From positions 1-64,000 of the forward strand of contig JABFFZ010000002.1 in NCBI GenBank assembly GCA_013112725.1: a stretch of DNA of 64,000 nt. The letters run 5' to 3'. Shown here piece by piece: positions 1 through 64,000 of the stretch. Below the pieces are notes generated by a model. It saw only the letters and a program-made list of their open reading frames with translations. It did not search any database and was not told the origin of the DNA. Made by a program: the position numbers and the translations under genes. Every line of letters starts with the position of its first letter. The stretch's first letter is position 1. The DNA comes from Chloroflexota bacterium. Lineage in GTDB: Bacteria > Chloroflexota > Anaerolineae > Promineifilales > Promineifilaceae.

Positions 1-2
1 TC

Positions 3-164
3 CGGCGAACTGCCCGCGCCCGGCTGCGCGGCCAGTTCGCCGGACTGTGGGGCATTTTCAAAATGTGGCCTAAACGCAAACAAGTGCAGGCAATCCGCCG
101 TATAGACAACGATTCCCTGACGGCCGTCTTAACACCCGTTGACGATACCCCCCGCCACAGGTAA
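3..164 (+). CDS. C-terminal end of a glycosyltransferase-like protein (partial)
   Basis: An open frame enters from the left edge and stops with TAA at 162-164. The visible 53 residues are basic (RLRGQFAGLWGIFKMWPKRK) and end in a short polar tail. Basic amphipathic tails of this type close many family 2 glycosyltransferases, and the next gene on the same strand is a dolichyl-phosphate-sugar type transferase, so a polysaccharide or lipid-glycan role is likely. Nothing catalytic is visible, so the family assignment is an inference. Confidence 0.5.
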   Translation, partial: RRTARARLRGQFAGLWGIFKMWPKRKQVQAIRRIDNDSLTAVLTPVDDTPRHR

Positions 165-204
165 CATTCCTCTCCGGTAACTGCTCATGGAGAACGAAGA
201 AGAA

Positions 205-987
205 ATGAAACCATACCTGTCGGTCATTATCCCGGCCTACAATGAAGAAGCGCGTATTGGCAAGACGCTCACGGCCGTACACGCCTACCTCACCGCCCAA
301 CCCTACCCCTGGGAACTGCTCATCGTCCTCGATGGCTGCCAGGATAACACCGCCGGCGTCGTGGCCGCGTTTGCCGCCGGCAAAGAGAACATCCGCTGGA
401 TTGACCGCCCACACAACCGGGGCAAAGGGTACACCGTGCGTGAAGGCATGTTGGCCGCCAGAGGCGAAATCCGCCTCTTCACCGACGCCGATAACTCCAC
501 CGACATGAATCACTTTGACCGCATGAAACCCCTCTTTGACCAGGGTGAATACGTGGTCATTTGCTCCCGCGACAAAAAAGACGCCGCCGATGCCCGACAG
601 TCCACCCCCCAGCCCAAACACAAACGGATAATGGGTGATGCTGGCAACCTGTTCATCCAGGTCATCGCCGTGCCCGGCATTTGGGATACCCAGTGCGGTT
701 TCAAGGCGTTCCGCGTCCAGGCCGCCCAGGAAATATTTGGCGTGGCCCAAATTAACGGCTGGCTGTTTGATATTGAAGTGCTGGCTCTGGCCCGCCACTT
801 TGACTACAAAATCAACATCCTGGGCGCCAACTGGGTAGACGAACCCAACACCCACGTCACCTTCTCCGGCTATATCAAGTCACTCATCGAAGCCCTCAAA
901 GTACGCTGGAACCTGTGGGCCGGCGCATATAAACGGCCGGAACCGGCGCTGAATGACGTAAAACCAAAGCAGGTAAAACAAATGTAG
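205..987 (+). CDS. Dolichyl-phosphate glucose/mannose synthase-like GT2 glycosyltransferase
   Basis: A GT-A fold family 2 glycosyltransferase of about 260 residues. It probably moves a sugar from a nucleotide donor onto a polyprenyl phosphate at the cytoplasmic face of the membrane. The N-terminus has the nucleotide-binding strand LSVIIPAYNEE, then the conserved NRGKGYTVREG segment, the metal-binding FTDADNSTD (DxD-like) and the DTQCGFKAFR motif seen in ALG5/DPM1-like enzymes. There are no transmembrane segments. An upstream in-frame ATG at 187 exists, but ATG 205 lies behind a GGAG stretch and starts directly at the fold, so it is preferred. The donor and acceptor cannot be told from sequence. 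Confidence 0.85.
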   Translation: MKPYLSVIIPAYNEEARIGKTLTAVHAYLTAQPYPWELLIVLDGCQDNTAGVVAAFAAGKENIRWIDRPHNRGKGYTVREGMLAARGEIRLFTDADNSTDMNHFDRMKPLFDQGEYVVICSRDKKDAADARQSTPQPKHKRIMGDAGNLFIQVIAVPGIWDTQCGFKAFRVQAAQEIFGVAQINGWLFDIEVLALARHFDYKINILGANWVDEPNTHVTFSGYIKSLIEALKVRWNLWAGAYKRPEPALNDVKPKQVKQM

Positions 988-1045
988 GAGATTGGGAGGT
1001 TAGGGAATCTCCTAATCTCTTAATCTCCCAATCTGCGCTCTTTCA

Positions 1046-1675
1046 TTGGCAGACCTGAGTATTGAAACGGCCGTCCTCCTCCAACATGGCCCGCTGCACA
1101 TCGCTGGCATTGACGAAGCCGGTCGGGGGGCATTGGCCGGCCCCGTCGTCGCCGCCGCCGTCATCTTGCCGCTCGATAATCCCAATGCGCTGGCGCAACT
1201 GGTTGAAGTCAACGACTCCAAACAACTCACCCCCCAGTCCCGTGAACGTCTCTTCTCACGCATCACGCATCACGCATCATCCTACGCTATCGCTCTGGAA
1301 TCCGCCGAAATCATTGACGAAATCGGCATTTTACCGGCAACCAAACGGGCGATGGTCACGGCCGTGACCCAACTCCCCCTGCCCGCCCAACACCTGCTCA
1401 TTGACGGCAACATCCGCCTGCCCACCGTCAACCTGCCCCAACAAGCCATCATTCGCGGTGACACGCTCAGTCTGAGCATTGCCGCCGCCGCCATCCTGGC
1501 CAAAGTCACCCGTGACCGGCTGATGGTGGAACTGGACGCCGCCTATCCTGCCTACGGTTTTGCCCGGCACAAGGGGTATGGCACGGCCGTACACCTGCAC
1601 GCCCTGGCCCAACACGGCCCCTGCCCCCATCACCGCTACACCTTCGCCCCCATCCGCCCCACGCTAATCCCCTGA
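1046..1675 (+). CDS. rnhB: Ribonuclease HII
   Basis: A 209-residue RNase HII, which removes ribonucleotides and RNA primers from DNA-RNA hybrids. The signature GIDEAGRGALAGPVVAAAV supplies the first catalytic Asp and Glu. NDSKQLT and LLIDGN follow in the usual order, with a further acidic residue in MVELDAAYP, and HKGYGTAVH near the C-terminus is typical. Translation appears to begin at a TTG (1046), because no ATG lies in frame before the fold; the exact start is uncertain. Bases 1253-1278 are a run of the word ATCACGC read as part of a surface segment (RITHHASS), one of several places where border-type words occur inside coding sequence. Confidence 0.92.
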   Translation: MADLSIETAVLLQHGPLHIAGIDEAGRGALAGPVVAAAVILPLDNPNALAQLVEVNDSKQLTPQSRERLFSRITHHASSYAIALESAEIIDEIGILPATKRAMVTAVTQLPLPAQHLLIDGNIRLPTVNLPQQAIIRGDTLSLSIAAAAILAKVTRDRLMVELDAAYPAYGFARHKGYGTAVHLHALAQHGPCPHHRYTFAPIRPTLIP

Positions 1676-1680
1676 ATCGT

Positions 1681-2187
1681 ATGGACCGCCTCTCAGCGCA
1701 GAGGGATGCTGTCCCGACCATGCCGCCCCACCTTTGCTCGCCGGAACCGATTTACTCACCATGCTGCCTCCCTACTTATCGCATCTGTTTTCCCTGGGGT
1801 CCCGCGAGCAGCCAAAAGGTCTCCTTTAATACACACCCATGCAGCAGATGGTATGCCAGCTATGAGCGCCGCTTGCAGCAGTTCTTGCGGCCTGACCTGT
1901 TGGTTTTGGATGATTTTGGCCTCAAGCCCTTGCTGCCTCCTGGCCCCCAGGATTTGTACGATGTCATCAGCCGCCGCTACGAGGCGGGGTCAATCCTGCT
2001 CACCTCCAACCGCGCTCCGAGAGAGTGGATGACCCTTTTTCAGGACCCGTTGTTAGCCAGTGCGGGTTTGGACCGACTCGTCCACAACACCTATGCCATC
2101 GTGATTGCCGGACCCTCATACCGAACCCGGGGCACGAGCTTGCTGCAATCCCAACCTGGAGAACGCAGTGTGGGAGGTAGTGTGTAA
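1681..2187 (+). pseudogene. istB: Remnant of an IS21-family helper ATPase (istB)
   Basis: The second half of this frame (from about 1855) matches the C-terminal half of IstB, the AAA+ helper of IS21 transposition. It has Walker B LLVLDDFGL, the following LYDVISRRYEAGSILLTSN segment and the closing DRLVHN...SYRTRG. The Walker A half is absent: bases 1681-1850 read as unrelated proline- and cysteine-rich sequence. No istA is present. It is therefore a dead fragment about 100 residues long. The neighbouring direct repeats at 2255-2303 resemble an IS21 end, supporting a decayed insertion between rnhB and rex. Confidence 0.75.
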
Positions 2188-2254
2188 CCTGATCTACAGT
2201 TGGAAGTTGATGGGATATATTCTTTGGAGATTCGCGTTCAGGAAATTGATTTTA

Positions 2255-2303
2255 TGGTACACCGTTAGTGACAATTGGGGTGGTACATCGAAAGTGACAA
2301 TTG
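2255..2303 (+). mobile_element. Probable right end of the decayed IS21-type element
   Basis: Two 23-bp direct copies, 2255-2277 and 2281-2303, share TGGTACA/C at the left and GTGACAATTG at the right with a 26-bp period. IS21-family ends commonly carry several such internal transposase-binding repeats. No matching left end was found in the window, so the element is incomplete. Confidence 0.55.
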
Positions 2304-2305
2304 AC

Positions 2306-2334
2306 ACCTGTCAGGTTTGGCAAACCTGACAGGT
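2306..2334. repeat. 13-bp perfect hairpin of the ACCTGTCAGGT family
   Basis: ACCTGTCAGGTTT and its exact inverse are separated by three bases. The same core recurs at 15962-15995 and inside the two 95-bp elements at 8888-8982 and 48948-49041. It lies just past the IS21 remnant and before the rex promoter, where it could end transcription, but the T-run after it is weak. Confidence 0.6.
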
Positions 2335-2356
2335 CTTCTTCGCCCTTCCGCCTCTA

Positions 2357-2403
2357 TTGCTACCCCCCTTCCCCTATGGTACAATTGTGAAAACTTCCAC
2401 GAA
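2357..2403 (+). promoter_or_regulatory. Candidate rex promoter with a Rex-like operator
   Basis: TTGCTA (2357-2362) and TACAAT (2380-2385) are separated by 17 bases. Directly after the -10 box lies TTGTGAA (2385-2391), a perfect Rex half-site, followed by the degenerate second half TTCCACGAA (2395-2403). The known Rex consensus is TTGTGAA-N4-TTCACAA. The position suggests NADH-responsive autoregulation. The right half is imperfect, so this is tentative. Confidence 0.4.
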
Positions 2404-2459
2404 TGCAACCGCACAAATCAGGGCATAGAAAAAACTGCAAATCAAGGGGATCACCCATT

Positions 2460-3077
2460 GTGATCGAGCAAATTCCAGACATTGTTATCAGCCGATTGCC
2501 AGTTTATCTGCGTGAATTAACTCGTTTAGCCGAGGAAGAAGGCAAAGTCAACACCTCCTCCCATGAACTGGGGCAGCGGTTAGGTATCAGTTCCGCCCAA
2601 ATCCGCAAAGACCTCTCCCATTTTGGTGAGTTTGGCAAACAAGGTACTGGCTACCATATTGGCTACCTGATTGACCAGTTACGAGAGATTCTCAACTTGA
2701 AAGGGGAATGGCAGGTGGCCTTGATCGGCGCCGGTTATCTGGGGCATGCCCTGGCCCATTACCAGGGTTTTGAGCATCGTGGCTTTCACATTTCCTGGAT
2801 CTTTGACAATGATCCCCAGAAAATTGGCGAGGAGATGAATGGGCTAATCGTCCGTGACATCGCTACTTTGGAAGCAACACTCAGTAAAAACCAGATTAAA
2901 ATTGCCATTTTGGTGGTTCCCGCCAGCGCCGCCCAGGAAATTACGGACCGGCTGGTGGCTGCTGGCGTCACCGCCATATTAAGCTATGCACCCATTTACT
3001 TGAAAGTTCCTGAGGGCGTTCACGTAAGCTACAGTGACCCGGTGGTGCAGTTGCAGCAGATGACGTTTTACCTCTAA
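2460..3077 (+). CDS. rex: Redox-sensing transcriptional repressor Rex
   Basis: A 205-residue Rex, which binds DNA at low NADH and releases it when the NADH/NAD+ ratio rises. It controls fermentation, respiration and NAD-linked genes. The N-terminal winged helix (SSHELGQRLGISSAQIRKDLSHFGEFGKQGTGY split over the usual positions) is followed by a Rossmann domain with the nucleotide-binding GAGYLGHAL and the acidic FDNDPQKIG. The length is normal for Rex. GTG 2460 is chosen because AAGGGG lies 11 bases upstream and the protein then starts at the fold. An ATG at 2403 would add 19 atypical residues and overlap the putative operator. Its stop codon lies within a hairpin shared with mreB. Confidence 0.93.
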   Translation: MIEQIPDIVISRLPVYLRELTRLAEEEGKVNTSSHELGQRLGISSAQIRKDLSHFGEFGKQGTGYHIGYLIDQLREILNLKGEWQVALIGAGYLGHALAHYQGFEHRGFHISWIFDNDPQKIGEEMNGLIVRDIATLEATLSKNQIKIAILVVPASAAQEITDRLVAAGVTAILSYAPIYLKVPEGVHVSYSDPVVQLQQMTFYL

Positions 3078-3104
3078 AAAGTTGTAAGACAACTTTTTTA
3101 GAGG
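3071..3104. terminator. Bidirectional terminator between convergent rex and mreB
   Basis: CCTCTAAAAAGTTGT (3071-3085) pairs with ACAACTTTTTTAGAGG (3089-3104), with one bulged base. Each arm contains the stop codon of the gene running into it: TAA of rex at 3075-3077 and TAA of mreB at 3098-3100. The A/T tracts act as a U-run on either strand, so one stem can end both transcripts. Confidence 0.8.
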
Positions 3105-4117
3105 TCGGGGATGCTGCGTTGCAAAATGGGGAGTTCAGCCAACGCTTTACCGGCGCCTAAGGCGGTACAGGCCAATGGGTTGTCTGCCATGTAAGCGGGC
3201 ACGCCTGTTTCCCGCGTCAGCAAAGCGTCAATCTCGCGCAACAGCGCCCCACCCCCCGTTAAAACCATGCCCCGGTCAATGATGTCTGAGGACAATTCCG
3301 GCGGCGTCTTGGCTAAAACCGTGCGCACCACGTTGACAATGGCCTGTAATGGTTCCGAGATGGCTTCCACTACTTCGCCGGTGCTGATAGTAATCGTCTT
3401 GGGCAAACCGGCTACCTGATCCCGCCCCTGCACCTGCATGGTGGTCGGTTCGTTTATGTCCATCGCCGCCCCAATTTTGATTTTGATGGCTTCGGCCGTT
3501 GGTTCGCCGATGACCAGGTTATACTTTTTGCGCACGTAGCTGATGATGGCTTCATCCAGATGCACGCCGCCGACACGTACAGATTCAGCACAGACAATGC
3601 CGTTCATGGCCACCACGGCCGCTTCCGTTGAGCCACCGCCCAAATCCACCACCATATTACCGGCAGGTGTACCAATAGGCAGCCCGGCGCCAATGGCCGA
3701 AGCTAACGGCTCGGAAATCAGGTGAACGGGATCGCGCGCGCCGGCGGCAACGGCGGCTTCCCGAATAGCGCGCCGTTCTACACTGGTAATGCCGTAGGGG
3801 TGGGTGATCATCACTTCAGGCTTGCGAAAGCGTATCCCGCCGGACACTTTGCTGATGAAGTATTCCAACATGCCCTGGGTCACGAAGTAATCGGCAATGA
3901 CGCCATCACGCAGAGGACGCATCACTTCGATATGTTCGGGGGTACGGCCGTACATCTCTTTCGCCGCGCGCCCCACCTCCACAATCGTCGTCTTGTCGCC
4001 ATCCTCGCTGATGGCTACCACCGAAGGCTCCTGCAGGACAATCCCCTTCCCTTGCACATAGACCAACACATTCACTGTGCCCAGGTCAATGGCAATATGT
4101 GTTGTAAAGATCGACAC
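3098..4117 (-). CDS. mreB: MreB/Mbl-type actin-like rod-shape protein
   Basis: A 339-residue bacterial actin homologue that polymerises beneath the membrane and directs cell-wall elongation. The phosphate-1 loop [14 protein letters not shown], the phosphate-2 segment [14 protein letters not shown] and the adenosine motif [13 protein letters not shown] are all in place. PSVVAI and [12 protein letters not shown] are classic MreB signatures. It starts with GTG at 4117, only two bases past the atpC stop, so it is probably translated from the ATP synthase transcript. No mreC or mreD follows; the next downstream gene is convergent. Confidence 0.92.
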
Positions 4118-4119
4118 AG

Positions 4120-4593
4120 TTAACTGCGATCCTCATCACGCGGCTGGCTAAAACCGGTGGCCATCTCGCGCCGCTGCCGCCCGGAATGTTTACGACCGAC
4201 GTCCAGGCGCACCTGCGCCCGCAACAAAGAGGCTTGAATTTGAGCATATTTGTCCGGGTCTTCTTTGGCAACCCCTTCCTTCATCGCCTGTTCGGCCCGT
4301 GCCCGCGCCTGTTCGGCCCGTTCAATGTCAATCTCTTCCGCCTGCTCGGCAGAGTCGGCCAGTACAATCAGATGATCCGGCTGCACTTCCGCAAAACCAC
4401 CGCCAATGGCAAAATACTGCTCGCCGCCGGCAGCGTCACGCACAATCACCTCGCCAAAACCCAACGTCGTTAGCAGTGGTGAATGATTGGGCAAAATCCC
4501 CATACGGCCTTCCGAACCCGGCAGGCTAACAGATTTCACCTCACCGTTAAAGACCGTTCTCTCTTGCGTCACAATATCGCATCTAAAAGCCAT
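4120..4593 (-). CDS. atpC: F1 ATP synthase epsilon subunit
   Basis: A 157-residue epsilon subunit of the F1 stalk, which couples rotation to the ring and inhibits ATP hydrolysis. The N-terminal beta sandwich carries [32 protein letters not shown] and [20 protein letters not shown]. The C-terminal helical hairpin ([16 protein letters not shown]) is present. A C-terminal extension rich in Arg, Ser and Glu makes it somewhat longer than the usual 130-140 residues. ATG 4593 is chosen because the fold begins there; an upstream in-frame start would translate the intergenic word run as protein. It is last of the atp genes. Confidence 0.93.
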
Positions 4594-4599
4594 AGCTTT

Positions 4600-4668
4600 A
4601 TCCAGTAATCGGTGAACGGTAATCGGTAATCGGTCAGGCAAAACCGTTTACCGATTACCGACTACCAT
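4600..4668. repeat. Word-run inverted repeat between atpD and atpC
   Basis: Tandem variants of GGTAATC and their inverses (CGGTAATCGGTAATCGGT, then ACCGATTACCGACTACC) form an imperfect hairpin that fills the gap between the atpD stop and the atpC start. The same GTAATCGGT vocabulary recurs at 20120-20170 and 33110-33156. Confidence 0.65.
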
Positions 4669-4670
4669 CT

Positions 4671-6077
<1,407 letters not shown>

Positions 6078-6081
6078 TTAT

Positions 6082-6134
6082 GAATCAGGAATGATGAATT
6101 ATGAAGTGGTTTCCTAATTCATCATTCCTGATTC
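6082..6134. repeat. 20-bp perfect hairpin between atpG and atpD
   Basis: GAATCAGGAATGATGAATTA (6082-6101) is the exact inverse of 6115-6134, with a 13-base loop. The right arm ends one base before the atpG stop codon. It could stabilise or process the polycistronic mRNA between gamma and beta. There is no run of T, so full termination is unlikely inside this operon. Confidence 0.75.
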
Positions 6135-7040
6135 CTAATTAGACAACGCGGCTGCGCCGCCTACAATGTCTAAAATTTCACTGGTAATGCTGGACTGACG
6201 CGCTTTATTGCGTTCCAGCGTCAAAATTTCAATCAATTCCGCCGCGTTATCTGTAGCATTATTCATGGCCACATACCGGGCGCTGTGTTCACTGGCCTGC
6301 GCCTCCAACACCGACTGGTATACCTGCAAGTCGGTGAAACGGGGCACCACCACATCCAGCAAATCGGCCGGGCCAGGTTCATAACTATAGACGCGTTCCG
6401 AAACACCAGACAAGTCTACATGCGCCACATATTCCGAAGCGGCCATCTTGCCATAGTCAAACGGCTTCAAGGGCAAAAGCTGCTTGACAATAGGGCGGCG
6501 GGAAATCAGGTTAATGAAATCGGTATAAGCGACAAACACCTGATCCACTTTGCCATTCAAATAATCATCCGTCACCAACTGAGAAATAGGGGTCACATTC
6601 AGGATCGAAGGGGCGTCGGGGATATTGTCAAACGAGGCCACCACGTTGTAACCGCGGCGGATCATCAAGTCGCGCCCTTTACGGCCGACAGCAATCACCT
6701 GCGTCGGCTTGTTAAAGGCGCGGATGAATTTTTCGGTGTATGTAACCATGTTGCTATTATACGCCCCGGCCAAACCACGATTGCCGGTAATGAGAATAAC
6801 AGCCACATTCTTAATCTCTTCGCGCACAGTCAGTAAGGGATGTCCGGTGGAACCAACACCGGGTTGGGAGGCCAGATTATGCAAAATCTCAAAAGCCTTG
6901 CCGGCGTAGGCGCGGGTGGCTTCTACCTGGCGTTGGGCGCGGTTGGCTTTAGAAGCCGACACGGCCGCCAACGCATTGGTCACTTGTGAGATATTTTTGA
7001 TACTGGTAATGCGTTTTTTTAGTTCGCGTTCGGTAGCCAT
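6135..7040 (-). CDS. atpG: F1 ATP synthase gamma subunit
   Basis: The 301-residue central-shaft subunit. The N-terminal helix ELKKRITSIKNISQVTNAL and the C-terminal helix NATDNAAELIEILTLERNKARQ, which form the coiled coil that turns inside the alpha-beta ring, are both conserved. The Rossmann-like middle contains ILITGNRGLAGAYNSN. The length is usual. Unlike its neighbours it carries no ACGGCCGT in most of its span. Hairpin repeats flank it on both sides inside the operon. Confidence 0.95.
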   Translation of the reverse strand: MATERELKKRITSIKNISQVTNALAAVSASKANRAQRQVEATRAYAGKAFEILHNLASQPGVGSTGHPLLTVREEIKNVAVILITGNRGLAGAYNSNMVTYTEKFIRAFNKPTQVIAVGRKGRDLMIRRGYNVVASFDNIPDAPSILNVTPISQLVTDDYLNGKVDQVFVAYTDFINLISRRPIVKQLLPLKPFDYGKMAASEYVAHVDLSGVSERVYSYEPGPADLLDVVVPRFTDLQVYQSVLEAQASEHSARYVAMNNATDNAAELIEILTLERNKARQSSITSEILDIVGGAAALSN

Positions 7041-7054
7041 AGGGAAGTTTCACA

Positions 7055-7080
7055 TATCACGTATCACTTGATGCGTGATA
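7055..7080. repeat. Short inverted repeat between atpA and atpG
   Basis: TATCACGTAT (7055-7064) pairs with ATGCGTGATA (7071-7080) with one mismatch, in the 43-base gap between the atpA stop and the atpG start. The TATCACGCAT vocabulary also appears inside rnhB, after 48845 and at 62274-62306. Confidence 0.5.
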
Positions 7081-7083
7081 AGT

Positions 7084-8757
7084 TTAGTCTGTCCAACTCG
7101 CGTTGAAGTCTACAATCGCCTGTTTGAGGGCGTTTTCGATGTCGTCGTTCCAGGCGCCTTTTTCCAAAATGGGCTGGCCAACCTCTGGGTGAGCGGTGTC
7201 CATGTAGCGCACAAATTCACGCATCCAGCGGCTCACCTGGCTGACGGCTACGCCGTCCATGTAACCGCGCGAACCGGCATAGATGACAAATACCTGGTGA
7301 TCCAAACGCCAGGGGCTGTACTGGGGCTGCTTCAGCAGTTCCATCAGCCGCTCGCCGCGCGCTAATTGGCGCTGGGTGGCGGCGTCCAGGTCGGAGCCAA
7401 ATTGGGCGAAGGCGGCCAATTCCCGGTATTGTGACAGGTCAGCTTTCAGACCACCGGATACCTTGCTCATGGCCCGTTTTTGGGCAGCACTACCGACGCG
7501 GGAGACGGAAAGACCGGTATTGATGGCCGGCCGCTGCCCGGCATTGAACAGGTCGGTTTCCAGGAAAATCTGACCGTCGGTGATGGAGATGACATTGGTG
7601 GGGATATAGGCAGACACGTCGCCGAGCAGGGTTTCAATGATGGGCAGCGCCGTCAGCGAGCCGCCGGAGCCGGGTACTTTGACGACCTCGTATTTTTCTT
7701 GTTTGGGGTCGTCCAGTTCTTTCAGTGCATGTTCAATGGCTTCTTCTTCCAGATTGCCAAAGTACACTTTGCCGTCTACGCCCTGGGTTTCTTTGGTCAC
7801 GGCCGTGCCCTTTTCCACAATAATCCATTCATCGCGCAGACGGACGGCGCGTTCTAGCAGGGTGCTGTGCAGCGAAAAAATATCACCGGGATACGCTTCA
7901 CGGCCAGGTGGACGGCGCAAAATGAGGGACATCTGGCGGTAGGCCCAGGCATGTTTGGAGAGGTCATCATAAATGATGAGCGCATCTTTGCCCTGTTCCA
8001 TGAACTCTTCGCCGATGGCGCAGCCGGAGTAAGGGGCAAAGTATTGCAGTGGGGCAGGATCAGAAGCGCCGGCCACAACCACAACGGTGTAATCCATGGC
8101 GCCGTATTTTTCCAGGGTGCTGACCACCTGGGCCACCTGCCCGGTGCGCTGCCCAATAGCAACATAAATACAAACCACATCTTGCCCTTTTTGGTTGATG
8201 ATGGTGTCCAGGCAGATGGCGGTTTTACCCGTCTGGCGGTCGCCAATGATGAGTTCACGCTGGCCACGACCAATGGGGAACATGGCATCAATAGAGATGA
8301 TGCCGGTTTGCACGGGGGCATTCACACCACGCCGTTCAATCACGCCGGGGGCAGTACGTTGGATGGTGCGCACGGCCGTCGTCGCAATCGTCCCTTTGCC
8401 ATCCAGTGGATTACCCAGGGGGTCTACTACACGGCCAATGAGGGCGCTACCAACGGGCACAGCGGCTACCTGCCCGGTGGCGCGTACTTCGTCGCCTTCT
8501 TCAATCTGGGAGTAGTCACCCATGATGACGACACCCACGCTGCCCGCCTGCAAGTCTAGCGCCAGCCCGGCCACACCGTTGCTGAATTGCACCAGTTCCA
8601 TAGACTTCACATCAGCCAGGCCACCCACTAAAGCGATACCATCGTACACGGCCGTAACCGTACCCACACTGCGCACTTTAACTTCAAAGTCAAAGCCCTC
8701 AATCTGCTTGAGGATCGAATCTGTAATATTCTTAAAATCTGGGGCAAGGGTTGCCAT
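7084..8757 (-). CDS. atpA: F1 ATP synthase alpha subunit, with an internal insertion
   Basis: The non-catalytic nucleotide-binding alpha subunit, 557 residues. Walker [10 protein letters not shown], the IYVAIGQ segment, Walker [14 protein letters not shown], the [10 protein letters not shown] loop and the [19 protein letters not shown]-type segment are intact. Between LLERA (about residue 303) and [10 protein letters not shown] (about residue 368) there are roughly 65 residues where common alpha subunits have about 27. The extra part is acidic and charged ([19 protein letters not shown]). This explains the length of 557 rather than about 510. A strong GGAGG site precedes ATG 8757. It is first in the operon, and nothing from the F0 part lies upstream. 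Confidence 0.96.
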
Positions 8758-8789
8758 TCACCAACCTCCTCGGAAAATAATCAAAGATT

Positions 8790-8826
8790 AAGTGACCGGA
8801 TAGTGCCAGGCGCTACCCGGTCACTT
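8790..8826. promoter_or_regulatory. Hairpin in the atp operon leader
   Basis: AAGTGACCGG (8790-8799) pairs exactly with CCGGTCACTT (8817-8826), and the interior pairs further (GTGCC with GGCGC). It lies about 30 bases upstream of the atpA ribosome-binding site on the transcribed leader. It could be an attenuator or a stabilising 5' stem. No run of T follows in the atp direction. Confidence 0.5.
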
Positions 8827-8887
8827 GAATAAAGTTGTAAATTGCTTTTAATTCACGCGAGTTTTGTTAATCTTTCAACTGTCCAGA

Positions 8888-8982
8888 GTAAGTGTTCAGT
8901 CCCTCAAGAGACCTGACAGGTTTTTGGCCTGCAAAGTTTCAAGTTGAACTGGTAAAAAAACCTGTCAGGTCTGAACGGTTAC
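8888..8982 (+). repeat. 95-bp MITE-like noncoding element, copy 1
   Basis: This stretch is almost identical, in inverse orientation, to 48948-49041, differing by one A in an A-run. Its ends pair imperfectly (GTAAGTGTTCAG at the left, CTGAACGGTTAC at the right). Internally it carries ACCTGACAGGTTTTT and its inverse AAACCTGTCAGGT. No frame in it looks coding. It sits between divergent atpA and the glycosyltransferase genes, so it may affect either promoter. Confidence 0.85.
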
Positions 8983-9137
8983 TGTCCAGACCAGTTACCC
9001 CTAAAGAAAATAGGGGGATGCTGCCAATTTGTATGCAGGATTTGGCTGTCAGACGGGGCTGGCAGCGGGCAAAATATACCCTACCCGCCGTCATTTGTCC
9101 AACAATTCACAAACGGGGCAGGCGGCGGGGAATCGTA

Positions 9138-9166
9138 TTGTTCCCCGTCACCTGTTCCACTATACT
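9138..9166 (+). promoter_or_regulatory. Candidate promoter for a leaderless glycosyltransferase mRNA
   Basis: TTGTTC (9138-9143) and TATACT (9161-9166) are separated by 17 bases. The preferred ATG is at 9176, only about ten bases past the -10 box, and there is no Shine-Dalgarno sequence. A leaderless transcript would explain this. The rest of 8983-9137 holds only AT-poor, weakly repetitive sequence. Confidence 0.4.
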
Positions 9167-9175
9167 CCCGCTCCC

Positions 9176-11362
9176 ATGAATGTCACCAGGCGATTGCTGA
9201 TGTGGGGGATACCTGTGCTGCTGCTGATCGGCTTATCGGCCTGGTATCGTTCCCTGATCCCGCCATTTGAAGGGCCGGATGAACCCGAACACACCGCTTA
9301 TATTTTCTGGCTGGTGGAAAAACGGCGTTTGCCGCCACAGGGAGAGGCTGCCTGGAAAACGCCGGTACGCCAGGAGGCCGGGCAACCTCCTTTGTATTAT
9401 TTGCTGGCCGCGCTGCCTGCCGCTATGGGTCAATTAAGCGAACCTACGCCCGTCTACCGCCCCAATCCCTATTTCCCTTCCGCCGCCCCCGGCAACGTGC
9501 CCGATAACAAAAATGTAGCTGTGCATTATCCGGCAGATACACGGCCGTTACGCGGCCAATGGTCAGGTATTGTCCTGGCTCGGCTCGTTTCCTTGTTCTT
9601 CGGCGTGGTCCTGGTGCTGTCTACCCTGGCGCTGGCCGGGGAGGTGTGGCCGGGACGCCCCACCTTCACCTTTGCCGCCGGACTGCTGGTGGCGCTGACG
9701 CCTCAGGTCATCTTTTTGAGCAGCGTCATTTCCAATGAGATGGCGGTGGCGGCGTTGAGTACGGCCTTACTCTGGCTGTTGGCGCGCCTGCTGCGGCGCG
9801 GCCCGGCCTGGGAGCGGGGGCTGCTGCTGGGGCTGGTGTATGGGCTGGCGCTGCTGGCCAAGAGCAACAGCCTGCTGCTGGCGCCGGTCCTAACCGGTGG
9901 GTTTGCCTGGCTGTGGTGGCAACACCGGCAAAATTGGCGCGCAGTGGCAGGCACGGTATTGGCGGCAGGCACGGCCGTGCTGTTGGTGGCAGGCTGGTGG
10001 TACGGCCGTAACGCCCTGCTTTACGGGTCGCCGTTTGGCCTGGAAACCCACTGCTTCGCCCCCTGGGCGTATTGTGATTCCCCAGCGCAGCGCCAGCCAC
10101 CACTGGCCGAATGGATCGAGGTGTTTCAATCCTATTGGGCTGCTTTTGGCTGGGGCAATATCAAGTTTGCCGGTTGGGTGTATGGGCTGCTGGGGCTGGC
10201 CGTGCTGGGCGCGGCAGCCGGGTTGATCTGCCAGGCCGTCCGGCATTGGCGGCGCGGTTGGATGTGGCAGACAACGGCCGTCTTGTTCCTCTTATTGGCG
10301 TTGGTTTGCCTGCTGGCGACCGTTTCCCTGGAGGTGTGGATGCAAACGGTGACAGCGCCGCACGGCCGTTTGTTATATCCGGCCATCGGTGCTGCCAGCG
10401 TGTTGTTAGCTGCCGGTTGGGCCAGCCTGCGCCCCCGCCTGGAAATGGGCATGGCGGCCGCCATGCTGCTGCCGGCCATCCTGGCTCCCATCTGGCTCAT
10501 CCGGCCGGCCTATGCGCCGCCGCCTCTTTTAGAGGCGGCGGAGGTAGCCGCCATCCGGCCGCTTAACTGGCGCATGGGTGATCTGGCCGAGCTGCTCACC
10601 GTAGAAACGGCACAACAGACAGCGCGGGCCGGGGAGACGCTGCCCGTCACCGTTTGTTGGCGGCCACTGGCGCAATCCGATGCGGATTATGCCATCTTTG
10701 TGCATCTGGTGGGGCCGCAAAACCAGGTGGTAGCGCGCCGCCAGACCTTTCCCGGATTGGGGAGCTATCCTACTTCTGTGTGGCAGGTGAACCGACCCTT
10801 TTGTGATGTGATTCGCCTGGAGATTCCGGCCGACCTGGCCGAGACGCTGCGCTACCAGGTAGAGGTGGGGCTGATTGCGCCAGAAACGGGGGAACGGCTG
10901 CCGGTCTGGGACGGGAACAGGCAGCCCATCAACGCCGCTTTTGCTACGGCCGTGCGGCTGGAAAGCGCCCAATCAACTACACTTACCACCCCACCGGTTG
11001 GCGATACGGCCGTGCGCCTGGCTGCCCATGACACCACCCCCACCTGGTCAGCCGCCGCGCCGGTTAACCTGACGCTGCAATGGTGGGTGGCCGAACCGGT
11101 GGGCCGGGATTACACCGTATTCATCCACCTACAAGACCAGACCGGCGTCTTGACAGCCACGTTTGATGGCCCACCCAAAGCCGGCTGGTACCCCACCTCC
11201 TGGTGGACGGCTGGTGAACTGGTGACCGACCGGCACACTTTCACCCTGCCGCCCGATGTGCCGCCCGGCGTTTATGATTTGCTGGTGGGTTTATACGATC
11301 CCCAGACCAACGAAAGATGGGGCGAGGCCCATCATCTCACCACCATTCAGGTGACACCATGA
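9176..11362 (+). CDS. GT39/GT83-like membrane glycosyltransferase with C-terminal beta-sandwich repeats
   Basis: A large integral membrane protein of 728 residues in the GT-C fold class, which transfers sugars from polyprenyl-phosphate donors on the outer face of the membrane. The first periplasmic loop has the acidic signature PFEGPDEPEH, followed by QEAGQPPLYYLLA. About ten hydrophobic helices extend to residue 470. The last 220 residues hold two related beta-sandwich modules with YAIFVHLVGPQNQV and YTVFIHLQDQTGVL, each followed by YPTS-W and LVGLYDP-like endings. The stop overlaps the next start as ATGA. An upstream start at 9029 would add 49 non-hydrophobic residues and is less likely. 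The acceptor is unknown. Confidence 0.75.
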   Translation: MNVTRRLLMWGIPVLLLIGLSAWYRSLIPPFEGPDEPEHTAYIFWLVEKRRLPPQGEAAWKTPVRQEAGQPPLYYLLAALPAAMGQLSEPTPVYRPNPYFPSAAPGNVPDNKNVAVHYPADTRPLRGQWSGIVLARLVSLFFGVVLVLSTLALAGEVWPGRPTFTFAAGLLVALTPQVIFLSSVISNEMAVAALSTALLWLLARLLRRGPAWERGLLLGLVYGLALLAKSNSLLLAPVLTGGFAWLWWQHRQNWRAVAGTVLAAGTAVLLVAGWWYGRNALLYGSPFGLETHCFAPWAYCDSPAQRQPPLAEWIEVFQSYWAAFGWGNIKFAGWVYGLLGLAVLGAAAGLICQAVRHWRRGWMWQTTAVLFLLLALVCLLATVSLEVWMQTVTAPHGRLLYPAIGAASVLLAAGWASLRPRLEMGMAAAMLLPAILAPIWLIRPAYAPPPLLEAAEVAAIRPLNWRMGDLAELLTVETAQQTARAGETLPVTVCWRPLAQSDADYAIFVHLVGPQNQVVARRQTFPGLGSYPTSVWQVNRPFCDVIRLEIPADLAETLRYQVEVGLIAPETGERLPVWDGNRQPINAAFATAVRLESAQSTTLTTPPVGDTAVRLAAHDTTPTWSAAAPVNLTLQWWVAEPVGRDYTVFIHLQDQTGVLTATFDGPPKAGWYPTSWWTAGELVTDRHTFTLPPDVPPGVYDLLVGLYDPQTNERWGEAHHLTTIQVTP

Positions 11363-14172
11363 CCAGCCAGATGCACAGATGGCGGCTACGACTTTGGCTC
11401 ATCGGCATTTTGCTGCTGGCCTGGGGGCTGCGGTTGTATGCGCTTGAGGCCCAATCTATGTGGACGGACGAGGGGTTGAGCCTGTACCGTGCCCAACTGG
11501 CGCTGCCCGCTGTGCTGCGTGGCCTGATTGTGATTGATGGTGTAGCCACCCAGGATACCAATCCACCGCTCTACTTTTTGTTACTGTTTGCCATGCGCGT
11601 ACTGGCAGGGGATTCTATTTTTGCCCTGCGTCTGGTGGGGGTTTTGTGGGGGCTGCTCAATGTCTCGCTTATTTACCAGTTGGGCAAACGGCTGTTGGGA
11701 GTATGGCCGGGCGTGGGGGCGGCCTTTTTTCTGGCAATCTCGCCGCTGCATGTGTGGCAGAGCCAGGAGATGCGCAATTACACCGTGCTGCTCTTTTTTT
11801 CGATGCTTTCGGTATGGGCGCTGGTTTGTTTCTGGCAAAGCCTGACTAACGGGATCAGGTGGCGCTGGCCGGTCTTGTGGGGCGCAGCCGGGGTGGCAGC
11901 CATTTTGTCCCATTATTTTGGCATTTTTGTGTTTGCCTTTGGCTTGTTGGCGCTGCTGATTATTGGCCTGCAACATCGCCTGGTGCGCCGGCTGCCGGGT
12001 TGGGTGTGGGGCACGGCCGTACTCCTCTGCCTCTTGCTGCTGGCAGTGGCCTGGTATCTGCTGCCCCGTTTCCTGGGGGAACGGCAGTTTGACTTTGCCT
12101 TTGTGCCCCTGGCCGATTTGCTCAACCACACGGCCACTGCCTTTGGCCTGGGGATTGTGCCCGGCTTTTTAGGCGCGTGGTGGCGGGTGTGGCCGGCCTG
12201 GCTGCTGGCGCTGTGGGGCGGCCTGATTGCCTGGCGGCAAGGGAAAGGGGCCAGCGTTTCCCTGCTGGCGGCTTATCTGCTGGCACCGCTGCTGCTGCTG
12301 TATGCGCTCTCGGCGCTGTCGCCGCTGTACAATGGCCCGCGCCACCTGATTATGAGCCTGCCGCCGTTGCTGGTGTTGATGGCGGCAGGGCTGTTTTTGC
12401 CGGGGCGCTACGGCCGTATACCGGGCATGGTGTTGGCGGCGCTGATCATCATCAGCCAGTTGGCCTGGCTGCGCACCCAGTTCACCGATCCGGCGCTGGT
12501 GAAGGATGATCTGCAAGGGCTGGCGCATTATTTGAACCAGGCGGCCCAACCCGGCGACTTGATTGTGCTGCACGATACCATCATCCAGTTTCCTTTTGAT
12601 TATTACTACGAAGGTGATGCGCCCTGGACGGCCGTGCCGCAGTTACCCGAACAGAATGTGGCGCCAGTCCAGCAGCGGCTGGCAGAAATGGGCGCGTCTG
12701 CGGAGCGCATCTGGTTCGTAACGGAGCCAACGCCGCGCACCGGCTTTCCCATCGCCGCCCTGACCGAATGGGCGGAAGAACATTGGCGGCGGCTGGATGA
12801 AAAACGGTTTTCTTCGCTCTGGCTGGGGGTGAAAGTGGTGTTGTTTGCGCCAGACCCGGTTCAGGACACGGCCGTTGCCGATTTACCGCTCCTGGCAACT
12901 TATGATGATGCTCTAAACCTGCATGCCGTTTCCTCACCGGCAGATATTCCATCGGCGGCCGTCTGGCAGCCGGTTTTCACCTGGTCGCGCAGCGGCGCGG
13001 AGGCGGCGGAGAAACATTACCTGCTGGCGTTGCAATTCAGTGATGGCGCCACGACCTGGTGGGAAACGAGTTACCCCCTGTGGGAAACATATCCCTCGTT
13101 TGCCTGGCCGGAAGGAACGGCCGTGCAATACCGGCCCCCCATCCAGCTACCCGCCGGGCTGCCGCCGGGTGAGTACCAGGTGTGGCTGCAACTGCTGGAT
13201 CGGGCTACGCATGTGCCTGTGCTGGCCACGCCCGGCGACGGCCCCCTCTTGCTGCTGCCGCAACTAACGGTGACGCCGTCTACGGCCGTGTCCGCCACCC
13301 ACCTGCCCGACCATACCCCCCGCCTTGTCCGTTGGCCGGGCCTGGATCTGGTGGGGTACAACTTTCCCACCGAGACGTACCGCCCCGGCCATCTGCTGCC
13401 GGTGGATGTGTATTGGCAGGCGCAGGGCGGCGCGCCGGACAGCCAGTTGGTGGTGCAACTGCTGGATGCGCAGGGCCAACTGGCGGCGGAAACCATCACG
13501 ACCCCCACCCGCGCCGATTATCCCCCTTCACAATGGCAGGCAGGGGAGCTGCTGCACGGCCGTGCCCAACTGTTGATCCCGGCGCAGGCTGCCAGCGGCG
13601 CCTACCACCTGCGGCTGGCGCTGCGCGACCCGCAAACGGGCGGCTGGCGACGTGGACAGGATGGTTGGCGGCTGTGGGCGAACAGTGTTACCTTGCCAGA
13701 AGAGGTTGTGGTGGAAGCGTGGCCGCTGGCGACAGAACTGCCAGAGATGAGGCAGGCCGTTCAGGCGGCATTTGGCCAGCCGCCCCTGGCGCGGCTGGCG
13801 GGCATTACCTGGGCGGATACGGCCGTTACACCGGGCCGCCTGATCTCAGTGACGCTGGTCTGGCAAACGGAAGCTTTGTTTCCGGCCAACTATGCCATTT
13901 TTCTGCATCTGGAAGATGAACAGGGGGCGTTGGTGGCCCAACAAGACAGCTTTCCGCGGCAAGGTTCGCGCCCCACCACCAGTTGGCGCCCCGGCGAGGT
14001 GCTGATGGACACACATACGCTGCCACTGCCGCCCGATTTACCACCGGGGGGCTATACATTATGGCTGGGACTTTACAATCCTGACACAGGGGAGCGGCTG
14101 CCGGTAGTGGTGAATGGAGAGATGCCGGCGGACGGCCGTTTGCGGTTGGAGATGGGCATAAAAATCCCTTAA
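11359..14172 (+). CDS. GT39-like dolichyl-phosphate-mannose-type glycosyltransferase
   Basis: A 937-residue partner of the preceding gene, translationally coupled through ATGA. The first loop holds SMWTDEGLSLYRAQ, the acidic pair expected of GT39 (PMT/ArnT-like) enzymes. DTNPPLYFLLLFA and SPLHVWQSQEMRNY are also typical. Many hydrophobic helices reach about residue 375. A soluble middle region is followed by two or three beta-sandwich modules ending in YAIFLHLEDEQGALV and YTLWLGLYNPDTGERLP, the same modules found in the upstream neighbour. The pair probably arose by duplication. The substrate cannot be stated. The gene ends four bases into the convergent hydrolase gene. Confidence 0.8.
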   Translation: MTSQMHRWRLRLWLIGILLLAWGLRLYALEAQSMWTDEGLSLYRAQLALPAVLRGLIVIDGVATQDTNPPLYFLLLFAMRVLAGDSIFALRLVGVLWGLLNVSLIYQLGKRLLGVWPGVGAAFFLAISPLHVWQSQEMRNYTVLLFFSMLSVWALVCFWQSLTNGIRWRWPVLWGAAGVAAILSHYFGIFVFAFGLLALLIIGLQHRLVRRLPGWVWGTAVLLCLLLLAVAWYLLPRFLGERQFDFAFVPLADLLNHTATAFGLGIVPGFLGAWWRVWPAWLLALWGGLIAWRQGKGASVSLLAAYLLAPLLLLYALSALSPLYNGPRHLIMSLPPLLVLMAAGLFLPGRYGRIPGMVLAALIIISQLAWLRTQFTDPALVKDDLQGLAHYLNQAAQPGDLIVLHDTIIQFPFDYYYEGDAPWTAVPQLPEQNVAPVQQRLAEMGASAERIWFVTEPTPRTGFPIAALTEWAEEHWRRLDEKRFSSLWLGVKVVLFAPDPVQDTAVADLPLLATYDDALNLHAVSSPADIPSAAVWQPVFTWSRSGAEAAEKHYLLALQFSDGATTWWETSYPLWETYPSFAWPEGTAVQYRPPIQLPAGLPPGEYQVWLQLLDRATHVPVLATPGDGPLLLLPQLTVTPSTAVSATHLPDHTPRLVRWPGLDLVGYNFPTETYRPGHLLPVDVYWQAQGGAPDSQLVVQLLDAQGQLAAETITTPTRADYPPSQWQAGELLHGRAQLLIPAQAASGAYHLRLALRDPQTGGWRRGQDGWRLWANSVTLPEEVVVEAWPLATELPEMRQAVQAAFGQPPLARLAGITWADTAVTPGRLISVTLVWQTEALFPANYAIFLHLEDEQGALVAQQDSFPRQGSRPTTSWRPGEVLMDTHTLPLPPDLPPGGYTLWLGLYNPDTGERLPVVVNGEMPADGRLRLEMGIKIP

Positions 14173-15104
14173 CGGCCGTCGCTGATGCCAAAATCCGGCG
14201 CGTATTGGGCCAGAAATTCATCCACCATCTGCTTATAAGCGTCAAAATCGGTGAAAATGTCACGGCCGTGTGCAGACCCCCAGTCGGTAATGTGCAGGAC
14301 GGTCGTCGCCGGGTTGCTGTTGGCGTAAATGGCTTCGGAGTGGGTGTAAGGCGTGTAGGCATCGGTGCGGGAGTGGATGAGCAGAATGGGCACGGCCGTA
14401 TCCGCCACCGCCTCTTTGGGCGCCACGTCACGCGCCTCAAAATCGGCCCGCATCTCAGCTATGGCAAAGGCTGCCGGGACAAAAAGCTTTACCCATGAGC
14501 CAAATTGCGCCACTGCCTGCCAGCCAACAATAGCTTCCAAACTTTCATAGGGAGAATCGGCAATGATAAAGGCTGCTTCGGGCAGCAGCGGAGCAGCTTG
14601 TAAGGAAGTGGCGGCGCCATAGGAAACGCCGGTTAAGGCCACCTGTTCCGGTTGCAGGCCGGTGCGCGCCAGAAGCCAGACATAGGCCGCCTGGGCGTCT
14701 TGTTTTTCATAATACCCGTAGGTGTGAAAGGCCGGGCTGCTTTCACCATGGCCGCGGGCATCATAGGCCAGCAGGTCACAGCCACGCTCCCAAAAAAGAG
14801 GGGCATATTGCAGGGCGTTGTAGCGTGTGCCGGTGTACCCATGCAGCAGGAGGACAGCGCAGTCGCCAACTTTTTCATTGTCATAGAAAAACCCGGCCAG
14901 GGACACATCGCCATTTGGAATGGTCACCGCTTCCGGGGTTGGCAAAACGGGCAGCCCCAACTCGGCCATTGCGGTTTGGGAATCAGCCAGCGTTGACGTG
15001 GGCCGGTTAATAAGCAAATCGCCGAAATACCAACTGCCCCCCATATAAACCAACAGGAGCAACACAACCAGTATGTCCAAAATCCAAATGAGTTTAGATT
15101 TCAT
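14169..15104 (-). CDS. Membrane-anchored alpha/beta hydrolase
   Basis: A 311-residue serine hydrolase of the BEM46/FrsA-like alpha/beta type, anchored by one N-terminal helix (IWILDILVVLLLLVYMGGS), with the catalytic domain probably outside. The oxyanion segment LLHGYTGTR, the nucleophile elbow GVSYGAA, the acid in HSRTDAYTPY and the histidine in GSAHGRD complete the triad. ATG 15104 is chosen over an upstream TTG because GAGGAACCT precedes it. The substrate is not predictable; esterase or peptidase activity is possible. Confidence 0.8.
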   Translation of the reverse strand: MKSKLIWILDILVVLLLLVYMGGSWYFGDLLINRPTSTLADSQTAMAELGLPVLPTPEAVTIPNGDVSLAGFFYDNEKVGDCAVLLLHGYTGTRYNALQYAPLFWERGCDLLAYDARGHGESSPAFHTYGYYEKQDAQAAYVWLLARTGLQPEQVALTGVSYGAATSLQAAPLLPEAAFIIADSPYESLEAIVGWQAVAQFGSWVKLFVPAAFAIAEMRADFEARDVAPKEAVADTAVPILLIHSRTDAYTPYTHSEAIYANSNPATTVLHITDWGSAHGRDIFTDFDAYKQMVDEFLAQYAPDFGISDGR

Positions 15105-15128
15105 AGGTTCCTCTACCAATTGCCGGCT

Positions 15129-15482
15129 CTAGAAACGGCCGTCATCGAACGGGTCTTTATTACGCGAATACAGGCTGGGGTCGCCGGTACGTCGCCGCCC
15201 TTCTGGGCTGCCGATCATAAACCCCAATGTCAAAATGATCTGCATCAATATGACGATGACAAACATCGTTGCCCCTTTCAAGAGGGTGATGGACCAGTTA
15301 CGGGGCAGGGCCAGATCGGTGTAATAGAATTTCTCAGAAAGATAGCCCGTATCAAAGAGATATTCAACCAAAAAGTAAGCAACGGCAAAGGAGATGGCCA
15401 GCCAGACAACAAAGATGAGGGTACGAACAGATAGCCCTTTGCGTTTTGACAATTGTTCCTTTTTTTTCTTTTCCAGACGCAT
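15129..15482 (-). CDS. Small two-helix membrane protein, unknown
   Basis: A 117-residue protein that I do not recognise. A very basic start (RLEKKKKEQLSKRKG) is followed by helix 1 (LIFVVWLAISFAVAYFLVEY), a polar loop with aromatic residues, helix 2 (GATMFVIVILMQIILTLGFM) and a polar tail with an RRR cluster. By the positive-inside rule both ends are cytoplasmic. It lies 24 bases upstream of the hydrolase start on the same strand, so the two are probably co-transcribed. Confidence 0.7.
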   Translation of the reverse strand: MRLEKKKKEQLSKRKGLSVRTLIFVVWLAISFAVAYFLVEYLFDTGYLSEKFYYTDLALPRNWSITLLKGATMFVIVILMQIILTLGFMIGSPEGRRRTGDPSLYSRNKDPFDDGRF

Positions 15483-15500
15483 GTTGTTGTCTCCTCTAAT

Positions 15501-15533
15501 AATAGTGGCTTGTACCAGCCACCAGCCACTATT
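15501..15533. repeat. AATAGTGGCT hairpin with CCAGCCACCAGCC words
   Basis: AATAGTGGCT (15501-15510) pairs exactly with AGCCACTATT (15524-15533). The right arm, with its ACCAGCCACCAGCCACTATT core, recurs at about 19179-19198 and, slightly changed, at about 48465-48484, each time next to a gene end. It lies between two co-directional minus-strand genes. Confidence 0.6.
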
Positions 15534-15539
15534 CTCAAT

Positions 15540-15944
15540 TTATGGGGCCGCTGCCAGGCACCAGTTAGCCACCCATCCCTGTTGCCCATTATCGTTCAAG
15601 ATGACTAAAGAGAATGGCTGCATGGCAAATTGCCCATCCACCGATTGGATCGTTTGATCTCTTGTTTCCAGCACGGTAACGGGCAGGTCTACATTAAACA
15701 CAATGGTATGCTCACGAGTTTCTGGGCGGTCGTGGCGGCCTAGAATGAGCGGACGGCCGTCTACCGCCTGCCCACACTGCCCCTGCTGCGCACACACTTC
15801 GCTACAGGTAAGCACCGTTTGGCCGGCGGCTACCGGCTGTTCTTCACCGCCGCCACCGCCAAAACAGGCAGTCAGGGTAACGGCCGTGCCCAACCAAAAA
15901 AGCAGGTAAACAGGAAATTTGCGGTTTGCATACGGCCGTTTCAT
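15540..15944 (-). CDS. Predicted lipoprotein, unknown function
   Basis: A 134-residue secreted lipoprotein. A basic start (KRPYANRK) and a hydrophobic stretch end in the lipobox LTAC, where the cysteine would be lipidated, followed by a glycine-rich spacer. Four further cysteines (CSEVC, QC and one near the C-terminus in NWC) could form disulfides outside the cell. No known family is recognised. Genes on either side on this strand encode other envelope and signalling proteins. Confidence 0.75.
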   Translation of the reverse strand: MKRPYANRKFPVYLLFWLGTAVTLTACFGGGGGEEQPVAAGQTVLTCSEVCAQQGQCGQAVDGRPLILGRHDRPETREHTIVFNVDLPVTVLETRDQTIQSVDGQFAMQPFSLVILNDNGQQGWVANWCLAAAP

Positions 15945-15961
15945 TTTATCTGTCAGTCAAT

Positions 15962-15995
15962 AGATCTGACAGGTTTTCTGAAACCTGTCAGGTCT
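15962..15995. terminator. Hairpin of the ACCTGTCAGGT family after the response-regulator gene
   Basis: AGATCTGACAGGTTT (15962-15976) pairs with AAACCTGTCAGGTCT (15981-15995) with one mismatch and a four-base loop. It fills the gap between the response-regulator stop and the lipoprotein start. It matches the halves of the 95-bp elements elsewhere. A terminator role is plausible but not proven. Confidence 0.5.
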
Positions 15996-16007
15996 GCCTT
16001 GCTCACA

Positions 16008-16424
16008 TTAGCTTCTGTCCCAAATCGCTTCACCGTTGAGAACACGCTGCACCTGACCGGAAAATTCAGCCGGCTTCAACGGTTTGCTGATAAACCCATC
16101 AAACCCTAAATGGCGCGCATGTTCCATTTCCGCCATGAGCGTTCCGGCGGAAACAGCCACCACGCGAGCCGATTTCAACATCTCGTGTTCCCGAATCTCC
16201 GCCAGCAGTTCATACCCACTTTTGCCCGGCATGTTAATATCCACCAGAAACAAATCCACTTTGGGCAGCCGCTCCGCAAAAGAAATAGCAGAGTCGGCGC
16301 TTTTGCGGGCATAACAACGGTTAGCACCACCCAACCGCAGCAAATCCAGGGTGATCAGCTGGGCATTGGGATCATCTTCTACCAAAACAATATACGCATC
16401 TTGCAGGGTTAAATGTGTTTCCAT
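16008..16424 (-). CDS. Single-domain response regulator (CheY-like receiver)
   Basis: A 138-residue receiver domain with no output domain. The acidic pocket VEDDPN, the phospho-acceptor in LFLVDINMPGKSG, the conserved Ser/Thr position (VVAVSAG) and the lysine in SKPLKPAEF are all present. ATG 16424 begins just before the fold; an upstream ATG would add atypical residues. It follows the histidine kinase gene by 52 bases on the same strand and is its probable partner, passing the signal by phosphotransfer or protein contact. Confidence 0.88.
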   Translation of the reverse strand: METHLTLQDAYIVLVEDDPNAQLITLDLLRLGGANRCYARKSADSAISFAERLPKVDLFLVDINMPGKSGYELLAEIREHEMLKSARVVAVSAGTLMAEMEHARHLGFDGFISKPLKPAEFSGQVQRVLNGEAIWDRS

Positions 16425-16476
16425 AATTATGTGAAGTGTATCAAAACGGCCGTACCCCGGCAATCACAGCCCCTTG

Positions 16477-19017
16477 TCAATGACACGGTGGCGGCGGAAT
16501 AAACAATGTTTTGGAAACGGCCACACCGCCGGAAACAACTTCGCCGACGCCAGCCTGCGCGCCGCCGGTAAAACTCACCTCAAAGGTCAAGCCATCATTG
16601 GCCACATTGTCCGCCGCCTGCTCGCCGTTCCAATAATAAGTATACACGCCATTACCGCCCTGCCCGCGCATATATACCGTTTGCCACCATGTCTGGCCTT
16701 CACAGCGCCCCCGGTCTGGCAGCAGATACAGGTCTAGAGCCAATGGGCCGCTCACCGGCGGCGGCGCAGCGCTGCCACTTCCGATCACCGGCAGTGTGTC
16801 GCTGTCGCCGCCCCATTGCAGCCGTTCGCCAAAAATGAACCCCTCCTGTCCTTCGGTCGCGCGCACATAAAGCCAGTTGCCATTGGCGGAGCGCCCCAAA
16901 ACGGTGACCGAATCGCCGGCATTAACAAACGTAACTTCCTCACTGGCAGCGTTGGGCTGCCGGTAAAGGGAGGAGTTTAACAAGGCAATGGCAATGTTGT
17001 CAAAGGTAGGTGCCGGGGTATCGGTCGGGGTGGCAGTCATCGTGGCGGTTGCCTGCGGCGTGGCTGTTGGCGATGGGCTGGCAGTGAGCGTATGGGTGGG
17101 CACGGCCGTGCTGGTAGGCGCCATGGTATGCGTGGGCACAGGGGATGGGTTAACCGGCGCCGGTTCAATCACCGGCACGGCCGTCGGCGAGGCCTCTTCC
17201 AGCGTGGGCGAGTTGGGGGGCGTGTCATCGGGTGACACGGCCGTAGCCGACGGCGCAATCACGACAACCGACGTGGGTGTGCCTGGCCCTGCCGCTGCCA
17301 CCAACGCTGCCCGCCCATTACCGGCACGGTCGGACATGGTGAACCACAACCCGCCCAGCAGAACAAGCAGCAGCACCACGACCACAACCCATGCCCACTG
17401 GTAACGCTGCCATAACGACGGTGGGGGCAGCGTCGGCTTATTTTCCGGTGGCAGTGGTTCGAGCTGCGCCGGTGTGGGCAGCGATGATTCAGTTGGGATA
17501 GCTGTGGGGGGGGTCACGGCCGTGCTTGCCGCAGCCACAGCCGCGGCCACAACCACATCATCAGCCCCTATCTGGGGTTCAATCGCGGGGAAAGTAGGGC
17601 TGGGTACGGCCGTGGCCAAAGCGGAGAGTGTGGTTTCTGCCGCTACTACCCCGGCCATATTCACCTCTGCCTGTTCCTGATACACAGGCAACACAATGGT
17701 AAAACAAGACCCCTGCCCTACCTCACTGGTCACAAACATCTGCCCGCCATGCCGCTCGATCAAATGACGGGTAATGGGCAGCCCCAGGCCGGTGCCCACC
17801 CGCTTCCGCGCCGCCGATTCATTCACCTGCCGGAACTCCATGAAAATCGTCTCGTGGTGTTCGGGGGCAATGCCAATGCCGGTATCAATCACCGACAGCT
17901 GCAGTTCATCCTCAATCTGCCGCACCCGCAGGGTGATGAACCCCTCTTCCGTATACTTCACCGCATTCCCCAACAGGTTGATCAGCGACTGCTTCACCCG
18001 CATCTTGTCTACTTTTACCAGCGGCCATTCATCCGGGTAGTCACGCACCAGATCAACCTGGCTTTCCAGCAGCAGCCCGCGTGTGGTGGTCATTGCCTCT
18101 TCACAAAGCGCGTGCAGGTCACACACTTCCAGATGCAGCTTAAATTCACCGGCCTGAATCTGAGCCATATCCAGCAAATCGTTCAGCACCGAAAGCAAGT
18201 GCCAACCCGATTTTTCAATCCGTTCCAGGTAATCAATCTGCCCTTCTGATACCGGCCCTCGCCCCCCCAGGCGCACAATGTGGGCAAAATTGACAATGGA
18301 GTTCAGGGGGGTGCGTAATTCATGGCTGACGTGGTTCATAAAGCGGGTGCGTATATCCCGTTCATCCAACGCCTCTTGCCGCGCTTTATCTAGCTGGCTG
18401 TTGGTGAATTCCAGTTTGGCATTGGCAAACTTCACCTCTTCTTGAATGGCATACAATTCATCCCGCCGCCGCTGCACATTGCGGTGCAAATCGCTCACCG
18501 TTTCTACGGCATACTGCCACTCAACCGCCGACATGAAGGCAATGGCTGCCAGACCCAAATTTACCAGAATGGGGCCTAACAACAAACGAAAGGTCTCAAA
18601 CGAAGCCCCTGCCTGCCAAAAAACCGCGCCTAAGATAACAACAGTGGCGGCGCCCCAGGCTAAAAAGCTGTTTTCGGTCCGGCTGAGCATGGCTGAGGCC
18701 ACAATTAAGATACCAAAGAGGTAAGGAATGGGGCTGCCCGGCTGCCATTCTTGAAAAAGAATGACCGCTAACATGGTGAACTGCACCAAAAAGAAAATGT
18801 TGATGCCCAGGTCGTATTTGTTGTTTTGGATAAACCGCCAGGCCAGCCAGCCGCCCAATGGGGCCACAATCGCGCAGAACCAGAAATGACCGACATCCCA
18901 AAAAGATGAGGAGCCAACGACAAAGATGAGGCTGAGCAAGAGGACGACGGTGGTGAGGACGGGGATAATAATACGGCTAGAGTCTACTCGCAGTTCTTGA
19001 GAATACGATTGGTTCAT
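16477..19017 (-). CDS. Membrane histidine kinase with an extracytoplasmic SH3-like C-terminal extension
   Basis: An 846-residue sensor kinase of unusual layout. Five or six N-terminal helices (to about residue 165) are followed by a coiled coil, then the dimerisation domain with the phospho-accepting histidine in VSHELRTPLNS (about residue 230). The ATPase domain has N-box LGNAVKYT, G1 DTGIGIAP and G2 GTGLGLPI. After a Pro/Ala-rich linker a further helix (WVVVVVLLLVLLGGLWF, about 540-558) leads to a long Thr/Pro/Ser stalk and then an SH3-like module (about 660-735: LYRQPNAAS, VTVLGRSANGNWLYVR). A cysteine-containing C-terminal domain follows. The last 290 residues should lie outside the cell and may sense the cell wall. 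The frame is continuous. Confidence 0.88.
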   Translation of the reverse strand: MNQSYSQELRVDSSRIIIPVLTTVVLLLSLIFVVGSSSFWDVGHFWFCAIVAPLGGWLAWRFIQNNKYDLGINIFFLVQFTMLAVILFQEWQPGSPIPYLFGILIVASAMLSRTENSFLAWGAATVVILGAVFWQAGASFETFRLLLGPILVNLGLAAIAFMSAVEWQYAVETVSDLHRNVQRRRDELYAIQEEVKFANAKLEFTNSQLDKARQEALDERDIRTRFMNHVSHELRTPLNSIVNFAHIVRLGGRGPVSEGQIDYLERIEKSGWHLLSVLNDLLDMAQIQAGEFKLHLEVCDLHALCEEAMTTTRGLLLESQVDLVRDYPDEWPLVKVDKMRVKQSLINLLGNAVKYTEEGFITLRVRQIEDELQLSVIDTGIGIAPEHHETIFMEFRQVNESAARKRVGTGLGLPITRHLIERHGGQMFVTSEVGQGSCFTIVLPVYQEQAEVNMAGVVAAETTLSALATAVPSPTFPAIEPQIGADDVVVAAAVAAASTAVTPPTAIPTESSLPTPAQLEPLPPENKPTLPPPSLWQRYQWAWVVVVVLLLVLLGGLWFTMSDRAGNGRAALVAAAGPGTPTSVVVIAPSATAVSPDDTPPNSPTLEEASPTAVPVIEPAPVNPSPVPTHTMAPTSTAVPTHTLTASPSPTATPQATATMTATPTDTPAPTFDNIAIALLNSSLYRQPNAASEEVTFVNAGDSVTVLGRSANGNWLYVRATEGQEGFIFGERLQWGGDSDTLPVIGSGSAAPPPVSGPLALDLYLLPDRGRCEGQTWWQTVYMRGQGGNGVYTYYWNGEQAADNVANDGLTFEVSFTGGAQAGVGEVVSGGVAVSKTLFIPPPPCH

Positions 19018-19195
19018 AAGGCCATTGTAGACAGCACGCTACCAGGCTGCCGTCTAGCTAAAGTGAATTTTTATGGTCAGGGTACACCATCAACTGGGAA
19101 AAGTATACTGAACTGGCGCAAGGGGATCATTAACGCTTTAGTACCTGAACAAGGGGCTGGTAGTTGGCGGCTGGTAACCAGCCACCAGCCACTAT

Positions 19196-20146
19196 TCAAG
19201 ATAGAAAATCAAGTGTGGCTTGCAATACATCTTTGGCTACACGCAAACGGCCGTCGCCATCCCCCATCATCGTATCCATTGCTACGGCATCCCCTGCCCC
19301 TTCAAATGCGCCCTCATCCTGCCGGTCGTAGATGAACAGGTCTATCAGGTCGCCGTAGTAGGCGGCTACGGCCGTCGCCGACACTTCCATGCCCATTTCC
19401 TGCATCATCTTGGCGGCAGGGCCTTTGACGGCCTGCCCGCCAATGATGGGGCTGACGGCCGTGACCACCTGCGGCACATCTTCCAACAGCGCCCGGATAG
19501 GGTAGACGTTCAGAATGGGGTCAATGCTCACAAACGGGTTGGAGGGGGCAATGATGACGATGTCGGCCGTTTCCAGGGCACGGATGATGGCATGGGTAGC
19601 TTTCACATCGTTGGGCAAGATAATGTTGTTGACCGGCGGCTGCCACCGTTCGCGCACAAACCAGGTCTGAAAGGGCAGGATACGGCCGTCGGTACTCTCA
19701 ATCATGGTCGGCGCGGGCTGGTCGCTCATGGGCAGGATGGCGGGTTGGATGTACAGGTGGGTGCAGAGGTGACGGGTCACGGCCGTGAGCGTCTGTCCTT
19801 CACCTAGCAACTGCGCCCGCGTCAGATGCGTCGCCAGGTCTAAATCACCCAGGCGAAACCAATCTGGCCCGCCCAACTGTGTTACTGCTTCCATTGTGCG
19901 CCAGCTCTCCCCGGCGCGCCCCCAGCCAGTCTCCGGGTTGGCTACTCCCGCCAGGGTATACATCACCGTGTCCAGGTCGGGGCACACAGTCAGCCCCAGG
20001 TGTTGGAAGTCATCGCCGGTATTGACAATAATGGTCAAATTCGGCGGCGGTACGAGTTGCGCCAACCCGGCGGCCAGTTTGGCCCCACCCACACCGCCGG
20101 CCAGGCAGACGATGCGGTAATCCGTTATCCGTAATCGGCGATCCAT
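19196..20146 (-). CDS. cofD: 2-phospho-L-lactate transferase (F420 biosynthesis)
   Basis: A CofD of about 316 residues. It joins the 2-phospholactate-type (or phosphoenolpyruvate-derived) unit to Fo to make the F420 core. The N-terminal loop VCLAGGVGGAKLAAGLAQ, VNTGDDFQHLGL, CPDLDTVMY and APSNPFVSIDPIL are diagnostic. The start is awkward: the codons before VCLAGG are made of the TAATCGGT-like border words, read as MTDYGSPIMDRRLRITDYR. ATG 20146 is the nearest start; ATG 20170 is also in frame. No other F420 genes are in the window. Confidence 0.9.
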   Translation of the reverse strand: MDRRLRITDYRIVCLAGGVGGAKLAAGLAQLVPPPNLTIIVNTGDDFQHLGLTVCPDLDTVMYTLAGVANPETGWGRAGESWRTMEAVTQLGGPDWFRLGDLDLATHLTRAQLLGEGQTLTAVTRHLCTHLYIQPAILPMSDQPAPTMIESTDGRILPFQTWFVRERWQPPVNNIILPNDVKATHAIIRALETADIVIIAPSNPFVSIDPILNVYPIRALLEDVPQVVTAVSPIIGGQAVKGPAAKMMQEMGMEVSATAVAAYYGDLIDLFIYDRQDEGAFEGAGDAVAMDTMMGDGDGRLRVAKDVLQATLDFLS

Positions 20147-20225
20147 AATCGGTGATCCGTAATCGGTCATTTGTCACTCGTCACTCGTCATTGGGTCGTT
20201 CTATCATCGGACTTCTGCTCATGCC

Positions 20226-21410
20226 TCACGCCGAGTTCAACACATAATGCGCCGCCGCTTCTCCCATAATGGCCACGCCGTCTATCATGGCACGTTCGTC
20301 GAAATTGAATTTGGGGTGATGGTGGGGGTAGATGTATTCCTTTTCTTCGTTACGGCCGCCGATGAAGAAATAACAACCGGGTATTTCATCCAGAAAAAAG
20401 CCCATATCTTCCGAGGCCATGGTGCGCCTTTCCATGATGCGGTCGGCGCCGACGATCTTTTCAGCAGCAGCGCGGACGACGGCCGTTGGCTCTGGTGCAT
20501 TCACCACCGCCTGTACAATGGCAATGGTCTCCATGGAAGCTTTGCAGCCAAACGCTTCGGCCATGCGCGTGGCCATTTCCAGGATGCGGCGGTAAATGAG
20601 GCGGTGCAGTTCATTGTTGTAACTGCGCACGGTACCCTTCAAAATGGCCTTGTCGGGGATGACGTTAAAGGTAGCTCCGGCCCGGAATTCGCCGATAGAG
20701 ACGACAACGCTTTCCTGCGGGTTAATGTTGCGGCTGACGATGCTTTGCAGGGCGGTGACGATGTGGGCGGCGGCGACGATGGGGTCATTGGCCAGATGGG
20801 GGGCCGCGCCATGCCCACCAAAGCCATGAATGGTAATGGTAAAAACGCTGGATGAGGCCATGCAAGGCCCTTCCACCACGCGCACGTTGCCCACGTCCTC
20901 TGGCGTCCAGATGTGCATGGCAAAGGTGACGTCGGGGCGTGGGTTTTCCAACACGCCGTCGGCAATCATGGCAAAGGCGCCGCCCAGCCCTTCTTCGGCC
21001 GGTTGGAAGACAAATTTGATACGGCCGTGCATCTCCTCCCGATACTTCGCCATAATTTTGGCCAGCGCCAGCCCCATGCTGGTGTGCCCATCGTGGCCGC
21101 AGGCGTGCATGACGCCCGCATTTTTGGAGGCATAGAGCTGACCGCTCTCTTCCTGAATGGGCAGGCCATCCATATCAAAACGGAGCATCACCGTGGGGCC
21201 ATCGTGCGGCCCATCCAGCAAAGCGACGACGCCGGTTTGCCCAATGCCCCGCTGCACTTCAAAACCCAATTGGTCTAGCTGTTCGGCCACAATCCCGGCG
21301 GTGCGGAATTCTTCAAATCCCATTTCCGGGTATTGGTGTAAGTCCCGCCGTCTGGCAACCATTTCATCAAACAGAGATTCCGCCTCTTTACGAAAATCCA
21401 CTTGCGGCAT
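20226..21410 (-). CDS. M20 family amidohydrolase (hippurate hydrolase / IAA-amino acid hydrolase-like)
   Basis: A 394-residue metallopeptidase of the M20D group that removes acyl groups from amino acids. Metal ligands are visible in MHACGHDGHTSMG and QPAEEGLGGA, with His in MHIWTPEDVG and a final His near YPHHHPKFNFDE. The dimerisation domain holds GFGGHGAAPHLANDP. ATG 21410 is preceded by GAGGAAGAAATTAC, a good binding site; earlier in-frame codons are less likely. The natural substrate is unknown. It stands alone between cofD and rarA on the same strand. Confidence 0.88.
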   Translation of the reverse strand: MPQVDFRKEAESLFDEMVARRRDLHQYPEMGFEEFRTAGIVAEQLDQLGFEVQRGIGQTGVVALLDGPHDGPTVMLRFDMDGLPIQEESGQLYASKNAGVMHACGHDGHTSMGLALAKIMAKYREEMHGRIKFVFQPAEEGLGGAFAMIADGVLENPRPDVTFAMHIWTPEDVGNVRVVEGPCMASSSVFTITIHGFGGHGAAPHLANDPIVAAAHIVTALQSIVSRNINPQESVVVSIGEFRAGATFNVIPDKAILKGTVRSYNNELHRLIYRRILEMATRMAEAFGCKASMETIAIVQAVVNAPEPTAVVRAAAEKIVGADRIMERRTMASEDMGFFLDEIPGCYFFIGGRNEEKEYIYPHHHPKFNFDERAMIDGVAIMGEAAAHYVLNSA

Positions 21411-21493
21411 GTAATTTCTTCCTCGCCCGACAATGGCTCCCAATCCGATAATTGGGCTGAATTATACTTGACAAGGCGACAAGGTGACAGGGC

Positions 21494-21545
21494 GGAGCAT
21501 AACAGCTTTAGCTGTTACTGTGACGGCTAAAGCCGTCACACTCCG
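21494..21545. repeat. Clover-shaped nested hairpins at the rarA 3' end
   Basis: An outer CGGAG/CTCCG pair encloses two smaller stems, TAACAGCTTTAGCTGTTA and TGTGACGGCTAAAGCCGTCACA. The rarA stop codon (TAA complement at 21508-21510) lies inside, so the last codons are made from the repeat. A related GCTTTAG structure lies at 24637-24684. It could end the rarA transcript. Confidence 0.6.
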
Positions 21546-23769
21546 AGATCAGAAATAACACGGCCGTGCCCCACTCCGCCACCCGCCCCACCAACTGCTG
21601 CCGGTAGAGGGTCTCCACCTGGGCAACCTCTTTTTTGGTTAGCCCACCCGCTTGCAGGCGACGGCCGTAACCCATTCGCTCCCCTTCCCCCTCACCAAAC
21701 CAGCGGGTCAGATGGGCTTCCGTAATCTGGCGTTGGCTGGTTTCTGTCTCCAGTTGGGCGTGGATGTGGGTGAAGCCGACGGCCGTCAGCGCCGCCTGCA
21801 CATCCGCCTCATCCCAATTCACCAACGGGTCACTTTCGTCGTGGTAAATAGCCTCTTCCGCTACCGCCACCTTGTCGCGCAATTTTGTTTGCTCACCCCA
21901 TTCCACCAGCCGGTACAACCGCTGCCCATGCCGGGGGACGGTCTGGATGAGGCAGAGACGGCCGTCGGGGAGCAGCCAATCTCGCAATCTCCTAATCTCT
22001 TCTTCATCCGTCATCCGTAAGTCGTATTCCGTGAAGAGGTTGCGCGCCAGGATGTGGTCGAATTTCAGGTCGGTTTCGCCGCGCAGACCGAGCAGGTAAT
22101 CCAGTTCTGCAAGCTGGCCGATGAGGATGGACGGCCGTTCCATTTCCGGCAATCGCTCGGCCATCTGGCGCAGGGCGTCGCCGGCCTGGAGATCGGCCGT
22201 CAGCGCCCACACGCCGCCCTCCGGGGCGCGCCGCACCGCCTCCCACGTCAGCAGCCCCGACCCGGCATTGAGGTCCAGGATCAGGTGGTGCCGCTGCACC
22301 CCGGCCAGTTCAAACAACCGATCCCGCTGCTGCCCCAAATTCCGCCCACTGTTGCTAATCGTCCGCTGCAACCAGGCATCCCGCGCCCTATTCTTCGGAC
22401 TCGTCGTATAAATCTCCCCATCTCCCAGTCTCTCACTCTCCATCAGCGAAGCAATTTGCTCTTCTCTTCGCCGCGCCACTTGCTCCCGAATTCGTTGCTC
22501 ATATCCCTGGTCAGACGGCTGGTAAAACAACTTACCTTGCAGCGCCGCCGGAAGGTACTGCTGCGCCACCCAATGGCCGCGGTAGGCATGGGGATACAGA
22601 TAACCGGCGCCATGCCCAAAGCCTTCCTTATCCCGGTTGCCATCGCGCAAATGGTTGGGCACCTCCGCCTCCTGCTCCTTTTCCACCGCCCCCCGCGCAT
22701 CAAAAAAGGCAAACGCCGAATTAGACTTGGGCGCGGTAGACAGGTAGAGCGCTGCCAGCGCCAACGGGAAACGGCCTTCGGGCATGCCGATGCGTTCAAA
22801 CGCCTGCCAGCAGCTTAAGACCACTGTGATGGCGTTGGGATCGGCCATGCCAATATCTTCCCCGGCCAAAATCGCCATACGCCGGAAGAGGAAACGCGGG
22901 TCTTCGCCGGCATACTCCATCTTTGCCAGCCAATACATGGCTGCGTCCGGGTCAGAACCGCGCACACTCTTGATGAAGGCGGAGATGGTGTCGTAATGCA
23001 CATCCCCTTCCTTATCGTAAAGCACAGCCCGCCGTTGGATGGATTCTTCAGCCACTTCCAGGGTGATGTGGATACGGCCGTCTTCCCCCTCAGGCGTCGT
23101 CTCCACCGCCAGTTCCAGTGCATTCAGCACCCCCCGCGCATCGCCATTAGCCACATCCACCAGGTGCGCCAGGGCGTCGTCGTCAATATGAACGGGCAAA
23201 CGGCCGTAGCCCCGCTCCTCATCCGCCAACGCCTGCCGCGCAATCTGGGTCAGGTCTTCTTCCGTCAGCGGCTTCAACTGAAAAATCCGGCTGCGGCTGA
23301 CCAGCGCCTTGTTCACCTCAAAATAGGGATTCTCCGTCGTCGCCCCAATCAGGATAATGGCGCCATTCTCCACCCAGGGCAGCAGCGCGTCTTGCTGCGC
23401 CTTGTTCCAGCGATGCACCTCGTCTACAAAAAGCGTGGTGCGCTGCCCATACAAATTGCGCCGCTCCTGCGCCGTCTCAATTGCCTCGCGGATTTCCTTC
23501 ACGCCCGCCAACACGGCGTTGATGGTGATGAAGTGGCTGCGGGTGCTGTTGGCAATAACCATCGCCAGCGTGGTTTTGCCCGTGCCCGGCGGCCCGTAGA
23601 AGATGAGCGAAGAAAGCTGGTCAGCCTGAATGGCCCGGCGCAGCAGCCGCCCCGGCCCCAAAATATGCGCCTGCCCCACATATTCGTCCAGGGTGCGCGG
23701 CCGCATCCGGTTCGCCAGGGGGGATTCTTGCTGAATTTGGGCGGCACGGCCGTGAGTAAATAAGTCCAT
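21508..23769 (-). CDS. rarA: RarA/MgsA replication-recombination AAA+ ATPase fused to a methyltransferase-like domain
   Basis: A 753-residue fusion. Residues 1-440 are RarA (WHIP/Mgs1), a clamp-loader-like ATPase acting at stalled replication forks: MRPRTLDEYVGQAHIL, Walker A YGPPGTGKTTLA, Walker B TLFVDEVHRWNK, sensor 1 ILIGATTENP, and the tetramerisation region with RGSDPDAAMYWLA. A linker around residues 440-475 includes a run of GGGAGAT-type border words (ESERLGDGEIYTT). Residues 480-753 look like a Rossmann methyltransferase (LILDLNAGSGLLTWEA, then an acidic strand). Its substrate is unknown. Similar RarA extensions are known in cyanobacteria. ATG 23769 starts at the fold and lies 4 bases past the toxin stop. 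Confidence 0.88.
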   Translation of the reverse strand: MDLFTHGRAAQIQQESPLANRMRPRTLDEYVGQAHILGPGRLLRRAIQADQLSSLIFYGPPGTGKTTLAMVIANSTRSHFITINAVLAGVKEIREAIETAQERRNLYGQRTTLFVDEVHRWNKAQQDALLPWVENGAIILIGATTENPYFEVNKALVSRSRIFQLKPLTEEDLTQIARQALADEERGYGRLPVHIDDDALAHLVDVANGDARGVLNALELAVETTPEGEDGRIHITLEVAEESIQRRAVLYDKEGDVHYDTISAFIKSVRGSDPDAAMYWLAKMEYAGEDPRFLFRRMAILAGEDIGMADPNAITVVLSCWQAFERIGMPEGRFPLALAALYLSTAPKSNSAFAFFDARGAVEKEQEAEVPNHLRDGNRDKEGFGHGAGYLYPHAYRGHWVAQQYLPAALQGKLFYQPSDQGYEQRIREQVARRREEQIASLMESERLGDGEIYTTSPKNRARDAWLQRTISNSGRNLGQQRDRLFELAGVQRHHLILDLNAGSGLLTWEAVRRAPEGGVWALTADLQAGDALRQMAERLPEMERPSILIGQLAELDYLLGLRGETDLKFDHILARNLFTEYDLRMTDEEEIRRLRDWLLPDGRLCLIQTVPRHGQRLYRLVEWGEQTKLRDKVAVAEEAIYHDESDPLVNWDEADVQAALTAVGFTHIHAQLETETSQRQITEAHLTRWFGEGEGERMGYGRRLQAGGLTKKEVAQVETLYRQQLVGRVAEWGTAVLFLISECDGFSRHSNS

Positions 23770-23773
23770 ATGC

Positions 23774-24214
23774 TTACAACGTCGTGTCCATAATTGCCCG
23801 GATGTTGATGATGAACTCTCCGGGCGTTTGCATGAGCAGGCCACTTTGGGCAGCTGCTGCCGGCGTAAAATCTTTGGTGTTCAGGGTTAGGAAACGATAG
23901 ACGCCAGCAAGCACGGCCGTTGCCAAAATCGGTGCATCTTTCGCTTCAATAATTCCTACCCACCGGGCCGTTTCCGCAGCCGGCGGGTCAGGCGCAATTT
24001 CCAGGTTTAGGCGGCTCATCAGCGCCACAAATTGCGGGTAAACGCCAGGAAGTTTTTGGCGCATGTTCCGGTCAGCCTCGTCCAATACCTGCCTGGAAAC
24101 TACCAGCGTATACATGCCAAATTCCGCCATTTTCAACACCACATGGCTGGCGCCACTATCTGATGCTGAACCGGCAATGAGGATATTGGCATCGGCAAAA
24201 ATCCTGTTTTTCAT
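23774..24214 (-). CDS. PIN-domain ribonuclease, toxin of a type II pair
   Basis: A 146-residue PIN-fold protein, expected to cut RNA using Mg2+ held by acidic residues. These are visible in IFADANILIAGS (first Asp), VLDEADRN (Glu/Asp), EAKDAPILATAV (Asp) and LNTKDF (last Asp). It overlaps the upstream AbrB-like gene by four bases (ATGA), the usual toxin-antitoxin coupling with the antitoxin first. The target RNA is unknown. Confidence 0.8.
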   Translation of the reverse strand: MKNRIFADANILIAGSASDSGASHVVLKMAEFGMYTLVVSRQVLDEADRNMRQKLPGVYPQFVALMSRLNLEIAPDPPAAETARWVGIIEAKDAPILATAVLAGVYRFLTLNTKDFTPAAAAQSGLLMQTPGEFIINIRAIMDTTL

Positions 24215-24546
24215 TCCCCTACTGCTTCGGCCAGACCTTCGTCCGCCAGACCTTCACCTGCCAGGCGCTCATGCCAGATTGCTTCACGCTCTTGAGCCAA
24301 CCCTTCAAGCAAATCAGCCAATGCCACCCCTGTACGTTCCATTTCGGCTGAAATCTGTTTTGCCAGTTCCGTCACATACAATTTTTTAGGCGTCAAAATG
24401 AGCATGTCATCAATTTGTACCAGGGTTAGCAAATCCAGATTACCTGTATCTTCAACCAACCTTTCGCGCACAGGCTGGGGTAAGGTAAGCTGCCCGCGTT
24501 CCCGCAGCCGCACAGTGTAGGTTTTCACTTTATAGTCCATCGTCAT
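24211..24546 (-). CDS. AbrB/MazE-like antitoxin
   Basis: A 111-residue partner of the PIN toxin. The N-terminal half has a swapped-hairpin AbrB-type DNA-binding fold (TYTVRLRERGQLTLPQPVRERL, LVQIDDMLILTPKK). The C-terminal helices (LAKQISAEMERTGVALADLLEGLAQERE) probably wrap the toxin. It begins with ATG 24546, or ATG 24540 two codons later. It likely represses its own promoter in the gap upstream. Confidence 0.75.
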   Translation of the reverse strand: MTMDYKVKTYTVRLRERGQLTLPQPVRERLVEDTGNLDLLTLVQIDDMLILTPKKLYVTELAKQISAEMERTGVALADLLEGLAQEREAIWHERLAGEGLADEGLAEAVGE

Positions 24547-24636
24547 GTTCTCCTGAAATCGTATATTCGCACAATCAGATTTTACGAAAATGAGAGAAGG
24601 TTGTCTATAGCGACCCTATTTGAAAAGAGGACAGTC

Positions 24637-24684
24637 GGAGGGGAGCCTTTAGGCGAACCACGCATCGGCTAAAGCCTCTCCTCC
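24637..24684. repeat. Imperfect inverted repeat upstream of the ubiD region
   Basis: GGAGGGGAGCCTTTAG and CTAAAGCCTCTCCTCC are opposed with a 16-base loop. It lies between the divergent antitoxin and the small ORF in front of ubiD, and shares GCCTTTAG/CTAAAGCC words with the rarA-end structure. It could be a divergent terminator or attenuator. Confidence 0.45.
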
Positions 24685-24709
24685 ATTTACAACTCATTTG
24701 GGAGTGTAT

Positions 24710-24814
24710 ATGTTGAATCTTTTTGCGAACGGCGGTCATCTGGTAAAAATAGATGTTGAGGATATGGTGATATTGGCGCCTCAATATCCCCATACATTGA
24801 AGGAACAACCATGA
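24710..24814 (+). CDS. Possible 34-residue small protein coupled to ubiD
   Basis: A short frame starts with ATG 24710 six bases after GGGAG and ends with TGA at 24812-24814, overlapping the ubiD start as ATGA. It reads MLNLFANGGHLVKIDVEDMV, then a 14-residue tail ending in KEQP. No family is recognised. The good binding site and the overlap argue for translation, either as a coupling leader that sets ubiD expression or as a small partner protein. It could also be chance. Confidence 0.4.
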   Translation: MLNLFANGGHLVKIDVEDMVILAPQYPHTLKEQP

Positions 24815-26127
24815 GTCTGAGAAAATTCATTGAGCAAACGGCCGTGACCGGCGACCTGATCACCATTGATACCCCCGTAGACACCACCTATGAACTGGCG
24901 AACGTGGCCCATGCCCTGGAAGGTCGGCCTGTCCTGTTTAATCGGATCAAAGGACACCCCGGCTGGCGGGTCATTGCCGGGCCTTGCGCTGACCGGCGCT
25001 ACTTTTGTATGGAGTTGGGCGTGGAACTCCCTCATTTGCTGGATCATCTGGCAAATGCGGTAGCGAATCCGATGGAACCGGAGATGGTGGAAACGGCCCC
25101 CTGCCAGGAAGTGGTATTGGAGCAGTTTGATTTACGTGACTTACCCATTTTGCTGCATCTGCCGGAGGACGCGGGACGGTATATTGCCAGTAATGTGGTC
25201 ATTGTGAACGATGCGGAGTACGGCCGTAACATGTGCTACCACCGCCTCCTCTTGCTGGATGATCGCCATTTTGCCGCCCGCATCATTGAAAACCGGGGCA
25301 CCTACAACGCCATGCAAAAAGTGGCCGGGGATTTGCCCGTGGCCATCTGCATTGGCGTCTCTCAGGCGGTGCATCTGGCTGCCTCTATGGGGCCGCCCCC
25401 GGAAGTGGATGAATTGGCGGTGGCCAACGCCCTGGCCCCCACGCCGCTGGTGAAATGTCTCACCAACGACTTGGCCGTGCCCGCCCACGCCGAAATTGTG
25501 CTGGAAGGGCGTATTACCCGCCGCACCACCAGCGAAGGGCCGTTTATGGATTTGACAGAGACGATGGACATTGTGCGCGACCAACCGGTGATTGAAATTG
25601 ACCTGATCACCCACCGCCGCGACCCCATTTTCCATGCCCTGCTGCCCGGCAGCCTGGAACACAAAATCCTGATGGGTATGCCCAAAGAGCCGACCATTTT
25701 TAATGAGGTGAACCAGGTGACGAAGTGTACGGGCGTGGTGATCACGCCCGGCGGCACAAGCTGGCTGCATGCGGTGGTGCAAATTGAGAAGCAGGGGGAA
25801 GAGGACGGCCGGGCAGCCATTCACGCTGCCTTGAAAGGGCACGGCTCCCTCAAACACGTCTGGGTGGTGGATACGGACGTGGACATTTACGACCCGGCGC
25901 AGGTGGAATGGGCCATGGCCACCCGCTTCCAGGCCGACCGCGACCTGATCATCCTGGAAAACCAGCCCGGCAGTTCGCTCGACCCCTCCGGCAGTCACGC
26001 GCCGGGCCAAAAGAGCCGGACAGCAAAAGCGGGCTTTGACTGCACCATCCCCTGGGGCGCGGATAAAAACAAATATGTACGGGGGGAGTACGGCCGTGTA
26101 GACCTCCACGACTATGGGATCAGGTGA
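24811..26127 (+). CDS. UbiD-family prenyl-FMN-dependent decarboxylase
   Basis: A 438-residue UbiD-like enzyme, which decarboxylates an unsaturated acid using prenylated FMN from UbiX (not in the window). The N-terminal domain (VTGDLITIDTPVD), the core SNVVIVNDAEYGRNMCYHR with HFAARIIENRGTYNA, and the acidic segment TSEGPFMDLTETMD occur in order. In many UbiD proteins that segment reads EGPFGE; here Gly-Glu is Met-Asp. It is shorter than E. coli UbiD (about 490), closer to archaeal forms. AAGGA precedes ATG 24811. With an aconitase X gene 8 kb away, a role as anhydromevalonate phosphate decarboxylase is possible. Other aromatic or quinone substrates cannot be excluded. Confidence 0.85.
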   Translation: MSLRKFIEQTAVTGDLITIDTPVDTTYELANVAHALEGRPVLFNRIKGHPGWRVIAGPCADRRYFCMELGVELPHLLDHLANAVANPMEPEMVETAPCQEVVLEQFDLRDLPILLHLPEDAGRYIASNVVIVNDAEYGRNMCYHRLLLLDDRHFAARIIENRGTYNAMQKVAGDLPVAICIGVSQAVHLAASMGPPPEVDELAVANALAPTPLVKCLTNDLAVPAHAEIVLEGRITRRTTSEGPFMDLTETMDIVRDQPVIEIDLITHRRDPIFHALLPGSLEHKILMGMPKEPTIFNEVNQVTKCTGVVITPGGTSWLHAVVQIEKQGEEDGRAAIHAALKGHGSLKHVWVVDTDVDIYDPAQVEWAMATRFQADRDLIILENQPGSSLDPSGSHAPGQKSRTAKAGFDCTIPWGADKNKYVRGEYGRVDLHDYGIR

Positions 26128-26207
26128 CAACCGCTGCACATGACTAAACGTCAATAACTTTTGTTTTGGCCCTTGCCACTAATATCGCCACATGATACTA
26201 TCGTACC

Positions 26208-26492
26208 ATGATAGAGTCATTTGCCTCACGAGAAACGGAACGGATTTTCAACGCGCAGATTTCCAGAAAGCTGCCCCATAACATCCAGCAAACAGCCCGC
26301 CGCAAGTTGCTCTATTTACAGGACGCGGATGATTTACGAGACTTAATCGCTCCTCCGGGCAATAGATTGGAGAAGCTGCACGGCAATCGTGAAGGTCAGT
26401 ACAGCATTCGGATCAACGATCAATGGCGTATCTGCTTCCGGTGGGAAAACGGCCGTGCCTTTGATGTGGAAATTGTAGATTATCACTCATAG
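26208..26492 (+). CDS. higB: HigB-like mRNA interferase toxin
   Basis: A 94-residue RelE-superfamily toxin, expected to cut mRNA on the ribosome. RKLLYLQDADDLRDLIAPPG, NRLEKLHGNREGQYSIRIND and QWRICFRWENGRAFDVEIVDYH are the typical HigB stretches, including the basic core and C-terminal strand. As in other HigBA operons the toxin precedes its antitoxin, here by nine bases. A repeated CATGATA just before the start could be part of an operator. Confidence 0.88.
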   Translation: MIESFASRETERIFNAQISRKLPHNIQQTARRKLLYLQDADDLRDLIAPPGNRLEKLHGNREGQYSIRINDQWRICFRWENGRAFDVEIVDYHS

Positions 26493-26501
26493 GGAGTATT
26501 G

Positions 26502-26831
26502 ATGATGGAAGACAAACTATTACCCGTCCATCCTGGCGAAGTTTTGGCCGAAGATTTTATGAAGCCATTGGGTTTGAGCCAATATCGGGTAGCGAAAGAC
26601 ATTGGTGTGCCTGCTTTGCGCATTAGCCAGATTATCAGTGGCAAACGTTCCATTACGGCCGATACCGCCATGCGGTTAGCGCGCTATTTTGGCACCAGCC
26701 CAGATGTCTGGCTGCGTTTGCAAGCCCGGTATGATCTGGAAGTCGCTCAAAATGATTACGGCGATCAAATTGAGCGAGAAGTCAAAGTGCTGGATCAAAG
26801 CCAATATGCCACCTTTGCCCAGACTGGCTAA
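26502..26831 (+). CDS. higA: HigA-family antitoxin
   Basis: A 109-residue XRE-type helix-turn-helix antitoxin. VHPGEVLAEDFMKPLGLSQY leads to the HTH (VAKDIGVPALRISQIISGKR) and RYFGTSPDVWLRLQARYDLE. It neutralises HigB and probably represses the operon. AGGGAG (26491-26496) sits before the tandem ATGs at 26502 and 26505; either could start the protein. Confidence 0.9.
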   Translation: MMEDKLLPVHPGEVLAEDFMKPLGLSQYRVAKDIGVPALRISQIISGKRSITADTAMRLARYFGTSPDVWLRLQARYDLEVAQNDYGDQIEREVKVLDQSQYATFAQTG

Positions 26832-26883
26832 TGAAACAAATATCAGGTGTTATAATGCGTCAAAGATAGCAAAGGAGATTGTT

Positions 26884-27243
26884 ATGTCAGTCACAATTGA
26901 AGCCATTAAACTGCCAGAGAGCGGCCCACTTCATTTAGAGCTAAACCTGACTACCCATATTGCGTTTACGGCCGAAGACGCCCGCCGCAAGGTGAGCGTC
27001 TATGTCGGCAATCACATTGCCGATTTGTTATCCGGCGAGACGCCTACGCTAGTCTGGCGGCAGGAAAGAGCCTTCTGGCGTGTGCCTGTCACTCTCTCAA
27101 GCCGGTCATGGGGGCGAATCGGTCAGGTAGGAACGCTTGACGTGGATGTGCAAACCGGTGAATTACAAATTGAAGATACACAGATTCAGGAAATAGAAGA
27201 CAATGCCGGCCGTTTTGCTGCCAGTGCCACGCAAAGATTGTGA
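26884..27243 (+). CDS. Conserved-looking 119-residue protein, unknown
   Basis: AAGGAG seven bases before ATG 26884 marks a real gene. The product is mostly beta-like (LHLELNLTTHIAFTAEDARR, FWRVPVTLSSRSWGRIGQVG, LDVDVQTGELQI) with an acidic C-terminal helix (IQEIEDNAGRFAASATQRL). I do not recognise the family. Size, position after higBA and the VDVQTGEL strand are compatible with an antitoxin lacking its toxin, but that is only a guess. It still has neighbour-like base composition; the AT-rich cassette begins just after it. Confidence 0.75.
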   Translation: MSVTIEAIKLPESGPLHLELNLTTHIAFTAEDARRKVSVYVGNHIADLLSGETPTLVWRQERAFWRVPVTLSSRSWGRIGQVGTLDVDVQTGELQIEDTQIQEIEDNAGRFAASATQRL

Positions 27244-27336
27244 AGCAAAGAATCGTATCACGTGCAAAGCAGATCAAGATCGAGTTATACCATTCGTAAG
27301 TTATGACGCATATACCAGTCCGAAAAAGGGTCTACA

Positions 27337-27349
27337 CTAAATAATTTAG
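27337..27349. promoter_or_regulatory. Palindromic candidate operator before the AT-rich cassette
   Basis: CTAAATAATTTAG is a perfect 13-base palindrome centred on A, next to the GTAAGGA binding site of the first cassette gene. It would be well placed for autoregulation by the DNA-binding protein that gene encodes. It is short and AT-rich, so chance is possible. Confidence 0.3.
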
Positions 27350-27360
27350 AGTAAGGATTT

Positions 27361-29403
27361 ATGTCACAGGATAATGAAGAGCATTCAACTGTCAGTTATG
27401 TAATGGGTTCTCTTTCATCAGTACCGATAGAACACCTAAATCTATCTATCAGACCCAGAAATGCCTTATTGCGTGCCGGACTAAAAACAGCTTTGGACAT
27501 TCAAAGATTGATAGAGAAAAACACATTATCCAGTATTTATAATATCGGGTCGTTAGCTGTCCAAGAAATAGAGGAATGCCTAAGCTCAATGCTAGAAAAC
27601 CAGGGAATAGAGTTGTCGGTAAGTGAAATCGCATTGCCAGATAATGAGGAACGCAAATCAACTGTAATACCTACTGTATCCTTCTTTGATGATTTACCCG
27701 TGGATATATTGGTACAAGAACTCAGTAACGATATGATACATCGGCTAAAATCAGCAGGCTTTGAAAGTATCGGGGAGTTGCTCAACTTATCTCGAGCTGT
27801 GGAAAGCTTCATTGAGAATACTTCTACAACACTTGACCGACTGATCAACCACCAAAAAGATATTCTTCGGGCACTTATAGCGAGAGAGAAACTTCATCCC
27901 CAAGCACAATATCGCAACATGAGCATCAAATCATGGTTAAACCTCGCCCCAGAGAACACTAACGAACAAGGGGAATTTCTGAAGCTATTATTACAAATAA
28001 ACGAAAGTCATTCTCTGAGTGAAGAACTGTCCATCCTTTTTGCTAAAGTTGCTGAAAGAGATCTTGATATCTATATAAAATACTTCAATGATAACTTGAC
28101 CTTAGCACAAGTTGGAAGGCAACAAGGAGTCACTAGAGAGCGGGTGAGGCAAATCACTTCCAAAACTGCAACTAGATTATGGGCGCGGATAAACCAAAAT
28201 CCCGGATTGTATCTTCAATCAGCCCTGCTAGTAGCAAAAGATATGGGCGATAACTTATCTCTAAAATCATGGAGATTGGCCCTACAAAATAGAAACATTA
28301 TTGATTCTTCACGTCCGGCCCGTGAGAACTTAGATTCCTTTGACGCTCTTTGTGCCCTACTTCGAAGTGCTGATAAAGCTAAATATCCTCCAACAATAAA
28401 AATCGATGAAAGTGTCACATTTATCCTTGAAAGTCCAAGTGATTTGTCTTTGGGGTTAATCAAAGCCATTGAGGAAATGTCCTCGAAGGCAAAAAGAAAA
28501 ATGCACCAGAAAATTAGCTATATGGGGGGGATTCATCTTTCAGAAGCCTCTGAAACTTTAGATGTATCGCCCCAACAAGCTGCATATATCCTTAAGCATT
28601 TAGGATATAAAGAGGTGGATCACGATTGGTATACAATTGCTACTGCTGAAAACACTACCAGATGGCCAATCCTGAAGGCGGGACTTGCTATGATGGAAGT
28701 TTGCGGACCACTAGAATTTAGTGTTTTTTGCGATGGGACAAGAAGATATATTTCTCGATTTTATGATATTCTTGCGCCCCCAAGAGTGATGAAAGCTCAT
28801 ATAGAAGCTTTAGGCTTCGAAGTAGAAGATGATTATGTTAGTTGGAATGAAACGCCAACAGGTTATCTAGCGGAAAGTGACAAATGCTTTGTGCAAGTTG
28901 TAGAAAAACATGGCACAGTCGTAACGTTTCAGGAAGTAGTGGAGTTTTTCCAAGAAAAGGGTTTTTCAATCGCTACAGCTACTGCAAGAGTTTTGCCACA
29001 ATCACCAATTGTAGAAAAAGTCGAGACCGGCCTTTACAAAATTCGTGGCCGAAACCACACTTGGGAAGATATAGAAAATGCCAGAAGTCGTCAGGATCCC
29101 ATTGACTATGACCCAGAAGTGGTCTATGGAATCGATGGCCTCATTAGGTACAAGATAACAATTGGCTCCTGGGCACTTAACGGTGTATTAAGCATCAGTT
29201 CAAACCAACCCCAGCTTCCTGATCTTGGAGATGGATGGGAAATTTTCGTCGAAAACAAATCTCGTGGGATTGCCAAGAGGGATGAACATTTAATTTGGGG
29301 ATTGGGAAGTGCATTTAATGCCCTTGGGGTACAAATCGGAGATAGAGTAGAACTGGCATTTGATGCATGGGAAAAGCCTCTTATTCGAATATCAAAAACC
29401 TGA
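27361..29403 (+). CDS. Cassette protein A: RNAP alpha-CTD-like and sigma region 4-like DNA-binding protein
   Basis: A 680-residue protein that borrows transcription modules. Residues about 18-75 match the RNA polymerase alpha C-terminal domain (PIEHLNLSIRPRNALLRAGL, then IYNIGSLAVQEIEECL). A second helix-hairpin-helix-like unit follows at about 110-145. Residues about 243-275 read as sigma-70 region 4 (LTLAQVGRQQGVTRERVRQI). Two later segments look like winged helices: about 375-430 with ASETLDVSPQQAAYILKHLG, and about 510-575, HARE-HTH-like. The C-terminus has a small beta domain (LGVQIGDRVELAFD). No core polymerase or catalytic motif is visible. Codon use is AT-rich and unlike its neighbours. 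It starts two genes that follow with 1-base spacing and a 4-base overlap. Function is unknown; DNA recognition for the downstream ATPase is my inference. Confidence 0.8.
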   Translation: MSQDNEEHSTVSYVMGSLSSVPIEHLNLSIRPRNALLRAGLKTALDIQRLIEKNTLSSIYNIGSLAVQEIEECLSSMLENQGIELSVSEIALPDNEERKSTVIPTVSFFDDLPVDILVQELSNDMIHRLKSAGFESIGELLNLSRAVESFIENTSTTLDRLINHQKDILRALIAREKLHPQAQYRNMSIKSWLNLAPENTNEQGEFLKLLLQINESHSLSEELSILFAKVAERDLDIYIKYFNDNLTLAQVGRQQGVTRERVRQITSKTATRLWARINQNPGLYLQSALLVAKDMGDNLSLKSWRLALQNRNIIDSSRPARENLDSFDALCALLRSADKAKYPPTIKIDESVTFILESPSDLSLGLIKAIEEMSSKAKRKMHQKISYMGGIHLSEASETLDVSPQQAAYILKHLGYKEVDHDWYTIATAENTTRWPILKAGLAMMEVCGPLEFSVFCDGTRRYISRFYDILAPPRVMKAHIEALGFEVEDDYVSWNETPTGYLAESDKCFVQVVEKHGTVVTFQEVVEFFQEKGFSIATATARVLPQSPIVEKVETGLYKIRGRNHTWEDIENARSRQDPIDYDPEVVYGIDGLIRYKITIGSWALNGVLSISSNQPQLPDLGDGWEIFVENKSRGIAKRDEHLIWGLGSAFNALGVQIGDRVELAFDAWEKPLIRISKT

Positions 29404-29404
29404 C

Positions 29405-29995
29405 ATGACTCAATTCGGCACAATTTTATCTAACTCGCAGATAGTAACCTTAGCTGTCTCAAAATTAGGTGGCGCGACAAAGGCAGTGGATATTGAAGAT
29501 ATTGCAATTCTTGCATATGAAATCTACCCAGAGAAATTTTCCTGGCGTAAATACCCTGAACGCATAGATTTACGAGTTGTTCAATACGCACTAAAGGATG
29601 CCTCAAGTGTACACAAAGGAGAGCCTTTGTTAAAAGGGAATCTTAAACATGGTTATATCCTTACTCCAACAGGTTTGGACTGGGCAGAAAAAAATCAACA
29701 CGTTAGTTTTGAAGATTATAAGGCTGGATCTCGCAAGCAATCTACTACCGACAAACTGTCTATCGAACAAGCCCGGTTACTGAAGAGTAGCGCGTTTGTG
29801 AAATTCGAGGCAAATAGAGTTAAAGACATTAAGTATTCTGACTTTCAGGAATTTGCACGAGTAAATGATTATTTTCCCGAACATGTTCGTCAAAAAAGGT
29901 ATGTGATTGTTCAAAATGCAGTTAGTGGCAACCGTAAGCTTGAAGCCTTGTGGGAGCTACTTGTTGCAGAATTTGTGGAGGAGAAACTAAAATGA
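29405..29995 (+). CDS. Cassette protein B: small wHTH-like adaptor, unknown
   Basis: A 196-residue protein starting one base after the stop of protein A and overlapping the start of protein C as ATGA. The first 90 residues look like a winged helix (IVTLAVSKLGGATKAVDIED, then FSWRKYPERIDLRVVQYALK and GYILTPTGLDWAEKN). The C-terminal half is helical and basic, ending in RKLEALWELLVAEFVEEKLK. I know no named family. Its position between a DNA-binding protein and a GHKL ATPase suggests an adaptor. ATG 29405 is preferred to an upstream in-frame ATG inside gene A. Confidence 0.75.
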   Translation: MTQFGTILSNSQIVTLAVSKLGGATKAVDIEDIAILAYEIYPEKFSWRKYPERIDLRVVQYALKDASSVHKGEPLLKGNLKHGYILTPTGLDWAEKNQHVSFEDYKAGSRKQSTTDKLSIEQARLLKSSAFVKFEANRVKDIKYSDFQEFARVNDYFPEHVRQKRYVIVQNAVSGNRKLEALWELLVAEFVEEKLK

Positions 29996-31671
29996 CCCAT
30001 CAAAGTATCACAGTAACAAGCCATGTAGCTCGTGATTTCCTACAAAACGCAGTTTATTTCAACACACTCCCAAAAGTTATCTGGGAATATGTCTCTAACT
30101 CTCTAGATAACGCAAAGGATGATACTCCGGTAACTGTATCTGTAGATTTGTTGCCCACCAAACCAAAGACTCTTCAAATCGCAGACAACGGCATTGGAAT
30201 GTCTCGAAAGGCTCTGCTCCAATTCTTTCAAATGCATGGAGAAAATGTTCAAAGGAAAAAAGGCAAGCGGGTTCGGGGACGATTCGGCACAGGCAAGTCG
30301 GCAGCCTTCGGAGTTGCAAATACCCTTGTTATTGACACAGTACAAAATGGTATTCGCAATGTCGTGGAGTTGACCCGTGATGCGATAGAAAACGCAAGTC
30401 ATGGGGGCGCCTTTCCCGTCGAAGAATTGGTCAACAATGAGGTGGTGGACAGAGAAGATGGCACCATTGTCCAGATTACTAACTTTATTAACCCAAGATT
30501 CAACTTCGAACAAACTATTACATATATTGAGCGACATTTGGGCCGCTACAAATCCCGTGCCACAGTAATTATTAATGGGCATAATTGTAAGTTTCGAGAA
30601 CCAGCATCAATACGGAGTTTTTCGTTTACTCCTCCTCCTGATGTCACAAAAAGAATTAGCGAAATCGAGTTATTGATAAAGGTTGCTCCAACCCCTTTAG
30701 AGAAAGAATTCAATGGGATAGATATTCTCTCATATGGAATCTGGCATGAAACAACTCTTGCCGGCATCGAGAACAAGGATCTAGCTAACAGAATTTTTGG
30801 TGAAGTTGATGTACCTAAACTAGAAGATTATGAGGGGGCAATTCCAGCATTTGACAATACACGTAACAATCAACTGAATCGGTCAAATCCTCTTGTGATT
30901 GTCTTGCTTGGCTGGATTGCATCAGAGGTTGAGAATGTTAGAAAAATTCTAGTTGAAGAAGAACGTGAACGTAAACGTGGCGAACAGTTCAAACGGTTAG
31001 AGGAACGGGCGAAGGAAATAGAGAGCATACTAAATGAGGACTTTCTAACCATACTTGACCAATACGAATTGGCCAGAAAAGTTAGTGCGAGGAAGTCAAC
31101 AAAACTGTCAACAGGGCCTGGGGAAGATGGGGAAGTTTTGCCTGAGGATGGAGATGAAATATCAAAATGGCAGGTTGCTGGACATCCACATGGTAAAGGT
31201 ATAAAGGGGAGCCAACCCCCAGGTGAAGGGGCAACTCCCAGACCAGGAGGTCCCAGTCTTATCGTAGGAACTCAAAAAGGTTCTCCAAAAGAAATCACAG
31301 AAACTGGCGACACGTCTAAAAATAACAAGAAACGAAGGGGTATTTTTACTATTGAATGGACGGAGGGATCCCCTGATGACAATCGTTCAGAATACAAGAA
31401 GGATACAAGGACAATCTATATTAATTTGAGTCACCCACAAGTATCATCTGCTCTCAAAGCAAGTGGAGGGGTGGTAGATTCCCGCCAGTTCAAAGAAATT
31501 GTTTATGAAATTGCAGTAGTAGAATATGCACTTGCTGTGCAATATGAACGAGCAGAAAGTGAAGAGGTTGATCCTTTTGATGCCCTATTTGAAGTGGGTA
31601 GCATTATAGATCGTGTCACTCGAAAAATATCACTGTTACTTTCGACCCCATCCTCCCCCAAAAACCCATGA
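29992..31671 (+). CDS. Cassette protein C: GHKL (Hsp90/MORC/MutL-like) ATPase
   Basis: A 559-residue ATPase preceded by GGAGGAG. The Bergerat fold is clear: N-box WEYVSNSLDNA with E32, N36 and D39, G1 box IADNGIGM (65-70), and a G2 lid RGRFGTGKSAAFGVAN (about 95-110). This would dimerise on ATP binding as MORC and MutL do. A transducer-like domain follows to about residue 330, then a charged coiled coil (VEEERERKRGEQFKRLEERA), a low-complexity Gly/Pro linker, and a C-terminal domain (about 450-559) with a conserved-looking beta start (IFTIEWTEG) and helical end. There is no kinase, topoisomerase or MutL nuclease motif. Role unknown; MORC-like relatives occur in conflict and DNA-modification systems. 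Confidence 0.85.
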   Translation: MTHQSITVTSHVARDFLQNAVYFNTLPKVIWEYVSNSLDNAKDDTPVTVSVDLLPTKPKTLQIADNGIGMSRKALLQFFQMHGENVQRKKGKRVRGRFGTGKSAAFGVANTLVIDTVQNGIRNVVELTRDAIENASHGGAFPVEELVNNEVVDREDGTIVQITNFINPRFNFEQTITYIERHLGRYKSRATVIINGHNCKFREPASIRSFSFTPPPDVTKRISEIELLIKVAPTPLEKEFNGIDILSYGIWHETTLAGIENKDLANRIFGEVDVPKLEDYEGAIPAFDNTRNNQLNRSNPLVIVLLGWIASEVENVRKILVEEERERKRGEQFKRLEERAKEIESILNEDFLTILDQYELARKVSARKSTKLSTGPGEDGEVLPEDGDEISKWQVAGHPHGKGIKGSQPPGEGATPRPGGPSLIVGTQKGSPKEITETGDTSKNNKKRRGIFTIEWTEGSPDDNRSEYKKDTRTIYINLSHPQVSSALKASGGVVDSRQFKEIVYEIAVVEYALAVQYERAESEEVDPFDALFEVGSIIDRVTRKISLLLSTPSSPKNP

Positions 31672-31699
31672 AATCCCTGGCAAATTTTGAGTGAACATC

Positions 31700-32029
31700 A
31701 TGGTTCGTGTACCTACCCACCGCGCCCCCACCCATCCGGGGGAGATGTTATTGGAAGAATTTCTAACGCCGATGGGCATTAGCCAACGTGATTTGGCTGA
31801 CGCCATTCACGTGCCTTATCAGCGGATCAACGAAATTGTCAACGGCCGTCGTGGTATCACCCCCAGCACAGCCCTCCGTTTAGCCAAATTCTTTGGCGGC
31901 GAAGCTGGTTTTTGGATGAACCTTCAACTGCGATGGGATTTGTACCAGGTACAACAGTCGGAAGCACAGATATTACAAACGATTGAGCCACGTCAGATTC
32001 CTGCAAGCGAAAGCATCACCCCGTCGTAA
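31700..32029 (+). CDS. Orphan HigA-family antitoxin-like regulator
   Basis: A 109-residue XRE-type protein of the HigA family: RAPTHPGEMLLEEFLTPMGI, HTH region LADAIHVPYQRINEIVNGRR, and FFGGEAGFWMNLQLRWDLYQ. No higB gene precedes it; the AT-rich cassette ends just 28 bases upstream. It may have lost its toxin when the cassette inserted, or may act in trans on HigB at 26208. GTG 31691 is an alternative start, but ATG 31700 gives the usual N-terminus. GC-rich composition and ACGGCCGT (about 31842) return here. Confidence 0.85.
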   Translation: MVRVPTHRAPTHPGEMLLEEFLTPMGISQRDLADAIHVPYQRINEIVNGRRGITPSTALRLAKFFGGEAGFWMNLQLRWDLYQVQQSEAQILQTIEPRQIPASESITPS

Positions 32030-32081
32030 ACTACCAGCCAAAATTTGTGCCTGTGTCCCTGGTCTGATGTAAACTCACGCT

Positions 32082-33107
32082 ATGCTGGAATCATTTTTAA
32101 CGGCCGTGCGCGACCTGCTGCAAGAATATCTCAACCTCAACGTCGGGGTGGAGCTGCTGGCTCGTATTCTCCAAACTATTTTCATCTTGCTCATTCTGTG
32201 GGCGCTGCGCGGCGTGGGCTACCGGTTGGTCAACCGGCAGTTCGGCAAAAACCCGCGCATGCTCTACAACTGGCGCAAAGTGGTGCAGTACGTCACCGTC
32301 ATTGTGGGCATCATCCTGATAGGGCGCATCTGGCTGGCGGGAGTAGATACACTGGTCACGTATCTGGGGCTGGTCTCCGCCGGTATCGCCATTGCCTTGC
32401 AAGACCCGATCATGTCCATTGCCGGTTGGGTGTTTATTGTCTGGCGACGGCCGTTTGCCGTAGGCGACCGCGTGGAAATTGACGGCATCATGGGCGACGT
32501 GATTGATATTCGCGTCTTTTCGTTCAGCTTGCTGGAAGTGGGCAGACGCATTGAGGCCGAACAAAGTACCGGGCGCGTCATCCATTTCCCCAATGGCATC
32601 GTTTTTAAGCAGCCGGTCATCAACACCCACCAGGGCTACCCCTTCATCTGGAACGAAATTCCGGTGATGGTCACATTTGAAAGCGACTGGGAAAAAGCCA
32701 AAGCCATCCTGAACAACATCATTCACGAACTGGCCCCGGACGTCACAGAGGGCATTCGCCAATATGAAAAACGGCCAGATCGGTTCGTTATTTCCTATGG
32801 CAGTTTAGAGCCAATCATTTATACTCATGTGGCCGACAGCGGTGTGGTGCTGACCATGCGTTACCTGGTAGACCCACGCCGCAAACGGGGCAGCGAAAAC
32901 GAAATTTGGGAGGCGGTCTTACGCGCCTTCCGGCTGCATGAGGATATTGATTTTGCCTACCCCACGCAGCGCGAGTTTTTACATTTTCAAGAAGGGAAAA
33001 AACCTTATTCACCCACAGCCCAGGAAGAGCCAACCGTTGTTTCTCACAAGTCATGGATGACAGCTGACACCGGCTTCCGGCCGATTCCACCGTTGAAAGA
33101 GGAGTAA
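32082..33107 (+). CDS. MscS-family small-conductance mechanosensitive channel
   Basis: A 341-residue channel that opens under membrane tension to release solutes. Three helices precede the pore: LARILQTIFILLILWALRGV, VVQYVTVIVGIILIGRIWLAG, and the pore helix LVSAGIAIALQDPIMSIAGW. The beta domain begins with RRPFAVGDRVEIDG, the MscS signature, followed by DVIDIRVFSFSL and a FPNGIVF segment. The C-terminal alpha/beta cage is complete. The last 50 residues are a variable tail. It fits the ion-homeostasis theme set by the antiporters nearby. Confidence 0.93.
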   Translation: MLESFLTAVRDLLQEYLNLNVGVELLARILQTIFILLILWALRGVGYRLVNRQFGKNPRMLYNWRKVVQYVTVIVGIILIGRIWLAGVDTLVTYLGLVSAGIAIALQDPIMSIAGWVFIVWRRPFAVGDRVEIDGIMGDVIDIRVFSFSLLEVGRRIEAEQSTGRVIHFPNGIVFKQPVINTHQGYPFIWNEIPVMVTFESDWEKAKAILNNIIHELAPDVTEGIRQYEKRPDRFVISYGSLEPIIYTHVADSGVVLTMRYLVDPRRKRGSENEIWEAVLRAFRLHEDIDFAYPTQREFLHFQEGKKPYSPTAQEEPTVVSHKSWMTADTGFRPIPPLKEE

Positions 33108-33156
33108 CGGCCGTAATCCGTAATCCCTCATTCGTGATCCGTAATCGGTAGTCGGT
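33108..33156. repeat. GTAATC-type word run between mscS and the aconitase X gene
   Basis: Successive variants of CGTAATCC/GTGATCC/GTAATCGG/GTAGTCGG fill this gap. The same words border atpC and cofD. No convincing hairpin is formed here. Confidence 0.5.
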
Positions 33157-33186
33157 ATGCTGCTGTGCGTTTTAGGATTGATTACT

Positions 33187-35004
33187 ATGATAAAACTAAC
33201 TTCCAACCAACAGGCCATGCTCGATGGTGAACGCGGTGTGGCCGTGCAAATGGCGATGCGCCTGCTGCTGGATATGGCCGCCGCCGCTAACGCCACTGAA
33301 CTGATCCCCATTCAGAGCGCCCACCTCTCCGGCGTTTCGCCGCTGACGGGCGGGCTGGGACTGCGCCAATTCCTGGCCAAACTGGCCCAAGACCCGCAAG
33401 CCAAAGTAGCCGTGCCCACCACCCTCAACGCCGCTGGCTGTGACGAAAACCAGTTTGACGCTATGCGCATCACCGCCCCCCATTTTCGGGAACACAACCA
33501 GGAAATTGTGGCGGCCTATACCCGGCTGGGTGTGCGCCCCACCCAATCCTGCATCCCCTATGAATGGGATGGGGTGGTCGTCAGCGGGCCGGCGGCCTGG
33601 GCCGAATCCAACGCTATCTGTTTCGGCAACTCCTACACCGGGCTGCTCACCAACCGGGAATCGGGCCTGTCGGCGCTGGCCTGCGCCCTGACGGGCTGCA
33701 CCCCCCGCTACGGCCTGCTGGATGAAGACGCCCGCCGCCCCAACCTGGAAGTCATCGTCGCCACACCCTTGAGCGACCCCACTGACTTTTCCATTCTGGG
33801 AGATTGGATTGGCAAACAGCGCACACCGGCCTGGAAAACGCCCTACGGCCCTATCCCCCTCATCAAAGGGCTGCCCGCCGAACTAAACCACGAACAAAAA
33901 AAGGCGCTGACGGCCGCCGCCGCCAACTATGGCAGCCCGTTACTCTATCTGGACGGGCATGGCCCCATCCCAGACGGGGATTTTCAGGCGCAACTGGTTT
34001 TTGGCGAGGTGGAATTGGTGGAACGGTATGAAAAGTTACGGCCGTCCCAATCCCCCTCCCTCATCGCCATTGGCTGCCCACAAGCGTCTGTTGGGGAACT
34101 GCGGGCGGTGGCCGAACTGCTGAAAGGACGGCATTTGCCGGCCGGTGCGCCGCCGCTGTGGGTCTTCACCTCCTCGGCCAACAAAGCCATTGCCCAAAAA
34201 CTGGGCCTGACCGACATCATTACCAACGCCGGGGCGCTGCTGCTGGAAAATACCTGCCCGGAAGTGGTACCCTACGATCCCGCCTGGGTGCAATCCGTCC
34301 TCACCAACTCCATGAAAGCGGAGCATTACATCAAGTCCGGGCTAAATGGCGTGCCGACAGCCGTGATGCGCCTGGCAGACTGCGTGGCTGTAGCCTTAGG
34401 GGAACTAGAGATTGGGAGATTGCCAACCAGAGGTTGGGGAGATTGGGAGATTGATGATCACCCCCTCACCTCATCACCCCGCACTATCCCCAGCGCCCAC
34501 TCCATCACCCCCTCACCTGCTCACCACTCACCGCTCACTGCTCACCGCTCACTGCCCACCGGCCCCTTCACCGCCACCGGTCACGGCTTGCCCTCCCAGC
34601 AAGCCTTCACCGTCACCGGCCAGGCGTTTGTGACGGACACGCCGATTACGTTGTTGGGTTTTGTGAACCGGGAGACGGGGGTGATTGAAGAGGAAGGGCA
34701 TCCGGCCAACGGCCGTAGCCTGGCCCACAAGATCGCCATCTTCCCCAAAGGCAGCGGCTCCACCGTCGCCCCCTACGTGTTGCTGGAATTGTTTTACCGG
34801 GGCAATGCCCCCCTGGCCATCGTCAACACCGAAATTGACCAGCAAAGCGCGCCCGCCTGTTCGCTGGAAGGCATCCCCTACGCCTACAGCTTCGACGCCG
34901 ACCTGATCGCCCACATCAACGACGGCGATACCGTTGAACTCAGCCGCCAGGGAGAGTACGTCACCATTCGCGTCCTGGCCCGCCGCGAGATAAAACGTTT
35001 GTAG
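33187..35004 (+). CDS. Aconitase X catalytic domain fused to its swivel domain
   Basis: A 605-residue AcnX hydro-lyase. Residues 1-407 are the catalytic part (DUF521) with LTSNQQAMLDGERGVAVQMA, AHLSGV, GCDENQF, SCIPYEWDG, the AWAESNAICFGNSYTGLLTN segment and LENTCPEV, including cysteines expected for the Fe-S or metal site. Residues about 461-605 are the swivel domain (DUF126) with GFVNRETGVIEEEGHP, FPKGSGSTVAPYVLLEL and NTEIDQQS. Between them, about residues 408-460 are translated from a border-type repeat (34408-34567) that is also found noncoding at 36676-36832. Archaea encode the two parts as separate genes. Candidate reactions are phosphomevalonate dehydration or cis-3-hydroxy-L-proline dehydration. 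ATG 33187 starts at the fold; ATG 33157 is possible. Confidence 0.88.
   Translation: MIKLTSNQQAMLDGERGVAVQMAMRLLLDMAAAANATELIPIQSAHLSGVSPLTGGLGLRQFLAKLAQDPQAKVAVPTTLNAAGCDENQFDAMRITAPHFREHNQEIVAAYTRLGVRPTQSCIPYEWDGVVVSGPAAWAESNAICFGNSYTGLLTNRESGLSALACALTGCTPRYGLLDEDARRPNLEVIVATPLSDPTDFSILGDWIGKQRTPAWKTPYGPIPLIKGLPAELNHEQKKALTAAAANYGSPLLYLDGHGPIPDGDFQAQLVFGEVELVERYEKLRPSQSPSLIAIGCPQASVGELRAVAELLKGRHLPAGAPPLWVFTSSANKAIAQKLGLTDIITNAGALLLENTCPEVVPYDPAWVQSVLTNSMKAEHYIKSGLNGVPTAVMRLADCVAVALGELEIGRLPTRGWGDWEIDDHPLTSSPRTIPSAHSITPSPAHHSPLTAHRSLPTGPFTATGHGLPSQQAFTVTGQAFVTDTPITLLGFVNRETGVIEEEGHPANGRSLAHKIAIFPKGSGSTVAPYVLLELFYRGNAPLAIVNTEIDQQSAPACSLEGIPYAYSFDADLIAHINDGDTVELSRQGEYVTIRVLARREIKRL
34408..34567 (+). 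repeat. Border-type repeat read as protein linker, copy 1
   Basis: GAGATTGGGAGATTGCCAAC opens a block of GGGAGATTG words followed by CCCCTCACC and CTCACCGCTCACTGC words. It is closely similar, inverted, to 36676-36832, including the GGTTGGGGAGATTGGGAGAT stretch, TGATCACCCCCTCAC and the CCCACCGGCCCCTTCACC end. The frame stays open throughout and it joins the two aconitase X domains. Confidence 0.85.
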
Positions 35005-35050
35005 TAGGCGATTTATCGCCTGCAAAGGGCGATAAATCGCCTACTACAAA
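34998..35050. terminator. 23-bp perfect hairpin at the end of the aconitase X gene
   Basis: TTTGTAGTAGGCGATTTATC and three more bases (34998-35020) are exactly inverted at 35028-35050, with a seven-base loop. The TAG stop is inside the left arm. It lies 26 bases before the antiporter start. A terminator or mRNA-stability role is likely, although the T-run is short. Confidence 0.7.
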
Positions 35051-35076
35051 CGGCAAACCTGTTACAAGGATACACA

Positions 35077-36297
35077 ATGTCGCATGACTTATTAGATTTA
35101 TTACTGGCGCTGGTCATCATCGTCATTGCCGCCAAAGCATGTGGCTACCTCAGCATGAGGTTGGGGCAGCCCTCGGTGTTGGGTGAACTGATGGCCGGCA
35201 TCATTCTTGGCCCCACCCTGCTCAATATCTTCCACACCATACCCGCCTTTAACGACTCGGAATTGTTGAGCATCACCGTGGCCGAATTTGCCGAGTTGGG
35301 GGTGCTGGTGCTGATGATGCTCGCCGGGTTGGAACTGCACCTGTCCGATTTGCTCAAATCGGGCAAAGTATCGGCCGTCACGGGGACGATGGGCGTTTTT
35401 GTGCCGGTGCTGTTGGGGTATGGCACGGCCGTGCTCTTTGGCCTTGGCTCCACTGAGGCTCTCTTTGTCGGCATCGCCCTCTCCGCCACCAGCGTCAGCA
35501 TCTCCGCGCAAACATTGATGGAGTTGGGCGTCTTGCGCAGCCGGGTGGGCATTGCCATGTTGGGCGCGGCCGTCTTTGATGACATCCTGGGCATCCTGCT
35601 GCTCTCCGTCGCTTCGGCACTCTTCATCGGCGCCAGCAGCGGCCGTGACTCCGTCGGCATGGTCGTCTTCCGCATGGTCGCTTTCCTCGGCGGCGCTACC
35701 ATCCTGGGCTACCTGTTCATCCCCCGCCTCACCCGCTGGGTCAACCGGCTGGAGATTTTCCAGGGCCTCATCGCCTTCGCCCTGGTGTTGTGTTTCCTCT
35801 ACGCCTGGGCCTCAGAAACAATTGGCGGCGTGGCCGGCATTACCGGCGCTTTCCTGGTAGGGCTGATGTTGGGGCGAACGCCGTTCCGCTCTGAGCTGGT
35901 CAACGGCATCTCTGCCCTGGCTTACGGTCTGTTTGTACCCGTCTTTTTTGTGAATATCGGCCTGAATGTTGACCTTTTAGGGATTAGCGGCTCCCTCTGG
36001 GTTTTTGCCATCACCCTCACTATTATCGCTGCCCTTAGCAAAATTGTCGGCTGCGGCCTGGGCGGACGTCTCAGCGGATTCAGCAACCGGGAATCCCTAC
36101 AACTGGGTATTGGCATGATGTCACGCGGCGAAGTCGGTCTGATCGTGGCCGCCTTTGCCGTTTCTCAGGGCGTGTTGAGCCAAAACACCTTTTCCATCAT
36201 CGTTTTCATGGTCATCATCGCCACCCTGGCGACGCCGCCTATGCTGCGTAATGCTTTCAAAGGGCAGGTGCAAAGACAACCGGCCCAAGGAGTTTAA
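35077..36297 (+). CDS. CPA2-family cation:proton antiporter (membrane domain only)
   Basis: A 406-residue KefB/NapA-like exchanger with about 12 hydrophobic helices. AGIILGPTLLNIF, LLIMLAGLELHLSDL-like FAELGVLVLMMLAGLEL, ALSATSVSISAQTLMELG, GAAVFDDILGILLLS (with the conserved ion-binding Asp pair) and GMMSRGEVGLIVA are typical. It lacks the C-terminal TrkA-N/RCK domain present in the 49125 gene. The next gene, seven bases on, encodes a PII-like protein that may take over regulation. Whether it moves Na+ or K+ is not clear from sequence. Confidence 0.88.
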   Translation: MSHDLLDLLLALVIIVIAAKACGYLSMRLGQPSVLGELMAGIILGPTLLNIFHTIPAFNDSELLSITVAEFAELGVLVLMMLAGLELHLSDLLKSGKVSAVTGTMGVFVPVLLGYGTAVLFGLGSTEALFVGIALSATSVSISAQTLMELGVLRSRVGIAMLGAAVFDDILGILLLSVASALFIGASSGRDSVGMVVFRMVAFLGGATILGYLFIPRLTRWVNRLEIFQGLIAFALVLCFLYAWASETIGGVAGITGAFLVGLMLGRTPFRSELVNGISALAYGLFVPVFFVNIGLNVDLLGISGSLWVFAITLTIIAALSKIVGCGLGGRLSGFSNRESLQLGIGMMSRGEVGLIVAAFAVSQGVLSQNTFSIIVFMVIIATLATPPMLRNAFKGQVQRQPAQGV

Positions 36298-36303
36298 TTG
36301 ACA

Positions 36304-36681
36304 ATGCACTATATGATTCTGCTCGTTCTCAATAATCTGGATGACTGCCCACCCGTCCTGGATGCCTGGGAAGCATTGGGTGTTGGCGGCATCACCATCC
36401 TGGAAAGCACCGGCCTGGGGAAGGCCCGCAAATCCGGCATCCGCGAAAACGTCCCTACTATGCCCTCACTGGTTGACTTCTTCCGCCGTTCCGAAGAACG
36501 CCACCGTACCATTTTCACCGTCGTTGACAGCGAGGAAATGGCGGACAAACTCCTGGAAATCACCGAACAAACCCTGGGCAACCTGGAAGATGCTGACAAT
36601 GGCGTCTTGTTTGTGCTGCCGGTTTCCAAAGCCAGAGGTATTCACGGCGGCCAAAAACGGGCGCAGGAGCGGCGGGGGTGA
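36304..36681 (+). CDS. PII-like signalling protein paired with the antiporter
   Basis: A 125-residue ferredoxin-like protein of the PII superfamily: start MHYMILLVLNNLDD, then VLDAWEALGVGGITILESTG (the PII beta-alpha-beta turn), a T-loop-length variable segment (GKARKSGIRENVPTMPSLVD), and FTVVDSEEMADKLLEITEQT with GVLFVLPVSKARGIHG. It lacks the uridylylated tyrosine context of GlnB. PII-like proteins often trimerise, bind adenine nucleotides and gate a co-encoded transporter; that role is inferred from its seven-base spacing after the antiporter. ATG 36304 is used; a TTG two codons earlier is possible. Confidence 0.8.
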   Translation: MHYMILLVLNNLDDCPPVLDAWEALGVGGITILESTGLGKARKSGIRENVPTMPSLVDFFRRSEERHRTIFTVVDSEEMADKLLEITEQTLGNLEDADNGVLFVLPVSKARGIHGGQKRAQERRG

Positions 36682-36832
36682 TGGGGTGAGCAGGTGAAGG
36701 GGCCGGTGGGCAGTGAGCGGTGAGTGGTGGGCAGTGAGCGGTGAGTGGTGAGCAGTGAGGGGGTGAGGGGGTGATCACCAATCTCCCAATCTCCCCAACC
36801 TCCGGTTGGCAATCTCCCAATCTCCCGATTAC
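36676..36832 (-). repeat. Border-type repeat, noncoding copy 2
   Basis: Starting at the stop of the PII-like gene, GTGAGCAGTGAGCGGTGAGT-like words run into GGGGGTGATCACC, and then inverted GGGAGATTG words with CCTCCGGTTGGC. Read on the minus strand this matches the linker of the aconitase X gene (34408-34567). Here it separates convergent genes. Confidence 0.85.
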
Positions 36833-36882
36833 TGTGGCCGATCTCCAGACATAGCCACATAGGGATATACGGCCGTACCTAC

Positions 36883-37559
36883 TCACTCACCAATCACACG
36901 TTCAATAAACGCCCTGCTTTCGGCAGCGATCACGTCGGGGGCATAGTTGTGCCGATAATGGGGCACATCCAGCGCCAGAGATTCTCCCCCGGCGGCGGCC
37001 ACGTAAGCGATCAAAATGTCAGGCCAGTTGTCCAGCGCCACATCGGAAGCGTTGGAGACAAAAAAGAAGAGGGGAACGTCGGGGATACCTGTAGCGGCTA
37101 CCAGTTGCGGATTGCCTGTGGCCTTTATTTCGGCCAGCATGTTGGGCGTCAGGGTGCGCCGGTAAAAGAGGGAGCAGAAGACGGCCGTTTCTTCGGCCGT
37201 TAAATGCCCTTCGCTGACAACGGCAAACTCGTGACACACGGATGCTCCTGACCGGATCACCCCCGTGCGCGCCGCAAACGTGATGACGGAAAGCATCAAT
37301 TGCGGCGGCGGCATGACTTCATAAATTTCAGGCAAGGCCGGGTCCAGCCCCACAATGGCCGCCGCCTCATCAGGGTAACGATTGGCCCAATAAAGCGCCT
37401 CCAACCCTTATGGTCCCCCACGGCGACCATTTGGTCCGGCGGCGGATAGAGTGTTTCTTCTTGCGCCGAACGAATCGTGTGATTGACAAAACTACCCCCA
37501 ATCAACAGCACCAGTAAAATAACAATTCCCAGGGTAATCTATTTGAGTACTCGTTTCAC
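36883..37559 (-). pseudogene. Decayed alpha/beta hydrolase
   Basis: Two pieces of one hydrolase remain. The N-terminal piece (from GTG 37559) has a membrane helix and ETLYPPPDQMVAVGDHK but contains TAG after six codons (37539-37541). It then joins, out of frame at about 37406, to LEALYWANRYPDEAAAIVGL, which in relatives follows the GHSLGG nucleophile elbow. About 80 codons, including the catalytic serine, are missing. The remaining frame (to 36883) keeps the C-terminal half with a possible catalytic His (LDVPHYRHNY). It cannot encode an active enzyme. Confidence 0.75.
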
Positions 37560-37592
37560 TATGACCTCACTTCATTAAAAAAAGTTCATCTT

Positions 37593-37617
37593 TTCCCAAA
37601 AGTTGAACTTTTGGGAA
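37593..37617. terminator. 11-bp hairpin at the uvrC 3' side
   Basis: TTCCCAAAAGT (37593-37603) pairs exactly with ACTTTTGGGAA (37607-37617) around TGA. On the minus strand it follows the uvrC stop by 12 bases, making it a likely terminator, with A/T-rich flanks on the far side. Confidence 0.65.
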
Positions 37618-37629
37618 CCTGGTTGAAAG

Positions 37630-39501
37630 CTAGTCCAGATGCGCTTTCACCGCTTCGGCCACTTCCACGGGGATGCCGGGCACGGTGGCGATCTCTTCGA
37701 CGGTGGCCTGGCGAATGCCGTCTAGCGAGCCGAAGCGATCGAGCAGCAGTTTGCGCCGCTTGGGGCCAACACCGGGGATGCCGTCCAAAATGGAAGCCGT
37801 GCCCACCTTTGACCGCTGCTTGCGGTGTCCCTCGTTGGCAAAACGGTGGGCTTCGTCCCGCACCCGCTGCACCAAATACAACCCCTGCGAGCGCCGATCC
37901 AGCAGAATGGAGCGCGGATTGCCGGGCACAAATAGCTCTTCCTCTTGTTTGGCCAGACCGGCCAACGGCACTTCCCCTTCCAACCCAAATGCACGCAGCA
38001 CGTCCACAGCCATGCTCAACTGCCCCTTGCCGCCGTCTACGATGAGCAAGTCAGGTAGGATGGCCCAGGCGGTGTCTTTTTGTTTACCGATCTGGCTGGC
38101 GTCGCGCAGTTCACCGTCCAGCGATTTCTGGTACCGCTGGAAGCGGCGGGTAAGCGTTTCCTTCATCGCGCCAAAGTCATCATTGGTGACGGTGTGGATG
38201 TTGAAGCGGCGGTAGTCGCTCTTTTTAGGCGCGCCCTGCACAAACACGACCATGGAGGCGACGGTGTTGGTGCCCTGCGTATGGCTGATGTCGTAACATT
38301 CGATGCGGGCCGGGGGCGTGGGCAAATTCAGGGCCTCTTGCAGTTCGGCCATGGCCTGCACGTGTTTGGAGCGGTCAGCCTCCCACTGCTGGCGAATGGT
38401 GTTCAGCGTGTCCTGGGCGTTGGTGGCGGCCATTTGCACCAGCTCTTTTTTCTTGCCCTTTTGGGGCACGGTGATGGTGACTTTGGTGCTGCGTTTCTGG
38501 CGCAGCCACTCTTCGATGACCAGGGCTTCGGAGACTTCGCTGGGCAGCAGCACTTCTTTGGGGATGTGGGCGGCTTCGTCGTAAAAACGGGTGAGGAAGT
38601 CGCTGAGGATGGTTTCGTCACTTTCGCCTTCGGCGTTGTCTAGCATAAAGTATTCCCGGCCTATCAACTTACCATAACGTATGAAAAAGACCTGCACGCA
38701 GGCGTCGCCCTGGTCGCGGGCAAAGGCGATAACGTCCTGATCGGCGTTGGCGGCGGAGATGACTTTTTGTTTGGCGATGACTTTGGTCACGGCCGTGAGC
38801 TGATCCCGATACTCTGCCGCCTTCTCAAATTGCAAATTTTCCGCTGCCCGCGCCATCTTTTGCTCTATCTCTTTGGCAATGTGTTCCGACTTGCCATTCA
38901 GAAAATCCATCAGGTTTTGAATCATAGCCCGGTACTGCTCCCGGTTCACCGCGCCAATGCAGGGGCCGTTGCACAGTTTAATGTCGTAGTACAGGCAGGC
39001 GCGTTCGTCACGGCCGTTGATGATCCGGTCACAGGTCAGGTAGGGGAAGATTTTGCGCAGCATGTCCAGCGTCTGATGCACGGCCCAGACAGAGGTGTAG
39101 GGGCCAAAGTAACGCGCCCCGTCCCGCTCCATGCGCCGGGTGACTGTCACTTTGGGGAAATCATCCTGCCAATGCACCTTGATGTAGGGGTAGCGTTTAT
39201 CGTCTTTGAGGCGGATGTTGTATTTGGGCTTGTGCTTTTTGATGAGGGTGTTTTCCAGCAGCAGCGCTTCCAGTTCGCTTTCGGTGGTGATAATTTCCAG
39301 GTCGAAGATTTCGCGGCGCAGGCGAGACGTTTTGATGGAGTCTACATTTTCGTGGAAGTAGGAACGGACGCGGCTGCGCAGGTTAATGGCTTTACCCACG
39401 TAAATGATCGTGCCGTATATGTCTTTATGTAAATAAACGCCGGGTTTTTGCGGCAGCTTTTTCAGGATTTCCTGAATGTTTTCAGGTGGTAAGTAGCTCA
39501 T
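37630..39501 (-). CDS. uvrC: Excinuclease ABC subunit C
   Basis: A 623-residue nucleotide-excision repair nuclease, which makes both incisions around a lesion marked by UvrAB. The GIY-YIG domain (GVYLHKDIYGTIIYVGKA with NLRSRVRSYF) makes the 3' cut. A cysteine cluster, the UVR motif (MARAAENLQFEKAAEYRDQL), the RNase H-like 5' nuclease (ECYDISHTQGTNTVASMVVF and LLIVDGGKGQL) and the closing helix-hairpin-helix (GIPGVGPKRRKLLLDRFGSL) are complete. ATG 39501 starts the fold; the 15 codons upstream are GGGATAGT-type word run and are left out. Confidence 0.96.
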   Translation of the reverse strand: MSYLPPENIQEILKKLPQKPGVYLHKDIYGTIIYVGKAINLRSRVRSYFHENVDSIKTSRLRREIFDLEIITTESELEALLLENTLIKKHKPKYNIRLKDDKRYPYIKVHWQDDFPKVTVTRRMERDGARYFGPYTSVWAVHQTLDMLRKIFPYLTCDRIINGRDERACLYYDIKLCNGPCIGAVNREQYRAMIQNLMDFLNGKSEHIAKEIEQKMARAAENLQFEKAAEYRDQLTAVTKVIAKQKVISAANADQDVIAFARDQGDACVQVFFIRYGKLIGREYFMLDNAEGESDETILSDFLTRFYDEAAHIPKEVLLPSEVSEALVIEEWLRQKRSTKVTITVPQKGKKKELVQMAATNAQDTLNTIRQQWEADRSKHVQAMAELQEALNLPTPPARIECYDISHTQGTNTVASMVVFVQGAPKKSDYRRFNIHTVTNDDFGAMKETLTRRFQRYQKSLDGELRDASQIGKQKDTAWAILPDLLIVDGGKGQLSMAVDVLRAFGLEGEVPLAGLAKQEEELFVPGNPRSILLDRRSQGLYLVQRVRDEAHRFANEGHRKQRSKVGTASILDGIPGVGPKRRKLLLDRFGSLDGIRQATVEEIATVPGIPVEVAEAVKAHLD

Positions 39502-39564
39502 AGTGGGATAGTGGGATGTTGGGATAGTGGGATATTGAATCCCCAATATCTCAATATCTTCATC

Positions 39565-39987
39565 TCATGTCTCCGGCCAGAGTTGAAACCCGGCCTGGAC
39601 AAAATGGTGGTCAAAAGTAAATGCCTGATACAATCCCAATTGGCGCATCAAGACAAAGCTGGTGCAATCGGTAAAGGCCCATGTCTTGTCACTATACGTC
39701 TGGAACATTTGCCAGGCTGGCCCCCATACGGCTTCATCCACGCGCACAAGTTCAACATTGTCTGCATTCAGCAACCAACGGCCAAATCGAACGGCCGCTG
39801 CGTGGTATGTGCGCGTGAGCAAGAAAGTAATCGCTTCATCAAAAACATAATCCGAAGTAATCAGGCGCAGATGATAACTGCGCAGCGATCTTAATGCCGC
39901 CGTGGCTACCGCGTGATATTGATCTTGCCCATCATAAAGGGCGATCCAACCGCTGCTATCCACGAACAAATCAATTTCATGTGCCAT
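39565..39987 (-). CDS. PIN-domain toxin (VapC-like)
   Basis: A 140-residue PIN ribonuclease. Acidic residues in DLFVDSSGWIALYDGQD, TSDYVFDEAITFLL and AFTDCTSFVLMRQ, with a final TFDHHFVQAG, give the usual metal site. It overlaps the upstream RHH gene by 11 bases, marking a toxin-antitoxin operon with the antitoxin first. The gap to uvrC (39502-39564) is a GGGATAGT/CAATATC word run. Confidence 0.82.
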   Translation of the reverse strand: MAHEIDLFVDSSGWIALYDGQDQYHAVATAALRSLRSYHLRLITSDYVFDEAITFLLTRTYHAAAVRFGRWLLNADNVELVRVDEAVWGPAWQMFQTYSDKTWAFTDCTSFVLMRQLGLYQAFTFDHHFVQAGFQLWPET

Positions 39988-40267
39988 GCTCTACAGGATC
40001 CCAATCTCGCGCATAGATGTATTTGTCATGATTAACAGAAGCATCCGTGACGCCACTCTCGATCATCCCAATCATTTCCCATATGGGGTCATCATCCGTG
40101 AGAATGGGCGCCTGTGCCCTGGCTTCACCAGTGGCTACCACGTATTCCACCAGGGCTTCCCGAATCTGGTCGGCCATGGTGATGCCTTCCCGTTCGGCGC
40201 GGGCTTTGATCTGCTCGTAGATGTTACGCGGTAGATAAACCTGGGTGCGTACCATATTTTCCGCCAT
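39977..40267 (-). CDS. Ribbon-helix-helix antitoxin
   Basis: A 96-residue antitoxin. VRTQVYLPRNIYEQIKARAE is the RHH strand and helix, followed by GITMADQIREALVEYVV. The acidic tail (ILTDDDPIWEMIGMIESG) is the likely toxin-binding part. GGAGG sits before ATG 40267; another ATG four codons earlier is less well placed. It should bind as a dimer to its own promoter. Confidence 0.85.
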   Translation of the reverse strand: MAENMVRTQVYLPRNIYEQIKARAEREGITMADQIREALVEYVVATGEARAQAPILTDDDPIWEMIGMIESGVTDASVNHDKYIYARDWDPVEHGT

Positions 40268-40421
40268 AGTTGCCTCCAACTGCCATTAGATGTATGGAGT
40301 ATACATCTATGGATAATTGCGGGCAATTTCTTAATTCCCGGCGATTGCTCTAAAAAACTGTGGTAGCACACGGCCGTACCTGCTTTATGCTAGAATTGCA
40401 GCAGATATGGAGGGCCTCCTG

Positions 40422-41072
40422 ATGAACGATTTTGCAGCCCAACGCGAACGGATGGTGCGGGAACAGATTATGGGGCGGGGCATTGAAGACACGGCCGTGA
40501 TCCGCGCCATGCGCACCGTGCCCCGTGAACAATTTGTGCTGGAAGAGTACCGCGATTACGCCTACGACGACAGCCCCCTACCCATTCCCGCCCACCAGAC
40601 CATTTCCCAACCATATGTGGTGGCCTATATGCTGGAAGCGTTGGATTTGCAGCCGCGGGATCGGGTGCTGGAAATTGGCGCGGGTTCGGGGTATGTGGCG
40701 GCGCTACTCAGCCACATCGTGGCCGAAGTGCATACGGTGGAACGGCACGAGCGGCTGGTGTGGTATGCCCGTGAACGGCTGGCGGCGTTGGGCTATGACA
40801 ATGTGTGGGTACATCATGGGGATGGTTCACTCGGTTGGCCGCCGGCGGCGCCGTATGATGGCATTGTGGTAGCGGCGGGCGGGCCGATTGTGCCGCCCAC
40901 ACTCAAGCAGCAGATGAAAGTTCATGGCCGTCTGGTGATGCCGGTGGGTAAACGCGGCAGCCAGACTCTGGTACGGCTGGTACGCCTGAGCGCAGACGAC
41001 TACCAGCACCTCAACCTCGGCCCGGTCAAGTTTGTGCCGTTGGTTGGCGAGGAGGGGTGGGGGAAAGAGTGA
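40422..41072 (+). CDS. pcm: Protein-L-isoaspartate O-methyltransferase
   Basis: A 216-residue PIMT that repairs isoaspartyl residues in aged proteins using S-adenosylmethionine. PLPIPAHQTISQPYVVAYML is the substrate-side signature, VLEIGAGSGYVAALLS is SAM motif I, and VHTVERHERLVWYAR and GDGSLGWPPAAPYDGIVVAAG follow. GGAGGG (40410-40415) precedes ATG 40422. A GTGAGC/CAATCTCC word run fills 41064-41181 after the gene. Confidence 0.93.
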   Translation: MNDFAAQRERMVREQIMGRGIEDTAVIRAMRTVPREQFVLEEYRDYAYDDSPLPIPAHQTISQPYVVAYMLEALDLQPRDRVLEIGAGSGYVAALLSHIVAEVHTVERHERLVWYARERLAALGYDNVWVHHGDGSLGWPPAAPYDGIVVAAGGPIVPPTLKQQMKVHGRLVMPVGKRGSQTLVRLVRLSADDYQHLNLGPVKFVPLVGEEGWGKE

Positions 41073-41181
41073 GCGGTTAGCAGTGAGCAGTGAGCAGGTA
41101 AAAGGATGACAAGGTGAGCTTTCAATCTCCCACTCTTCAATCTCCAAATTACTCAATTACCAAATTACTCAATTACCCTCC

Positions 41182-41847
41182 TTAAAACGGCCACAACGAC
41201 AAAATAAGAATGGCGGCGGCGGTGATGGTGAGATTGTCCAGACCACGGATGGAGACGGCTTCGATGAGGGTAGTGACAATGGTGACGATGAGGGCGGGCG
41301 CCAGAGCTTGCAGGGGGGTGATGGCCGGCGAACCAGGAATAACCCATAAAGCCAGCCAGGTAAAGATGAAACAGGCGACAAAAAAGCCTAACGAACCTTC
41401 GTAGGTGCGGGTGTGGGAAGCAACGGTATAGGAGTTACGGCCGTAAGCCTTCCCCACCACCGGTGCCATGCCATCCCCCCACGTCAACGGCATTAAGGCG
41501 GCTACCATCAGCGGCGGTTGATCCCAGAACAGCAACGCCACCACCCCGGCGGCCATCGGAAAGTAAACCGTGCCCAGGTTAGAGCGGTCGCTGCTGGCCA
41601 TAGCCGCAAAAAAACCGTAGCGCCAATCCAGCAGGTTGATGACCATAAAAGCGACACAGGCAGCTACAAAGGGCCAGGGATTGTCGAACAGGAAATGTAA
41701 AAACCAACTCATCATGCCCACGCCAATGTGGATGACCTTACGCGTAAAGCCGCTGCCATACCCCCGCCAGCGGCGCAGCCCCTCGGCCAAGCCGATGATG
41801 GAGAAGACATAGAGTAAACAGAGCGAGAAACCGACTAGATTGTTCAT
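41182..41847 (-). CDS. Dolichol/phytol kinase-like membrane CTP-dependent kinase
   Basis: A 221-residue membrane protein of the SEC59/VTE5/DGK1 family, which phosphorylates lipid alcohols such as dolichol, phytol or diacylglycerol with CTP. Seven hydrophobic segments, FTRKVIHIGVGM, then WGDGMAPVVGKAYGR and RTYEGSLGFFVACF are the family motifs. ATG 41847 starts the first helix; upstream codons come from a border word run. A polyprenol or isoprenoid-salvage role is plausible, given other isoprenoid-like genes in the window. Confidence 0.82.
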   Translation of the reverse strand: MNNLVGFSLCLLYVFSIIGLAEGLRRWRGYGSGFTRKVIHIGVGMMSWFLHFLFDNPWPFVAACVAFMVINLLDWRYGFFAAMASSDRSNLGTVYFPMAAGVVALLFWDQPPLMVAALMPLTWGDGMAPVVGKAYGRNSYTVASHTRTYEGSLGFFVACFIFTWLALWVIPGSPAITPLQALAPALIVTIVTTLIEAVSIRGLDNLTITAAAILILSLWPF

Positions 41848-41901
41848 GAGATGATGGGATGATGGGGTGACTTGCCACTTGCAACCTGCCACCTGCCACT
41901 T

Positions 41902-42831
41902 TTACACAATGAGATGTTCATACAGCATATCCAAGCTGAGGTCGGGGACGACGGTTTCGTTGGTTTGCAGCGTCAGGCTGGCAGCCGCCGCGCCCAGGCG
42001 AATGGCTTCGCGCGGCGGCAGGTCGTTGAGCAGGCCAAAGATGATGGCAGCGGTCACGGCGTCGCCGGTGCCGGTGCTGTCTACCATTTCCGAGTAGGAA
42101 GGGGGCACGTAGCCCGTTTCGTCAGAGGTGGCATAAACCAGGCCAAAGTCAGAGAGGGTGACAACACTGTTTTTTACGCCCATGCGCAGCAGCCGCCGGG
42201 CTAAATCCAGGCTGGCATCGGGATCATAGCCTTCGTAATCACATTGACATAATTCGGCGGCTTCGGCTTCATTGGGCACAACCAGATGGAGATTGGGCAG
42301 GTACGGCCGTAACTTATAAGCCAATCGCGCCGAGGACGGGTCCGCACAGAGGGGGACGTTGTATTTTTCACATAGGGTCACGGCCGTTTTCATGGCATCC
42401 GGCGTTAGACTGCCATCCACCATCACCAGGGCCGCTTCCTTGAACAGGCGACGGTGGTAATAGAGGTAGACGGCGGTGATATGCTGCATCACTCGCACAT
42501 CATCCAGCGCCACCGCCAGCGAGCCATCCTCTTCCAGCACGGCCATATACGTGCCGGTGCGTTCCCCGGCAATCACCTGCACATTGGTCACATCCACGCC
42601 CGCCTCGGCCGTTTGCTTCATCAACCGGTGACCGATCAGATCATCGCCAATAGCCGAGAGCAGCGCTACCTCCGCCCCCAGGCGGCCCAGATTTTCGGCC
42701 ACATTGCGGGCGGTGCCGCCGCGCGTCACCCGGATCACCGCCGGGTTGGAGGTGTAAGGTTCCAGGCCGGCTTCTGGTTTGCCTTTGGTATCCAACAAGG
42801 TGGCCCCCACCACAAGCACAGGATCGCCCAT
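41902..42831 (-). CDS. PfkB-family sugar or nucleoside kinase (pseudouridine kinase-like)
   Basis: A 309-residue ribokinase-fold kinase. The substrate lid begins DPVLVVGATLLDTKGKPEAG, with RGGTARNVAENLGRLGAEVA (PfkB signature 1) and VDSTGTGDAVTAAIIFGL (signature 2, with the catalytic Asp). The N-terminal pattern GATLLDTKGKP is like pseudouridine kinases, so PsuK is the best guess; no psuG glycosidase is next to it. ATG 42831 follows GGAGGAG. It is separated from the kinase above by a short CCACTTGC/ACCTGCC word run. Confidence 0.8.
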   Translation of the reverse strand: MGDPVLVVGATLLDTKGKPEAGLEPYTSNPAVIRVTRGGTARNVAENLGRLGAEVALLSAIGDDLIGHRLMKQTAEAGVDVTNVQVIAGERTGTYMAVLEEDGSLAVALDDVRVMQHITAVYLYYHRRLFKEAALVMVDGSLTPDAMKTAVTLCEKYNVPLCADPSSARLAYKLRPYLPNLHLVVPNEAEAAELCQCDYEGYDPDASLDLARRLLRMGVKNSVVTLSDFGLVYATSDETGYVPPSYSEMVDSTGTGDAVTAAIIFGLLNDLPPREAIRLGAAAASLTLQTNETVVPDLSLDMLYEHLIV

Positions 42832-42873
42832 CGTCTCCTCCACAGCTTCTTGAGGGGAATGAGCCGTTACCGG

Positions 42874-43998
42874 TCAATCCACCATCCGCTTTGCCGGCCG
42901 CCATAGGCCAACCACAATGCCCATAATCTTCTCTAAATCTACCACATCTCCCCGACCTTCGGGAGTGAGGAAAATTTCTCCCGTTTCCGGGTTGCGCGTA
43001 AACAACCAGCTTTCGTCACGCCATTCCCGCAAGTAAATGCGATAACCTTGGGTTATCTGCTCCGAGGGGTGCGGTCGCAAATATATTGTACTCCCACTAC
43101 TAGATTGGCACACAATGACAATAGGCTGTTCTTCGGTATGAACTAAATCACTTTGATCCGGCTGCATAAAAACCAGCAGCCAATCTTGTGAATGAATTTG
43201 GGGAATAAAACCATCTGTTTGCCGGTGTTCAACCAGGTACCAACGGTAACGGCCGTCTACCTTCTCATGGCCATCAACGGGCAGCGGATCATCAGACAAA
43301 TTGATACGCGGCGGTGGCGGCTCATCGCTTGCGCCGGCATCTTGCAGGGACTCAGCCGGTGGAGCGGCTTCATCGGTTGGGACAGACTGGCTCTCTGCCT
43401 CAGGCGCAGGCCCTGCCTGGTCCGGTTCTGTTTCGGCCGGAGGGCGCTGGCGCATTTTCGCGCTGAAAAATTCTTGCGCTTCGCGCAGGCATGGCTGTAT
43501 GCGGGCATAAAAGTTCATCTGCACGCTGGTTGGCTGTGGCATGCGTTCCAAATAACGCCGGGCCTTGCCAAAGCTGACCATAGCCGCTTCGTCATGATCC
43601 CCCAATCCCTGGGCAAAGCCGCGACCCAACAAAGAAAGGCTCATCTCCGCCACCTGCCCATGATCCATTGACCAATGCCGCCAGGCCATCTCAAACTGTT
43701 TTTCGGCCGCGTAGCACTCACCCCAATAGAGATAAATAAGGCCAATATGGAACTCATTCAAACCACTTTGCCGGTAATCGCCCATGGCGCGATTGATGCG
43801 CTGCGCCTGTTCAATATCCCGAATGGCCGCCAGATTCATGTTTTCATGTAATTTATAGCGGTATTGCAGCGAATTCAGGGTAAAAATATCCGGCGTAGGG
43901 TCTGGGTGCAGGATTTCCAGCAGCTCTTGCAAACAATGGACAGCCACACGGGTTTGAGGGTTGTTGTTGTAGGACTTGGATGATCCCGCGCTGCTCAT
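42874..43998 (-). CDS. TPR-like protein of the SPFH operon
   Basis: A 374-residue soluble protein. The first 180 residues are helical with TPR character (LNEFHIGLIYLYWGECYAAE, SLSLLGRGFAQGLGDHDEAA). A Pro/Ala/Glu linker (190-240) leads to a beta-rich C-terminal domain (YRWYLVEHRQTDGFIPQIHS, DWLLVFMQP, IMGIVVGLWRP) that resembles an S24/LexA-like fold without an evident catalytic Ser-Lys pair. That resemblance is weak. It overlaps the upstream SPFH gene as ATGA, so the three proteins probably work together. Function unknown. Confidence 0.65.
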   Translation of the reverse strand: MSSAGSSKSYNNNPQTRVAVHCLQELLEILHPDPTPDIFTLNSLQYRYKLHENMNLAAIRDIEQAQRINRAMGDYRQSGLNEFHIGLIYLYWGECYAAEKQFEMAWRHWSMDHGQVAEMSLSLLGRGFAQGLGDHDEAAMVSFGKARRYLERMPQPTSVQMNFYARIQPCLREAQEFFSAKMRQRPPAETEPDQAGPAPEAESQSVPTDEAAPPAESLQDAGASDEPPPPRINLSDDPLPVDGHEKVDGRYRWYLVEHRQTDGFIPQIHSQDWLLVFMQPDQSDLVHTEEQPIVIVCQSSSGSTIYLRPHPSEQITQGYRIYLREWRDESWLFTRNPETGEIFLTPEGRGDVVDLEKIMGIVVGLWRPAKRMVD

Positions 43999-45329
43999 GG
44001 GGGAGTGCCTTCCTCAGGGTTTTCAGATAATAAGGAGTTGCCGGCTAACGCTCTGGCAGCCAGATCGCTGCGCAGTTCATCCAACTGAGCCAGCAAGGTG
44101 AGAGCATCCGGTTTTTGGCGCGATTGTTCGGCCATGCGCTCCAGCCCTTCAATCAGGCGTAGGGCGACGATTTCACTGGTGCGGGTGGTGGCGCCGCTGC
44201 GCCGGGCGCGCTGGATGCCTTCCAGAATGGCCTGAATCATGGCCACTTCGGCTTCGGCGCGGGCGATTTCTTGCTCTTCTTTGGCCGTGGCCTCGCCATC
44301 CGCTTGACTCAATCGCACTCTTTCTTGCCAGTGAGTGCGCCAAAAAGCAATGTACTGCGCTTCCACATCCGGCGGCGGCTGTATCCGGTCAATGTGCACC
44401 GAGATCAAATCAATACCAGAATTGGCCAATTCCGCCCGGGCCGCGCGCCACACCCCATGCTGCAACGTGCGGTATGGCTCATCGGTGCGGTCTGGCGGGT
44501 GCATCAGTTCATCCAGCCGGAGCCGCCCCACGGCCTCCGCCAGTTTGGAACGGGTAGTCCCGGCCGGTTTGGCTTCCCAGGTAGAAGCAGCGCCATTATC
44601 CAATACCGTTTGGGCATAAGCAGCAGCTTTCACGGCCGCTTCGTCATAAGGGTATGGTTTCGTTTTGCTGGGCTGCTCATCCCCCGTGCGAATGCGGTAG
44701 ACGATGCTGAAGGTAACGGTCAGGTCAATGTTGTCCCTGGTACGCACCACCGCGTCGGTCACCACCCGTTCCTGAGGGCGCAAATCAAGCACGGTGTGGA
44801 CGTATTCAAAGGGGCGAAGCTGGTAACTGCCGGCGGAGATAATGCGGGCAAAACGGCCGTTGTCCTCTGTCACCGCCGCCAGATGAGGTTCCACCTTCAC
44901 TTTACCCGGCCCACCCACGCGCAGCAGCACCGAGTTCGGCCGTTCAATTTCCAAGGTGTGGGGGAATAGGGGCAAGGCTTTTTCGCCGGAGTATTCAGGC
45001 GAACGCAGCCGGCTGAGAAAAAGGGCGGCCTCATCCCTGCTGGGCAAATCATACAAACGCTGAATCATGCCCACCGTGGCGCTGTAGGCAAACCACCAGC
45101 CGACAGCGACGGGCAAGAAGTGGCGCAAAATAACCACAAACAGGGTGATAAATTCCCAGATAAGAGCGGTGGGCGGTAGCAGCAAAACCTCCGCCAGCCA
45201 CGCCCGTAAATTGATACCTTCCAAAAGCCACACGATGACAAAATAGGCGGCAAGCAAGCCATAGAGTCCCAGCGTAAACCAGGGCTGGCCGTGAGAAACG
45301 CGGGGCGGGGGCGCGGGGCGTTTGGTCAC
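43995..45329 (-). CDS. Membrane-anchored SPFH/Band 7 domain protein, second of a pair
   Basis: A 444-residue protein with two or three N-terminal helices (LGLYGLLAAYFVIVWLLEGI, LIWEFITLFVVILRHFLPV). An SPFH-like domain follows (VLLRVGGPGKVKVEPHLAAV, LDLRPQERVVTDAVVRTRDN) and then a helical region (VRLSQADGEATAKEEQEIAR). SPFH proteins form membrane scaffolds or rings. It overlaps genes on both sides by four bases. It is about as long as the first SPFH protein and alike in layout but divergent in sequence, suggesting a hetero-oligomer. Confidence 0.75.
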   Translation of the reverse strand: MTKRPAPPPRVSHGQPWFTLGLYGLLAAYFVIVWLLEGINLRAWLAEVLLLPPTALIWEFITLFVVILRHFLPVAVGWWFAYSATVGMIQRLYDLPSRDEAALFLSRLRSPEYSGEKALPLFPHTLEIERPNSVLLRVGGPGKVKVEPHLAAVTEDNGRFARIISAGSYQLRPFEYVHTVLDLRPQERVVTDAVVRTRDNIDLTVTFSIVYRIRTGDEQPSKTKPYPYDEAAVKAAAYAQTVLDNGAASTWEAKPAGTTRSKLAEAVGRLRLDELMHPPDRTDEPYRTLQHGVWRAARAELANSGIDLISVHIDRIQPPPDVEAQYIAFWRTHWQERVRLSQADGEATAKEEQEIARAEAEVAMIQAILEGIQRARRSGATTRTSEIVALRLIEGLERMAEQSRQKPDALTLLAQLDELRSDLAARALAGNSLLSENPEEGTPP

Positions 45330-46612
45330 GGCCGTGAGCCTTCCCCACCCTGCCCCGATGGCAGCAGCGGATCATCCAGCCGCGCCTGCATCTGCGCCGA
45401 CGCATCGGCCAGCAGCCCGGCCATAATCCGGTGCGGCACCAGGGCGTGCGGCGAATCGGCGGCAACGGCCTCTTCCAGGGCATCAATCAGCCGCAGGATG
45501 ATCACCTGGTTCAATTCAGATTCCCCCTCCTGGCGCATCACTTCCAGATTTTGGATGATGGTTTCAATGATTTCAATTTGGGCGCGGGCGCGGGCCTGTT
45601 TCTTACGGCGGATCATCTCGGCGTCAACAGTCGCTTTTTCAATCGCCATTTTGCGCTGCCAATCAGACCGCCAGGTGGCAATGTTTTGTTCCTGGATGGC
45701 TTGCGGCAGTTTCAGAGGGCCGGCTTTAGCGGCAATAATGTGGATGCCCCGCAGGTCGGGCTGACCTTGCAGATTTTCCAGAATGCGGCGGTTAATTTCT
45801 TGCAGGGGGGACACGGCCGTAGATGGATAATGAATAAGCGCATCCAGATTATACTGTGCCAGTTCCCACGTCAGCAGCGCCGCTGCTCGGGGTGTCAGTT
45901 GTTCCGCCCAACCATATGATGTTCCTTCCACATTCACCGATTGCAGATAACTGATCAGGAAAATGGCCTCTTTGTCAAAAGGAAACAACAAGTGCGCCTG
46001 CGACCGATCCGCCGCATCATGTTTCACCTGAAAAATCACCGTCACCGAAGTTTCCAGGGGAATGCCATCACGGGTGCTGGCATGAACAGGCTGCTGGCGC
46101 AGTTGCACCCGCAAATCTATCACCTGGCGAATCTCTTCCTTGGCATATAGGTTCACAAAACCCGGCCCAGCAACGCGGACAAAACTATTGCCTTTGGTAA
46201 TGGCCAGCGCCTGGTAACTGCGCACAATGCCGGCGCGCATGGTAAACAAGCTGATGGGAATATCGGTCCGCGGCACCACGGCGGCTGACGGCTGCCGTTT
46301 TTTATCATCAGGGCGCGGTTGGCGCACAAACTGAGTGGTCAGGCCGGTGTAATGACGCATGATCAGCCGCACCCCTTCCCACCAGCCGAACCGGCTGCGC
46401 ATGGGAGCGGTAAACTGGGCAAAAAAAAGCACACCGAGGGTAAAGGTGACGCCGGTCACATACAACCAGATAAGCGATAAGGTAGCGCCATAGGGATGGC
46501 CGCGCCGGTCAGCTAAAAAATAGGCCATCACCGCCAACCCAAAAGCCGCCAGGATAAAACCCAGCAAGCCCAATTCCGGTCGTTGACGCTTATTTTTCTT
46601 CTTCTTGCTCAA
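45326..46612 (-). CDS. Membrane-anchored SPFH/Band 7 domain protein, first of a pair
   Basis: A 428-residue protein starting at TTG 46612 after AGGGTGG. A lysine-rich start (KKKKNKRQRPE) is followed by two helices (LLGFILAAFGLAVMAYFLAD, LYVTGVTFTLGVLFFAQF). The SPFH-like part (SFVRVAGPGFVNLYAKEEIR, VIDLRVQLRQQPVHASTRDG, PLETSVTVIFQV) and a coiled-coil region (EKATVDAEMIRRKKQARARA) follow. Its stop overlaps the second SPFH start. A strong 12-bp hairpin lies directly upstream of the binding site. Confidence 0.75.
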   Translation of the reverse strand: MSKKKKNKRQRPELGLLGFILAAFGLAVMAYFLADRRGHPYGATLSLIWLYVTGVTFTLGVLFFAQFTAPMRSRFGWWEGVRLIMRHYTGLTTQFVRQPRPDDKKRQPSAAVVPRTDIPISLFTMRAGIVRSYQALAITKGNSFVRVAGPGFVNLYAKEEIRQVIDLRVQLRQQPVHASTRDGIPLETSVTVIFQVKHDAADRSQAHLLFPFDKEAIFLISYLQSVNVEGTSYGWAEQLTPRAAALLTWELAQYNLDALIHYPSTAVSPLQEINRRILENLQGQPDLRGIHIIAAKAGPLKLPQAIQEQNIATWRSDWQRKMAIEKATVDAEMIRRKKQARARAQIEIIETIIQNLEVMRQEGESELNQVIILRLIDALEEAVAADSPHALVPHRIMAGLLADASAQMQARLDDPLLPSGQGGEGSRP

Positions 46613-46622
46613 GAGCCACCCT

Positions 46623-46655
46623 ATTTCCCCGGAAGTATTCCGTTTCCGGGGAAAT
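46623..46655. promoter_or_regulatory. 12-bp hairpin in the SPFH operon leader
   Basis: ATTTCCCCGGAA (46623-46634) pairs exactly with TTCCGGGGAAAT (46644-46655). It ends about ten bases before the TTG start of the first SPFH gene, close to its binding site, so it could limit ribosome access. Confidence 0.5.
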
Positions 46656-46713
46656 CATGATGCAACTATACCATAGCCCCGTTTGGGGTGGCAACCAACA
46701 TTATGTCATTTTT

Positions 46714-46741
46714 TTGACGGCAATTGAAAGGGGGATATAAT
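46714..46741 (+). promoter_or_regulatory. Promoter of tRNA-Val
   Basis: TTGACG (46714-46719) and a perfect TATAAT (46736-46741) are separated by 16 bases. Transcription would begin near 46748, about a dozen bases before the tRNA 5' end. This is the clearest sigma-70-type promoter in the window. Confidence 0.75.
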
Positions 46742-46759
46742 GTTGCCCGCTTCAAAAAA

Positions 46760-46833
<74 letters not shown>

Positions 46834-46951
46834 CTGAAGAACGATGAGGAATTAGCGGTTATATCTGGCACCAAACGGGTTCAAGGCCCCGTGAACCGCT
46901 CAAATCTGCGTCATTTGTTAAAGAGCGAATTGCTGGCGCAGAACAAAAAAG

Positions 46952-46994
46952 AAGGCCGCCCACACTTGACCAAGAGCAGGGGGCGGCCTTTTTT
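46952..46994 (+). terminator. Rho-independent terminator downstream of tRNA-Val
   Basis: AAGGCCGCCC (46952-46961) pairs with GGGCGGCCTT (46981-46990) and is followed by a run of six T. The mirrored A-run before the stem would also allow termination in the other direction. The stretch 46834-46951 and the rest to 47248 show no credible gene; a frame at 46822-47091 overlaps the tRNA and is rejected. Confidence 0.85.
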
Positions 46995-47248
46995 ATGCGG
47001 TGCCATCTTACCCGGCTCCCTGGCCTGCCTGCCCCACAAGCCTACAAACACATCGCCGGACTGTGAACGGCCAAATTTTAGTGCTGGGTAGGGAGGTATC
47101 AAGTTTCATATGCCATGTGTCAGGTAACGTGACACCGGACACCTAAACATTTGCTTCTGACGGCCGTTCCCGGCAAAATCCCCCTGACCACAACCACAGA
47201 TGTATGGTCTACGTATTTCAACTATATTGATTTACAACGGAGAACCCT

Positions 47249-48442
47249 ATGCGCATAATCCTTTACTTAGGCAAGGGCGGGGTGGGTAAAACCACCATAG
47301 CAGCGGCCACGGCCGTGCGCTCCGCCCAACTTGGCTACAAGACCCTGGTCGCCAGCACCGACATCGCCCACAGCCTGGCCGACTCCTTCGACCGCCCCCT
47401 GGACGCTAAACCCATCGAAATCGCCCCCAACCTCTGGGCGCAAGAAATCAGCGTCGTCGCCGACATCGTCAACTATTGGGACGTGCTGCAAGGCTTCGTC
47501 TCCAACATGATGCGGGAAGGGGACAAACTGAACAAGGTGGTCGCCGACGAACTCTCCGCCTTCCCCGGCATGGACGAGATCGTTAGCCTGCTGCACATCA
47601 ACAAACAGGCCAAAGAACGCCATTTCGACCGCGTGATCATAGACGCTGCCCCCACCGGCGAAACCATCCGCCTGCTGACGATGCCGGACACCTTCCGCTG
47701 GTATGCCGGCCATCTGGCCCGCTATCGCACAGGGGTCATGAAGGCGATACGGCCGTTTGCCGGTCGGTTCCTCAACGCCCCCGTGGAAATCCTGGACGCC
47801 CTGGAAAAGCTGGACGCCGCCACCGCCGAACTGCGTACCACCCTCAGCGACCCAGAAATCAGCAGCTACCGCGTCGTCTTGCAGCCAGAAAAAATGGTCA
47901 TGCGCGAAGCCGAACGCGCCGTCAGCTACCTGGGGCTGTTCAACTACCCCGTAGACAGCGTCATCATCAACCGCATCCTGCCCGAAAATCTGGGCGAAGG
48001 CGCCTTTTACCAGAAACGGCGCGAAATCCAGGCCAAATACCTGGAGATGATCGAAGCCAATTTTGCCCCCCTCCCCCTCTGGTACGCGCCTTACTACGAT
48101 CACGAAGTTGTAGGCACAGACGCCCTGGCCCAATTAGCCGCCGACTGTTTTGGCGATGCCGATCCCTGCCAGGTTTTCTATCAAGGCAAGTTGCAGGAGA
48201 TAGAAGAACTACCGGACGGAACTTGCATCATGCGGCTCTCCATGCCCTTTGTCACCGGCAGCGACGTGAAACTACGCAAACGCGGCGACGAGATGTTCAT
48301 CACCATTGGCAACTTCAAGCGCGAAATGATCTTGCCCACCGTTCTGGCCAAACGGCGGGCTGGCGGCGGCGCACTGCAAAATGGCATCCTGGAAATCACC
48401 TTCCTGCCGCCAGAACCAGAGACGCTGGTAGCCGGTGGTTAG
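47249..48442 (+). CDS. ArsA/GET3-family ATPase with HSP20-like C-terminal domain
   Basis: A 397-residue deviant-Walker ATPase. The loop GKGGVGKTTIAAATAVR has the signature lysine of the ArsA/MinD class. DIAHSLADSF (switch I) and RVIIDAAPTGETIRLLTMPD (switch II) follow. The C-terminal 80 residues (FVTGSDVKLRKRGDEMFITI) are an HSP20-like add-on often seen in such bacterial proteins. No arsenite cysteines of the ArsA type and no arsB lie nearby, so a targeting or chaperone role is as likely as arsenite transport. It begins at ATG 47249 after CGGAGAA. Confidence 0.88.
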   Translation: MRIILYLGKGGVGKTTIAAATAVRSAQLGYKTLVASTDIAHSLADSFDRPLDAKPIEIAPNLWAQEISVVADIVNYWDVLQGFVSNMMREGDKLNKVVADELSAFPGMDEIVSLLHINKQAKERHFDRVIIDAAPTGETIRLLTMPDTFRWYAGHLARYRTGVMKAIRPFAGRFLNAPVEILDALEKLDAATAELRTTLSDPEISSYRVVLQPEKMVMREAERAVSYLGLFNYPVDSVIINRILPENLGEGAFYQKRREIQAKYLEMIEANFAPLPLWYAPYYDHEVVGTDALAQLAADCFGDADPCQVFYQGKLQEIEELPDGTCIMRLSMPFVTGSDVKLRKRGDEMFITIGNFKREMILPTVLAKRRAGGGALQNGILEITFLPPEPETLVAGG

Positions 48443-48505
48443 TTGCTGGCGACATGCATCAGCAACCAGCGACCAGCCACTATTTTCACAGAGTAAACAA
48501 AACAT

Positions 48506-48856
48506 ATGGATGTAAACGACCCGATCAATGATGCTCTGATAGGCGTGTTTTTGCAGATGCAGGCACAGTATGGCAAGGTCGTCAATGGGGTCTGGTTTAA
48601 CGAAGAGGCGGAGTGTCCGGGCTGCGGCCGACCCATTGATGCTCTGAAGACAAAAAAAGGCGACGTCCTCTCGCTCAACATTTTCATCTATGGGGAACGG
48701 GGCATCTTGATTGGCTACTTCTTGTGCAGTCGCTGCGCCAAAGAGATATTTAAGGCCGCCAAACGCAACCCCGGTGTGCAAACTGCTCGCCATGATACCA
48801 TCGAGGCCAACCTGACCAATGCCTACCTGAAACACATGAACTCCATGGATGCGTGA
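48506..48856 (+). CDS. Small zinc-ribbon-like protein, unknown
   Basis: A 116-residue protein with two cysteine pairs, CPGCGRPID and CSRCAKEIF, spaced by about 35 residues as in a zinc ribbon. The N-terminus is helical (NDALIGVFLQMQAQYGKVVN). The C-terminal end is basic and then polar. No family is recognised. It lies 63 bases after the ArsA-like gene on the same strand; the gap is an ACCAGC-word inverted repeat. Confidence 0.7.
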   Translation: MDVNDPINDALIGVFLQMQAQYGKVVNGVWFNEEAECPGCGRPIDALKTKKGDVLSLNIFIYGERGILIGYFLCSRCAKEIFKAAKRNPGVQTARHDTIEANLTNAYLKHMNSMDA

Positions 48857-48947
48857 TGCGTGAGGTCTCTCCGGTCACACATCACAGGTCACACATCACG
48901 CCCTGTCAACCCCCTGAGTTCCTCAAGAGCTAAGATCCAATTTGGTT

Positions 48948-49041
48948 GTAACCGTTCAGACCTGACAGGTTTTTTACCAGTTCAACTTGAAACTTTGCAG
49001 GCCAAAAACCTGTCAGGTCTCTTGAGGGACTGAACACTTAC
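48948..49041 (-). repeat. 95-bp MITE-like noncoding element, copy 2 (inverted)
   Basis: The reverse complement of this stretch matches 8888-8982 along its whole length, with one base missing from an A-run. The similarity stops sharply at both ends (GTAAC... and ...TTAC). It lies between the zinc-ribbon gene and the antiporter. The preceding 48857-48947 is a run of GATGCGTG/TCACACATCAC words. Confidence 0.85.
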
Positions 49042-49124
49042 ATTTGGTTTGTGCATACCCGCTACTGACAGTGGTAGACTTAAGCGTAGACAAAATGGTT
49101 TAGAGTTGAAGGAGAAAAAACCGG

Positions 49125-51116
49125 ATGGGTATTGCGGCGGATATTGCCATTATCCTGGTGGCGGCGCTCATTGGCGGGTTGGTGGCCCAGCGGCTGAAAC
49201 TGCCACTTATTATCGGGTATATTCTAGCAGGGGTGCTGGTTGGCCCATATACCGCCGGTTTTGCCATCAGTGATTCGCACGACATTGAACTGCTGGCCGA
49301 AATTGGGGTGGCACTGCTGCTGTTTGCCCTGGGCATCGAATTCTCCTTCAAAAAACTGCAACTGGTGCGCCGCATCGCTTTGATCGGTACGCCCCTGCAA
49401 ATGCTGTTGACCATCGTCCTGGGGTTGGGCATCGGACAATGGTTGGGCTGGAACTGGATTGAGTCGCTCTGGTTAGGGGCGCTCATTTCGCTGTCCAGCA
49501 CCATGGTCATCCTGAAAACGCTGATGAACCAGGGCCGCCTGGGCACGCTTTCCAGCCGGGTGATGATCGGCATGTTGATTGTGCAAGACCTGGCGGTGGT
49601 GCCGCTGATGATTATCTTACCCACGCTGAATAATCTGGAAGAGGGGGCCATTGCCTTGTTTTTAGCAGCGGGGCGGGCGGCGCTCTTTCTGGCGGGGATG
49701 TACTATTTGGGGACGCGCCTGATTCCTTATCTGATGCGGCACATCGTCCAGTGGAATTCGCGGGAGTTGTTTTTGTTAACCATCACCGCCATTGGTCTGG
49801 GCATTGGTTACGCCACTTACCTGTTTGGTCTCTCCTTTGCTTTTGGCGCGTTTGTGGCCGGCATGGTGCTGAGCGAATCCGATTACAGCCACCAGGCGCT
49901 CAGTGATATTATCCCCCTACGTGACTTGTTTGGCCTGCTCTTTTTTGTCTCTGTGGGGATGCTTCTAGACCCCACTTATTTGCTGGAAAATATGGGCACG
50001 GTGCTGCTGGTGGTGCTGCTGGTGGCGGTGGGTAAGGCGCTCATTTTTAGCGGCATCACCTATGCCTTTGGCTACGGCAACATCGTGCCTTTTGCCGTGG
50101 GGTTGGGGCTGTTTCAGATTGGCGAATTTTCCTTTGTGCTGGCGCGGGTAGGCGTGAGCACCAATTCCATTTCCGCGGAGTTGTTCTCGCTCATTCTGAC
50201 GGCGGCGATTATGACGATGATTTTAACGCCGCTGGTCTCCGAGTTGGCCGAGCCGCTGTATAAGCTGCGGCGACGCTGGTTCCGCTATGAGCCGCTGAGT
50301 ACCATGAATATGCCAGTAGAGGGGCTGCATGATCATGTGATCATCGTCGGCAGCGGCCGGGTGGGGCATTATGTGGCCCATGTCCTCAGGCGGCTGGAAC
50401 GGCCGTTGGTGGTGATTGAACTCGACCAGCGGCGCATTGACCGGCTGAAGGAGGAGGGGGTTCCCATTATTTATGGTGACGCCAGCCAGCCGATGGTGTT
50501 GGAAATGGCCGAGGTGGAAAAGGCGCGGCTGATCGTGATTGCCATTCCCTCTTTTGTGGATGTACACAGCATTGTTTCCCACGTGCGCCAGTTAAAGCCA
50601 GATTTGCACATTCTGGCACGCGCCGAAGGCGCCGAACAGTTGGCGACTTTGCATGAGATCGGGGTATTTGAAGTGGTGCAGCCCCATTTTGAGGCGGGGC
50701 TGGAGATGATGCGCCAGACGCTGCTGCACCTGAATTTGCCGGCGGGGGAAATCCAGCGGTTTGCCGACGATGTGCGCCAGGAGTTATACGCCCCTTTGTA
50801 TGCCGTGCATGAGGATTACGAAAAGCTGGTGCGGCTAAAGGACGCTGCCCGGCTGTTGGAACTGAGTTGGGTCACGCTGCTGCCAGACAGTTCCCTGGTG
50901 GGGCGTAGTATTGGCGGGCTGGGGATTCGGGCGGTGACGGGGGCGTCAGTGGTGGGAGTGATGCGTGACGGCCGTTTCACCCCCAACCCTCACGCCTCAT
51001 TCCGCTTTGCCGCCGGGGACGTCCTGGCCGTCATGGGGGATCGGGAACAGTGTACCGCCTTCCAAAAGCTGGTGGGCGGAGATGATGAGGAGATGGTTGA
51101 GCAGGTGAAGGGGTGA
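49125..51116 (+). CDS. CPA2 cation:proton antiporter with TrkA-N and TrkA-C domains
   Basis: A 663-residue KefB/KefC-like exchanger. The membrane part (to about 385) has [70 protein letters not shown] and [13 protein letters not shown]. The cytosolic part has a Rossmann RCK domain ([40 protein letters not shown]) and a TrkA-C domain ending [12 protein letters not shown]. Such domains bind nucleotide and gate K+ efflux. AAGGAG precedes ATG 49125. The following gene is another antiporter, 36 bases away. Confidence 0.92.
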
Positions 51117-51152
51117 AGGGGTGAGAAGGTGATAAGGTGAGAGGGCTGCTTT

Positions 51153-52604
51153 ATGAATGAATATGTGCTGATAGTTGCCGCCGCTTTACTGCTCATCAGC
51201 GTGCTGGTTAGCAAAATTTCGGACCGGTTTGGCATCCCGGCGCTGTTGTTGTTTTTGCTCCTGGGCATGGTCATCGGCTCCGATGGCCCCGGCGGTATCT
51301 ATTTTGATGACCCGGCGTTGGCCCAATTCCTGGGGGTGATTGCCCTGGTCCTCATCCTCTTTTCCGGCGGTCTGGATACGGAATGGGATCGTGTGCGGCC
51401 AGTGCTAAAAGAAGGGCTGCTGCTCTCAACGTTTGGCGTTTTCCTGACCGCGTGGGCCGTTGGCCTTTTTACGATGGTGCTGCTTGACTTCACGCTGACG
51501 GAAGGCTTACTCCTGGGGGCTATCGTTTCCTCTACCGATGCGGCGGCCGTATTTTCTATTTTGCGCTCCAAAGGCATTAGCCTCAAAGGGCGGTTGAAGC
51601 CGCTGCTGGAATTGGAATCCGGCAGCAATGACCCCATGGCCATCTTCCTCACCATCGGCCTGATCCAGTTGTTGAGCAACCCGGACACGCCGCCGCTCAC
51701 TCTGGTCGGCTTATTCGTCCTGCAAATGGGGGTCGGTGCGGTGATGGGGTATGGCATGGGCCAGGTGACACTGTTTTTTGTCAACCGTTCCCGGTTGGGT
51801 TATGAAGGTCTCTACCCCGTACTGACGCTTTCTTTAGTTTTTCTGACGTTTGGCCTGACCGACGCCTTGAACGGCAGCGGTTTCCTGGCCGTCTACCTGG
51901 CCGGTATCGTATTGGGCCGCGCCGATTTCATCCACAAACGCAGCCTGCTCCGTTTCCACGATGGTCTGGCCTGGTTGATGCAAATTGCCATGTTCCTGGC
52001 CCTGGGTTTGCTCGTTTTCCCCTCCGAACTGGTACCGATTGTCGGCGTTGGTTTGCTCATCGCGGCCTTTTTGATGTTTGTGGCCCGCCCGCTGAGTGTG
52101 TTTATCAGTTTACTGCCCAGTTCTTTAGATTGGCGGGCCAAAGGGTTCATCTCCTGGGTGGGGCTGCGCGGCGCGGCGCCCATTATCCTGGCTACCTTTC
52201 CCCTGTTAGCCGGGCTGCCCCAGGCTGACCTGATTTTCAACATCGTCTTTTTCATCGTGTTGACCTCCGTGCTGTTGCAAGGCACCACCTTGTTGCCAGC
52301 CGCCCGCTGGCTGCGGGTGGATGCCCCGGCCACGCGCAAACGGTTATACCCGATTGAATTCAATCCGATGGAAGGGCTAAAAAGCGAGTTGAAGGATCTG
52401 CCCATCCCTCCGGACTCGCCGATGGTGGGCAAAGCCATTGTCGAATTGGGACTGCCGGCCGATTTTCTGATCGTACTCATTGCCAGAAATGACGACTTTG
52501 TGATGCCCAGTGGGGGCACGGTGGTGCAAGGGGGTGATACGCTGCTGGTGCTCTCAGACAAGGAGTCATTTGAGGATGTAGTTATAAGATTTGACAAATC
52601 TTGA
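51153..52604 (+). CDS. NhaP2/CvrA-type K+(Na+)/H+ antiporter with TrkA-C domain
   Basis: A 483-residue CPA1 exchanger. [75 protein letters not shown] and [20 protein letters not shown] are characteristic of NhaP2. A C-terminal TrkA-C-like domain ([33 protein letters not shown]) follows. The pair with the upstream CPA2 gene suggests joint K+ or pH control. Its stop codon is the loop of a perfect hairpin. Confidence 0.92.
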
Positions 52605-52619
52605 AGATTTGTCAAATCT
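52587..52619. terminator. 15-bp perfect hairpin whose loop is the antiporter stop codon
   Basis: AGATTTGACAAATCT (52587-52601) is exactly inverted at 52605-52619, and the three-base loop is TGA, the stop codon of the antiporter gene. A GAAAAAGGAG binding site for the next gene follows at once, so partial termination or RNA protection is likely rather than a full stop. Confidence 0.65.
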
Positions 52620-52637
52620 GAAAAAGGAGATAAGCGT

Positions 52638-53816
52638 ATGTCGGAAAAAGGGAATATGGCTACTAGACAAATTCATGCAGGAGATGCGGCAAATCCGAGT
52701 ACGGCCGTGTCCGCCCCCATTTACCAGTCCGCCACCTTCGCCTTTGAGACGCCGGAAGAGATTGCGGCGGCGATGGCAGCCCAGGCACATCCACAGTTTT
52801 ACGGCCGTTACGCCACCCCCAATACCAAACAGGTGGAACTGACGGTGGCCGCGCTGGAACAAGGTGAAGCGGCGCTGGCGGTCGCCTCCGGCATGGCCGC
52901 CGTGTCGCTCGTCTTTTTTACCTTCCTGAAACAGGGCGATCACGTGGTGGCCCAAACCACCCATTACCCCTCCAGCACCAAGGTGCTGGAACAAAAGCTG
53001 GCCGAATACGGCGTGGCCACCACCTTTGTAGACCAGACCAATCCGGCTGCCTTTGCCGCCGCCATCCGCCCTAATACCCGGCTGATTTACGTGGAAACTC
53101 CGGCTAACCCGGTGCTGCGCCTGACGGATCTCACGGCCGTCGCCGCCATCGCCCGCGCCCACCACATCCTTACTGCCACCGACAATACCTTTGCCACGCC
53201 GTATAACCAACGGCCGTTGACCCTGGGCATTGACATCGTGCTGCACAGCGCCACCAAATACCTGGCCGGGCACTCCGATGTGGTCGCCGGGGTGGTAGTG
53301 GGCAAAGCCGAACACATTGCCGCCATGTGGCACACCCACGTCATGTTGGGCGCGGTGCTGCACCCCATGGAAGCCTGGCTGTTGGAACGGGGGCTGAAAA
53401 CGTTTGACCTGCGCATGGAGCGGCACAACCGCAATGCGCAAGCGGTGGCGGAATTTCTGGCGGGGCACACGGCCGTGCGGGAAGTGTACTACCCCGGCCT
53501 GCCCGCCCATCCCCAACACGACCTGGCGCGGCGGCAAATGCCCGGCGGTTATAGCGGCATGGTCTGTTTTGACCTGAAAGGGGGGCGCACCGCCGGGTAT
53601 GAGCTATTGCAGCGGCTCAAGCTGATCAAACTGGCGGTCAGTCTGGGCGGCGTCCACAGCCTGATCACCCATGCCGCCAGCACCATCTCCGCCATCCTGC
53701 AAAGCGACGAGGCCATCGCCGCCAGCGGCGTGCAGCCCGGCCTGGTGCGCTTTTCCGTGGGGTTGGAAGATGTGAATGATTTGATTGCCGACCTGGCGCA
53801 GGCGTTAGGGGATTAG
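52638..53816 (+). CDS. Cys/Met-metabolism PLP-dependent enzyme (methionine gamma-lyase-like)
   Basis: A 392-residue trans-sulfuration enzyme. TRQIHAGDAANPSTAVSAPI, YGRYATPNTKQVELTVAALE, the PLP-binding lysine in LHSATKYLAGHSDVVAGVVV, and SLGGVHSLITHAASTI are classic. YETPANPVLRLTDL-like YVETPANPVLRLTDL holds cofactor contacts. Methionine gamma-lyase, cystathionine gamma-lyase and gamma-synthase cannot be separated by sequence alone here; the H in the SLI-TH segment and the catalytic-tyrosine region are compatible with several. AAGGAG lies before ATG 52638. Confidence 0.9.
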   Translation: MSEKGNMATRQIHAGDAANPSTAVSAPIYQSATFAFETPEEIAAAMAAQAHPQFYGRYATPNTKQVELTVAALEQGEAALAVASGMAAVSLVFFTFLKQGDHVVAQTTHYPSSTKVLEQKLAEYGVATTFVDQTNPAAFAAAIRPNTRLIYVETPANPVLRLTDLTAVAAIARAHHILTATDNTFATPYNQRPLTLGIDIVLHSATKYLAGHSDVVAGVVVGKAEHIAAMWHTHVMLGAVLHPMEAWLLERGLKTFDLRMERHNRNAQAVAEFLAGHTAVREVYYPGLPAHPQHDLARRQMPGGYSGMVCFDLKGGRTAGYELLQRLKLIKLAVSLGGVHSLITHAASTISAILQSDEAIAASGVQPGLVRFSVGLEDVNDLIADLAQALGD

Positions 53817-53970
53817 GTGAGGGGGTGTACGGCCGTGCAAAAAATCACAGGCCGGTATAGTTAAGCGTTTTGCTGACCTCTTTCCAGCAGGACAAATGGG
53901 TCAAATGTAATGGCCTTAAACCTTCCTCAACTGAATAGCCGGTTATCTCTCTGCGTGTCATCATCCCATC

Positions 53971-54726
53971 TCAATGCCATATACTGCGGTCATCTTGGTT
54001 AGTCTGTTTATTGGTGGTGGTAAAGTTTTCTTGGTTTTCGTCCAATTCATAACCAGGATTATAACCATGGATCTCAGGCCGTGAAGTTGGGGACGGGGTT
54101 GGTGACGGCCCGGCGTTAATTCCCTGCATCTCAGAGGGTGGTGCAGAAATGGATGACTGTTTTCGGCGAGCAACAAACTCCCTCCACCCTACCTGCAACG
54201 TCCGCAGCAATTCTTCATCGTGGGTAATATCAGGCGTAGCCATATAATTTGCCAGTTGCGTTAGTTCCTCCCGCAGCAACTCTTCATCAATGCTAATCTC
54301 AGGAGTCCGAATTGAGGAGGTAGAAACGGAAGGGGATACTTGAGTAAAAGTGTTATCTACTTCAATGGTCTTGCTCAGGCGGGAATGGTTTATGGTATAT
54401 CCCTTTTGCGCTTGAGATCCCTCCGTTTCGAGGAAATATTGAGCGAAAAATGAGTTTTCCAATTCCTGGATGTTTTCTGGGGTCAGATCTGTTTGAACGA
54501 TTTCAATAGAATCATTGCCTTGTATGTACTGCGTGAGTTTCTCTGCAACATCTCTTTTCATCTGTAGATGTATTTCCAGGCTGCCATCCTTATCTCCTAA
54601 AAAAAATAAGTCGCTGGGCTGAACGCCTGTCTGCATGGCCACTTGAAAAAGAATCGCCTTAATCGTCCTTTTTCTTGATCCAGCATCAAGACATTTCAAA
54701 TCCAGATCTGGAAATTTAATGGTCAT
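53971..54726 (-). CDS. C-terminal fragment: 251-residue frame
   Basis: The open frame downstream of the duplication, starting at an ATG that is an internal methionine of the reconstructed protein. It begins with an alpha/beta part (IKFPDLDLKCLDAGSRKRTI, DLFFLGDKDGSLEIHLQMKR). Then come a Ser/Thr-rich stretch, helical repeats (ISIDEELLREELTQLANYMA, ITHDEELLRTLQVGWREFVA) and a Pro/Asn-rich tail. No enzyme motif is visible. Confidence 0.5.
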   Translation of the reverse strand: MTIKFPDLDLKCLDAGSRKRTIKAILFQVAMQTGVQPSDLFFLGDKDGSLEIHLQMKRDVAEKLTQYIQGNDSIEIVQTDLTPENIQELENSFFAQYFLETEGSQAQKGYTINHSRLSKTIEVDNTFTQVSPSVSTSSIRTPEISIDEELLREELTQLANYMATPDITHDEELLRTLQVGWREFVARRKQSSISAPPSEMQGINAGPSPTPSPTSRPEIHGYNPGYELDENQENFTTTNKQTNQDDRSIWH

Positions 54727-55097
54727 TTCGGGATTCGCAACCTTATTATACTTTTGGTGTGCCTCAACAATAAGAGGGTCGATAAAAGAGGGTCGATAAC
54801 ATCATTATAAGGCCCAGGTCTGTGCCTCTTAAGAGTATCCAGTAACTCTCTGACCCTATGGCGCCTTTCACAATACCATATTATTTCCATCGAAAAGACA
54901 TCAAATGTGTCATTACGGAGTTTCTCATAATTAATACCCATCCTGAAACAAACCCGTCTGAGTTCCGAAGTATTGAAGTGTATCTCCATAAATTTCAGAA
55001 TATCTTCTCTCCCACCAGAGTTTAACCAATGCTCTATTTCTTCAGGATTGGTAGAAGGCTGTGAATTTTCTATAGCAGATGGCAAAGGTCGTATCAA
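54723..55097 (-). CDS. Middle fragment: EAD-like domain reading frame
   Basis: The open frame after the amber codon, 124 residues if TTG 55097 is used. It holds the EAD-like stretch described for the whole gene (about residues 40-95 of this frame). Its last 20 residues (LLLLRHTKSIIRLRIPK) come from the shifted frame behind the 14-bp duplication. It overlaps the next frame by four bases, which mimics an operon but is better explained as a broken gene. It may still be expressed. Confidence 0.4.
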   Translation of the reverse strand: MIRPLPSAIENSQPSTNPEEIEHWLNSGGREDILKFMEIHFNTSELRRVCFRMGINYEKLRNDTFDVFSMEIIWYCERRHRVRELLDTLKRHRPGPYNDVIDPLLSTLLLLRHTKSIIRLRIPK

Positions 55098-55440
55098 GTT
55101 GATAATTTCTTGAATCTGTTCATACTACGTCCCCAGTTTGTTGCCAATCTCAGCTACGAGTCTTATGGATTTAATAAATTCTTGAATTTGCTCATCCCGA
55201 ATGGAAGTCTCCGAACCTTTCAACAATTTACTCTGATTAAGATAATTACGAGTCAACTCAGGAATAGCTGGTATGCGTTCTTCTGCTCTCTCATTGGGCG
55301 CCATCATTTTGCAATACCTCCTTTTGCGAATACCTCAACAAAAATCCTGGCGTGAACTGGTGGCTGCAGCCAGTCTCCCGACCGCGCCGCCCCACCTTTG
55401 CCTATTGTAACCTGTCCCTTACGCGTTGTCTCTGTCAGCA

Positions 55441-55523
55441 TCACGGCCGTTTCCCCCACCAAATCAGAACGGCACTTTCCTGAATAGGGTTAGGCGCATT
55501 TATTCGGGTAAGGTGATGTCGTC
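55441..55523 (+). repeat. Direct repeat flanking the PIN module, copy 1
   Basis: This stretch and 56343-56422 match over about 80 bases with roughly ten differences (shared CAGAACGGCA, TTTCCTGAATAGGGTT, AAGGTGATGTCGTC). On the minus strand both end a reading frame with DDITLP(E) then TAA. They bracket the PIN/antitoxin pair, suggesting duplication with insertion of the module. Confidence 0.7.
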
Positions 55524-55539
55524 TGAAGGCTACATAATT

Positions 55540-55956
55540 TCATTCGGCCGCAGCCACAATAGCCAGGAAGTCAACGGCCGTTACTATCTTGATTCCTTGA
55601 AAACTCCCTATGGGCAGCAAGTAACGCCGATCCCCAGAGACAATGTAATCGGCCTGACTGACCAGGGCACATTCCAATACCACGTCATCATCTGGATCGG
55701 CCGTAATAAACTGTAGCTGGCCGGGGATCGGGGTCAAGTGCAGAAAGCCAAGCAGATCAGCGATTGTCTCTGTCACCATCTCATCCGAAAAATTTAGTTT
55801 AGTCTGGAGTTTCTCTCCTAATTCTGCCATCAGTTCGGGGCAAGTAACGGCCGTAACATCACCGCGCCGGGCCAGTTCCAGACAACGATAGGGATTACCT
55901 TGCCAGTCGAGGGCTGAAAAGAGGATATTCGTATCAAATACGACGGTGAAAGGCAC
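55540..55956 (-). CDS. PIN-domain toxin
   Basis: A 138-residue PIN ribonuclease. VVFDTNILFSALDWQGN gives the first Asp, TCPELMAELGEKL the conserved Glu, ADPDDDVVLECALVSQADYI the Asp cluster and SGDRRYL the last Asp. It starts with GTG 55956, whose G is also the last base of the antitoxin stop TAG, so the two are tightly coupled. Confidence 0.85.
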   Translation of the reverse strand: MPFTVVFDTNILFSALDWQGNPYRCLELARRGDVTAVTCPELMAELGEKLQTKLNFSDEMVTETIADLLGFLHLTPIPGQLQFITADPDDDVVLECALVSQADYIVSGDRRYLLPIGSFQGIKIVTAVDFLAIVAAAE

Positions 55957-56198
55957 TACCTGTCCTCATGCAGCAAATCGTCAATGAACTGTTCCCGCTC
56001 TTCTTCGGACAAGGCGTCCCAATCCAGGCCACGTTGGGCGCACAATTGCCGCAGTTGGCTTTCCGCATAGGCCATCCGCACCTGGCGTTGTGTGGCAGCA
56101 CCCTCGGCCAGGATAAGAAGAGCGTCCCGCTTATCTCGTGGCGGCAACTGCTGCACCAAATCAATCACCTGTCTGTTGGTTAATGTCATCATCGGCAT
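55956..56198 (-). CDS. Antitoxin partner of the PIN toxin
   Basis: An 80-residue helical, acidic protein (MTLTNRQVIDLVQQLPPRDK, LSEEEREQFIDDLLHEDR). Its one-base overlap with the PIN gene and its size identify it as the antitoxin. The DNA-binding class is not evident. ATG 56198 is used; ATG 56189 also fits. Upstream in-frame codons are likely untranslated. Confidence 0.7.
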   Translation of the reverse strand: MPMMTLTNRQVIDLVQQLPPRDKRDALLILAEGAATQRQVRMAYAESQLRQLCAQRGLDWDALSEEEREQFIDDLLHEDR

Positions 56199-56342
56199 CT
56201 GTTTCTCTCGCGAAGACTTTCTTTGGTCAAAACTGGTCTCAATTATAGCAGGTATTAGCGATTCTCCCTTATGGCCGGTGTATTCCATCGTCCCCTACCC
56301 CCTTTGTCCGTTGGCGCCTGTCTCCTTGCATGACCGTCGGCC

Positions 56343-56422
56343 TCACGGCCGTCCCCCACCAGGTCAGAACGGCATTTTCCTGAATAGGGTTGGCGCGGTT
56401 ATTCAGGTAAGGTGATGTCGTC
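56343..56422 (+). repeat. Direct repeat flanking the PIN module, copy 2
   Basis: The second copy of the repeat described at 55441-55523, on the other side of the toxin-antitoxin pair, about 900 bases away. It overlaps the 3' end of the gene fragment at 56399-56509. Confidence 0.7.
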
Positions 56423-56509
56423 GAGGGTCACGGCCGTGAGTACCTGCTCGCTCAATTCATCCAGTACGGCCGTGTCGTTGACAAGGAATGCCAGGCGCAT
56501 CCACAAAAA
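56399..56509 (-). pseudogene. C-terminal fragment of an unidentified gene
   Basis: About 36 codons read FLWMRLAFLVNDTAVLDELS, then EQVLTAVTLDDITLPE and stop, with gene-like codon use and two ACGGCCGT sites. Immediately upstream (56510-56560) the frame dissolves into GGGAGATTG border words. It looks like the tail of a lost gene whose end was duplicated at 55441-55523. The rest of 56199-56612 shows no other gene. Confidence 0.45.
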
Positions 56510-56612
56510 TTCGCGCCTTCCCAATCTCCTCATCTCCCAATCTCCATTAAAAAGGTTGCCAACTCCCCACTCTAGCAGTAGTATTGGCGCATATCTCACA
56601 TTTTGGTGGAAC

Positions 56613-57002
56613 ATGTCAACAATTGAAGAACCTGAATTGATCACCATCATCGAAGGGCCAACCCCAGAATTTCGCCCCACCCCCCAGGATTGGGTGCAAT
56701 CTATTCACGAAGGCCCAGAAGATGCCATAGTGGCCGTCTGCCAGCTACGTACCGGCAACGGCGAAGATATTATGCAGCGGTGCAAAAATGCCTGGAAAGA
56801 CGGCCGTAAGGTCAAACTCGACTTCCCCGATGAACTACGGCTGCGCCAGCGTGTAGATGTGGTCTCCTTGCGTCTCTCCCAGGTGGATGAAGGCGAATTG
56901 CTGCACATCTGGGTCTCCCTCCCCCTGGCCGAATTTGTGGAAGAAGTCGCCGACGATGGTGATGAAGAAGATGATGAGGATGATGGCTTCTTCTTCTCGT
57001 AG
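56613..57002 (+). CDS. Small acidic protein, unknown
   Basis: A 129-residue protein starting at ATG 56613 behind GGTGGA. The first 95 residues look alpha/beta (ELITIIEGPTPEFRPTPQDW, SIHEGPEDAIVAVCQLRTGN, CKNAWKDGRKVKLDFPDELR). The end is strongly acidic (DDGDEEDDEDDGFFFS). I do not recognise a family. It is convergent with dhaM, separated by a 17-bp perfect hairpin. Confidence 0.7.
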   Translation: MSTIEEPELITIIEGPTPEFRPTPQDWVQSIHEGPEDAIVAVCQLRTGNGEDIMQRCKNAWKDGRKVKLDFPDELRLRQRVDVVSLRLSQVDEGELLHIWVSLPLAEFVEEVADDGDEEDDEDDGFFFS

Positions 57003-57007
57003 AGGAA

Positions 57008-57048
57008 GTAATCAGGTAATTGAGTAATTGGCTCAATTACCTGATTAC
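57008..57048. terminator. 17-bp perfect hairpin between convergent genes
   Basis: GTAATCAGGTAATTGAG (57008-57024) is exactly inverted at 57032-57048 with a seven-base loop. It follows the stop of the acidic protein by six bases and the dhaM stop (minus strand) by four. It could serve as terminator for both. Confidence 0.7.
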
Positions 57049-57052
57049 CTAA

Positions 57053-59524
57053 TTACCCCTTTCCCCCCAACAGTTCCATCACGGCCGTACCCGAGTCCAA
57101 TTCCAATACCCGCCCCGCTAACTCTTCTGCTTCAGCTACGGTGACGCCGCGCACGGCCGTTTTCACCGCCGCAATAGCGGGCGCGGCCATACTCAATTCA
57201 TCCAGCCCCAACCCCACCAGCAGCGGCGCGGCCAACGCATTACCCGCCAGTTCCCCACACATCCCCACCCAGATACCGGCGGCATGCCCCGCCTGCACCG
57301 TTTGTTTCACCAGCCGCAGCACCGCCGGATGCAGCGCATTCGCCAGCGCCGCTACTCTGGCGTTACCCCGGTCGGCGGCCATCACATATTGCGTCAGATC
57401 GTTGGTGCCAATGCTGAAAAAGTCCACTTCCCGCGCCAACTGATCGGCAATCGCCACCGCTGCCGGCACTTCAATCATAATGCCCACTTCCATATCGGCG
57501 GCATAGGGGATATGGGCCTGCTGCAACTCTGCCTGCACCTCGGCCAGGATTGTTTTGGCGGCGCGCACTTCGGTCAGGGTGCTGACCATGGGGAACATGA
57601 GCTTGATGTTATGCCCATGGCTGGCGCGCAAAATGGCGCGTAGCTGGGGCCGGAAAATGTGCGGCGTCTCCAGGCAAAAACGAATGCCACGCCAGCCCAA
57701 AAACGGGTTCTCCTCGCGCCCCAAATCCAGGTAGGGCAATGGTTTGTCGCCGCCCACATCCAACGTGCGAATGATCAACGGCCGTCCCGCCAATCCCGTC
57801 GCCGCGGCTACATACGCGGCCACCTGCTCCTCCTCATCCGGCGCCGCTTTCCGGTCTAAAAAGAGGAATTCGGTGCGGAACAGCCCCACCCCTTCCGCGC
57901 CAAATTGCACGGCGACGGCCGTCTCCTGAGGCGCGCCGATATTGGCCCCGATCTCCAGGCGACGGCCGTCGGCCGTTTGCGCCGGTTCTTGGGCCGCCGC
58001 CCGCACCGCCTGCCGCTCTTGCAGCCAGGTATCCCGCTGCCGCTGCAAACCGGCCAATGTAGATTTGTTCGGTTTCAGCCACAGTTGCCCGGTACGGCCG
58101 TCCAATGCCACCATCTGCCCCTCTTTCACCTGCACCACCCAGTCACCCGCACCCACCACCGCCGGAATGCCCAGCCCCCGCGCCAAAATGGCGCTGTGCG
58201 AGGTCGCCCCACCGCGCGCGGTGACAATGCCCAATACCTGCGCCGGATCAAGCTGTGCCGTATCCGACGGCGTCAATTCGGCCGCCAGCAAAACGACCGG
58301 TTCTGGGAAGGTCAGGGATGGCCGGGCCACGCCGGTCAGGTGGCGCAGCACCCGCTGGCCCACATCACGCATGTCGGCGGCGCGGGCGCGCATCACCGCG
58401 TCCGGGATCGCTTCGTAGGCAGCGGCAACGGCGTCAATGGCCTGCTGCCAGGCCGCCGCCGCATTTATATGCTGGCGAGTGATCCGCTGCCGCACGTCCT
58501 GGTGCAGAGCCGGGTCTTGCAGCATCAATTGGTGCGCCTGGAAAATATCCGCCTCTGACACTCCCATTTGCTGCCGGGCGGCGGCATATAATTCTTGAAT
58601 TTCCAGCAGCGCAGCAGCAACGGCCGTGTCCAACCATCGCCATTCTGCGGCCACATCCTCTATCTGATAGGCTGTTACCGGTGGCGGCGCTAACCGGTAA
58701 TGGAAAGCGGGGCCAATGGCAATACCCGGCGAAGCGGCAATGCCCCCCAACCCACCGGACGCGGGCGTCACGGCCGTTGCCGCCGCCACATCTTCATCCT
58801 TATCGCCAAAATTATCCGCAGCCAACGCTTGCAGGGCAGTGATAGCGGCAGCGGCGTCGGGGCCAACGGCCGTGACCGTCACCGTTTCCCCCTGGCGCGC
58901 CCCCAGGGTTGCCACCTGATTCATGCTCTTGGCGCTAGCCGTCAGCGTCCCCTTTTGCACGGTGATCTCTGATTGGAACTGTACGGCCGTACTCACAAAG
59001 CGCGCCGCCGGCCGGGCATGTAGCCCCAGCTTGTTCCGAATCGGCAGATCAACACGCAGGGATTGGCCGGTGATCAGTGGCGAGTGACCAGTGATAGGTG
59101 ACTGGTCTTCATCCACCATACCGAGTTGGCTGTGCTTGGGCAACAGCGCCGTCATCGCTTCGCGGATCACGGCCGTGACCGGGCCGCCCGCCGCTGCCTG
59201 CACCACGGCCGCAATTGCCCCCTCCACCAGCGGCGCGGCGCACAAATGCACATTCGCCCGCTGCTCCACCGGTAAAAATTCCACCGCCATCTCCGTGCTG
59301 AGGATGGCGCTGCCCAGATCCATCAGCACCACTACCCCATCTTCGCTGTACACCGAATCAATGGCCGCCAGAATTTGCATGGCGTCGGTGCCAATGGGGT
59401 TGTCCGGGTTATCTGAACCACCGGCAGCCGCCAGCGCCACCTGCCCCTGCACCATCTGGCCGGCCAGTTCCACAACCCCGGCGGCTAGTTGTTTGCTGTG
59501 TGAAACAATGACAATGCTGACCAT
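57053..59524 (-). CDS. dhaM: DhaM: IIA-HPr-EI phosphotransferase of dihydroxyacetone kinase
   Basis: An 823-residue three-domain phosphotransfer protein. The IIA-Dha domain (1-135) carries the phospho-histidine in IVIVSHSKQLAAG and GTDAMQI. HPr (about 152-240) has NKLGLHARPAARFV. The enzyme I part (about 255-823) has the phospho-histidine in ARGGATSHSAILARGLGIPA, LFRTEFLFL, and the PEP-binding EVPAAVAIADQLARE and GTNDLTQYVMAADR segments. It passes phosphate from PEP to the DhaL-bound nucleotide of Dha kinase. The IIA-HPr linker (SPITGHSPLITGQS) is translated from a border-type word run. dhaK and dhaL are not in the window. Confidence 0.93.
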   Translation of the reverse strand: MVSIVIVSHSKQLAAGVVELAGQMVQGQVALAAAGGSDNPDNPIGTDAMQILAAIDSVYSEDGVVVLMDLGSAILSTEMAVEFLPVEQRANVHLCAAPLVEGAIAAVVQAAAGGPVTAVIREAMTALLPKHSQLGMVDEDQSPITGHSPLITGQSLRVDLPIRNKLGLHARPAARFVSTAVQFQSEITVQKGTLTASAKSMNQVATLGARQGETVTVTAVGPDAAAAITALQALAADNFGDKDEDVAAATAVTPASGGLGGIAASPGIAIGPAFHYRLAPPPVTAYQIEDVAAEWRWLDTAVAAALLEIQELYAAARQQMGVSEADIFQAHQLMLQDPALHQDVRQRITRQHINAAAAWQQAIDAVAAAYEAIPDAVMRARAADMRDVGQRVLRHLTGVARPSLTFPEPVVLLAAELTPSDTAQLDPAQVLGIVTARGGATSHSAILARGLGIPAVVGAGDWVVQVKEGQMVALDGRTGQLWLKPNKSTLAGLQRQRDTWLQERQAVRAAAQEPAQTADGRRLEIGANIGAPQETAVAVQFGAEGVGLFRTEFLFLDRKAAPDEEEQVAAYVAAATGLAGRPLIIRTLDVGGDKPLPYLDLGREENPFLGWRGIRFCLETPHIFRPQLRAILRASHGHNIKLMFPMVSTLTEVRAAKTILAEVQAELQQAHIPYAADMEVGIMIEVPAAVAIADQLAREVDFFSIGTNDLTQYVMAADRGNARVAALANALHPAVLRLVKQTVQAGHAAGIWVGMCGELAGNALAAPLLVGLGLDELSMAAPAIAAVKTAVRGVTVAEAEELAGRVLELDSGTAVMELLGGKG

Positions 59525-59595
59525 AGTGTAACCGGGTAACCGGGTAATCGGGTAATCGGGTAATTGGGTAATTACTCAATCACTCAATTACCCAA
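59525..59595. repeat. GGGTAAT word run between glpC and dhaM
   Basis: Variants of CCGGGTAA and GGGTAATT run into inverted CAATTACCC words, so the two halves pair. It fills the whole glpC-dhaM gap. It is the same layout as at other borders but with different words. Confidence 0.6.
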
Positions 59596-60897
59596 TTACG
59601 TCATAACCTCCGCCAGCGGCCCTTCCGGTTCATATCCGTAGGCAGCGGCTAATAATTCTATTGGATGCACCAACGGCACGCCGGTAGCGGCGGCGATGTT
59701 CCAGCGGCAGGTTTCGCTGTCGCACACGGCAATCGGGCCGTGGACTTGCTGTACAAAATCAAACAGGGGTTTTCCCACCGCCATCGTAATGTCATACTTT
59801 TCGGCTTTGTAGCCATAGGTGCCGCCCACGCCGCAGCAGGCGGCCTGACTTTCGATGATGGTGAGTTCGGGAATCAGCGCCATGATCTCCGTGCTGGGCC
59901 GGCCCAGGCGGTGGGCGCGGTATTGGCAGGGTGGGTGGTAGGCCAGCGTCAACGGCATTGGTCTGAGGCCATCCGTCTTCAATTCGCCCGCGTCCAGCAG
60001 ATGCACCAGAAATTCGTGAATGTCAAAGGTGTTGGCCGTCAGCAGGCGGGCGTCGGGTGTGTGATAGGCCAACATTTCCGGCGCTTCTTCTTTTAGCGTT
60101 AGCGTGCAACTGGTGGACGTGCCCACAATGACATAGCCTTGCTTGACATAATCCACCATATGGCGAATGTTGCTCTCGTGGTAAGCTTGCGCGGCGGCAA
60201 ATTCCCCGTTGGAGAGCAGCGGCAGCCCGCAGCAATTTTGCGACGGCACGATCACTTCAAAGCCGTTGGCTTCCAACACCTGCACGGCCGCTTTGCCCAC
60301 CCGCGCTTCAAAATACTCGGTTGAGCAGCCGTGAAAATAGACAACTTTGCGGTCACTACGCACGGCGTCACGGCGTTTGTGCGCCCAGCGGCTAAAGCGT
60401 TCACCGGAGAAACGGGGCAGGGGAGCGTTGGGGGCAATATCCAGCAGCAGTTTGGCAAAAAAACGGCCAAAGCCGCTGTGCAGCAGCCCATTGGCAATGG
60501 GCGCCAGCGGCTGCCCAAATTTGCCCATCAACTCTGGCCGGGCAATCAGGTTATTGCGTAGTTTGCGGCGCAGCGGTACCTGGCCGGATTGCACGATGTG
60601 GGCGCGAGCACGGCCGTTAATCTCGGCAATTTTCACCCCTGTCGGACAAACCATGTTGCACACCCGGCAGCCATTACAATAATCCACCGAATGGTCGGGG
60701 CTGGGCTGCCCCTGATGGCGGAAGCGGCCCGCCTGCGGGCCAACATATTTGGGACCAGGGAAGAGGTCAGTCACGGCTGTGACCGGACACGCCGTCACAC
60801 AAATGTTGCACTTGATACAGTGATCCAGCGTCAACTCCACCGGTTTGAGGGTATGGGCCTCGATATTTAGTTGCGCTTGCCAAATGTTATTCGCCAT
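59596..60897 (-). CDS. glpC: Anaerobic glycerol-3-phosphate dehydrogenase subunit C
   Basis: The 433-residue iron-sulfur subunit that takes electrons from GlpAB to the quinone pool. Two ferredoxin-type clusters (CIKCNICVTACP and CNGCRVCNMVCP) are followed by two CCG domains (FHGCSTEYFEARVGK with QNCCGLPLLSNGE; YHPPCQYRAH with AACCGVGGTYGYK). Its length is normal. It follows glpB and precedes dhaM on the same strand. Confidence 0.93.
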   Translation of the reverse strand: MANNIWQAQLNIEAHTLKPVELTLDHCIKCNICVTACPVTAVTDLFPGPKYVGPQAGRFRHQGQPSPDHSVDYCNGCRVCNMVCPTGVKIAEINGRARAHIVQSGQVPLRRKLRNNLIARPELMGKFGQPLAPIANGLLHSGFGRFFAKLLLDIAPNAPLPRFSGERFSRWAHKRRDAVRSDRKVVYFHGCSTEYFEARVGKAAVQVLEANGFEVIVPSQNCCGLPLLSNGEFAAAQAYHESNIRHMVDYVKQGYVIVGTSTSCTLTLKEEAPEMLAYHTPDARLLTANTFDIHEFLVHLLDAGELKTDGLRPMPLTLAYHPPCQYRAHRLGRPSTEIMALIPELTIIESQAACCGVGGTYGYKAEKYDITMAVGKPLFDFVQQVHGPIAVCDSETCRWNIAAATGVPLVHPIELLAAAYGYEPEGPLAEVMT

Positions 60898-61004
60898 TGC
60901 TTGAATTAGCCACGGATGGCACGGATTGGGCGGATGAAAACGGATTTCTTCGATTTGTTATCCGTCAAAATCCGTTACATCTGTAAAACCCGCGGTAAAT
61001 TTCC

Positions 61005-62267
61005 TCAATTACTGACCAGATTTCCTACCGCATACCCTGTTGCCAACGCCACGCCGTCAAAGGAACGTTCGCGGATAGCTTCAAAGCCGGCCAGGGTGCT
61101 ACCGGCGGCGTAGAGATTTTGGTAAAGGACACGGCCGTCCATTGGCTGAAAATTCTCGTTCACGCTCACGCCGGAGCGGTAAATGGGATGCCCTTGTTTA
61201 TCCAAAAAGTCGCGGCGGAACCATTCCAACCGGTTTTCCGGGTGGCGCAGCGGCAGGTTAAAGACCACTTCGCACACCTCACCGGCGTGGTTGGTGACAA
61301 TGCCACCGCCCAAAATGCCGCCGGTGGCCAGGACAATCTGCTCATACCGGTGCTGGCGCGGTCGCCCGGAGGTTTCGGTGTGTACGGCCGTCACCCGCCC
61401 CCCATCGGCCGCAAAACCAATCGCCTCCATGCCCTCATGTACCTGCCCACCATTCTTCTCGATGGCCGCTTTCAGGATACGGTGCAGTCGCATCCCGGCC
61501 ACCGACGGCGGCAAACCGGGAATCTCAAAAACAGGGCGGCCCAATTGCACCTGTAAATCCTGGTGTACGGCCGTAGCCTCTTCCAGCCCTAACACCGCCG
61601 GGAACCCAACCCGCGCCGCCTTACCCAGGTGCGGTTTCACCGCCTGCGCCACCGCCGCCCGGAAATCGGACTGCTGCATGAAACGGGCCAGATTCACGGC
61701 CGTGGTAAAATTCCGCCCTGCCAACGCCGGTAAATCCAGCACCACATGCCGCGCCGGGATACCTTGCTGCACCAGATTGTCCGCAGCCAGATGGGCATAA
61801 AAGTCCGGCAGTTGTTTGAAGCCCACCAGCAGCATCGGGGTGTCGTCGTCCAAATCCCCGGCGATCATCGTGGCCGGAGCCAGACAGGTAGGGCGGGCCG
61901 CGCCGACGGCCGTTGGCAGCCGCCAATTTTTATCCAGTGACCCAACCAGCGGATAACCGGCATCACTGCACAAATGCTGCAAGCCGCCCAACGCCGCTGC
62001 CAACCGCGCCAGACCCACCAGGGCATACGGATGCTGCGGATTGGCGGCGAGCAAGTCAGGCAGCGTGGCGGCAGGGTTGGTCGCCGGGGTTTCACTGTCT
62101 ACCGGCCAATAACCCAGCACATCCACACAACCCGCGTGCCAATGCGTCGCCCCCCACCCTTTGGCAATCACCCGCACGCCTTTGCCGTGCCGTGATGCCT
62201 GCCACGCGGTGGTCAATCCGGCTAACCCAGCGCCAATCACTAATACATCGTTTGCCATACTATTCAT
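61005..62267 (-). CDS. glpB: Anaerobic glycerol-3-phosphate dehydrogenase subunit B
   Basis: A 420-residue flavoprotein subunit. The dinucleotide loop is VLVIGAGLAGLTTAWQA, with GWGATHWHAGCVDVLGYWPV (GlpB-like) and a C-terminal FAD contact GSTLAGFEAIRERSFDGVAL. ATG 62267 or ATG 62258 both fit; neither has a good binding site. The start lies just after the hairpin that ends glpA, so coupling is possible. Confidence 0.88.
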   Translation of the reverse strand: MNSMANDVLVIGAGLAGLTTAWQASRHGKGVRVIAKGWGATHWHAGCVDVLGYWPVDSETPATNPAATLPDLLAANPQHPYALVGLARLAAALGGLQHLCSDAGYPLVGSLDKNWRLPTAVGAARPTCLAPATMIAGDLDDDTPMLLVGFKQLPDFYAHLAADNLVQQGIPARHVVLDLPALAGRNFTTAVNLARFMQQSDFRAAVAQAVKPHLGKAARVGFPAVLGLEEATAVHQDLQVQLGRPVFEIPGLPPSVAGMRLHRILKAAIEKNGGQVHEGMEAIGFAADGGRVTAVHTETSGRPRQHRYEQIVLATGGILGGGIVTNHAGEVCEVVFNLPLRHPENRLEWFRRDFLDKQGHPIYRSGVSVNENFQPMDGRVLYQNLYAAGSTLAGFEAIRERSFDGVALATGYAVGNLVSN

Positions 62268-62273
62268 AGTGAT

Positions 62274-62306
62274 GCGAGATGCGTGAAAACAGATCACGCA
62301 TCTCGC
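62274..62306. repeat. 13-bp perfect hairpin between glpA and glpB
   Basis: GCGAGATGCGTGA (62274-62286) is exactly inverted at 62294-62306 with a seven-base loop. The last base is also the first of the glpA stop codon complement. It is inside the operon, so mRNA processing or stability is more likely than full termination. Confidence 0.65.
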
Positions 62307-63937
62307 TACACATGCGCATGCTCGCTTTCCCAGGCCGTGCCCGGTTCGTACATCGCCGGCCCCAGCCGCGAAGCGCGGGGACCGGGCAGATGGTCGGCGT
62401 TCAAAACGCTCAGGTAAATCAATTCGTCGAGCCGTTCTTGTTTCAACTGCGGCCCCCAGAGAATGGGCATCAGCCCTTTCCACCGCTCCTGCAAAAAGTC
62501 ACGCAGGGTCACGTTGGTCTCTTCAATGGGCGGTTTTTTCAATTCGTGCCAGATGGCGGCCACGCGGTAGGTGCAGAACCCACCCTGGCATGGCCCCATG
62601 CCCACGCGCACATCGCGGCGCACATCGTCAATGGTTTTGGCCTCGCCCTGAATGATGGCGTGTTCCACGTGGGCGCGGGTGGCCAGTTCACATTCACAAA
62701 TCAGCTGGCCGAACGCCTCTTTTTCTTCCACGTCGGCCAGTCGTTGGCCGAGGTTGTGATGCTTACGGCCGTGCCCTTGTTCAAAGGGATTGGGCACAAC
62801 GGTTTCATGGGTGGTACACGGCCGTACCGTGCCCAACTTTTCACACACCCGGTCCACCGTCACCTGGGCCATTTGCCGGTACGTCGTCCATTTGCCGCCG
62901 GTAATGGTGATAAAACCGGCCACGCCATCACGGGTTTCGTGATCCAGTAGCGTGTAGGCGCGGGTCACGTCACGGGTATCAGCCACTTTTGTCTCCTGGT
63001 ACAACGGCCGTACCCCGCCCCAACAACGCAGCATCCGTAAATCGCGCCAGCCGGGCACAATCTTGGCCGCCTCTTGCATCATCAACTGCACTTCCCATGG
63101 CTCAATGGCAAAATGTTCCGGGTCGGGCACAGCTTCATCCGTCGTGCCAATGATGGAGACGGTATGCACAGGCACAATAATGTCACCATCGGCCGGCATC
63201 TTGCAGCGGTTCACCACCGTATTCACAATGCGGTAGCTGGCGGCGATCATCGTTCCTTTGCCGGCGCGCACGTTCACTTCCACCTCGGCCGTATGCGCAA
63301 TTTTGCCCGCCCAGGCCCCGGCCGCATTCACCACCAGGTCAGCCTGAATCGCCACTTCCTCATCTTTCACCAAGTCATAACACAGCGCCCCCACCACCCG
63401 GTCGCCCTGGCGGATGAGATGCTTCACCTCGTAGTAGTGCAAAATTTGCGCCCCATGCGCCTGCGCCAGTGCCGCTACCGACTGCGTCGCCAGAAATGAA
63501 TCGGCCGAGCCATCGGGCACACGGAAACAGCGGCTAATTTCCGGATTCAGGTGTGGCTCTTCGCGTAACATTTGGGCAATGGAGATTTCTTCGCAGGGCA
63601 CGGCCGTGTCCCGGCAGCCCTGCATAAAACGGTCGCCAAAGGCGTCATCATCCCAGGGCGTGACCACAAAAAAGCCACCGGTATCCTCAATGCAATGGGG
63701 CATAATCCGGCGTAGGATGACGTTTTCCTCAATACATTCAGTCGCCGCTTTGGGGTCTTTGACGGCGTAACGCCCACCGCTGTGCAGCAGGCCATGATAC
63801 CGCCCGGTGGTGCCATGCGCCAGATCGCGCTTCTCCACCAGGGCACAGCGAAAGCCGCGCAGCGCCAGGTCGGCAATGACGCCCGTCCCGGTCGCGCCGC
63901 CGCCAATAACCAATACTTCCGTTTCCATCGTTCGCAT
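62306..63937 (-). CDS. glpA: Anaerobic glycerol-3-phosphate dehydrogenase subunit A
   Basis: A 543-residue FAD subunit that oxidises glycerol 3-phosphate to dihydroxyacetone phosphate. VLVIGGGATGTGVIADLALR binds FAD; GTTGRYHGLLHSGGRYAVKD is the GlpA/GlpD signature, and ITGGKWTTYRQMAQ is conserved. A BFD-like [2Fe-2S] domain follows (CECELATRAHVEHAI and GMGPCQGGFCTYRVAA), as in true GlpA. ATG 63937 or ATG 63928 may start it. It opens the glpABC-dhaM set visible here; genes upstream lie outside the window. Confidence 0.93.
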   Translation of the reverse strand: MRTMETEVLVIGGGATGTGVIADLALRGFRCALVEKRDLAHGTTGRYHGLLHSGGRYAVKDPKAATECIEENVILRRIMPHCIEDTGGFFVVTPWDDDAFGDRFMQGCRDTAVPCEEISIAQMLREEPHLNPEISRCFRVPDGSADSFLATQSVAALAQAHGAQILHYYEVKHLIRQGDRVVGALCYDLVKDEEVAIQADLVVNAAGAWAGKIAHTAEVEVNVRAGKGTMIAASYRIVNTVVNRCKMPADGDIIVPVHTVSIIGTTDEAVPDPEHFAIEPWEVQLMMQEAAKIVPGWRDLRMLRCWGGVRPLYQETKVADTRDVTRAYTLLDHETRDGVAGFITITGGKWTTYRQMAQVTVDRVCEKLGTVRPCTTHETVVPNPFEQGHGRKHHNLGQRLADVEEKEAFGQLICECELATRAHVEHAIIQGEAKTIDDVRRDVRVGMGPCQGGFCTYRVAAIWHELKKPPIEETNVTLRDFLQERWKGLMPILWGPQLKQERLDELIYLSVLNADHLPGPRASRLGPAMYEPGTAWESEHAHV

Positions 63938-63948
63938 GATGACCGTCA

Positions 63949-63979
63949 GACCCTAAGGATTTTTGAAACCCTTAGGGTC
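63949..63979. repeat. 10-bp hairpin upstream of glpA
   Basis: GACCCTAAGG (63949-63958) pairs exactly with CCTTAGGGTC (63970-63979), followed by TTTT on the plus strand. The layout resembles the GACCTGACAGG hairpins elsewhere. It probably ends whichever gene lies to the right, or marks the leader of glpA. Confidence 0.55.
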
Positions 63980-64000
63980 TTTTCAATTACGCAATTGCTT

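Follow-up and report, generated by a model that had tools for sequence, protein, structure and literature searches.

Plants and animals silence transposons with MORC ATPases, proteins believed to derive from bacterial conflict systems. Since the bacterial MORC relatives known so far mostly come with nucleases, it is an unsettled question whether DNA clamping alone can serve as a defence. Here, we analyse a 64,000-nt stretch of DNA (the window) from a Chloroflexota bacterium (GCA_013112725.1, contig JABFFZ010000002.1, positions 1–64,000, forward strand), in which three tightly joined genes, A, B and C, raise this question: what do they encode, how did they reach this site, and could they act together on foreign DNA?

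Results

The three-gene unit was gained by replacement insertion

All three genes lie on the forward strand, with a 1-base gap between A and B and an ATGA overlap between B and C, as given in a preliminary description of the window (Table 1). The AT-rich block remarked on there is equally evident, since the G+C content of A, B and C (0.41, 0.39 and 0.43; 0.33–0.35 at third codon positions) contrasts with that of the flanking mscS (0.54), ubiD (0.59) and higBA (0.49). The same description had pointed to an octamer missing from the block and to its placement between antitoxin genes; indeed, the window has 120 copies of ACGGCCGT, where dinucleotide shuffles give an expectation of 1.24, and none of them falls within 26457–31841, and the cassette has a higB/higA pair upstream and a lone higA-like gene downstream. 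A promoter scan gave matches at chance level only.

Table 1 Features of the three-gene locus and domains of its products. Positions are those of the window unless residues are given.
Feature	Position	Strand	Evidence
higB-higA toxin-antitoxin pair, flanking the insertion, outside the cassette	26208..26831	+	HigB Pfam 3.3e-19; pair also in G244
Remnant, 5' end of displaced C39-like peptidase gene	27203..27229	+	Alignment to L096 2886-2911
Segment gained in place of the interior of the C39-like peptidase gene: A, B, C, most of the higA-like gene	27230..32012		Alignment to G244
Gene A, 680 aa	27361..29403	+	ORF
A: alpha-CTD	residues 19-75	+	Pfam RNA_pol_A_CTD 3.1e-11
A: sigma-70 region 4	residues 229-273	+	Pfam Sigma70_r4 5e-8
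A: three predicted winged helices	residues 373-561	+	AF2 model, structure comparison
A: C-terminal domain, B3-like in the model	residues 591-680	+	AF2 model, structure comparison
Gene B, 196 aa	29405..29995	+	ORF
Gene C, 559 aa	29992..31671	+	ORF
C: GHKL ATPase and S5 domain	MORC-aligned residues 9-330	+	Pfam HATPase_c_3 5.2e-17; AF2 model
C: coiled-coil helix	residues 300-368	+	AF2 model
C: disordered linker	residues 369-449	+	AF2 model
C: C-terminal alpha/beta domain	residues 452-550	+	AF2 model
Lone higA-like antitoxin gene	31691..32029	+	HTH_3 1.7e-11 (Pfam); junction alignment
Remnant, 3' end of displaced peptidase gene, now tail of the higA-like ORF	32013..32029	+	Alignment to L096 3328-3344

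Comparison with a same-genus genome (G244, locus L096) polarises the event. The two genomes align collinearly, at ~90% identity, as far as window position ~27229 and from 32013 onwards. G244 has no cassette, carrying an intact C39-peptidase gene of which 416 bp lie between the collinear blocks; in the window, only the two ends of this gene are left, around a 4.78 kb insert. The intact gene in one genome and its interrupted ends in the other demonstrate that the A-B-C unit was acquired, by a recent replacement insertion, confirming the transfer proposed in the preliminary description. The junction alignment shows that the last ~17 bp of the higA-like gene derive from the displaced peptidase gene, and this lone gene either arrived with the replacement or was fused in its course. 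The higBA pair was rejected as part of the transferred unit, as G244 has the same pair and its presence at the site is ancestral; the lone higA, by contrast, falls within the segment that was gained. Integration borne by a tRNA was also rejected, the sole tRNA in the window being ~15 kb away.

Gene A combines promoter-recognition domains with further predicted DNA-reading domains

In promoter recognition by RNA polymerase, the alpha-CTD serves UP elements and sigma region 4 serves –35 boxes. Pfam places both in A and a GHKL ATPase in C, upholding the domain calls made earlier for these two proteins. Both Pfam domains of A are kept in 8/8 relatives, and most relatives have TRER(V/I)RQ, or a sequence close to it, in the sigma-4 recognition helix. 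Only region 4 was found in A and not sigma-70 region 2, the two regions that together mark a sigma-70 factor. Structure matches of the alpha-CTD reach Z-scores of 9–10.5 and include 3n97, in which alpha-CTD and sigma-4 sit together on UP/–35 DNA.

The AF2 model of A is of low confidence (65, falling to about 60 or below in sigma-4 and linker regions). It predicts a row of winged helices, the third of which is probably HARE-HTH-like, and a C-terminal part that appears B3-like, matching VAL1, FUS3, ARF1 and the restriction enzyme LlaJI.R1 with Z-scores of 7.6–8.6 over 85–89 residues. As a sequence profile of this domain retrieved no B3 proteins from the solved structures, the B3 assignment comes from the model. 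B3-like domains are of the kind that restriction enzymes use for sequence recognition. Over the same pairs of relatives, identity is 54–61% for A, 69–79% for B and 74–79% for C, meaning that A evolves faster, and the number of alpha-CTD copies in relatives of A ranges from 1 to 6; both properties are expected of a specificity subunit.

Gene B had no match in Pfam, PADLOC, PHROGs or NCBIfam, and profiles of B and C compared with solved structures gave chance matches and generic GHKL matches only. With nothing significant in Pfam, it is the sequence pattern of B that suggests a winged helix in its N-terminal half. In each full cassette, its profile located B next to A and C.

Gene C encodes a paraMORC-type ATPase

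The AF2 model of C (moderate confidence, pLDDT 71) has its closest solved structures among eukaryotic MORC proteins: the top 11 rows of the comparison with the PDB are all MORC, with MORC2, MORC3 and MORC4 the best (Z 18.9–21.6, rmsd 3.4–3.9), and the next matches are SMCHD1 (18.9) and Hsp90 (about 18). The ATP-binding motifs are intact in 9/9 C sequences (Glu32/Asn36, DNGxGM-type and G(R/M/F)FGTGK-type). The S5 motif that defines MORC, GhXhhpXXRhl, is found in 0/9, which carry a GIDILSxGIW-type motif instead, with the Arg replaced by I, N or V. C was therefore rejected as a MORC proper despite its GHKL motifs and S5 fold; having GHKL and S5 without the MORC-defining motif, it is a paraMORC-type ATPase. 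Other departures from the eukaryotic proteins, of which MORC2 uses ATP to clamp and compact DNA (PMC12216690), are that no CW zinc finger was matched in C and that its partners carry bacterial transcription-type domains.

We also searched for the hallmarks of individual paraMORC groups. The ExxxH of paraMORC2 does not occur in the scanned S5 region of C from the window, L022 and L029, and matches in the other sequences are scattered and non-equivalent. Pfam and PADLOC gave no nuclease-domain match in C of the PD-(D/E)xK type that marks paraMORC3/Shedu, and Pfam gave no match in A, B or C to the TIR domain of paraMORC4. More generally, Pfam, PADLOC and NCBIfam recognised no toxin or nuclease family in any of the three proteins. 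Invariant polar residues occur among relatives in the C-terminal domain of C; this unassigned domain and the likewise unassigned second half of B could hide an effector.

The cassette is rare and patchy, and its genes travel together

The preliminary description had asked whether the three genes co-occur in distant genomes. They do: A, B and C are adjacent in 11/11 loci with readable surroundings, from Chloroflexota, Poribacteria and Alphaproteobacteria, in the order A-B-C or B-C-A and with junctions within a few bases. Even the B profile alone, run against 385 alphaproteobacterial genomes, gave 3 matches, all of them full B-C-A cassettes. The cassette is present in 2/298 genomes of the window's class, 5/85 Poribacteria and 1/398 genomes in the order of L029. 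Between Poribacteria orthologues, dN/dS of A, B and C is ~0.1–0.3, indicating purifying selection; rows with L024, where an in-frame stop disturbs the alignment, are invalid. Recurrence in 11 loci of three phyla, together with this selection, argues that the unit is more than a chance arrangement. The C tree has no resolution at its base and neither supports nor contradicts a single origin of the three-gene state. Viral, phage and plasmid collections held no copies except for one weak plasmid match, a lone GHKL gene in Rhizobium, and we rejected phage or plasmid cargo on this ground.

Proximity to defence genes was also raised earlier: one copy lies in a restriction-modification (R-M) operon, and most relatives lie outside obvious defence islands, with housekeeping neighbours. 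Directly upstream of B-C-A in the R-M operon, the alphaproteobacterial locus L029, lie a C5 methyltransferase gene (PF00145, 6.3e-57) and an Eco29kI-like gene whose match falls slightly short of the cut-off (PF09517, 2.7e-6); a resolvase and an integrase follow the cassette. The other 10/11 cassettes have no linked methyltransferase or nuclease, and no helicase was found in any cassette examined.

The unit is a variant within the paraMORC radiation

The paraMORC ATPases were described in 2008 by Iyer, Abhiman and Aravind, who found MORC and paraMORC genes mostly in R-M operons, with standalone members allowed, and an operon with R-M genes or an SFII helicase as the predominant, not universal, arrangement (PMC2292703). 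The cassette resembles these systems in the ATPase itself, in its sporadic, mobile occurrence and in the R-M operon around at least one of its copies. It differs in having no SFII helicase and usually no linked nuclease or methyltransferase, and in its fixed partners, a multi-domain alpha-CTD/sigma-4/wHTH/B3-like protein and a small protein. VcSduA (paraMORC3/Shedu) stops phages and requires its GHKL catalytic Glu (PMC12137116), a residue conserved in C, but VcSduA has its own PD-(D/E)xK nuclease domain and works alone.

In PglW of BREX type 2, three winged helices come after an alpha-CTD-like helical domain (PMC12839542), as is predicted for A; however, the cassette has no kinase, STAND-like part or BREX genes, and A adds sigma-4 and a B3-like end. 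Membership was rejected, as the PADLOC match of A to PglW is weak and partial (residues 118–276), no kinase was found in Pfam and there is no BREX operon. The best NCBIfam match of C, the restriction enzyme BbrUII/HgiDII (NF050001), covers the GHKL part (residues 25–203) with 51.8 bits against a cut-off of 550, the remaining model being unmatched, and was likewise rejected. As PADLOC, NCBIfam, PHROGs and Pfam yield domain-level matches only, we rejected identity with a known defence system. The unit belongs to none of the named systems compared; what is new is a paraMORC with fixed A and B partners. The earlier statement that no named system has these parts stands insofar as no family library names all three, but because this kind of ATPase has been known since 2008, it denotes a variant and not a new kind.

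Discussion

We tentatively favour, as something near an even call, a horizontally acquired, nuclease-less system in which a DNA reader is paired with a clamp that silences foreign DNA. A would be the reader, through its alpha-CTD, sigma region 4, winged-helix array and B3-like domain, and with its partners would recognise promoter-like or unmarked incoming DNA. B would couple A to C, and C would dimerise on ATP and clamp or compact DNA; once loaded on recognised DNA, it would silence this DNA by ATP-driven clamping, without cutting. In the lineage of L029, the module would work beside a methyltransferase and a restriction enzyme.

The L029 arrangement, and the prevalence of R-M operons among MORC and paraMORC genes, are also consistent with an R-M accessory, in which A and B would supply DNA recognition and C would clamp or bridge the DNA, with cutting left to a nuclease encoded alongside, as in L029, or elsewhere in the genome. 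We regard this as unlikely, though deserving of serious weight, since nearly all cassettes have no linked methyltransferase or nuclease and a genome-wide search limited to C5 methyltransferases found none in the carriers G087 and G301.

Several copies have toxin-antitoxin-type genes as neighbours: higA in the window, AbiEi-like and Schlafen genes in L032 and, next to a diverged set in L077, VapBC-like genes. These, with the invariant polar residues in the C-terminal domain of C, could point to an abortive or toxin-like module, in which sensing of foreign DNA by A and B turns C, or that domain, toxic to the cell. The ancestral state of higBA at the window site and the lack of a recognised toxin or nuclease family in the three proteins make this quite improbable. 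Slightly less probable again is an ordinary host operon for chromosome organisation or transcription regulation, moved by chance: the cassette does stand alone beside housekeeping genes in most genomes, and in Chloroflexota a sister clade of C that lacks both A and B is found at a constant position close to ATP-synthase genes, but such an operon fits poorly with the rare, patchy spread and the recent replacement insertion. Very improbable is a reduced relative of MZA that lost its other components, although MZA pairs a sigma-4-bearing protein (MzaA) with a GHKL ATPase (MzaB), both rank among the top weak hits that A and C obtain in the defence and NCBI libraries, and MzaA is matched by the A-like gene of L077 as well (8.4e-7): A and C score 25.5 against a cut-off of 800 bits and 17.3 against 850, through generic sigma-4 and GHKL parts only, sigma-4 lies at the C terminus of MzaA and in the middle of A, and further mza genes are absent nearby, for which reasons MZA membership was rejected.

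Silencing by a reader and a clamp may have a wider counterpart. In a bolder version, which we hold to be doubtful, the unit would represent a bacterial gene-silencing immunity, in which a promoter-mimicking reader loads a MORC-type clamp on incoming DNA and so turns it off with no cleavage, as a prokaryotic counterpart and candidate ancestral state of MORC transposon silencing. In a compact unit where no nuclease was recognised and the reader is assembled from promoter-recognition parts, clamping-only defence becomes directly testable. If the proposal is true, DNA clamping by MORC-type ATPases would join the means by which bacteria may restrain foreign DNA.

Acquisition of the cassette by replacement

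The three genes of the cassette, A, B and C (680, 196 and 559 aa), lie exactly where the preliminary description had placed them. Their G+C content of 39–43% (33–35% at third codon positions) compares with 52–59% for the neighbouring upstream gene, mscS and ubiD, and with 49% for higBA, bearing out the AT-rich block noticed from the sequence alone. The palindromic octamer ACGGCCGT is highly iterated, with 120 copies in the 64-kb window versus 1.24 expected from dinucleotide shuffles, and our count across the window agrees that the cassette block lacks it, with zero copies at 26457–31841.

A same-genus genome without the cassette (G244) carries the same locus, with ~90% nucleotide identity to the window on both sides; the match extends up to ~27229 and resumes from 32013. 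Between these breakpoints, G244 has 416 bp that make up the inner part of an intact C39-like peptidase gene of 152 aa (PF13529, 1.2e-14). The window has 4.78 kb there, with the three cassette genes and a solitary higA-like gene, and of the peptidase gene it retains ~ten codons at the start and ~17 bp at the end. Since the intact peptidase gene is the older state, the segment was acquired by replacement in the window lineage. The cassette had been read as a transferred layout between higBA and an orphan higA; the orphan higA, whose last codons derive from the peptidase gene, is indeed within the transferred stretch, but higBA, on the left flank, is outside it, since G244 has higBA too. Between higA and the insertion lies a small conserved gene of 119 aa, with a counterpart in G244 and no Pfam match.

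Features of the cassette and of related loci (coordinates of L loci and C122 are local to each)
Feature	Sequence	Positions	Strand
Gene A	window	27361-29403	+
Gene B	window	29405-29995	+
Gene C	window	29992-31671	+
119-aa gene	window	26884-27243	
Near-identical cassette	L102	6852-10962	
Near-identical cassette	L103	663-4773	
Sister-clade C	L028	124-1665	
Sister-clade C	L030	9704-11578	
Sister-clade C	L031	9833-11599	
Long gene A	L032	5318-9406	
AbiEi-like and Schlafen-type genes	L032	12041-14777	
Repeat of N-terminal part of A	L032	18755-19582	
Diverged B-C-A set	L077	4716-8255	
Two-gene pair	L078	5320-8421	
Two-gene pair	L079	8334-11691	
Island	L029	7348-17546	
C5 methyltransferase match	C122 (window's genome)	7442-8506	

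A, B and C recur as a unit

A, B and C form a unit. Using C as a query against 84,980 species genomes, we found 12 loci, seven of which (L021, L022, L023, L025, L026, L027 and L032) have B and A directly upstream of C in the order A-B-C, counting L021 though a contig end cuts its A. The order is circularly permuted to B-C-A in another phylum, at the Allopontixanthobacter locus L029; L024, whose sequence begins at C, was left out of the gene-order count. At L028, L030 and L031, C forms a separate clade: neither A nor B lies beside C at L030 and L031, L028 begins at a contig end, and B went undetected in all three genomes. Searching 385 alphaproteobacterial genomes with B alone recovered that of L029 and two more, mutually near-identical, both with full B-C-A sets. 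All three genes, whose co-occurrence in distant genomes had been proposed as a check, are thus together in 11 loci including the window (4 Chloroflexota, 4 Poribacteria, 3 Alphaproteobacteria), their junctions overlapping or abutting within a few bases. The genes are under purifying selection, with dN/dS among Poribacteria orthologues (L023/L026/L027 comparisons) of 0.11–0.14 for C, 0.17–0.20 for B and 0.20–0.28 for A. Distribution is sparse, clear C orthologues occurring in 2/298 genomes of the window's class, 5/85 Poribacteria and 1/398 in L029's order.

A near-identical cassette with identical flanks is present at L102 and L103. The two genomes (2.4 and 5.6 Mb) are catalogued as separate species, and one of these contigs may be mis-binned.

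Gene C encodes a paraMORC-like ATPase

C matches Pfam HATPase_c_3 (5.2e-17) and its ATP motifs are intact in 9/9 relatives, which upholds its initial assignment as a GHKL (Bergerat-fold) ATPase. Foldseek ranked MORC2 and MORC4 top (4.3e-14 to 1.8e-12), and the top 11 rows from VIA are all MORC2/3/4 (Z 18.9–21.6, rmsd 3.4–3.9 over 278–297 residues), followed by SMCHD1 (18.9) and then Hsp90 (about 18). C is not a MORC proper: with its Arg replaced, the motif uniting that group is missing in 9/9 relatives checked, and C therefore counts as paraMORC-like under the definitions of Iyer et al. 2008 (PMC2292703), a kind of ATPase already known. No hallmark of paraMORC2–4 was found in C, the paraMORC3 nuclease being sought by sequence alone.

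The sister clade at L028, L030 and L031 lies near large membrane proteins; at L030 and L031 it occupies a conserved locus near ATP-synthase genes and carries a proline-rich N-terminal extension. It is possibly a domesticated solo version.

Gene A is a multi-domain protein and gene B its small partner

Both domains first read in A, an alpha-CTD and sigma-70 region 4, are present in 8/8 relatives; region 2 was sought and is missing, so A is not a sigma factor. The sequence of the sigma-4 recognition helix is VTRERVRQI in the window, with close variants in most relatives; in E. coli sigma-70, these same residues make the contact with the −35 box. Solved structures matching the alpha-CTD include 3n97, in which alpha-CTD and sigma-4 sit side by side on UP/−35 DNA. 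Three successive winged helices are predicted at residues 373–561, followed by a C-terminal beta domain whose model aligns with the plant B3 domains VAL1, FUS3 and ARF1 (Z 7.6–8.6) and, in the same range, with the N-terminal domain of the restriction enzyme LlaJI.R1. The model suggests a B3-like fold, for which a sequence profile search of this domain gave no support. The window's A has a single alpha-CTD, that of L027 has two and that of L032 six, and A diverges faster than B and C in the same genome pairs. Such a domain array, copy variation and faster change are as expected of a recognition subunit.

The A gene of L032 encodes 1362 aa; besides the six alpha-CTD copies, it has a TPR-like start and a CxxC...CxxC motif. 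A separate gene ~9 kb downstream repeats the N-terminal part of this A.

B has no match in the family libraries searched, and its first half appears winged-helix-like from sequence. Distant B-like genes of other Chloroflexota also adjoin GHKL-type genes. L077 has, in B-C-A order, a wHTH-like gene, a C-like protein (626 aa, GHKL-type N-terminal region, no Pfam match) and a sigma-4/HARE-HTH protein (PF05066, 4.7e-12). Two related genomes share a fixed pair (L078, L079) of a wHTH-like protein of 404–414 aa with a Lys/Ala-rich middle and a 625-aa GHKL protein, with no sigma-4 gene at the pair. The B-C pairing seems old and general. The L077 set has a VapBC-like pair alongside and little sequence similarity to the window cassette.

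Neighbourhoods and proposed mechanism

Siting near known defence genes had also been proposed as a check. At L029, the cassette is preceded by genes for a C5 cytosine methyltransferase (PF00145, 6.3e-57) and an Eco29kI-like protein whose PF09517 match (2.7e-6) is below cut-off, and a resolvase and an integrase follow it; at L032, an AbiEi-like antitoxin gene and a Schlafen AlbA_2/RecG-C-type gene lie just downstream. The other copies have housekeeping neighbours. The L029 island includes a tyrosine integrase, and its host is the cultured alphaproteobacterium Allopontixanthobacter confluentis KCTC 52259.

The main rival reading is that the cassette is an accessory of restriction, with the nuclease encoded elsewhere. 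In two carrier genomes, no C5 methyltransferase was detected. For the window's genome, the sole C5 methyltransferase match lies on contig C122 and has an in-frame TAA. We prefer silencing to cutting because a nuclease is recognised in none of A, B and C.

As had been anticipated, no named system with exactly these parts emerged: a constant set of three genes whose reader combines alpha-CTD, sigma-4, wHTH and B3-like domains, whose order is circularly permuted from phylum to phylum and in which no nuclease is recognised, has no counterpart in the libraries or literature searched. A has a reader-type domain array and C intact ATPase motifs. ATP-dependent clamping and compaction of DNA is known for MORC2 (PMC12216690), and a paraMORC ATPase protects against phages, its catalytic Glu being required (PMC12137116). 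In the silencing mechanism that we propose, A would recognise DNA, a promoter-like target being the least certain step, B would connect A to C, and C would clamp. The cassette would act on foreign DNA and would silence rather than cut it.

Follow-up and report, generated by a model that had tools for sequence, protein, structure and literature searches.

Background

MORC and paraMORC ATPases found in restriction operons have been proposed to drive DNA looping (PMC2292703), the MZA system, which comprises a sigma factor, is related to a predicted defence system (PMC9523054), and PglW carries an alpha-CTD-like domain followed by winged helices (PMC12839542). We compare with these systems an operon of three genes, hereafter A, B and C, carried by a 64,000 nt stretch of Chloroflexota DNA (the window). 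No description of the A-B-C operon was found in open-access papers, and no model of the unit is found in Pfam, NCBIfam or PADLOC.

Results

Alpha-CTD and sigma region 4 are modules that, within RNA polymerase (RNAP), touch promoters and each other. Both occur in the protein of gene A (27361..29403, + strand; ATG start, 680 aa), which is predicted to be a DNA-targeting protein from Pfam, profile-profile and PDB profile comparisons. Indeed, Pfam places RNA_pol_A_CTD at residues 19-75 (27415..27585, +; E 3.1e-11, 43.3 bits against a cut-off of 23.8) and Sigma70_r4 at residues 229-273 (28045..28179, +; E 5e-8, 32.8 bits against a cut-off of 24.1), the latter with its T-R-E-R-V-R-Q recognition helix intact. 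When 20,000 shuffles of the protein were scored with models derived from authentic RpoA and RpoD proteins, gene A reached 43.4 bits for alpha-CTD against a shuffle maximum of 10.3, and 19.4 bits for sigma region 4 against a maximum of 11.0. The modules are kept in the family (sigma region 4 in 13 of 14 homologues, alpha-CTD in 12 of 14), and a profile of these 14 homologues matched the sigma region 4 chain of RpoS (3.8e-16) and an alpha-CTD chain (1.6e-14) in the PDB. An earlier note, which had seen an alpha-CTD near residue 20 and a sigma region 4 near residue 245 in one 680-residue protein devoid of sigma region 2, is thus borne out: the reading frame is exact, and no region 2 match was found by Pfam at E up to 1. 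The N-terminal assembly domain of the alpha subunit is also absent, since NCBIfam rpoA matches span only positions ~229-344 of the model, its C-terminal part, and stay far under the cut-off.

Beyond these two modules, a degenerate second alpha-CTD-like module was found at residues ~105-185 (27673..27915, +), with an hhalign probability of 97% against a genuine RpoA CTD profile and a weak single-sequence match (0.016). The number of alpha-CTD units varies among homologues and reaches six in the 1362-aa protein of locus L051 (L051:2318-6406), which also carries N-terminal TPR repeats. The extra winged helices announced by the earlier note were recovered by profile-profile comparison only: residues ~498-576 (28852..29088, +) gave 93% for HARE-HTH (MarR control 11%, shuffled columns at most 2.5%), residues ~370-430 (28468..28650, +) tentatively gave 67% for MarR, and residues 285-376 were weakly HARE-like (69%). 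By single sequence, no HARE-HTH was seen in gene A (PF05066, no match at E up to 1; our own HARE model, 0.8 bits). Nevertheless, the suggested comparison of the C-terminal winged helix with HARE-HTH did reveal a likeness at the profile level, and a stand-alone Chloroflexota relative, L134, has alpha-CTD, sigma region 4 and HARE-HTH all above Pfam cut-offs and therefore backs the HARE lead. Gene A also has a C-terminal beta-rich stretch.

The DNA-contact residues are numbered here as in the E. coli proteins. Equivalents of sigma70 R584, E585, R586, R588 and Q589 are kept in 12-13 of 13 gene A homologues, and those of alpha R265 and G296 in 12 of 13; equivalents of K298 and S299 occur in 6 and 8 of 13, respectively. 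The window protein retains R265, N268, G296 and E302 as R31, N34, G63 and E69, and has L65 and A66 at the positions of K298 and S299. Since the -35-recognition residues of sigma region 4 and alpha-CTD R265 and G296 are near-invariant across the family, DNA targeting is the best reading of their reuse. On these grounds gene A is best read as resembling a promoter-element reader; being devoid of the core-binding region 2, it is ruled out as a sigma factor. The reuse of promoter-contact modules proposed in the earlier note therefore stands as far as DNA targeting is concerned but not as the work of a lone protein, since gene A opens a conserved and mobile A-B-C operon.

Two named candidates were rejected for gene A. 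As MzaA, it scored 25.5 bits over residues 217-273 only, against an NCBIfam cut-off of 800; the same model matches whole host sigma factors at ~390 bits, over 233-716. As PglW, it gave no S/T/Y kinase domain match in Pfam.

Gene B (29405..29995, +; 196 aa) is separated from gene A by 1 nt and overlaps gene C by ATGA. It is a conserved partner with no match in Pfam, NCBIfam or PDB, nor to HARE, MarR, alpha-CTD or sigma region 4 profiles. Gene C (29992..31671, +) encodes a 559-aa GHKL (Bergerat-fold) ATPase of the MutL/MORC type and a putative paraMORC, a group marked by an S5 domain behind the GHKL part and by motifs of its own (HATPase_c_3, E 5e-17, above cut-off), with the N-box E..N, DxGxG and GxxGxGK motifs present; among 21 homologues, E32, N36, G69, G99, G101, K102, G157 and T158 are invariant and D65 is conserved in at least 90%. 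Its closest named model is the BbrUII/HgiDII restriction enzyme of NCBIfam, which, like the MzaB model, is matched by 19 of 21 gene C members far under its cut-off. Both identities were rejected, as gene C scored 51.8 bits against the full-length BbrUII/HgiDII cut-off of 550, covering only the N-terminal GHKL third (20-207 of 659), and 17 bits against the MzaB cut-off of 850, in the GHKL part only. None of the three proteins shows a recognisable nuclease.

Relatives of B and C also occur apart from gene A. Divergent B-like and C-like (GHKL) pairs without A were seen in related Chloroflexota (L065, L067, L069, L070 and L071), three of which (L067, L069 and L070) share one fixed site near polX and PRPP synthetase genes (neighbours named by eye). 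C-like GHKL proteins with a proline-rich N-terminal extension lie by FecR/CHASE2-type genes, again by eye, without A or B (L044, L045 and L047). In L066 (8530-9459), a gene-B-like N-terminal domain is fused to RNA_pol_Rpb2_45 (beta external-1, E 4e-20) and a PQQ propeller, a further RNAP-derived module adjoining a B-like domain.

A search of 400 Chloroflexota genomes with gene A gave two clear homologues, both with B and C alongside. The first contig scan using gene A alone gave no match, and an alignment of gene C was needed; with gene C, 84,980 genomes yielded 20 loci. By phmmer and Pfam, 14 distinct loci, the window among them, have complete A, B and C genes adjoining each other, A of L042 running off its contig end. 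Outside these 14 are L036, where A is cut by the contig end, and L049, where it is split; L053 repeats the alphaproteobacterial L043. The hosts belong to Chloroflexota, Poribacteria, Bacillota, Bacteroidales, Proteobacteria/SAR11 and Arthrobacter (the split A). The three genes mostly overlap or sit within 3 nt of each other, and their order is mostly A-B-C, with B-C-A in L043 and L050 and a divergent A in L042, L048 and L049; in the SAR11 locus L050, A seemed missing at first, and the order was assigned because the downstream gene carries an alpha-CTD and a weak sigma region 4.

The trees of A, B and C are congruent (r 0.93, 0.93 and 0.87; 0 of 5000 permutations), and phyla are mixed within them: the window groups with a Bacillota contig, and other Chloroflexi group with Bacteroidales and with Proteobacteria. 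Many loci lie on metagenome-assembled contigs, and therefore single placements may be binning errors, but the cross-phylum pattern as a whole does not rest on any one of them. Among viral contigs, phages and plasmids, we found one distant C-like plasmid match and no phage match.

At the window locus, the operon has 41.3% GC in a neighbourhood of ~57%, whereas equal-length stretches elsewhere in the window never fall below 51.5%, and its GC3 is ~0.33 against 0.66-0.74 in flanking genes. A same-genus relative (G610) matches the window at ~91% up to position 27228 and again from 32013, with 416 bp where the window has 4784 bp. Besides A-B-C, the replaced block (27229..32012) carries an orphan HigA-like antitoxin gene, which lies downstream of gene C (31691..32029, +); at the G610 site, an apparent piece of a C39-type peptidase gene stands in place of the operon (L072:2900-3345). 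Gene B occurs in 9 of 396 genomes of the class (2%), and the listed genomes of the same genus or family all lack it; among the nine, the full A-B-C set is found only in the window and in the genome of L051. No promoter above chance was detected around the window operon, and no Rfam element near it. A HigBA toxin-antitoxin pair just upstream (26208..26831, +) is common to G610 and is context outside the cassette. At 23774-24546 of the window, a PIN-domain gene and its AbrB-like partner probably form a further toxin-antitoxin pair.

Over the other loci, restriction, toxin-antitoxin or Abi genes are often near A-B-C, as raw counts in genomes where toxin-antitoxin neighbours are common. A type ISP restriction enzyme adjoins gene A in L049, an N4/N6 DNA methyltransferase follows gene C in L032, and neighbours elsewhere are PDC-S11, a defence candidate, in L048, a PIN toxin in L052, and both AbiEi and a Schlafen/AlbA_2 protein in L051. 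Only housekeeping neighbours surround the Poribacteria loci.

Discussion

Our preferred explanation, to which we give an even chance, is that A-B-C constitutes a mobile three-component module of the genome-defence type, with A targeting promoter-like DNA and acting together with B to deploy the ATPase C. It is favoured by the low GC of the operon, the site without it in G610, the rarity of gene B in the class, the restriction, Abi and toxin-antitoxin neighbours, the matches of C to the BbrUII/HgiDII and MzaB models, and the analogy with MORC/paraMORC operons, the MZA system and PglW. Genes A, B and C are inherited together and transferred horizontally as one operon; their domains are recognisable, the ATPase site is intact and the DNA-contact residues are preserved. 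A conserved, horizontally moving operon with a GHKL ATPase points to a genome-defence or DNA-manipulation system, and less to a plain RNAP regulator. In such a module, the alpha-CTD units of A would bind AT-rich, UP-element-like DNA and its sigma region 4 would read a -35-like sequence, A settling presumably on promoter-like DNA. B may act as a dedicated adaptor in a putative complex with A, and C as a GHKL dimer of the MORC/MutL kind, switched by ATP, whose loading onto the marked DNA would be the task of A and B. C would then clamp or compact this DNA, and transcription or processing of invading DNA would be blocked, silencing being the proposed outcome. Several observations speak against a defence role, namely the housekeeping-only surroundings in Poribacteria, the lack of a recognised nuclease, the window alpha-CTD devoid of K298 and S299 equivalents, the general abundance of toxin-antitoxin genes in such genomes, and the A-less B-like/C-like pairs that sit, apparently vertically inherited, at a fixed housekeeping-like site (L067, L069 and L070).

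The promoter contacts and mutual contacts of the two modules in RNAP, which are textbook knowledge, leave room for a regulator directed at RNAP itself, with sigma region 4 on the beta flap and/or -35 boxes, alpha-CTD on UP elements or on sigma region 4, RNAP blocked or redirected, and C as a regulatory ATPase switch controlling a host stress response or neighbour genes. Proteins with alpha-CTD, sigma region 4 and HARE do stand alone without B and C, and pairs of GHKL and winged-helix proteins, CapK/CapS, control immune operons (PMC13373217). However, the closed three-gene unit crosses phyla with no constant target gene adjoining, and family searches place C with the MutL/MORC/restriction-enzyme type and not mainly with histidine kinases; we therefore regard this regulator as rather unlikely. 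The CapK/CapS/VapKSC precedent and the toxin-antitoxin neighbours would also agree with C being a GHKL switch, akin to a protein kinase or a chaperone, that works with B in a signalling or toxin-antitoxin-like circuit, A merely autoregulating the operon. This is very improbable, given that no STAS domain is matched, that no toxin gene is constant over the loci, and that A is the largest member and a constant one.

That A, B and C form the recognition and motor part of a restriction system, the nuclease or methyltransferase acting in trans or coming from neighbours, would fit the closest named model of C, the methyltransferase of L032, the type ISP enzyme of L049 and the described paraMORC operons (PMC2292703). 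Against it, the restriction-enzyme model is matched in its GHKL third only, and no nuclease or methyltransferase is constantly found with A-B-C, none adjoining in the window, which makes such a system quite unlikely. Finally, the idea that the domain matches of gene A arose by chance or that the gene is a decayed fragment is refuted, as the scores lie far above those of the shuffles, the 14 homologues conserve the modules, and the frames are open throughout.

If the defence-type reading is right, A-B-C is an undescribed mobile three-gene unit among GHKL-based conflict systems, one that a narrow scan found in at least six bacterial phyla and that links modules for promoter recognition with an ATPase of the MORC/MutL type; parts of the transcription machinery would serve as a targeting device, and MORC function could be studied in a small bacterial model. 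An unlikely further step is an immune system of a new class, which would sense invaders by their promoters, with 1-6 alpha-CTD units and sigma region 4 guiding a MORC-like ATP-gated clamp that silences foreign DNA. Such a promoter-guided clamp, if true, would be a bacterial parallel of MORC-mediated silencing.

Comparison with known systems

The combination of alpha-CTD and sigma region 4, with or without HARE-HTH, is not unique to gene A, since stand-alone proteins of other Chloroflexota show the same module order outside the operon, with no B or C adjoining. The 785-aa protein of L134 (4949-7306) has several alpha-CTD/HhH units, sigma region 4 and HARE-HTH. That of L133 (5069-7690; 873 aa) carries alpha-CTD and sigma region 4, and differs in its C-terminal part, where a HEPN-like RxxRNxxAH pattern was noticed by eye and Pfam gives no match.

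CapK/CapS (PMC13373217) is likewise situated near immune genes and joins a GHKL protein to a winged-helix protein that binds DNA, but is a STAS-based kinase-repressor pair. The profile of PglW from type 2 BREX matches gene A across alpha-CTD and sigma region 4; in contrast to PglW, gene A is devoid of kinase, NERD and ATPase domains, and further BREX genes were not seen in its vicinity. The MZA anti-phage system also joins a sigma-70-type protein (MzaA) to a MutL-like ATPase (MzaB), with weak local matches between A and MzaA and between C and MzaB. However, the MzaA model spans an entire sigma factor whereas A has region 4 and alpha-CTD only, and MzaC, D and E are not found near A-B-C. Lastly, restriction-type MORC/paraMORC operons (PMC2292703) share with our locus a GHKL ATPase with intact motifs, a sporadic and laterally mobile distribution and, at times, a position beside restriction genes, but their ATPases are partnered by an SFII helicase and a nuclease, whereas the partners of gene C are A and B.

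What the first reader, a model, noticed from the sequence alone, without database searches (positions are those of the whole stretch)
33187..35004. Aconitase X and its swivel subunit appear joined by a translated intergenic repeat
The catalytic part ends near residue 407, where archaeal large subunits end, and the swivel part resumes near residue 461. The 53 residues between them come from a border-type repeat (34408-34567) that is also present, inverted and noncoding, at 36676-36832. The simplest reading is that two adjacent genes were fused by a border repeat that happened to stay open, or that such a repeat inserted in an existing linker. Direct evidence of gene fusion through an intergenic repeat is rare.
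Basis: partly seen in the sequence, partly recalled or inferred. Interest (0 to 1): 0.85.

Follow-up and report, generated by a model that had tools for sequence, protein, structure and literature searches.

The report
Enzyme linker rewritten by spacer repeats
Two halves of an old fused enzyme are joined by a floppy linker whose DNA has been overwritten, again and again in different bacterial species, by short tandem repeats normally found between genes; the repeat did not create the fusion.

Summary
ORF 33187-35004 is aconitase X with catalytic domains first and swivel domain last, and the stretch between them is a repeat block (34408-34572) that, gaps aside, is nearly identical to an inverted noncoding block at 36676-36832.

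The favoured reading, fusion by a border repeat, is not supported. The fused form is older than the repeat: 31 of 32 family genomes that hold the gene have it as one ORF (one is broken between contigs), 38 of 40 named Chloroflexota loci too (two run off contigs), and so do three marine archaea with repeat-free linkers. The window's block is shared by four of six genus members, the noncoding copy by two.

The second reading, a repeat in an existing linker, holds and generalises. Of 42 linkers, 16 carry 7- or 8-bp tandem arrays of differing units, against 0 of 407 equal windows in the same genes' domains. CarA and MutS loops show the same. AlphaFold leaves only the linker disordered.

A paralogue (AcnX-2) did fuse once, in genus g4; whether a repeat took part is open.

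The parts
33187..35004 (+). fused aconitase X (AcnX-1): large subunit (domains 1-3), linker, swivel subunit (domain 4)
   Evidence: Pfam; ORF; AlphaFold2 pTM 0.85; Foldseek to 7d2r/7cnr
33187..34398 (+). catalytic large-subunit part, about residues 1-404
34408..34572 (+). repeat block translated as the interdomain linker
   Evidence: disordered residues 412-453 (34420-34545)
34408..34453 (+). GAGATTGGGAGATTG module, two copies around CCAACC..GGTTGG
   Evidence: (D10)
34517..34552 (+). heptamer array (TCACNGC units)
   Evidence: (D6)
34570..35001 (+). swivel (small-subunit) part; strands from about residue 462
36676..36832 (-). noncoding inverted copy of the linker block, between two genes
34996..35052 (.). 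perfect 25-nt inverted repeat with 7-nt loop overlapping the acnX stop codon; probably not part of the linker story
   Evidence: I8

Best explanation
The gene is an old large-small fusion of aconitase X. The join is a disordered tether that only needs to be long enough and open, so its DNA behaves like a gene spacer: the 7- and 8-bp tandem repeats that populate this clade's intergenic DNA have entered or been copied into it repeatedly and independently, different units in different species, and only in-frame, stop-free versions survive. In the window's genus one composite block is present in four members and not in G001 and G005, and a near-identical inverted block lies in a spacer 2.1 kb away, so block copying (gene conversion or duplication) between linker and spacer took place. 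Shown: age of the fusion, predicted disorder, recurrence, frame, shared block. Inferred: the copying mechanism (slippage plus conversion), its direction, and the tether role.
For: Fused as one ORF in 31 of 32 family genomes with the gene, 38 of 40 Chloroflexota loci and 3 of 3 archaeal loci of the genome-contig scan; fused AcnX-1 and the archaea form one side of a branch, 100/100. Arrays in 16 of 42 linkers, 0 of 407 domain windows, 0 of 42 linkers at control periods 5, 6, 9, 10, 11, 13; at least 6 changes of array presence among 30 rows. Block in G000, G003, G002, G004, not in G001, G005. Linker pN/pS 0.61-0.83 in 5 of 7 pairs, domains 0.10-0.17. Window linker and noncoding copy differ by 2 mismatches outside gaps; the G000/G003 linker has 6 differences in about 162 sites while domain synonymous divergence is 0.22, so the linker DNA is younger or homogenised. 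Own-genome match: 22 of the 24 best non-self places of the G029 linker lie in G029. Tandem periods 7 and 8 stand out in 864 kb of the window's genome, 8.6 and 9.1 times denser outside genes. CarA and MutS loops likewise. pLDDT under 50 at 412-453 only.
Against: 26 of 42 linkers have no array at the threshold, so arrays are not needed. The G023 linker repeat has no other match in its own genome at E 1e-6. Two of seven pairs do not show relaxed pN/pS (G002/G004 0.29; G000/G003 not computable). Repeat decay could hide older arrays, so the order of events rests on parsimony. RNase HII has a heptamer with no length change, which looks like chance resemblance, not insertion.
Confidence: 0.85

Rival explanations
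1. The two genes were joined when a border repeat overwrote the stop codon of the large-subunit gene and stayed open, in the ancestor of the fused clade, and the repeat has since decayed or been replaced.
For: Linkers keep a spacer-like length and content; in the paralogue AcnX-2 the large subunit ends 1-3 residues after a conserved Trp in most split relatives, and in G002 a heptamer array starts right there and supplies the stop; fused AcnX-2 linkers of G028, G070, G068 and G065 begin with a GGGCAGGG(A/G)AGCAGGGG-like run at that spot.
Against: Fused AcnX-1 of archaea has no array in its linkers, the class-level split genes are not its sisters, G001 and G005 are fused without the block.
Confidence: 0.1
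2. The linker is selected as a low-complexity proline/serine/threonine-rich tether, and its likeness to genome repeats is convergence on simple sequence.
For: Length is held near 43-52 codons in most species; many linkers without arrays are rich in P, S, T, A, K.
Against: Same composite block of several modules in the noncoding spacer, above 7-mer block shuffles; own-genome match of units; periods 7 and 8, not multiples of 3, are favoured.
Confidence: 0.07
3. The linker block is the donor and the spacer copy the recipient: coding DNA seeded this intergenic copy. (A sub-question of the best explanation, not exclusive of it.)
For: The linker block occurs in four genus members, the spacer copy in two of them.
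Against: The unit families are widespread in the genome, and G002/G004 spacers hold other repeats, so the copy may have been lost there. The spacer copy of G000 shares the G003 linker letter at both mismatches, which gives no direction.
Confidence: 0.3

Closest known systems
[quoted passage not shown] A. tumefaciens 7cnp/7d2r)
   Same: Same two domains in one chain; 31-32% identity over the aligned part.
   Different: Type I is 4-linker-1-2-3 with a short linker at residues 150-156 (PMC8184944, passages seen); here 1-2-3-linker-4 with a linker of about 50 residues.
Aconitase X type IIb, phosphomevalonate dehydratase (T. kodakarensis 7cnr)
   Same: Catalytic and small subunits fold alike (TMt 0.91 and 0.87-0.89); Cys at site 1 and site B, none at site C by the alignment; HMG-CoA reductase present in 7 of 7 genomes.
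   Different: Subunits are separate genes in type II (PMC10040528, passages seen). Kanno et al. 2024, cited in PMC13001223 on the archaeal mevalonate pathway in Ca. Promineifilum breve, is not held, so whether it notes the fusion is unknown to me.
Mitochondrial-type aconitase / AcnA (1-2-3-linker-4)
   Same: Same domain order (PMC8184944, passage seen).
   Different: Other subfamily; 10-14% identity by Foldseek.
Heptameric tandem repeats of Xanthomonas and Nostoc (GGGNATC)
   Same: 7-bp units, spread over the genome, enriched between genes (PMC4692102, passages seen).
   Different: Units here are many and differ from GGGNATC; here they also sit in frame inside conserved enzymes.
Rickettsia palindromic elements
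   Same: Intergenic repeats found in frame inside unrelated proteins (PMC10969869, passage seen).
   Different: RPEs are palindromic elements of about 150 bp with a conserved peptide; here tandem units, no inverted repeat of 12 nt or more within the block, and units differ between species at one site.

Membership tests
Aconitase X family | AcnX catalytic domain and AcnX swivel domain above Pfam cut-offs | tested here: met
   313.7 and 70.6 bits, cut-offs 31.5 and 27
AcnX type I | single chain in the order swivel - linker - catalytic | tested here: not met
   catalytic first, swivel last; NCBIfam equivalog NF051439 232 bits, cut-off 700
AcnX type II | large and small subunits encoded by separate genes | tested here: not met
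   one open ORF, no stop through the linker
Phosphomevalonate dehydratase (type IIb) | Cys at sites 1 and B, none at site C | tested here: met
   query CPQAS aligns with position 449 and TCPE with C508; the position of C510 is E (site names from PMC10040528); C297 and C357 invariant in 32 rows
Phosphomevalonate dehydratase (type IIb) | dehydration of mevalonate 5-phosphate | not testable with these tools
   needs an enzyme assay
Heptameric intergenic repeats | 7-bp tandem units enriched outside genes | tested here: met
   29.6 against 3.46 arrays per 100 kb; 8-bp units too; 0 arrays of period 7 or 8 in 400 kb of class-level genome G048
Rickettsia palindromic elements | palindromic element with a conserved encoded peptide | tested here: not met
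   no inverted repeat of 12 nt or more in 34380-34600; units differ between species
Gene fusion through an intergenic repeat | split orthologues with the repeat in the spacer, fused only with the repeat | tested here: not met
   fused orthologues without the block and repeat-free fused archaea

The most novel reading that the evidence does not exclude
In this family (Promineifilum and relatives) 7- and 8-bp tandem repeats are copied between spacers and protein linkers as if both were spacer DNA, giving core enzymes such as AcnX, CarA and MutS species-specific peptide loops, and adjacent genes can fuse when such a repeat overwrites a stop codon, as the single AcnX-2 fusion in genus g4 may record.
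Probability: 0.25. Interest if true: 0.85.

Novelty: new variant of a known kind. Interest (0 to 1): 0.6.

Why it matters
Here loops of conserved metabolic and DNA-repair enzymes are rewritten with different spacer repeats in each species while frame and flanking domains stay intact. That gives a natural series for asking how repeats spread, how linkers tolerate near-random peptide, and whether spacer repeats help genes fuse; AcnX-2 in genus g4, with split relatives at hand, is a direct test case. My searches found no report of this in Chloroflexota, in an open-access library only.

Tried and rejected
Fusion by the border repeat in this gene: rejected on the age of the fusion. Spacer copy as donor: not shown, it is found in fewer relatives.

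RNase HII (window 1046-1675) as a second in-window example: not an insertion, all 12 genomes compared have the same length there. The 514-aa ORF with an array at residue 45 may only have a wrong start, so I count 10 to 12 genes of 613, not more.

Orientation test: 14 of 16 interior arrays are stop-free in sense and 3 of 16 in antisense, but genes are called because they are open, so this is partly circular and I do not lean on it.

Own-genome origin of every linker: failed for G023, held for G029 and the window's genome; three linkers tested of 42. Class-level 'same open frame' lengths suggested more fusions; one search shows them split (11 of 20 loci hold both parts, 0 fused; 9 of 20 have no small part in the locus).

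First extraction of orthologues ignored strand and gave nonsense for 16 of 30 rows, redone.

Full report
What is there. The ORF at 33187-35004 (an upstream ATG at 33157 is possible) encodes aconitase X as one chain: catalytic large-subunit part first, swivel small-subunit part last. The fold is supported by AlphaFold2 on an alignment of 32 sequences (pTM 0.85, mean pLDDT 86.8; only residues 412-453 form a segment below 50) and by Foldseek, where the best solved matches are A. tumefaciens aconitase X and both subunits of T. kodakarensis aconitase X. The stretch between the parts, 34408-34572, is a composite of an octamer-type module (GAGATTGGGAGATTG), a CACCCCCTCAC module and a heptamer array (TCACNGC). 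The same composite lies inverted and noncoding at 36676-36832; the two align with 2 mismatches apart from length changes of 39, 1 and 7 nt, far above shuffles of 7-mer blocks.

The fusion is old. Among 35 genomes of the same family (the window's own included), 32 have a close match; 31 of these are one ORF (one of them, G031, is cut by a contig end beyond the linker) and one (G020) is broken between two contigs. A scan of named genomes gave 43 loci: 40 Chloroflexota, of which 38 are open from the catalytic part through the linker into the swivel part and 2 end at contig ends, and 3 marine archaea (Marine Group III, Poseidoniales, one record titled euryarchaeote), all open through the linker. 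On a tree of 83 catalytic parts the Chloroflexota fused genes and the archaeal ones are one side of a branch, support 100/100. The branch is long and the tool warns that long branches meet, so the deeper placement is unsure; the grouping of fused with fused also rests on 50% identity of the archaeal genes to AcnX-1 against 29-33% to AcnX-2. Other families of the class have large and small genes that are separate: of 20 loci inspected (one of them from the own family), 11 hold both parts and none is fused, 9 have no small part nearby.

The repeat is younger. Within the genus the block is in the linkers of G000, G003, G002 and G004; G001 and G005 are fused without it, though G001 carries another array of TCACNGC type. 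The noncoding copy is found only in G000 and G003; the corresponding spacers of G002 and G004 hold other repeats and that of G001 is short. Between G000 and G003 the linker shows 0 synonymous and 6 nonsynonymous differences in about 162 sites, while synonymous divergence of the flanking domains is 0.22. A stretch with no visible protein constraint should have diverged more, so the linker DNA was recently copied, exchanged or homogenised; this is inference.

It recurs. Of 42 AcnX-1 linkers 16 carry an array of period 7 or 8 at the threshold, against 0 of 407 windows of equal length in the domains of the same genes and 0 of 42 linkers for periods 5, 6, 9, 10, 11 and 13. The units differ between species, even between near relatives: G029 has TCACCCCY units, its sister G009 CAATTGG. 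Presence needs at least 6 changes on the tree of 30 rows. Linker pN/pS is 0.61-0.83 in five of seven pairs, 0.29 in one and undefined in one; domains give 0.10-0.17. Length stays near 43-52 codons in most species. Units can belong to the species' own genome: 42 other places for the window's linker (lower bound) and 22 of the 24 best non-self places for that of G029; but G023's repeat has no second copy in its genome at the cut-off.

It is not confined to AcnX. In 864 kb of the window's genome tandem arrays have periods 7 and 8 (and multiples) almost only; they are 8.6 and 9.1 times denser outside called genes (crude gene caller). Sixteen arrays lie inside 12 of 613 called genes. In CarA, the loop before the glutaminase domain, and in MutS, a loop before the lever region, carry different heptamers in different relatives, always in frame (9 genomes for CarA, 10 for MutS); solved relatives show a CarA loop of similar length, so it is rewritten rather than added, while MutS has extra residues (names of the regions recalled). 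In G002 and G004 an AAA ATPase of the RarA type with a C-terminal domain carries the same peptide EIGRLPTGSWGDWEIG (family name from recall). Samples from G028, G012 and G001 show period-7 and -8 arrays too, fewer in G028 and G012, and 400 kb of a class-level genome (G048) none. In the 200 kb of G012, chosen because it holds AcnX, both interior arrays sit in the AcnX linker.

It is split in most genera and fused only in genus g4 (one change on the tree, 26 rows; fused clade 100/99 within split ones). Fused linkers in six genomes are 96-165 nt, all multiples of three and open, with further fused linkers in G065 and G069. Three of those six and 3 of 20 split spacers carry arrays. In G002 the array begins where the large subunit normally ends and supplies its stop. 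In the fused genus the arrays are clear in G028, G070 and G068, partial in G065, and absent at the threshold in G008, G066 and G067, so whether a repeat made the join or came later is undecided.

What it does. The most likely function is a phosphomevalonate dehydratase: the archaeal sister group, Cys at sites 1 and B but not C and HMG-CoA reductase in 7 of 7 genomes point that way; no activity is shown here. The linker most likely works as a flexible tether that keeps the swivel part next to the active site. The passages I saw of PMC8184944 and PMC10040528 list 4-linker-1-2-3 and separate subunits for aconitase X, not 1-2-3-linker-4; Kanno et al. 2024 on Promineifilum was not held, so I do not claim that the architecture is unpublished.

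Papers: PMC8184944, PMC5144071, PMC10040528, PMC4692102, PMC6749651, PMC10969869, PMC13001223 and PMC11052028 were seen as passages found by terms; others only in listings; Kanno et al. 2024 only as a reference-list entry.

Noticed in passing
34996-35052: Perfect 25-nt inverted repeat with a 7-nt loop covers the last codons and stop of acnX; also in G003 at 90%. Terminator-like or an interspersed palindrome.
   Followed up: no
window 1046-1675: RNase HII carries a perfect three-unit heptamer TCACGCA in its coding sequence without any length change against 11 relatives.
   Followed up: yes
L045 730-3003, L046 640-2907: AAA ATPase (RarA-like) with a C-terminal domain has the same in-frame linker peptide EIGRLPTGSWGDWEIG type as the window's AcnX.
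   Followed up: partly
L090 17230-19413: ABC transporter ORF has long in-frame heptamer arrays (EQLAVSS repeats) at the start of its ATPase domain.
   Followed up: no
L051 2818-5139: Second aconitase X of the window's genome is split, with an unrelated 149-aa ORF between large and small genes; similar 617-635 nt spacers in G001 and G004.
   Followed up: partly
L047 2071-4098: In G028 this paralogue is fused with a linker of GGGGAGCAGGGGGGCAG repeats.
   Followed up: yes
L032 and G012:C21: The G012 AcnX linker holds two different heptamer arrays (GGCAAGG and TCCGAAA) although this genome sample is otherwise nearly free of arrays.
   Followed up: partly
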